A stretch of DNA of 23,271 nt from a virus. Positions 1-23,271 of the stretch are shown here, piece by piece. Position numbers and translations under genes: made by a program. The number at the start of each line of letters is the position of its first letter. Position 1 is the stretch's first letter. The notes beneath the pieces were generated by a model. That model ran no database searches. It saw only the letters and a list, made by a program, of their open reading frames with translations, and was not told the DNA's origin. The DNA lies in IMG/VR virus record IMGVR_UViG_3300012936_000179, positions 1 through 23,271 of that record; one strand, given 5' to 3'.

Positions 1-35
1 CTTTTAAAGGTTTTGCTGAAGGGAGGAGTAAGTGA
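1..35 (+). CDS. C-terminal tail of an upstream gene (partial)
   Basis: Frame 3 enters the window open and stops at TGA 33-35. It would encode a tail reading FKGFAEGRSK. Its stop overlaps the GTG start of the terminase gene in the 4-base arrangement GTGA, a common sign of translational coupling in phage operons. A second frame (frame 1) is also open and runs to a TAA at 40-42, giving a 13-residue tail, so the frame is not certain. In phages of this layout the gene before the large terminase is often the small terminase subunit, but ten residues cannot show that. No function is assigned. Confidence 0.35.
   Translation, partial: FKGFAEGRSK
21..28 (+). promoter_or_regulatory. Strong Shine-Dalgarno site for the large terminase gene
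   Basis: GGGAGGAG lies just upstream of the GTG at 32, with GGAGG 5 bases from the start. It decides the start, because the next in-frame Met is about 140 residues in and the frame has a TAA at 29-31. It is the only gene in the window with such a site. All the others start behind A/T-only or A/T-dominated leaders. The same bases may also code for the last residues of the upstream gene. Confidence 0.75.
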
Positions 36-2254
36 AATATAAACAAACGCTCTGGAAAGAGTTGAAAGACGTAGTTAATCCTAAAATATTATCTAAACAA
101 AATAGGTATAAAAAATGGAATTACGGTTACAACTCAGAATATGATTTTATAGTAATTAGTAAAACTGGACAAATTGGACAGATCATTGAAATACAAAATC
201 TCAGGATTGCTTTACCAGCAGTCGATGAACCGTTTAAACGAAGCGAAAGAAAAGAGGAACAATATTGGGAAAAACAAGAATACCCAAAAGCATTAGCTAG
301 AATAAAAACTAGGTTTGATTGGGAGGAATATCCTACAGATTTTAAAGAAGAATGGTACGATTATATAGATGAAGAATTTAAACGTAGATCAGAAGGTTAC
401 TGGTTTTTTAATAATGGTAAACCTACTTATATCACTGGTACTCATTACATGTATTTGCAATGGTCAAAAATTGACGTCGGAGCACCGGATTATAGAGAAG
501 CAAATAGACTCTTCTTTATATTTTGGGAAGCGTGCAAGGCAGATGACAGGTGTTATGGAATGTGCTACCTTAAAAACAGACGTAGTGGTTTCTCCTTTAT
601 GTCGTCAGCAGAGCTTGTTAATCAAGCCACAATTTCTTCAGATGCCAGATTCGGTATCTTATCTAAAACTGGAGCGGATGCTAAGAAAATGTTCACAGAT
701 AAAGTTGTACCTATATCCGTTAACTATCCGTTTTTCTTTAAACCAATCCAAGACGGTATGGATCGTCCTAAAACCGAACTCGCTTATAGAGTCCCAGCTT
801 CAAAACTTACTAGGCGTAAACTAGATGACAACGTAAAGTTGAAAGAACTACAAGGATTAGATACAACTATAGACTGGAAAAACACAGGCGACAACTCTTA
901 CGATGGTGAGAAATTAAAATTATTAGCACACGACGAATCAGGAAAATGGGAACGACCAGACAATATATTAAACAATTGGAGAGTTACAAAAACTACATTA
1001 AGACTAGGAAGACGTATAGTAGGCAAGTGTATGATGGGCTCAACTTCAAACTCTTTAGATAAAGGTGGAAATAACTTCAAAAAACTATACTACAATTCAG
1101 ATGTTACAAAAAGAAATAGAAACGGACAGACAACTAGCGGACTCTATTCTCTTTTCATCCCTATGGAGTGGAACTACGAAGGATTCATGGATACTTTTGG
1201 ATCACCTGTTTTTTTTAAACAAAAAAGTCCAGTTAAAGGAATCGATGGTTTTGGAATTACAACAGGAGTAATAGATCATTGGGAAAATGAAGTTGAAGGA
1301 TTAAAGGATGATCAAGACAGTTTAAATGAATACTATAGACAATTTCCACGCACAGAGAAGCATGCTTTTAGAGATGAAACTAAATCAAGCCTTTTTAATC
1401 TAACTAAAATATACGAACAAATAGACTTTAATGAGGAAATAAACAACAGTGCAAGTATTACTAAAGGTTCATTTAGTTGGCTAAATGGTATAAAAGATAC
1501 TAGAGTTATTTTTAGACCAAACGAAAATGGAAGATTTAAAATATCTTGGGTACCACCTATTTCTATGCAAAATGCTATTATAAACAAAAATGGAATAAAA
1601 AAACCAGGTAATGAACATGTTGGTGCTTTTGGATGTGACTCATACGACATAAGTGGGACTGTTGATGGTAGAGGTTCTAATGGTTCTTTACATGGTTTAA
1701 CTAAATTTTCAATGGAAGACGCTCCACCTAATCATTTCTTTTTAGAATATATAGCTAGACCGCAAACAGCTGAAACTTTTTTTGAAGATGTTTTAATGGC
1801 TTTAGTTTTTTATGGCATGCCTCTTTTAGCTGAAAACAACAAACCAAGACTGTTGTACTATTTAAAGCGTAGAGGATATAGAGGCTTTAGCATGAACAGA
1901 CCAGACAAAGTTTGGAATAAACTTTCTACCACAGAAAAAGAAATAGGTGGAATACCTAACTCAAGCGAAGACGTTAAACAGTCTCATGCTGCAGCTATAG
2001 AAGCTTATATAGAAGATTACGTGGGTAGAATAGGTGATGGTTATGGTGATATGTATCACCAATCAACATTAGAAGATTGGGCTAATTTTGATATAAATAA
2101 TAGAACAAAACATGATGCTTCTATTAGTTCTGGATTAGCAATTATGGCTTGTAATAGAAATAAGTATAGACCTAACGAAAACAGAAAATTAAAATCTATA
2201 GACTTAGGATTTAAAAAATATGATAATAACGGTATTACATCGAAAATAATATAA
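32..2254 (+). CDS. terL: Terminase large subunit (packaging ATPase and nuclease)
   Basis: This is the motor that pumps phage DNA into the procapsid through the portal and cuts it; it acts in the host cytoplasm at the portal vertex. The 740 residues show an ATPase half followed by a nuclease half. A degenerate Walker A-type loop lies at about residues 181-189 (KNRRSGFSF, without the usual GKT/S). A Walker B strand KLLAHDE lies at 296-302, with D301 and the catalytic E302. RNase H-like nuclease residues are likely D536 (in GAFGCDSYD), E601 (in LLAENN) and D695 (in HDAS). The N-terminal stretch around residues 120-160 (YWFFNNG, TYITGTHYMYL) resembles terminases of crAss-like and related Bacteroidota phages as I remember them. 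The length is long but usual for that group. The GTG start is set by the Shine-Dalgarno site. The portal gene begins 4 bases after the stop. Confidence 0.93.
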   Translation: MKYKQTLWKELKDVVNPKILSKQNRYKKWNYGYNSEYDFIVISKTGQIGQIIEIQNLRIALPAVDEPFKRSERKEEQYWEKQEYPKALARIKTRFDWEEYPTDFKEEWYDYIDEEFKRRSEGYWFFNNGKPTYITGTHYMYLQWSKIDVGAPDYREANRLFFIFWEACKADDRCYGMCYLKNRRSGFSFMSSAELVNQATISSDARFGILSKTGADAKKMFTDKVVPISVNYPFFFKPIQDGMDRPKTELAYRVPASKLTRRKLDDNVKLKELQGLDTTIDWKNTGDNSYDGEKLKLLAHDESGKWERPDNILNNWRVTKTTLRLGRRIVGKCMMGSTSNSLDKGGNNFKKLYYNSDVTKRNRNGQTTSGLYSLFIPMEWNYEGFMDTFGSPVFFKQKSPVKGIDGFGITTGVIDHWENEVEGLKDDQDSLNEYYRQFPRTEKHAFRDETKSSLFNLTKIYEQIDFNEEINNSASITKGSFSWLNGIKDTRVIFRPNENGRFKISWVPPISMQNAIINKNGIKKPGNEHVGAFGCDSYDISGTVDGRGSNGSLHGLTKFSMEDAPPNHFFLEYIARPQTAETFFEDVLMALVFYGMPLLAENNKPRLLYYLKRRGYRGFSMNRPDKVWNKLSTTEKEIGGIPNSSEDVKQSHAAAIEAYIEDYVGRIGDGYGDMYHQSTLEDWANFDINNRTKHDASISSGLAIMACNRNKYRPNENRKLKSIDLGFKKYDNNGITSKII

Positions 2255-2255
2255 T
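2246..2255 (+). repeat. Tandem ATAAT pentamer before the portal start
   Basis: Two copies of ATAAT (2246-2250 and 2251-2255) span the terminase stop codon and end two bases before the portal ATG at 2258. Similar A/T pentamer pairs or triplets precede the genes at 4711 and 9451. There is no Shine-Dalgarno site here, so an A/T leader role in initiation is possible. Chance in AT-rich DNA is also possible. Confidence 0.4.
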
Positions 2256-2257
2256 AA

Positions 2258-4693
2258 ATGATTTACACTAATACACAAAGCTCATTTCCTGACCAGGTAG
2301 TACCTCAAGAGGAAAAAATGACTCTAGAGTATGGTCTGCAAGTTGCTAGAGCTATAGAAGGAGAGTGGTGGGCATCTGGAGTTGGTGGAGCTAGATACAC
2401 TAACAATTACAACATATTTCATAGAAGAAGACTTTATGGTAGAGCAGAACAGTCTATACAAAAATACAAAGATGAGCTTTCTGTAAATGGAGATTTATCA
2501 TATTTAAACCTAGACTGGACACCAGTTGCTATAATACCTAAATTCGTAGATATAGTTGTTAACGGAATGTCTGAAAAAATCTACGACATAAAAGCTTTTG
2601 CTCAAGATCCAGCGTCTCAAGAGCAAAGAACTAAATATGCTAATAAGTTATATAAAAATATTCAAACTAGAGACTTCATGAACGAAGTCAAATCTCAATT
2701 AGGTGTAGATTTAAGCGAGGTTGCGAACCAAGAAAATGTACCACAAAACGAGGAAGAATTAGAAATACATTTACAATTAGACTACAAACAGTCTGTTGAA
2801 ATAGCAGAAGAAGAAGTTATAAATAATGTTCTTGATAGAAACAAATACGAACTAACTAAAAGAAGAGTATACAAAGATTTAGTTGAACTAGGTATTGGTT
2901 GTATTAAGACTAACTGGAATAAATCAGAAGGTGTTGTAGTAGACTATGTAGATCCAGCCAATATAGTTTACTCTTACACTGATGATCCTAATTTTGAAGA
3001 TATATATTATGTAGGTGAAGTTAAAAATATATCACTACCTGAGCTTAAAAAAGAGTTTCCAAACATTAGCGAGGAAGAATTAAAAAATATTCAAAAATTT
3101 CCAGGTAATACAAATTATAGAAGAAATTATAGAGGAAATAGAGATAATGATACTATTCAAGTGTTATACTTTGAATACAAAACCTATGCTGATCAAGTTT
3201 TTAAAATAAAGAAAACAGCAACTGGATTAGAAAAAGCTTTAGAAAAACCTGATACATTTATGCCGCCACCTAATGATGGTTTTGAAAGAGTAAGTAGATC
3301 AATAGAGGTTTTATATCAAGGTGCTAAAATACTTGGTCATCCAATAATGTTAAATTGGCAAGTAGCTGAAAATATGACTAGACCAAAGTCTAATTTATGT
3401 AAAGTTAACATGAACTACGCTATATGTGCTCCTGATCTTTACAAAGGTAGAATTACTTCTTTAGTTGAAAGAATGATTACGTTTGCCGACATGATTCAAT
3501 TAACTTCTCTAAAGCTTCAACAAGTTTTATCAAGAATGGTTCCTGATGGTGTATACTTAGATGTAGATGGCTTATCAGAAGTTGATCTTGGTAATGGAAC
3601 TAGTTATAACCCACGTGAAGCATTAAACATGTACTTTCAGACTGGTAGTATTGTTGGTAGATCAATGACACAAGATGGTGACATGAATCCTGGTAAAGTT
3701 CCGATACAAGAATTACAAACTAGTGCTTCTCAAGCTAAGATACAAAGCTTAATACAGACTTATCAATATTATTTACAAATGATAAGAGATGTAACTGGAT
3801 TAAATGAAGCTAGAGATGGAAGTAATCCTGACAAAGACGCTTTACTAGGTTTACAGAAACTTGCTGTAGCACAATCAAATGTAGCCACTAGACATATATT
3901 AGACGGTGGTCTTTATCTTACTCTTAGAGCTTGTGAAAACATTGCTCTTAGAGTGGCTGATTCTTTAGAGTTTGAGTTAACAAACGAGGCGTTGGTAAAT
4001 AGTGTTAGTTTATACAATGTTGCTACGCTAGAAGAAATGAAAGAATTACATTTATATGATTTTGGTATATTTTTAGAATTAGAACCAGACGAAGAAGATA
4101 AACAAATATTAGAGCAAAATATAGAAATAGCTTTAAAACAAAATCAAATAAACCTGGAAGATGCTATAGATATACGTAATGTTAATAACTTAAGGCTAGC
4201 TAATCAATTGTTAAAATTAAAGCGTAAACAAAAAGCAGCTGCTGATCAAAAAGCTCAACAACAAATGATTCAAGCTCAGGCAAAAGCTAATGCTGAATCT
4301 GCCGAAAAAGCTGCTATGTATGAAGTGCAGAAAAAAGAAGCTTTAGCGCAAACAGAGCTTCAACTAGAAAAAGGTAAATCAGACTTAGAGCTTCAACAAA
4401 TGCAAAGGGATTTTGAAAATAAAATGAGACTTGCTGAACAACAATTTGGCTTTGACATGCAGTTAAAGCAAATGGATGTTAAAAGAGACGAAGCTAAAGA
4501 ACAAATGATCGAAGATAGAAAAGATCAAAGAACTAAACTACAAGCGACTCAGCAAAGTGCTATGATACAACAAAGACAAGATGGTTTATTACCAACGGAC
4601 TTTAGTACACAACCTAACGGTGAGCCACTAGCAGAGCAAACAATAAATCAAATACCACAACCAGAAAACACAACGCCAGGAATGGCTATATAA
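2258..4693 (+). CDS. Portal protein
   Basis: The portal forms the dodecameric ring at one capsid vertex, where DNA enters and leaves and where terminase and the tail dock. The call rests on position directly after terL and before scaffold and capsid, on size (811 residues, in the P22-like range rather than the smaller lambda or HK97 portals), and on the mixed alpha/beta body with an N-terminal stretch EGEWWASGVGG near residue 35. From about residue 645 to 770 the protein is almost entirely charged and Q/A-rich with heptad-like spacing, which suggests a long helical barrel or coiled coil like the P22 portal barrel. A Pro/Gln/Asn-rich tail follows. The ATG at 2258 is chosen because it leaves a 3-base gap after terL; M21 is the alternative. 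It has no Shine-Dalgarno site. Confidence 0.88.
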   Translation: MIYTNTQSSFPDQVVPQEEKMTLEYGLQVARAIEGEWWASGVGGARYTNNYNIFHRRRLYGRAEQSIQKYKDELSVNGDLSYLNLDWTPVAIIPKFVDIVVNGMSEKIYDIKAFAQDPASQEQRTKYANKLYKNIQTRDFMNEVKSQLGVDLSEVANQENVPQNEEELEIHLQLDYKQSVEIAEEEVINNVLDRNKYELTKRRVYKDLVELGIGCIKTNWNKSEGVVVDYVDPANIVYSYTDDPNFEDIYYVGEVKNISLPELKKEFPNISEEELKNIQKFPGNTNYRRNYRGNRDNDTIQVLYFEYKTYADQVFKIKKTATGLEKALEKPDTFMPPPNDGFERVSRSIEVLYQGAKILGHPIMLNWQVAENMTRPKSNLCKVNMNYAICAPDLYKGRITSLVERMITFADMIQLTSLKLQQVLSRMVPDGVYLDVDGLSEVDLGNGTSYNPREALNMYFQTGSIVGRSMTQDGDMNPGKVPIQELQTSASQAKIQSLIQTYQYYLQMIRDVTGLNEARDGSNPDKDALLGLQKLAVAQSNVATRHILDGGLYLTLRACENIALRVADSLEFELTNEALVNSVSLYNVATLEEMKELHLYDFGIFLELEPDEEDKQILEQNIEIALKQNQINLEDAIDIRNVNNLRLANQLLKLKRKQKAAADQKAQQQMIQAQAKANAESAEKAAMYEVQKKEALAQTELQLEKGKSDLELQQMQRDFENKMRLAEQQFGFDMQLKQMDVKRDEAKEQMIEDRKDQRTKLQATQQSAMIQQRQDGLLPTDFSTQPNGEPLAEQTINQIPQPENTTPGMAI

Positions 4694-4700
4694 TTATATA

Positions 4701-4710
4701 ATATCATATC
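4701..4710 (+). repeat. Tandem ATATC pentamer touching the scaffold start
   Basis: Two ATATC copies (4701-4705 and 4706-4710) directly abut the ATG at 4711. The arrangement matches the ATATT triplet before the gene at 9451. No purine-rich ribosome binding site is present in the 17-base gap after the portal stop. Confidence 0.45.
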
Positions 4711-5883
4711 ATGGAAAAAAAAGAAGAAGTAAAACAAGAAGGTGAATTTAAAATTAAGAAAAAAAGAGGTAGACCTAAAAAACTATCTAACAATAATTCT
4801 GAAACACCTAAAATAGAAATAAAAACAAAAGACGATGCCGTTCAAGAGCCAAAAGCAGAGGAAACTGTGTTACAGTCTGAAAAGAAGGAAGAAAAACAAG
4901 AATTGGGACTGCAAGAAGTGGGATCAACACACGAAGAAAAAGCTTCCAAAGAAACTGTAGAAAATACAAAAAACACTATAGTAGAAATAACTGAAGAAGA
5001 AATTAAAGAAGAAGTTAAAGAAACTAAAAAAGATTTAGAGGAAGCTGTAAGAGATGAGAAAGTTCTTGGCAAAGCTTTACCAGAAAATATTGAAAAGCTT
5101 GTTTCGTTTATGGAAGAAACAGGTGGAGACATAAATGATTACGTCAGATTAAATGCTGATTATTCTAATGTTAATGATGACGTATTATTAAAAGAATATT
5201 ACAAAAAAACTAAACCACATTTAGAAAGCGATGAAATAGATTTTATTATGGAAGAGCAATTTAAAGTGGATGAAGATTACGACGAAGAGCGAGATCAACG
5301 TCGAAAAAAACTCGCTAAAAAAGAAGAAGTTGCAAAAGCTAAAAACTTTCTTGAAGATTTAAAAACGAAGTATTACGAAGAAATCAAGTCGAGGCCTACC
5401 GTAAACAATGAAATGTCTAAAGCGAGTGAGTTTTTCAACAGATATAACAAAGAACAAGAGATAGCTAAGAAACGTCATGAAGTGTTTAAACGAGATACTA
5501 ATAAACTTTTTTCTGAAGAATTCAAAGGTTTTGACTTCGCTTTAGGAGAAAAGAAGTTTAGATATTCCGTTAATAATCCAAGTGATGTTGCTGAAGCCCA
5601 GTCTGATATTTCTAATGTGCTTAAGAAGTTCTTAAACGAAAACGGAGAAGTTGTAGATTATAAAGGTTATCATAAAGCTATTTACGCTGCTAGAAATGCA
5701 GATACTATTGCACAACACTTTTATGAGCAAGGTAAAGCCGATGCTGTTAAAGATGTAGTTGCTAAGTCTAAAAATATAAGTAAGGATGCTAGAAAGTCTA
5801 ATCCTGAAAACGTGTATTTAAAAGGTCTTAAAGTAAAAGCGGTCAGCGGTGTTAGTAGTTCTAAATTAAAAATTAAAAGATAA
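4711..5883 (+). CDS. Probable capsid scaffolding protein with an AT-hook-like motif
   Basis: This is a 390-residue, very charged, mostly helical protein placed between portal and major capsid, the usual place for the scaffold that guides capsid assembly and is then lost. The N-terminal 120 residues are Glu/Lys-rich and probably disordered. They contain KKKRGRPKK at residues 16-24, a good match to the AT-hook core RGRP. A more ordered region begins around residue 123 (LPENIEKLVSFMEETGGDIN), with a coiled-coil-like stretch at about 190-270. The C-terminus is strongly basic (KLKIKR), as in scaffolds whose C-terminal tail binds capsid subunits. A head protease or protease-scaffold fusion is unlikely because no catalytic motif is visible. 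A minor capsid or DNA-binding role is the alternative. The 17-base gap to the portal suggests shared transcription. Confidence 0.7.
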   Translation: MEKKEEVKQEGEFKIKKKRGRPKKLSNNNSETPKIEIKTKDDAVQEPKAEETVLQSEKKEEKQELGLQEVGSTHEEKASKETVENTKNTIVEITEEEIKEEVKETKKDLEEAVRDEKVLGKALPENIEKLVSFMEETGGDINDYVRLNADYSNVNDDVLLKEYYKKTKPHLESDEIDFIMEEQFKVDEDYDEERDQRRKKLAKKEEVAKAKNFLEDLKTKYYEEIKSRPTVNNEMSKASEFFNRYNKEQEIAKKRHEVFKRDTNKLFSEEFKGFDFALGEKKFRYSVNNPSDVAEAQSDISNVLKKFLNENGEVVDYKGYHKAIYAARNADTIAQHFYEQGKADAVKDVVAKSKNISKDARKSNPENVYLKGLKVKAVSGVSSSKLKIKR

Positions 5884-5894
5884 AAAAATAAAAA

Positions 5895-7337
5895 ATGGGA
5901 CAATTTGAAAAATTTGGGCCTGGATTATTGCCTACTCAAGATCAGTCAGTCTTGTCAACAAACTACTTACAGTGGAATGACAGAAATGGTGAAAACTTTG
6001 CAGATTTTGCACAGCAATATCTACCTGAACTTTATGAACAAGAAGTAGAAAGATTTGGTAACAGAACGTTATCAGGTTTCCTAAGAATGGTAGGCGCTGA
6101 AATGCCTATGACATCTGACCAAGTAATTTGGTCTGAACAAAATAGATTACATATTGGTTACAATGATGTAAGTAAAAGTGGTAATGTATTTACAGTTGAT
6201 ATGGCAACTCCGCCAAACGAAGTTGTTATAAGACAAAACCAAACGTTTGTAGTTTACGATCCCGTAAATGAAGTTACGTTAAGAGGTCTTGTTACATCAG
6301 CTCCAAATCCTGGAACTCCTGGACAAATTACTTTTGAGGCTTTGCCATACACAGAAGCTGACTGGAATTCTTTACAGGATACAGGTTTAAAGATGTTTGT
6401 ATATGGTTCTGACTTTGCAAAAGGAACTGAAGGAATGGAAGGATCTGTAACTCCTACTTTTACTCAGTTTAGCAACAGACCAATAATCATAAAAGATAAG
6501 TATTTAGTTAACGGTTCTGACACTGCTCAAATTGGTTGGGTTGAAGTTGCAACTGAAGATGGAACATCTGGATTTTTATGGTATATGAAAGCTGAATCAG
6601 AAACTAGATTAAGATATGAAGATTATCTTGAAATGGCTATGGTTGAAAGCGTTAAAGCTGATCCAAACGGTGCTTTAGCACAAGCTAACTTTCCAAATGG
6701 ATCTGGAGCAGGAACACAAGGTATGTTTGCTGCGATTAGAGAAAGAGGTAATGTATATTCTCAATTTTCTGGTGCTGCTAACCCTGGATCTGGTGCGTTA
6801 GGTGATTTTGATGCTATATTACAAGAGTTAGATTTACAAGGTGCTATTGAGGAAAACATGTTATTTTTAGACAGAGCTACAGCTTTAGACTTTGATGATA
6901 TGATTGCTGCTCAAGCTGGTGGTGGATACAATGCTACAAGCGCTGCTTCTTATGGTCTTTTTGACAATGAAGCTGAAATGGCACTTAACTTTGGTTTTTC
7001 TGGTTTTAGAAGAGGTTCTTATGACTTCTATAAAACAGATTGGAAATATCTAAATGATGCTTCTACAAGAGGTATGGTTAATGATATTAAAGGTGTAATG
7101 ATTCCTGCTGGAACATCTACAGTATATGACCAAATGTTAGGATCTAACATTAGAAGACCTTTCTTACATGTAAGATATAGAGCTTCTGAAACGGATGACA
7201 GAAGAATGAAATCTTGGATAACAGGATCTGTTGGTGGTGCTTACACATCGTCTTTAGATGCTATGGAGGTTCATTATCTTTCCGAAAGATGTCTATGTGT
7301 ACAGGCTGCTAATAATTTTGTATTGTTCGTAGACTAA
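5895..7337 (+). CDS. Major capsid protein
   Basis: This is the main shell subunit, predicted to have an HK97-type fold. At 480 residues it has the size of capsid proteins in crAss-like and related podoviruses. It follows the scaffold gene. Its motifs match marine Bacteroidota phage capsids as I remember them: residues 57-86 begin RTLSGFLRMVGAEMP and continue with SDQVIWSEQNRLH, and the C-terminus has YLSERCLCVQAANNFVLF. The middle is Gly/Ala-rich, with few charges and a composition quite unlike the Lys/Glu-rich scaffold, as expected for an abundant shell protein. The ATG follows an A-rich leader (aaaaaataaaaa) with no Shine-Dalgarno site. An A/T inverted repeat lies right at its stop codon. 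Confidence 0.9.
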   Translation: MGQFEKFGPGLLPTQDQSVLSTNYLQWNDRNGENFADFAQQYLPELYEQEVERFGNRTLSGFLRMVGAEMPMTSDQVIWSEQNRLHIGYNDVSKSGNVFTVDMATPPNEVVIRQNQTFVVYDPVNEVTLRGLVTSAPNPGTPGQITFEALPYTEADWNSLQDTGLKMFVYGSDFAKGTEGMEGSVTPTFTQFSNRPIIIKDKYLVNGSDTAQIGWVEVATEDGTSGFLWYMKAESETRLRYEDYLEMAMVESVKADPNGALAQANFPNGSGAGTQGMFAAIRERGNVYSQFSGAANPGSGALGDFDAILQELDLQGAIEENMLFLDRATALDFDDMIAAQAGGGYNATSAASYGLFDNEAEMALNFGFSGFRRGSYDFYKTDWKYLNDASTRGMVNDIKGVMIPAGTSTVYDQMLGSNIRRPFLHVRYRASETDDRRMKSWITGSVGGAYTSSLDAMEVHYLSERCLCVQAANNFVLFVD

Positions 7338-7360
7338 TTTATTAATTTTAAAATAAATTA
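7335..7360 (+). repeat. 9-bp A/T inverted repeat at the capsid gene stop codon
   Basis: TAATTTATT (7335-7343) and AATAAATTA (7352-7360) are perfect reverse complements around an 8-base loop. The left arm begins with the capsid stop codon, and the right arm ends two bases before the ATG at 7363. The stem contains only A-T pairs and has no following T run, so it is a weak candidate for a terminator. It might protect or process the abundant capsid mRNA, or be chance. Confidence 0.35.
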
Positions 7361-7362
7361 TT

Positions 7363-8028
7363 ATGGGAACATTAAGATTTAATATTATAAGCAATCCAAA
7401 CGCTGAGCCGGAAACTTTTGAATATACGCTTTTACCTGGTTATACTTATTCTTTTAAAGAAATAGATATTGATTTTAACAATGTTAAAGCTGATATTATA
7501 CTAGAAGAGCAACCTGGTAATGGTACCATAACAGCTAGTTTAACAAACTTTACAACTGATCAAACCTATTGGCCAAAGGCGGTTGAAGAGGGATTAAAAA
7601 TTCTTCAAAAAGCTCTATATCCAGGTTTGGATGGTTCGAATCCAGATGAAGTTAATACAGCTTTTTTTGGACCTCAAGTTGACAAGTTGATTGAAAGGGC
7701 TTCTAAAGGTGAAAACACTATTGTGGATTTTTCTTTAGTATTACCTGTTTTGAGTAAAGCTGGTGAAAGGGGTATTGCTGATTGTAAAGATAAAAACGAG
7801 CAAGTTTTTGTTCGTATAAGTCAAAGCATCGACGAGGCTATGAACGAGGCACAAGACAACGGCTATAACACTTTTAGATTACCTGAAGGTGGAGGCATTG
7901 TAAAAGCAAGTGATTTTACGAGTCAAGACGCGGAAAAATATGCCAAAAGGCAAGAGAAAAATTGTGAACGTGAGTTTATTAGTTTCAATACTGTTAGTAT
8001 ATTTGAAGCCGCTGCGCATAACACATAA
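7363..8028 (+). CDS. Unknown protein after the capsid gene
   Basis: I do not recognise this 221-residue protein. The first 65 residues look like beta strands (RFNIISN, FEYTLLPGYTYSF, GTITASLTNF), followed by a helical region (WPKAVEEGLKILQKALYP) and a mixed, charged C-terminal half with one short Cys-containing stretch on each side of residue 200. There is no signal peptide or membrane segment. It lies 25 bases after the major capsid gene and ends just before an intrinsic terminator, so it is probably made together with capsid protein at a high level. That place suits a capsid decoration, head-fibre or head-completion protein, but this is inference from position only. Confidence 0.7.
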   Translation: MGTLRFNIISNPNAEPETFEYTLLPGYTYSFKEIDIDFNNVKADIILEEQPGNGTITASLTNFTTDQTYWPKAVEEGLKILQKALYPGLDGSNPDEVNTAFFGPQVDKLIERASKGENTIVDFSLVLPVLSKAGERGIADCKDKNEQVFVRISQSIDEAMNEAQDNGYNTFRLPEGGGIVKASDFTSQDAEKYAKRQEKNCEREFISFNTVSIFEAAAHNT

Positions 8029-8036
8029 TAAAAATT

Positions 8037-8068
8037 ATACCTCCTCTGTAAAAAAGAGGAGGTATTTT
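8037..8068 (+). terminator. Intrinsic terminator after the capsid region
   Basis: ATACCTCCTCT (8037-8047) pairs perfectly over 11 bases with AGAGGAGGTAT (8055-8065) around a 7-base loop GTAAAAA, followed by a short T run (8065-8068). The A-rich flank at 8029-8034 would supply a T run for the opposite strand, so it may work both ways. The next ATG is only 13 bases after the T run, leaving no room for a promoter, so partial read-through is likely. The right arm contains a perfect AGGAGGT. Confidence 0.8.
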
Positions 8069-8081
8069 AAATAACTAAAAA

Positions 8082-9416
8082 ATGAAAAGTTTAACATATA
8101 ACACTTCAGAAAACTCTAACTCTAATAAAGAATTAGGTATTAGTAAAAAAACTGTTACTTTGCCATCTATAAAAAGCGGAAGTTTTGAAGTTATTGGTAA
8201 TGAAAGTTACACAATAATAACAGGTGAGAAAGAAAGCGGTGGATACTGGGGAGGTTATTTTACTTTTGTACAACCAGATATAGTAACATTATCACCTCAT
8301 TTTAAAGAATGGCAAGAATATGTAGCGTTAAATAGCATAGGTGGTTGGAAACCTTCAATAGTTAGCTACTTAAACGAATTAACCAAATATGATGCAGATG
8401 ATTTAAAGTCGGTGTACGGTGCTTATAGAGCGGTTTTACAAAATAAATTAAATAACTTTCTTGAAACAGAAGACAATACTTTTGCTGTAAAAATAACACA
8501 ATCTTTACAAGATCAAAAGAAATTAGAATTACTACAACAAAAATGGTCTAACAATATTATAAATATACCTCCATTTATTGGTAGCTACAAGCAAGGTTCA
8601 TTACCTATGTTTGTAAACGCTGTATCTATTTTGTCTTCATTAGTGCGTTGCGCTACTTGTGAAGATTTAGATAGTGGTGGCTATAGTAATCCTTATAACT
8701 TAGTTGGATCTTCTTATCCTGGACAAAACATAAAAAACTATGACAAGGTTGGATTTGAAGAGGCTAGCTCTTTAGCTTCTATTAAAACTGTTCTTATAGC
8801 AGCCGCTCAACAAGCTATTGGTTTGTCTTGTGCTGAATTTGTAGATAAAGTGAAAGGTGATGATTATTCAAAGAAAGTTGACGATTGTAATGCAGCTTTA
8901 GAAACAGAAAGAACTGAATTTGAAAAAATGTTAGCTGATGCTGAAAGTGAAAAAACCAGTCTTAAAGAAGAAAAGGAAAAAGTATCATCTGACATTAAGC
9001 AAATTATAGAGATTATAGCAAATCTTGAATCAGAAATTCAAACAGTTAATGAATCAATAGCAGCAGCTGAAAAAGAATATAATGAATGTTTAGAAAAAGC
9101 TGCAACTCCTGCAGAAATAGAAGCGTGTAATGAAGCGTATGATCAAGCTATGGCTAATCTCAATAAAGAAAAAGCGGAATACGAGGCTCAATTAGCTGTC
9201 GCGTCTAAATCTTTAGAAGAAGCGCAAGCTGAACTTTCTCAAATAGAAATTGATATTGAAATTGCTGAAAATGATGCTGAAATAGCTAAAGGTGGATTGG
9301 ATAACATTGATACTAAAACAAATGACCTCGCTGAATGTCGCGGTTTATTAGCATCTTTCTGTGGAGGGGAAGCGCAAGAAGAAAAAGAAAAAGAAAAAGG
9401 ACCTAAAGAATCTTAG
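8082..9416 (+). CDS. Unknown virion-region protein with a long C-terminal coiled coil
   Basis: I do not recognise this 444-residue protein. The N-terminal part (about 1-265) is a mixed domain with aromatic/Gly-rich stretches (GGYWGGYFTF) and a CxxC at C190 and C193. From about residue 267 to 415 it is a long, highly charged helix (Glu/Lys/Ala-rich) with heptad-like spacing, so it should be an extended coiled coil. Cysteines are scattered in and around it (C250, C269, C336, C349, C419, C427). The end is a Glu/Lys-rich tail. There is no signal peptide. It stands between the capsid terminator and the connector genes. A trimeric head fibre, an internal scaffold-like protein or a tail component would fit. 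Position cannot choose among these. Confidence 0.68.
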   Translation: MKSLTYNTSENSNSNKELGISKKTVTLPSIKSGSFEVIGNESYTIITGEKESGGYWGGYFTFVQPDIVTLSPHFKEWQEYVALNSIGGWKPSIVSYLNELTKYDADDLKSVYGAYRAVLQNKLNNFLETEDNTFAVKITQSLQDQKKLELLQQKWSNNIINIPPFIGSYKQGSLPMFVNAVSILSSLVRCATCEDLDSGGYSNPYNLVGSSYPGQNIKNYDKVGFEEASSLASIKTVLIAAAQQAIGLSCAEFVDKVKGDDYSKKVDDCNAALETERTEFEKMLADAESEKTSLKEEKEKVSSDIKQIIEIIANLESEIQTVNESIAAAEKEYNECLEKAATPAEIEACNEAYDQAMANLNKEKAEYEAQLAVASKSLEEAQAELSQIEIDIEIAENDAEIAKGGLDNIDTKTNDLAECRGLLASFCGGEAQEEKEKEKGPKES

Positions 9417-9435
9417 GTAAATTAAAGTAAAAATT

Positions 9436-9450
9436 ATATTATATTATATT
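9436..9450 (+). repeat. Tandem ATATT pentamer (three copies) touching a start codon
   Basis: ATATT repeats exactly three times (9436-9440, 9441-9445, 9446-9450) and directly abuts the ATG at 9451, with no Shine-Dalgarno site in the 34-base gap. It parallels the ATATC pair before 4711. Confidence 0.5.
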
Positions 9451-10200
9451 ATGAAAAAAACAAATAAATGGGAAATAAAGGATAGAAATTATTATTTAAC
9501 AAATAATCAGTCACCAGTTACCTTTACCTTATCATCTAAACATACTAGGAGATTTCCTTTGTTGTACTTTGATGAAGAAACAAAAACACAACGCGAACTT
9601 AGATACGCTAGTAATCAAAGCAGCCCTTTTGTTGATGAACAAAATGGTATGGCTACTTTAGAGCACATAGTTTTTAGAAACGGAGTATTGCATGTTCCTA
9701 AGGAAAAGCAAGCGTTGCAGAAGATGTTATCTCTTTATCATCCTTCAAAAGATAAAAAATACAAAGAATTAGATGAAGTTAAAGAAGCTACTGACGAATT
9801 ACAGGATTTAGAAAACGAGTTCAACGCTATTGCATATGCTAGAGATATGGATTTAGATCAATGCGAGGCAATATTACGAGTTGAAGTTGGTTCTACGGTA
9901 TCTAACATGAGTTCTAAGGAGCTTAGAAGAGATTTACTTATATTTGCAAAGAAAAATCCTATATTGTTCTTAGAATTAGCTAATGATGATAATGTTGAAT
10001 TAAGAAATGTTGCTATCAAAGCTACAGAACAAAAAATAATAAAACTATCTCAAGATCAGAGAACGTTTAGTTGGGCTAGTAATGGTAAAAAACTAATGCA
10101 AGTACCTTTTGAAGAAAACCCATATTCTGCCTTTGCTTCTTTTATGAAAACAGACGAAGGTATAGAGGTTTTTAAATCTATACAAAAGAAGTTAAACTAA
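9451..10200 (+). CDS. Conserved phage structural-region protein, function unknown
   Basis: This is a 249-residue protein of a kind I recall as conserved in marine phage contigs but without an assigned role. The N-terminal 85 residues are strand-rich: WEIKDRNYYLTNNQSPVTFTL, then an RELRYASNQSSPFVDEQNG segment and a turn to VLHVPKEKQALQKMLSLYHP. This is followed by a helical half with the stretches LRRDLLIFAKKNPILFLELA and VELRNVAIKATEQKII. There is no signal peptide, membrane segment or catalytic motif that I can see. It is the last gene before the strong terminator at 10226 and directly precedes the connector genes. Head completion or head-tail joining are reasonable guesses but only guesses. 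The stop codon sits in the loop of a small hairpin. Confidence 0.72.
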   Translation: MKKTNKWEIKDRNYYLTNNQSPVTFTLSSKHTRRFPLLYFDEETKTQRELRYASNQSSPFVDEQNGMATLEHIVFRNGVLHVPKEKQALQKMLSLYHPSKDKKYKELDEVKEATDELQDLENEFNAIAYARDMDLDQCEAILRVEVGSTVSNMSSKELRRDLLIFAKKNPILFLELANDDNVELRNVAIKATEQKIIKLSQDQRTFSWASNGKKLMQVPFEENPYSAFASFMKTDEGIEVFKSIQKKLN

Positions 10201-10208
10201 AGTTTAAC
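10191..10208 (+). repeat. Small inverted repeat with the stop codon in its loop
   Basis: GTTAAAC (10191-10197) and GTTTAAC (10202-10208) are perfect reverse complements. The 4-base loop TAAA holds the TAA stop (10198-10200). It lies 18 bases before the terminator stem at 10226 and may add to 3' end structure. It is short and A/T-rich, so chance is possible. Confidence 0.4.
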
Positions 10209-10225
10209 GTGTGATAATAATAGTT

Positions 10226-10252
10226 AGGCGGCATAACGCCGCCTTTCTTTTT
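10226..10252 (+). terminator. Strong intrinsic terminator before the connector genes
   Basis: AGGCGGC (10226-10232) pairs with GCCGCCT (10238-10244) around the 5-base loop ATAAC, followed by TTTCTTTTT (10244-10252). The stem has six G-C pairs in a very AT-rich genome, which makes it stand out. Only 14 bases of A/T separate it from the next ATG, so any promoter for the downstream genes would have to lie inside the upstream gene, or the terminator must be read through. Confidence 0.9.
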
Positions 10253-10266
10253 ATAAAAAAATTATA

Positions 10267-10989
10267 ATGGCTATAAATGTAAACACAGTATATCAGACTG
10301 TCTTGTTAATTTTAAACAAAGAACAAAGAGGTTATCTAACACCTGCTGAATTTAATAAAATAGCCAGTCAGGTGCAACTAGAAATATTTGAAAAGTACTT
10401 TGAAGATTTAAACCAACAGCTTAGAGGCCCTGGTTTTCAGGATGAATATGCAGACAGAGTAGATAATATAGAAGAAAAAATATCAATTTTTAAAACTATT
10501 AATGTAGGTGTATATTCTAATAATTATTTTTTAATTCCTCAAGATCTTCACAGATTGGGTGGTGTTATATACAAAAATGAACAAGAAGTTCAAATGACTG
10601 ACCGATCCGAGTACCTAAGGTTAAACATGTCTAATTTAACTAAGCCATCTTTAAAATACCCTTTATACATACAAGAAGGTGATAAAATTTACGTTTTTCC
10701 GGAAAAAATAAAAACAGATATAAGTTTTTCTTATATAAGAAAACCTAACCCAGTTGTATGGGCTTACAGAGAAGGTCAGCAAGGTCAATATATTTGGGAT
10801 GGAGCACCAACCGGAAGTGGTCCAACAATTCCCGCTACTGGTTCTGTTAATTTCGAGATAAGCGAACAAGATCAAGTTGAAGCTGTACTTAGAGTTTTAA
10901 TGTACGCTGGTGTTGTTATACGTGATCCTCAAATCGTTCAAGCTGCATCTGCTGAAGCAGCTAAAAATGAACAAAACCAAAAAACATAA
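10267..10989 (+). CDS. Connector/tail-ring protein candidate 1
   Basis: This 240-residue protein begins with a helical segment at residues 16-45 (LNKEQRGYLTPAEFNKIASQ, then a helix ending FEKYF). I recall this pattern from a conserved structural family next to the connector genes of crAss-like and marine podoviruses. The middle is strand-rich (NNYFLIPQDLHRLGGVIY, KIYVFPEKIKTDISFSYIR), and the end returns to helix. A helix-bundle protein with a strand insertion fits the ring proteins that extend the portal below the head, in the style of P22 gp4 or T7 gp11. The ring role is inferred from position and shape, not from a search. It is the first gene after the strong terminator and lies 3 bases before the next gene. 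Confidence 0.72.
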   Translation: MAINVNTVYQTVLLILNKEQRGYLTPAEFNKIASQVQLEIFEKYFEDLNQQLRGPGFQDEYADRVDNIEEKISIFKTINVGVYSNNYFLIPQDLHRLGGVIYKNEQEVQMTDRSEYLRLNMSNLTKPSLKYPLYIQEGDKIYVFPEKIKTDISFSYIRKPNPVVWAYREGQQGQYIWDGAPTGSGPTIPATGSVNFEISEQDQVEAVLRVLMYAGVVIRDPQIVQAASAEAAKNEQNQKT

Positions 10990-10992
10990 AAC

Positions 10993-12333
10993 ATGGCACA
11001 GTCACCTAATGGAGGAGCTATAAATGAAACAAACGAACAGTATTACGTAGGTTCTCAAAACAACATAGCTAACTATACAACTACACAAGACGCAAACGGA
11101 AACACAATAACAACTTTAGATTCTATGGTTTACACTTTTGATGAAGTATTGGAAGTTGTTAACTGGGATCCTAACAGCGTTGATTTTCACTTAAACAATT
11201 TTATACTAGAAGTTAGTCCAGATGGTTTACAACCATATAAACTTTGGGATGGAACTAGCGGACCTAATTCTCCTGCAGGGCCAAATGGAACTGGAGGTGG
11301 TTTTAAAATAATAAAATTTTCTAATATACATTCTTATAGTACTTTAAGATTTGATAATATTGACGCTGTTGAAGATGGTTATTATGTTAGAGTTAGTTTA
11401 AAATCTAACATGGTGGATGGTGCTCCTAACTATGGTGACTATCAATATATATCTATATTTGATATAGTAAACAACTTTATGATAGGTTACGTAGGTAATG
11501 ATAAAATAATTTCAAAAGTAAAAAGAAGTGACGTTTTATTTTATGCTAAACGTGGTTTGCAAGAATTTTCTTATGATACGTTGAGGTCTGTAAAAGCTCA
11601 AGAACTTACAATACCTCCTAGTCTTTCTGTTATAATGCCGCAAGACTTTGTAAATTATGTAGGTGTATCTTGGATAGATAACCAAGGTTTTAAACACCCT
11701 ATATATCCTACTAATTTAACAACAAATCCTACAGAAACTCCTATTCAGGACACTAATATAACTAATAATCCTTTTGGTTTTAATTTCCCTAGTTCAGGTC
11801 ATGGTATTCCCACTCAAGATAATTTTGGAGAAAATTTAGAAAGCACATCTTTAACAGAAGAAAGGTGGGGTAAGCAATTTGGCAAAAAAGATGGTGCTAT
11901 AGTCGACTCTTTGTTTAGAGAAGGATTAGGAGATAGCATATATGCTAGAAGAGAAATAGGCTTACTAGGCCAAAGATATGGCTTAAATCCAGAACTAGCA
12001 AACTCTAATGGGTATTTTACAATAAACAAACGTGAAGGTAAACTTTCGTTTAGTAATAATTTAGTAGGTAGGTTAATAATATTAGAATATATTTCTGACG
12101 GTTTAGCTTATGATGAAGAAACAAAAGTTCCTAAACTAGCTGAAGAAGCATTATATATGCATATAGCTTATAGCATATTGGCTACTAGAAGAAATATGCC
12201 TGAGCACATTATACAAAGATATAAAAAAGATAGAAGAGCTCAATTAAGAAATGCTAAAATAAGGTTATCAAACATAAAGCCACAAGAGTTTGTTCAAGTT
12301 ATGAGAGGTAAATCTAAATGGATAAAATATTAA
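10993..12333 (+). CDS. Connector/tail-ring protein candidate 2
   Basis: This 446-residue structural protein lies 3 bases from both neighbours. Residues 1-150 are Gly/Asn/Thr-rich and strand-like. Residues 157-198 contain a helical segment starting DIVNNFMIGYVGNDKIISKV and ending with a conserved RGLQEFSYDTLR. The C-terminal third has KVPKLAEEALYMHIAY, a basic stretch KKDRRAQLRNAKIRLSNI, and the terminal signature QVMRGKSKWIKY, which I remember as widespread in marine phage tail or connector proteins. The LPxDF-like segment (IMPQDFVNYVGVSWI) recalls T7 gp11 and P22 gp4-type adaptors. The likely role is a ring between portal and nozzle. The exact layer cannot be assigned. Confidence 0.72.
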   Translation: MAQSPNGGAINETNEQYYVGSQNNIANYTTTQDANGNTITTLDSMVYTFDEVLEVVNWDPNSVDFHLNNFILEVSPDGLQPYKLWDGTSGPNSPAGPNGTGGGFKIIKFSNIHSYSTLRFDNIDAVEDGYYVRVSLKSNMVDGAPNYGDYQYISIFDIVNNFMIGYVGNDKIISKVKRSDVLFYAKRGLQEFSYDTLRSVKAQELTIPPSLSVIMPQDFVNYVGVSWIDNQGFKHPIYPTNLTTNPTETPIQDTNITNNPFGFNFPSSGHGIPTQDNFGENLESTSLTEERWGKQFGKKDGAIVDSLFREGLGDSIYARREIGLLGQRYGLNPELANSNGYFTINKREGKLSFSNNLVGRLIILEYISDGLAYDEETKVPKLAEEALYMHIAYSILATRRNMPEHIIQRYKKDRRAQLRNAKIRLSNIKPQEFVQVMRGKSKWIKY

Positions 12334-12336
12334 ACT

Positions 12337-15300
12337 ATGGCAGAGGCTAAAAATACTTTTATACAGTCTAAGATGAATAAAGACTTAGACGGTAGAATAA
12401 TACCTAATGGTCAATATAGAGATGGAGAGAATGTACAAATAAGTAGATCAGAAGGCGACGACGTTGGTGCTTTAGAAAATGTATTAGGTAATTCCTTGTT
12501 AACTGACTTAGGTTTCAACGATCCAACTTTAACTTCCATTGGTGTTAATTTTGACACAACTAGCAATTGTATATATTTATTTTTAACAAATTACAGTGAT
12601 TCTTCCAACAATCAATTAAACAACAATTGTTCTGGTATAGCTGGTGCTAATTGTTATATTGTAAAATATGATTTAACAAGTGGTCAATCAAAAATATTAG
12701 TAGAAGGTTCTTTTTTAAACTTTTCTAAAACACATTTAATTACGGGTATTAATTTATTAGAAGATCTTCTTTTCTGGACAGACAATAGAAATCAACCAAG
12801 AAAAATAAATATTAATCAAGATACTGGTTATTATTATAATGAAGATCAAATATCTGTAGCAAAGTATTATCCCTTTGAAGCTCCAATATTATTAAATAAT
12901 AATCTAGACGATGATACGTCTTCAGTTATGTATTCTTCATCTATGAAGGACACAACTTCTAAGTATTTGCCTATACATGCTGCTGCTAAAGTAAAAGAGG
13001 TTAACGAAGGATCTGGTCAAGTTACTTTGTATGGTTGTTATAGAAACATAAAAGCAAATACATCTGCAACTAGTTTTGATGGAAATTTAGTAACTGGAGG
13101 TAATATAAGCATTAATGGCTTGTTATTAGATTCAGTTACCTTAAATTGTGCTTTATCACAAACCATTATAACAACTTCAGGTGGTGAGCTCGATGTTGAT
13201 CAAGGAGATATATTATATTTTCAATATTTAAACCCAGATTTTATTCAAGGTTGGTCTGGTGATCCCGATTATTTAAAAGACAAGTTTGGTAGATTTAGCT
13301 ATAGATTTAGATTTGAAGACAGAGAATATTCATTAAGCGCTCCTTTCACTCAAATAGCTTTTGTTCCTAAACAAGACGGTTATTTTATAGGTAATAAAGC
13401 CACTGATATTACATTTAGCACTGATCCCGCGGATGATACAAAAAATGCTAATCAAACTTTAGTTGGCCAAGAAAGCGAAGCTTTTGATACCACTATAGTT
13501 AGTTTTATGGAAAATAAAGTTTGTGATATCAATATTGGATTATTAGCACCTCCCTCTGGCTCTATTGGTAAAAGATTAACTTGGGATAAAGTAGCAACAG
13601 AATTAAAAGTTTCTGAAATAGACATATTATTTAAGATGTCTGATACTAACAATGTTTTTATTATTGACACTTTAGAACTCTCTGAATTTGCTAATTTAAA
13701 CTCAGAATATATATACTATAATTATCAAAGTAAAAAACCTTGGAAAGTTTTACCTACTAACCAAATAACTCGAGTTACTGATGTTGTTCCAATAAAAGCG
13801 CAAGCGCAAGAAGTGTCAGGTAATAGAGTTATATATGGTAATTTTGTAGATAAACATGGTTCTCCAGCTAGGATGGATTATGTTTTAACAATTGGTGACA
13901 AACCTCCAATACCAGATAGCGATGCTGATCCTGAGTGGAAAAACCATAATTTTTATGTGAGAAAAGAATATCAAAATCACACGCTAAAACAAAACAGAAC
14001 TTATCAAGTAGGTATAATTCTAACCGATAGATATGGTAGAAACTCAAACATAATATTATCAGATTTTTTACCTGGAAACGAAAATCAAGGCACTGCAAAA
14101 AACTCAACTATATTCCATGACTATAGAAGTACTCAAGATAGGATAATAAAAAATTCTGATGGATTTGGTTTAGCGGACACTTGGCCTGGTGATCAACTTT
14201 CTGTTATATTTAAAAACATTATAGATGAAGATAAAAACCCAGAGATAGGTTATCCAGGACTTTATTCAGAAGCAGACGGATCTGTTAGCTCTGTAGTATT
14301 TAATACACCATCCTTAGGTACAGCACTCTCAGCCAACACTCAGCTACCATCTTTTAATCCACCTTGTGAAACACAACTTAGAATTAAATCTACCACTGGT
14401 TACGAAACTGCTGTTATAAATGTTGTTATAGGTATCGGCGGCGTGGTTGAAACAGTTGTAGTTGTTGAGTCCAGCAACGGGTGGAAAGACGGTCAACCTT
14501 TTGTTGTAGATTGGCAAGGTTTAATAATTGAAGATGATTGTTCTGCTCAGTTATTTGGTAACAACTATGGTGGAAATGTAGTTACTTCAAAATCTAATCC
14601 TCTAGGCTATTATAGTTATAAGATAGTTGTTAAACAAACAGAGCAAGACTATTACAATGTTTATATGCCAACTTCTTTAGCTGGATACCCTTGTAATCAA
14701 AATGTAGATGGTAAACTTAATGAACAAGACGGTAATGTAAAGCAGTTTGTTTATCCTGTAAATCAAGAAAATTCAACTTCTCACATAGTTTTATTTAGTG
14801 ATAACATAAATAAAGTACCTAGAGACCTTCAAGAAGTTGGTCCTACTCAAGAACTTTATAGAAGTAATGCTGATTTGTTTTTTAGAGTTGAAAGTTTTTT
14901 ACTTGATGCTACCACTAAAGAGTTTTCAAGTAGACAATATCAACCGAATACATCAGGCAATAAAGTTGTTTCTATAGCTAATATGTCTAAACTTGATTTA
15001 GGGGAGTTAATATTAAGTCCCTCTGTACCTATAATACCCAACATTTTTTACAAAGGAGATACGGATCCTTTAATAGGTAGAGTAGCTACAGATGAAAAAT
15101 TTGGTATTTCTATAGGTGAAAACGATGGTATTACAAATACTTGTTTAAACACTGGTCAACCAGAGTTTCAGCAAGCTACAAATCCAGACACTGACCTTCC
15201 ATGTCAACTTGGAGATACCTGTTATATAGAGCCAAATGTTACAGTTTGGAATAGTAAGTATGGCTATGGACCAACGTTATGCATAGCAGAAACAAAACCT

Positions 15301-18021
15301 GTAGAATCTACTATAGATATTTTTTACGAAACAAGCACTAGTGGTTTAATATCAGAGCTAAATAACAATATAAGATTTCAAGATAACACAGCTCCAGCTG
15401 GTATGAGTGATCCAGGTATTTCATGGGAAGAAGGTCAAGATTATAATACTCCTATATCTTCAGTTTTTCAAGCAATAAGTGGTAATGGTTTACCTTTAGG
15501 TTCAAGCGCTGCTATAGAGCTTGTTAAAGTAGTTAAAGCCGGGAGCACTGTATGTACATCTCAATTTGAATTAGTTGACTTAGGTAATGGTGAATATCAA
15601 GTTTATATAGCACCATATAATCCTAATAGTAATAACAACTTTATATACAGCGCTATTAATGGACAAAATTACTTTAACTTTACTTTTGATATTATAAATT
15701 TAAGTACACAATCAAGAAGAACTGTTGTTAAAAATGGTGAAATTAGCAATACTAAACCTAATGATAGAACTAATCCACCTTGGACAGCTATAAAATCAGC
15801 TTTAGGTGTTGCTTCACAACCTGTTACTACATGGAATACCGCTGAAAGCTTACAAACAATGTCTTTAAAAGCTGAGAAAGGTTATCAAAAATATGGATTA
15901 ACATCTTATGACAGTTTTTCTGGAGCATTTTTCCCCACTGAAAGAGCATTTTATCAGTACATAGCTCCTGAAGCTTCTTTTCCAAATGAAGAAATAAATT
16001 TTGGACAAATAAGACCTACAACTCAAAAATATATAAACGCAAACCCATGGTACATGAGTGATTCAACAAGAACAAGTTCATCTTGGGCTTATTCTCAAGT
16101 GCAAGTCATGGATAGTTTCTTTGCTAATTTTGAAAGATCTGATAGAGAGAGAACCGGCGGTTGCAAAGGAACAAACGCTTATCTTTTTTGGAGCACGTAT
16201 GCGGACAACTTACAAAACCCTGGCTTGTATAGTGGTCAGTTAGATTACGGCTGGTTTGGTGGTCCAACCGGGCCAGGTATTAGTAAAGCTCCTGGCAATG
16301 GAATAGTTACCGACCCAAATCAGTACAATGATTTTGCTAAAGGAACTAACGATTATAAAGGATCTTTAAATACTACTACTAATAACAGTGTTAGTAATAA
16401 AAAAGGAACAGTGCAATTTGCACCTATATTAAGAGAGTTATATCGCTATAATTCAGCGCGAAGATCTCAGAAAATATATGCTTTAAGACCTGATAGACAA
16501 GGTTATTCAAATAGATATCCATACCCTGGAAATACAAGTGGTAAAAAAGGAAGAAAACCAGTGTATATTCCATGTGTTCAAAATCAATCCGATGGAGAAG
16601 GGATAATGCCTGGCTGGGGAGAACAACTAACTTGGTCAATATCAGCAGGTCCTTATGGTAATTATGGAGGTACTAGTAATGTTGTGTTTCCAGCAGAAAC
16701 AGCATTTACCGATACTGTTTTGTATAATGGAGAAACTTTAACTTGGAATGGAGAATTTTCAGCAGCTAATGGTACTTGGGGTAGTGTACAACCAGATCAA
16801 ACTTCACCTTATGGACCTGGAACTGGTATTGAAATGGAGTGGAGTATACCAAGAATGTATCAAGTAAGTATGATGGTACCACACGGTGAAACGTTTTCTG
16901 TTTGTAGTAGTTATCCTAAAAAATATGGAGATGTTGATCAGCTATATAATCTTGCTGCTGGAGGTGGTATAGCTGTAGCTTTTGGAGTTACTTTAGGAGC
17001 AGCGGTATTTGCGGTTTATGTAAATGATATTGATATTTGCTGGGGAATAACAAACGCTTCAGATACTAAAACCGTTCAATCCCAGTTGATGCCTGGGCAA
17101 AGAGCTGCTGCAAGTACTAGAGGCGCGGACGCAAAGTCTTTTGATATGCAACCAGCTGGCGAAGTTATATTTGGCTTATACCCTAAAGAATGGTTAGATG
17201 GTAACACTGATCCTAGAAATAGAGATTATATATTAAAGAAAATGCCATCAGGTCCTATATATTGGGATCATGAAAGTGGCACTAGACCAGGTTCTCAAGG
17301 AAGTGATCAAATGAGTGCTGATTTTGGTGAAGCATACGTTGGTCAAGCGCAGAATAATGGTAGACATTATTGGCCAGACATTCAACATTTAATAGACACA
17401 GAAAGTGAGTTTGCAGAATATTCAGAAAAAGTAGACGATGGAGTTCCTGATTATTCTTTAGCACCTAACTTTATGAAGCTACAGCACGGTAGTAATACTT
17501 TTTACCAGTGGCAAAGACAATATGCAAGTTGGTTTGCATTTTGTGGTATTTCACAAAGTTATGTATATCCTAGAGGTAGAGGAACAGGTGCTTGTGGTGG
17601 TAGAGATGCGGATATTATTAGGCAGGTTGGTCAATGGATTTTAAACAGCGGTGTTACTACTGCTCACGAAACAGATAAAGGTTATTTATTTCATTTAGGA
17701 GGATTGTCTAATAAAATAGGTAATCCAAATAGCAATATAAGATTTTTTGCAGAACAAACACACTCTGGAAGTCCTAACCAGGACGATCCTTCAAGAGCGG
17801 TTGTTTATGCTGGAAACCCAAGTCTTCCTTCTCAATCTTGGAACCCAGAGTCTTTATCAAATACTTTAACATCCGTTATGACAGGTAATGGAATGCCAGG
17901 TGGTAGATACGTAGTAACATTAAGAGCTACCGATGTAAACGGCAGTGGACTTTACGTTGAGTTTGACGTTCCTATTCAACTTCCATTTTGGGCAAGTAGA
18001 ACTAATTCACCTTTAAGGTAA
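12337..18021 (+). CDS. Giant tail nozzle-like protein
   Basis: This is a 1894-residue structural protein, the largest here. Residues 13-52 carry the pattern MNKDLDGRIIPNGQYRDGEN followed by SEGDDVGALENVLGN. Residues 143-158 read DLLFWTDNRNQPRKIN, like a blade of a beta-propeller. Both are typical, from memory, of nozzle-type tail proteins in marine and crAss-like podoviruses. Further conserved blocks are at 754-779 (NPLGYYSYKIVVKQTEQDYY) and 985-1009 (ETKPVESTIDIFYETSTSGL). The end at 1858-1878 (YVVTLRATDVNGSGLYVEFD) resembles a cadherin- or Ig-like strand pair. The stretch from about 1150 to 1850 is unfamiliar: rich in Gly, Tyr, Trp and Asn, with a hydrophobic run at 1539-1562. It probably forms the tail tip that contacts the host surface. 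The start is 3 bases after the previous stop. Confidence 0.78.
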   Translation: MAEAKNTFIQSKMNKDLDGRIIPNGQYRDGENVQISRSEGDDVGALENVLGNSLLTDLGFNDPTLTSIGVNFDTTSNCIYLFLTNYSDSSNNQLNNNCSGIAGANCYIVKYDLTSGQSKILVEGSFLNFSKTHLITGINLLEDLLFWTDNRNQPRKININQDTGYYYNEDQISVAKYYPFEAPILLNNNLDDDTSSVMYSSSMKDTTSKYLPIHAAAKVKEVNEGSGQVTLYGCYRNIKANTSATSFDGNLVTGGNISINGLLLDSVTLNCALSQTIITTSGGELDVDQGDILYFQYLNPDFIQGWSGDPDYLKDKFGRFSYRFRFEDREYSLSAPFTQIAFVPKQDGYFIGNKATDITFSTDPADDTKNANQTLVGQESEAFDTTIVSFMENKVCDINIGLLAPPSGSIGKRLTWDKVATELKVSEIDILFKMSDTNNVFIIDTLELSEFANLNSEYIYYNYQSKKPWKVLPTNQITRVTDVVPIKAQAQEVSGNRVIYGNFVDKHGSPARMDYVLTIGDKPPIPDSDADPEWKNHNFYVRKEYQNHTLKQNRTYQVGIILTDRYGRNSNIILSDFLPGNENQGTAKNSTIFHDYRSTQDRIIKNSDGFGLADTWPGDQLSVIFKNIIDEDKNPEIGYPGLYSEADGSVSSVVFNTPSLGTALSANTQLPSFNPPCETQLRIKSTTGYETAVINVVIGIGGVVETVVVVESSNGWKDGQPFVVDWQGLIIEDDCSAQLFGNNYGGNVVTSKSNPLGYYSYKIVVKQTEQDYYNVYMPTSLAGYPCNQNVDGKLNEQDGNVKQFVYPVNQENSTSHIVLFSDNINKVPRDLQEVGPTQELYRSNADLFFRVESFLLDATTKEFSSRQYQPNTSGNKVVSIANMSKLDLGELILSPSVPIIPNIFYKGDTDPLIGRVATDEKFGISIGENDGITNTCLNTGQPEFQQATNPDTDLPCQLGDTCYIEPNVTVWNSKYGYGPTLCIAETKPVESTIDIFYETSTSGLISELNNNIRFQDNTAPAGMSDPGISWEEGQDYNTPISSVFQAISGNGLPLGSSAAIELVKVVKAGSTVCTSQFELVDLGNGEYQVYIAPYNPNSNNNFIYSAINGQNYFNFTFDIINLSTQSRRTVVKNGEISNTKPNDRTNPPWTAIKSALGVASQPVTTWNTAESLQTMSLKAEKGYQKYGLTSYDSFSGAFFPTERAFYQYIAPEASFPNEEINFGQIRPTTQKYINANPWYMSDSTRTSSSWAYSQVQVMDSFFANFERSDRERTGGCKGTNAYLFWSTYADNLQNPGLYSGQLDYGWFGGPTGPGISKAPGNGIVTDPNQYNDFAKGTNDYKGSLNTTTNNSVSNKKGTVQFAPILRELYRYNSARRSQKIYALRPDRQGYSNRYPYPGNTSGKKGRKPVYIPCVQNQSDGEGIMPGWGEQLTWSISAGPYGNYGGTSNVVFPAETAFTDTVLYNGETLTWNGEFSAANGTWGSVQPDQTSPYGPGTGIEMEWSIPRMYQVSMMVPHGETFSVCSSYPKKYGDVDQLYNLAAGGGIAVAFGVTLGAAVFAVYVNDIDICWGITNASDTKTVQSQLMPGQRAAASTRGADAKSFDMQPAGEVIFGLYPKEWLDGNTDPRNRDYILKKMPSGPIYWDHESGTRPGSQGSDQMSADFGEAYVGQAQNNGRHYWPDIQHLIDTESEFAEYSEKVDDGVPDYSLAPNFMKLQHGSNTFYQWQRQYASWFAFCGISQSYVYPRGRGTGACGGRDADIIRQVGQWILNSGVTTAHETDKGYLFHLGGLSNKIGNPNSNIRFFAEQTHSGSPNQDDPSRAVVYAGNPSLPSQSWNPESLSNTLTSVMTGNGMPGGRYVVTLRATDVNGSGLYVEFDVPIQLPFWASRTNSPLR

Positions 18022-18050
18022 TATAAAAAAAATCAAGTGATAATATAAAT

Positions 18051-19958
18051 ATGGCTTATCAAATTCCCGTTAAATATTTTAACTCGTTTTGGCTTAAAAA
18101 AGTTGTAGGCGAAGACTTTACAGACGACATAGAAAATGATAACTCTACTGTAACAACAGATGTTAAAGGTGGTAATAGTGCTAACGTGGCAGATACTTTA
18201 GACTATATATTACCAACTTGGCCAGGTTTACCTTGGGGTAGTGAAATTTCAAGTCCACTACCGCAAGACCCAACTATTACAATAGGTTATCCAGAATTTC
18301 CATGGGGTGGTGCTTTAGTAAATCACAATACTGGCACTGAAATGGGTGAGAAAAGACAATGGTTTGTTGAAGAAGCTAGAATAAGAGGTGGCTATAATAA
18401 TACAACTGTTGATTTTGGCGTTAAGGCTTATGCTGTGGAAGAAAGCAATAAACAATTACATCGTTTTAACGCTTTAATATATTCAGGTATTTTTAATTCT
18501 AGAACAGGTGTTAACAACACAAATGTTTTTTCTACTGCAGAGCCTATTACCAAAGCATTAGACCCGGAAAATGGTAGTATTCAAAAGCTTTACGCTTATG
18601 ACACTAATCTTACAGTTTTTCAAGAAAACAAAATAAGCAAAGCTTTAATTGACAAAGATGCTATATATTCAGCAGAAGGAGTAGGTACACCAGTAACTTC
18701 TACTAAGCTTGTAATAGGTCAAATAGTACCTTATAAAGGTGAGTATGGTATTAGCAAAAATCCTGAATCTTGGGCTCAATATGGTTTTAGACAATATTTT
18801 TCTGATAAATATAGAAACTGCGTATTAAGATTATCTAACGATGGTTTGACAGAGATATCAAGTTATGGTATGACAGATTACTTTAGAGATGAATTAAATA
18901 TAACTAAAGATTATAATGTCCGTAGCACTTTAAGTTTTAATTTAGAGTCACCATTAACTGGTGTTGATAGTAAAATAATTACTTTTTCTGTAAATTCTAC
19001 AGAAAGCTGTGACTGTAATAATATTGAAATTGGATCTTTATTAAATGTTGGAGGTAATACTTTAGATAATACATTTGTGGTAGATTATTCTTATGATCAA
19101 TCTAGCGGTGAATATGGATCGTGTGAAGTAACTGTTTCTTCTAGTTGGAAACCGGCTACATATGGAGAAACTGCATGGCCTAGTATTGTTGGATTTACAA
19201 CTTACAAAAGTGACAAGATTATTGGTGGATTTGATAATTATAATAAAAACTATGTAGTTTCTATACAGCAAGAGACTACGTACAACGCTTGTACGGGAGT
19301 TCCATTTAGACAAAATAATGGAGTAGATACTATAACTTATAAAACAGTTAACTTTGATGAATCTATAAATGGTTGGGTAAGTTTTTACAGTTATAATCCA
19401 ACCTTGATTGGCAGCTTAAAAAACAATTTTTACAGTATTAATAATTACAACATATATAAACACTATAGTAATACGCAGCCTAATAACTACGGTAAATTTT
19501 ACGGTGATAGATATTCTTCTTCTATAGAGTTTATATTTAATCCTAAACCGTCAATTGTAAAAAACTTTCAAACAGTTAGTTACGAAGGTAGTAATGGCTG
19601 GGAAGTTTCTCATTTTGTTTCAGATTTTTCTGAAAAATTTTATGATGTTTTTTCTGGCACTTGGTATCCTTCACAAGATTTAACTAATCCTGTTTTAAGC
19701 TTATCTGATGGCGAATATCAAGATCCTGTAACTGGATATAAAAACTATGCAGGATTTTTCTTAAAAGAAAATAAATATGTTGCTAATTTAATAAACACTT
19801 CACCACCTATGGAAGGTGAGATTGTATTTGGACAGGCAATGAGTGGTATAAAAGGTTATTACTCAACTGTAAGATTAACAACAGATAATACTACGGATGT
19901 TGGAGGCATGAAAGAATTATACTGCGTTGGTTCTAAATGGGTTGTATCATCACAATAA
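18051..19958 (+). CDS. Muzzle/nozzle-like tail protein
   Basis: This is a 635-residue tail protein. Residues 107-127 (EEARIRGGYNNTTVDFGVKA), 190-210 (FQENKISKALIDKDAIYSAE), 230-250 (GEYGISKNPESWAQYGFRQY) and 390-406 (IIGGFDNYNKNYVVSIQ) are the blocks I remember from the conserved tail tip (muzzle) protein of crAss-like phages and related marine podoviruses. Strand-rich repeats throughout fit a beta-propeller. There is no signal peptide. It follows the giant tail protein by 29 A-rich bases and is in a different frame. The two may together do what one longer nozzle protein does in relatives. The C-terminal 200 residues are Tyr/Ser/Asn-rich and could touch the receptor. Confidence 0.77.
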   Translation: MAYQIPVKYFNSFWLKKVVGEDFTDDIENDNSTVTTDVKGGNSANVADTLDYILPTWPGLPWGSEISSPLPQDPTITIGYPEFPWGGALVNHNTGTEMGEKRQWFVEEARIRGGYNNTTVDFGVKAYAVEESNKQLHRFNALIYSGIFNSRTGVNNTNVFSTAEPITKALDPENGSIQKLYAYDTNLTVFQENKISKALIDKDAIYSAEGVGTPVTSTKLVIGQIVPYKGEYGISKNPESWAQYGFRQYFSDKYRNCVLRLSNDGLTEISSYGMTDYFRDELNITKDYNVRSTLSFNLESPLTGVDSKIITFSVNSTESCDCNNIEIGSLLNVGGNTLDNTFVVDYSYDQSSGEYGSCEVTVSSSWKPATYGETAWPSIVGFTTYKSDKIIGGFDNYNKNYVVSIQQETTYNACTGVPFRQNNGVDTITYKTVNFDESINGWVSFYSYNPTLIGSLKNNFYSINNYNIYKHYSNTQPNNYGKFYGDRYSSSIEFIFNPKPSIVKNFQTVSYEGSNGWEVSHFVSDFSEKFYDVFSGTWYPSQDLTNPVLSLSDGEYQDPVTGYKNYAGFFLKENKYVANLINTSPPMEGEIVFGQAMSGIKGYYSTVRLTTDNTTDVGGMKELYCVGSKWVVSSQ

Positions 19959-19964
19959 AATTAA

Positions 19965-20369
19965 ATGAAATTAAATATAAGAAAATTAACTAAAGGAGAT
20001 TTACAAATAGCTAAAAATTGGTGGGAAAAATGGCCAGATTGGGTTGCTCCAGCCGATGATTTTTTACCTGAAACAGGTGTTGTTGTAGAGTCTAACAATA
20101 AACCTGTAGCTATAGGTTTTATATATTTAACTAATGCTAAAGTGTGTTTGTTAGAGTGGGTAATATCTGATCCTGAGTATAGAGAAAATGACAGGCAGGT
20201 TTTAATAGAGCTGTTAATAACTGGAGCTGAAAACATGGTTAAAGAATTAGGGTATAAATATATGTTTAGCGTTTGTAAACATAAAAAGCTAATAGCAACA
20301 CATAAAAAATTAAAATGGCACGTAGATAAAAAGCCATCGTACGAATTAACGAAAATTTTAAATAAATAA
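19965..20369 (+). CDS. GNAT-like N-acetyltransferase
   Basis: This 134-residue protein has the layout of a small GNAT acyl-CoA transferase: strand 1 and helix (LNIRKLTKGDLQIAKNWWEK), a central strand pair (KPVAIGFIYL, VCLLEWVISD), a helix starting at about residue 73, and C-terminal strand-helix segments (YKYMFSVCKHKKLIATHKKL). The acetyl-CoA loop, normally Q/RxxGxG/A, appears as RENDRQ at 73-78 with no glycine, so activity is uncertain. I recall closely similar small GNATs within the structural cluster of marine podoviruses. The substrate is unknown: it could be a virion protein, a host protein or a small molecule. The gap to the tail gene is 6 bases and to the next gene 2 bases, so it is in the late operon. 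Confidence 0.8.
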   Translation: MKLNIRKLTKGDLQIAKNWWEKWPDWVAPADDFLPETGVVVESNNKPVAIGFIYLTNAKVCLLEWVISDPEYRENDRQVLIELLITGAENMVKELGYKYMFSVCKHKKLIATHKKLKWHVDKKPSYELTKILNK

Positions 20370-20371
20370 TT

Positions 20372-21076
20372 ATGGGACTAGTAACAGCAGCTGTAGTATC
20401 TACCGCGATAAGCGCAGGCATGGGCATAGCATCAGCAGTGAAGGCAAATAAAGATCAAAGAAAGTTTGAAGCTGAAATGAAAAAGCAAGAGGCTATATTG
20501 AAAGATTTAGAAGCATCGAGACAAGATGTAATAAATCCCATGGCTGGTCTAACTAATGAAGCTGAAAAAATAGGTGTTGCTACTCAAGCTGCTAGATTTC
20601 AAGCTGAAGAAGCTGATCAAGCTTTAGCTAATACTTTAGATACTTTAATGGCAACTGGAAGTGGTTCTGCTGGAGCCACTGCTTTAGCTCAAATGGCTTT
20701 AAAATCTAAACAAGGTATATCTGCTGATATACAAAAACAAGAACTTGCAAATGCAGTTAATATCGCTAATTCACAACAAGTGATTAACCAACAGAAAGCT
20801 GAGGGGGAAAGGTTTAAATGGCAAAACCAAGAGTTTAGAGAAATGGATAAGCTTAATAGAACTGCTAATCTTATGGATAAAGCTGAAGCTCAAATGTATA
20901 ATGCGGAAGCACAGAAATGGGCTGCATATGGAAATATAGCGGGTAGCATTACAGATGGTATAGGAATGGCTGCGGGTGGTATTAATACTAATAACATGGC
21001 TGGTCAATTAAATAATGCAGCTGCTGGTATGGGTAATACTGGAAGCGATGCTACTGTAGGTTTAGGTTCAATTTGA
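20372..21076 (+). CDS. Internal virion protein (ejected, T7 gp14-like by position)
   Basis: This is a 234-residue, Ala/Gln-rich, mostly helical protein. The first 24 residues (MGLVTAAVVSTAISAGMGIA and on) are hydrophobic and small-residue-rich, like the membrane-inserting start of podovirus ejection proteins. Residues about 45-110 carry a pattern I know from marine phage internal proteins: SRQDVINPMAG, a helix, then ALANTLDTLMATGSGSAGA and TALAQMALKSKQG. A second Gly/Ala-rich weakly hydrophobic stretch lies near 183-202. It is unlikely to be a secreted protein, since it sits in the virion block followed by another internal protein candidate. By analogy with T7 gp14 it may form a pore in the cell envelope during DNA entry. 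That role is inferred. Confidence 0.75.
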   Translation: MGLVTAAVVSTAISAGMGIASAVKANKDQRKFEAEMKKQEAILKDLEASRQDVINPMAGLTNEAEKIGVATQAARFQAEEADQALANTLDTLMATGSGSAGATALAQMALKSKQGISADIQKQELANAVNIANSQQVINQQKAEGERFKWQNQEFREMDKLNRTANLMDKAEAQMYNAEAQKWAAYGNIAGSITDGIGMAAGGINTNNMAGQLNNAAAGMGNTGSDATVGLGSI

Positions 21077-21092
21077 AAATAAAATATAAGAT

Positions 21093-22706
21093 ATGGGGTA
21101 TACTGATCCAAAAATAATTCTTAATAGAAGCGGTGATGTTATTAATAAAGAAATATCAAACTTTAGAAAAAATATGCGTTTTGAGTTTGATACTATTAAT
21201 GCTAGACAACAGCAGAATATTAAAGAAAACATGCGAATACTTGAACAGCAAAAACAAAAAAGAGATTTAGGCGATCAAGTTTGGTATCAAAACATAGAAC
21301 AATATAGACCTGAAGGAGGTTATGCAGAAGACACAAAAGCTTTTTTACACAACATGCATAACAAATATTGGGATCTTATGAATTGTGACACTCCTGATTG
21401 TCAAGCTGAGCTTAGAAGAATAAGAGAAGTGCCAAGGCAACTAGCAGAACAAAGAGGAGCTTATGACGCTTTAATAGAAGATTGGGAGGCTGGCGCAAAA
21501 ATAGATGGTGTTAATCCAGGAGCTATTGACGCAGCTAACAATAATAGTTTAGCAAACTTGCTTCAATATGGTAAAAATGTAAAAAAACAATATAATTTCG
21601 AAACAGGAGACGTTGAATACTTGTTATTTGATGAAGAAAACAAACCAGTTTTAGATGCGGATGGTAATCAAAAAATAATTAGTGGAAGCAGTTTAGTTAA
21701 AGGAGCTTTAGATGGTAGCATGGCTGTTCAAACTTATGGAGATCCCGGAAAGCTAAGACAAGAGTGGCAAGCTGGACTAGCTGAAAAAGCAGATTACAAA
21801 GCAATGGTTCAAACCATAGATGACCAATCTGATAGATATAATCAACAAAAAAGCAAAAACTACAAGGTAGCTAATGATCACTTAAGGTCTTTTGTTGAAG
21901 GTGGTAAGCTAGATAAAATAATGTCAGACAGTAATGAAATGCGTAGAAGTTATCCTGTTGTTCTTAAAGGATTAATGAGTCAAGCAACTGGAGAAAACCC
22001 TGATCAAAGGTCTATAGACGCATTAAATGGTTTAGGTTTACTAGGAGAAGATAAGATAGCAGGAACAGCAGATGATGTTGATATAGATCAAATGTACGCT
22101 ACACAAGCTCAAGCAGGTACTTGGCAAGGCAGTGCAGAACAGCAAGCAGCTGTCGAAGCTTATTTTAAATATCTAGACCCTCAAGATGGTTTGATAAAAC
22201 CAGATGAAATAGTTACATCTAGAAAGCTAACTGACGATAGCTATACCACTGCTCAAAGAGCGTCGATAGAAAAAGCAGCGTTAAAAAACCAAGGCGGATC
22301 TAGCTCAAAAGGTAAAATGACAGAAAACCAGAGAGTAGATGCAATATTAAAAATAGAAAAGAAAGTAGAAGAAGGAACAGCGACTCCAGAGGATAAAAAA
22401 ATTCTTAAAGAATTAACTAAAGGATATGGGTCTACAAATCAATCTAGCAGTAGTAATATACCTAAAAGTGGCAAAGTAGGTAAATTAACAAGCACTACCC
22501 AAGAAGGACTCAAAAAAGAGTTAGCTGCAATAGATGCAAAAAAAGAAAATGAAATAGGTGACATTTTAGAATTTGAATTAAATGGTAAAACTGGGTCAGT
22601 AATCTGGAATGGTGAAAGATGGGAGAAAATGGGCCCAAAACCAGCTAGCCCTATGAGAGGTTCAGGTCCAGCTGTTACAGACCAGACATTACAACCTAAT
22701 AAATAA
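21093..22706 (+). CDS. Probable internal virion/cargo protein
   Basis: This is a 537-residue, hydrophilic, largely helical protein. The N-terminal 80 residues are a charged Gln/Lys/Arg-rich helix (RQQQNIKENMRILEQQKQKR), followed by a mixed domain with Cys residues near 97-103 and acidic loops. Residues about 395-470 are Lys/Glu/Ser-rich and probably flexible (GGSSSKGKMTENQRV). The end is Pro/Gly-rich. There is no signal peptide, membrane segment or enzymatic motif visible. It lies between the short hydrophobic internal protein and a large acidic gene, the place of the second ejected protein in podoviruses and of cargo proteins in crAss-like phages. The function is inferred from position. The gap before it (16 bases) has no Shine-Dalgarno site. 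Confidence 0.68.
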   Translation: MGYTDPKIILNRSGDVINKEISNFRKNMRFEFDTINARQQQNIKENMRILEQQKQKRDLGDQVWYQNIEQYRPEGGYAEDTKAFLHNMHNKYWDLMNCDTPDCQAELRRIREVPRQLAEQRGAYDALIEDWEAGAKIDGVNPGAIDAANNNSLANLLQYGKNVKKQYNFETGDVEYLLFDEENKPVLDADGNQKIISGSSLVKGALDGSMAVQTYGDPGKLRQEWQAGLAEKADYKAMVQTIDDQSDRYNQQKSKNYKVANDHLRSFVEGGKLDKIMSDSNEMRRSYPVVLKGLMSQATGENPDQRSIDALNGLGLLGEDKIAGTADDVDIDQMYATQAQAGTWQGSAEQQAAVEAYFKYLDPQDGLIKPDEIVTSRKLTDDSYTTAQRASIEKAALKNQGGSSSKGKMTENQRVDAILKIEKKVEEGTATPEDKKILKELTKGYGSTNQSSSSNIPKSGKVGKLTSTTQEGLKKELAAIDAKKENEIGDILEFELNGKTGSVIWNGERWEKMGPKPASPMRGSGPAVTDQTLQPNK

Positions 22707-22713
22707 AATCAAT

Positions 22714-23271
22714 ATGCAAGATCCAGAAGAAGATTTATACGCAGGTTTATTTGACGATGATGTTGTCGAAAACGTAGATATTATAGGTGAAGAAGAAACT
22801 GAAGACGAATATGACTGGTTAAATAGTGTTCCACCACCAATTAGTAATGATATATCTTTCGAAGAATGGAATGTTAAAGGTGAAGGTGCTTTTGATAGCG
22901 CTGAAGAAGATTTAGAAGAAAAATTAGCTGCTAAATATCCACACTTAACTTTTGATACTCCAGTTATGAAAGGTGGGTATATGTATGACGAGATAGATGT
23001 TACTAATGAAGATGGTGAGGTTTTTAGGTGGAGAATGAATACAGATTACAACGCTTCAAGGTCGGATGCTAATATACCTTCTGGTACACCTAGCGACGCT
23101 GAGGGTAGAGAAGCTCAAAGTAGATCTGATTATATAAATTTTTTAGAGTTTGCTAATAAATCTAAATTTAATAAAGAAGGTAAATATAAAAATTCTGATG
23201 ACATAAGAACGTTAGGACCTGACTACATGGTTAAAAACGACAAAGGTCAAGATGTTGAAATGCAGGTAACA
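22714..23271 (+). CDS. Start of a large acidic virion protein (partial, runs off the window)
   Basis: An open frame begins at ATG 22714, 7 bases after the previous stop, and stays open for 186 codons to the last base. The first 75 residues are very acidic (MQDPEEDLYAGLFDDDVVEN, then EEETEDEYDW). A more ordered section from residue 75 (KYPHLTFDTPVMKGGYMYDE) has alternating strands and Asp/Glu/Lys turns. Codon use matches its neighbours, so it is a real gene. In podoviruses the gene after the two internal proteins is often the largest ejected protein, carrying a lytic transglycosylase, peptidase or, in crAss-like phages, RNA polymerase subunits. None of those motifs falls in the visible part, so the function is open. 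Confidence 0.85.
   Translation, partial: MQDPEEDLYAGLFDDDVVENVDIIGEEETEDEYDWLNSVPPPISNDISFEEWNVKGEGAFDSAEEDLEEKLAAKYPHLTFDTPVMKGGYMYDEIDVTNEDGEVFRWRMNTDYNASRSDANIPSGTPSDAEGREAQSRSDYINFLEFANKSKFNKEGKYKNSDDIRTLGPDYMVKNDKGQDVEMQVT

Follow-up and report, generated by a model that had tools for sequence, protein, structure and literature searches.

The gene at positions 19965..20369 (+ strand; ATG start, TAA stop) of the stretch of DNA analysed here, a 23,271-base IMG/VR virus record (hereafter the window) which is a fragment of a marine crAss-like phage, encodes a 134 aa protein of the phrog_17252 family with a predicted GNAT fold and a variant pyrophosphate loop. The account that we favour, with some caution, is that this protein is an accessory of the ejection apparatus, packaged in the particle and probably not using acetyl-CoA. 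A GNAT-fold protein without the canonical pyrophosphate loop would, on this account, serve the DNA/protein ejection apparatus; it would be produced together with the first ejection-type proteins, would most likely bind one of these, or else the muzzle, while the particle is being put together, and would then be carried in the virion. The fold, loop, gene order and family membership described below were computed here.

Open reading frames of the window have matches among families of terminase, portal and virion structural proteins and, judged by its crAss_MUZ_C domain and by a gene order common to the elemo phages and phi38:1, the phage is crAss-like; in the taxonomy given by the records phi38:1 belongs to Pervagoviridae and elemo to Elemovirus, neither of them in Crassvirales. 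Cultured relatives have Flavobacterium, Cellulophaga and Maribacter as hosts. Immediately 5' of the GNAT gene lies the gene for a C-terminal muzzle (tail tip) protein (18051..19958, + strand, 635 aa), which matches Pfam crAss_MUZ_C at E 7e-9 and has its best stretch at positions 921-1098 of phrog_14478. The ORF before it (12337..18021, + strand, 1894 aa) has its best stretch at positions 2-196 of the same family and is probably the N-terminal part; the two stretches are the start and a later part of the 1474 positions of phrog_14478, and the muzzle/tail protein appears to be split in the window, its counterpart in elemo and phi40:1 being a single ORF. Immediately 3' lies the gene for E1 (20372..21076, + strand), a 234 aa protein with a hydrophobic N-terminus for which we infer, from gene position, the role of a first ejection/cargo-type protein. 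A Pfam search with E1 gave nothing above cut-off; its family profile matches phi40:1 gp099, a recorded MS/MS virion protein, at E 2.1e-5. The gene that follows (21093..22706, + strand, 537 aa) is placed second in the presumed ejection cassette by position alone, in synteny with phi40:1 gp100 and elemo gp19, and its product had no sequence match in Pfam, phrog and profile comparisons.

Residues 4-132 of the 134 in the window protein align with positions 2-134 of 134 in phrog_17252 (E 4.4e-20), a family with no named function, and an NCBIfam search of the family found nothing near cut-off. When the named phages were searched by tblastn (E≤10), 78 records were returned, 68 of them from Flavobacterium and seven, at E ~4 and thus weak, from Cellulophaga, the remainder being Panino, ctfjg026 and a weakly matching gut contig. 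One weakly matching gut contig, MT835638, was set aside, its score against the family profile being just E 0.047. An IMG/VR scan with the window protein confirmed 25 loci and one with a 16-row alignment confirmed 526 relatives, the best 80 of which form the near set; two further scans from distant seeds confirmed at least 571 and at least 558, and the best 80 of each make up the 160 wider loci. The wide set, drawn from all three of these larger scans by keeping from each the top 80 out of several hundred, is biased to its seeds and holds some contigs twice. Values of dN/dS ran from 0.02 to 0.25 in the 13 pairs that could be measured (15 were submitted and 14 reported, one of these being identical); by this measure the gene is under strong purifying selection and the ORF is not a chance one.

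The members of phrog_17252 (those of the elemo phages, Panino and ctfjg026, and gp098 of phi38:1/phi40:1) share one slot, in which a tail or muzzle gene is followed by the GNAT gene and then by the gene for a small virion protein; this order is found in elemo, Panino, ctfjg026 and phi38:1 as in the window. They are labelled 'unknown function', 'hypothetical' or 'structural protein', and their GNAT nature is hinted at in ctfjg026 only ('N-terminal acetyltransferase complex subunit'). In ctfjg026 (L030, 6624-7980) and Panino (L029, 6974-7936) extra genes separate the large tail gene from the GNAT gene, one of them annotated as a putative glycosidase.

In the window the gene is separated from its neighbours by 6 nt on the 5' side, where the upstream ORF ends at 19958, and by 2 nt on the 3' side, where the next begins at 20372; the initial annotation had described this tight packing, and the near loci are tightly packed as well. 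Of the 80 near loci, 78 have ≤15 nt between the gene and the closest ORF of at least 100 codons on its upstream side, and the remaining two have 39 and 42 nt; the gap to the downstream ORF was ≤6 nt in all 78 loci with a readable one, two others reaching the contig end. That downstream ORF has about 180-310 codons across the 80 near loci, the neighbours being counted there simply as ORFs. In the wider set of 160 loci, 52 matches start ≤20 nt past the upstream ORF, 106 start 21-100 nt past it and two start farther away; of the 240 loci in all, 233 have a downstream ORF, and in 223 of these it lies ≤20 nt away.

The wider loci also carry a TAnnTTTG box, the -7 element of Bacteroidota promoters according to a passage of PMC6847099, within 60 nt 5' of the GNAT match start in 149 of 160 cases, against an expectation of 0.05 per 60 nt and against 3 of 158 for the gene that follows. 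The GNAT gene may therefore stand, in the wider loci examined, at the head of a unit of its own that also includes the ejection genes. The box was found in seven of the 80 near relatives and is absent in the window. In 76 of the 160 wider loci (L163-L322) it lies 13-15 nt from the match start, a spacing at which the transcript would be nearly leaderless.

The GNAT nature of the protein is not obvious from its sequence, which had zero Pfam matches at E≤1. A profile of 16 relatives reached the GNAT structure YqjY of B. subtilis at E 0.03, and of eight wide-family members scanned against Pfam, two hit Acetyltransf_1, L167 with 19.8 bits where the cut-off is 20.7 (E 0.00097) and L170 at E 0.013, the remaining six giving no GNAT match. 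An AlphaFold2 model built from 58 sequences (pLDDT 93.6, pTM 0.87) showed GNAT topology; its elements (E3-7, H11-22, E38-43, E46-55, E60-68, H77-94, E99-103, H107-115, E119-121, E127-131) follow the GNAT order of strands and helices, with splayed beta4/beta5 and a second helix shrunk to about three residues. Foldseek returned 484 PDB matches at E≤0.001, headed by RimI (5isv, E 4.3e-7), and VIA-align superposed model and RimI with Z 15.7 and rmsd 2.2 over 129 residues. Among the closest solved folds by VIA Z were RimI (15.7), an archaeal N-terminal acetyltransferase (NAT, 15.4) and Ard1 (15.2); aminoglycoside acetyltransferase, tied with RimI, and others also fell within one Z unit, and no subfamily stands out. 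As modelled, then, the window protein clearly has a GNAT fold, and the GNAT-like call of the initial annotation is borne out; the fold by itself does not demonstrate activity.

Evidence for presence in the virion comes from Cellulophaga phage phi40:1, where gp098 occupies the corresponding place in the gene order. A profile built without gp098 recovered it from among 1549 ORFs at E 5.7e-11; the phi38:1 counterpart, 100% identical, matches phrog_17252 at 3.5e-10. Modelled from six sequences (pLDDT 77.9), the phi38:1/phi40:1 protein resembled GNATs at Foldseek E 1.9e-5, with VIA Z 10.5 and rmsd 3.2 over 119 residues. The GenBank note on gp098, a distant relative of the window protein, records a structural protein by 'experimental MS/MS proteomics'; such notes stand on at least 13 of the 101 phi40:1 CDS, including gp098 and the E1 relative gp099, and on none among gp001-gp068. 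In RefSeq, the notes on the phi38:1 structural genes (L028) refer to genes of 'phi18:1' with numbers as high as gp101; a passage of PMC13288928 gives phi18:1 65 predicted proteins. The cited numbers agree with phi40:1, which looks like a labelling slip.

The slot recurs in other short-tailed phages. T7 gene 13 (138 aa) follows gene 12 and precedes ejection gene 14, just as the window's gene follows the nozzle gene and precedes the first ejection gene, and the promoter phi13 lies before gene 13 as the TAnnTTTG box lies before the GNAT gene in the wider loci. In P22, gene 14 comes after gene 26, for the tail needle, and ends 2 nt before ejection gene 7. T7 gp13 belongs to PF11090 (Phage_T7_Gp13, 'probable scaffold protein') and the 151 aa P22 gp14 to PF11039 (DUF2824, E 6e-53, 'head morphogenesis'); the window protein matched neither in Pfam at E≤1. 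Profile comparison by hhalign of the window family with T7 gp13 was not significant (probabilities of 1.8 and 4.5%, P 0.027 and 0.009; on repetition 2.9 and 0.7%, reversed control P 0.47), and common ancestry by profile was dropped. PDB profile searches found nothing with the T7 gp13 relatives and just one weak glyoxalase match with P22 gp14. A structural search of viral models (BFVD) with the window model had no row named for T7 gp13 among the 50 matches listed of 112 (E≤0.001), which does not speak for its absence; a DUF2824 protein stood at rank 29 (E 3.4e-5, TM 0.61/0.57). By gene order the window protein shares its slot with T7 gp13 and P22 gp14, and membership in either family is not established. 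Passages in the literature on P22 gp14 gave no mechanism.

In the cobaviruses SIO1 (pc40) and ICBM2 and in roseophage CRP-810, a GNAT likewise lies between a tail protein and presumed internal virion proteins; these three match Pfam Acetyltransf_1 above cut-off, whereas the window protein does not. The SIO1 GNAT has been proposed, in a passage of PMC6775973, as a possible counterpart of T7 gp13, a suggested role in virion morphogenesis being noted there, and the GNAT-likeness of T7 gp13 comes from the same source. Against a target of five proteins that included two T7-gp13-like cyanophage proteins, T7 gp13 scored 96.5%, and 1.5% without those two; the window family scored 32.9% (P 4.6e-4) against the same five, the two cyanophage proteins included, and 4.3% (P 0.0095; reversed control P 0.38) against the three GNATs of SIO1, ICBM2 and CRP-810 alone. 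For the window family these profile similarities are suggestive at most, and against the three GNATs not significant. The text available for the crAss001 structure paper (PMC10172136) contains neither 'acetyl' nor 'GNAT', nor does the text of PMC10386132, and among the titles and openings of abstracts listed for crAss-like phages with a GNAT we found no description of this gene.

The slot in common with a 'probable scaffold protein' and a 'head morphogenesis' protein speaks for a morphogenesis factor, active while the particle is built and left out of it once finished. The proteome of phiPsa17 virions, as excerpted from PMC4517105, suggests as much for the T7 gp13 homologue of that phage; gp14-16 and others are named, with gp9 the sole other protein detected, so that gp13 is not among them. 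Against such a role stands the MS/MS note on phi40:1 gp098 as a virion protein, and homology to T7 gp13 was not established by the profile comparisons. We consider a factor left out of the particle unlikely, and prefer a packaged accessory, which the slot shared with T7 gene 13 and P22 gene 14 and the TAnnTTTG box of the wider loci also favour; that the window and most near relatives are without the box counts against it.

In GNATs of the usual kind, the pyrophosphate of CoA is held by a backbone clamp of the loop. The window protein has RENDRQ at residues 73-78 (20181-20198, + strand), where RimI, an enzyme like the archaeal NAT and Ard1, retains the CoA loop QRQGLG. Across 74 near sequences (the near set, an elemo protein and the window protein) the prevailing form of the loop is P-x-Y-[RK]-[ED]-x-[DN]-R-[KQ]-x-A; position 76 holds D, N or E, and Gly does not occur there. 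The wide alignment comprised 247 proteins in 220 distinct rows, 219 of them informative, the row of L258 consisting of two residues. When the motif [QR]xxGx[GA] was sought between residues 66 and 87, it was found in 0 of the 219 informative members; the full translation of L258 is likewise without it, and E. coli RimI, as positive control, has it. Across the wide set the length of the loop varies and its mean entropy is 1.94, against 1.68 on average. A loop without glycine or fixed length is hard to square with the usual backbone clamp, and the protein is probably non-catalytic. At the family level, to judge from these alignments, the initial annotation was correct in calling the loop degenerate and non-canonical; the near clade has fixed its own conserved version.

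Other positions are far less variable. Residue 77 is R in 217 and K in two members of the wide set, and the most conserved positions include D12, W19, W20, W23, W26, P35, G38, Y54, T56, N57, S68, R77, L109, E127 and K130, which suggests a candidate binding surface. As to the packaged accessory, we infer a binding partner and a role in assembly or ejection; contact would be made through the Trp-rich first helix and the loop that follows (W19/W20/W23/W26), the Y54-T56-N57 turn and R77, which would lie at the start of alpha3, the site where the CoA pyrophosphate would sit.

Two further positions count against this reading, as apparent catalytic remnants, and in favour of an active acetyltransferase with an unusual donor loop that modifies virion or host proteins: position 64 is E or D in 212 of the 220 rows, and position 113, aligned to what we take to be the Tyr general acid of GNAT alpha4 (a placement by alignment and by analogy with other GNATs), is Tyr in 125, His in 65 and Phe in 24. 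An enzyme would also fit the intact fold, with RimI as best solved match (tied with aminoglycoside enzymes), and the strong purifying selection. The window itself has His, not Tyr, at 113, however, and the CoA motif is in none of the informative rows, with the loop variable in length. Nor was there a substrate signal; N-terminal acetylation of the next protein, E1, was considered from its second residue, which is A, G or S in 78 of 78 cases, but the same was seen in 98 of the 111 further tightly packed genes compared, and the idea was dropped. We regard an active enzyme as improbable. The initial annotation had offered acetylation of virion proteins, packaging, or a non-catalytic, structural use of the adapted fold; the first finds no backing in the loop or in the second residue of E1, which is not distinctive, packaging is supported by the MS/MS record of a distant relative, and the last is the best supported of the three.

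The gene is not universal in its slot. A search with the window muzzle protein gave 61 loci, 51 of them with at least 700 nt past the muzzle ORF, and the GNAT gene was present in 15 of the 51. Many of the 36 loci without it match the tail protein only in part and have no ejection gene; 23 of them also lack an E1 match and carry little information. Among the 22 muzzle loci with a confident E1 relative, the GNAT gene was present in nine and absent in 13, several of the 13 being near-identical contigs; in GNAT-less examples the ejection gene comes directly after the muzzle. The family profile found no copy over seven whole GNAT-less contigs of unstated completeness (two of ~66 kb) and detected the control contig; a search of eight contigs with Acetyltransf_1 gave no match even on the GNAT-carrying control and so carries no weight, and the regions examined of crAss001 and phi14:2 held no family member. 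Because 13 of 22 E1-bearing muzzle loci are without it, this type of cassette does not require the gene, which, on the loci sampled, is dispensable across the lineage. The earlier statement that the gene is kept within the virion operon is thus in need of qualification. In one GNAT-less locus (L331), an unrelated ORF of 165 aa (5554-6048), with no Pfam match above cut-off, lies between muzzle and ejection gene; in six further muzzle loci (L362, L363, L365-L368) a GNAT match lies ~760 nt past the end of the matched tail ORF, with no E1 match.

Patchy distribution among muzzle loci, the record of gp098 in phi40:1 virions and the adjoining presumed cargo genes would all suit an injected effector, packaged with the ejection proteins and active in the host after infection, but Pfam, phrog and NCBIfam searches of the family found no host-target signature and the gene is tightly coupled to E1, and we think this the least probable of the alternatives.

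A broader and quite speculative extension of the packaged-accessory reading, one we would put on the unlikely side, is that crAss-like, T7-like and P22-like phages and cobaviruses, podoviral lineages otherwise unlike one another, have in common a position flanked by the last tail gene and the first ejection gene and taken by a GNAT-fold protein that lacks a conserved CoA loop. This protein would be a pseudoenzyme whose former substrate cleft holds an ejection protein, for example by the hydrophobic N-terminus of the latter, until loading of the particle is complete, an Arg standing in for the bound pyrophosphate. The CoA pattern is absent in the GNATs of SIO1, ICBM2 and CRP-810, as in the window family, and also in P22 gp14, in 11 of 12 T7 gp13 relatives and in four more T7-like proteins. 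The twelfth, T7 gp13 itself, matches the pattern once, which makes a common mechanism slightly less likely. A GNAT encoded elsewhere in the genome in Molineuxvirinae is likewise without the motif, and absence of the motif is therefore not peculiar to this slot.

Were the common mechanism true, T7 gp13 and P22 gp14, both vaguely understood, would be explained together. The analysis gives a fold, a position and evidence from virions to a family with more than 500 IMG/VR relatives in a single scan and no named function. It also ties crAss-like phages to a pattern that recurs, so far without explanation, among short-tailed phages (T7 gp13, P22 gp14, the cobavirus GNAT), in which the ejection genes are headed by a small gene that is GNAT-like or suspected to be so. 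As isolates with laboratory hosts exist (phi38:1/phi40:1 and the elemo phages), the choice between enzyme and structural part is directly testable; meanwhile, the fold alone is insufficient for labelling such genes 'acetyltransferase' or auxiliary metabolic genes.

The start codon of the gene (window 19965-19973) varies among the near relatives (L010, L032-L110). Of these, 61 of 80 have ATG, none of them with TTG at codon 3, and two begin with TTG; in the other 17, ATT or ATA replaces the ATG and codon 3 is TTG (16) or ATG (1), so that the start appears to have shifted two codons downstream.
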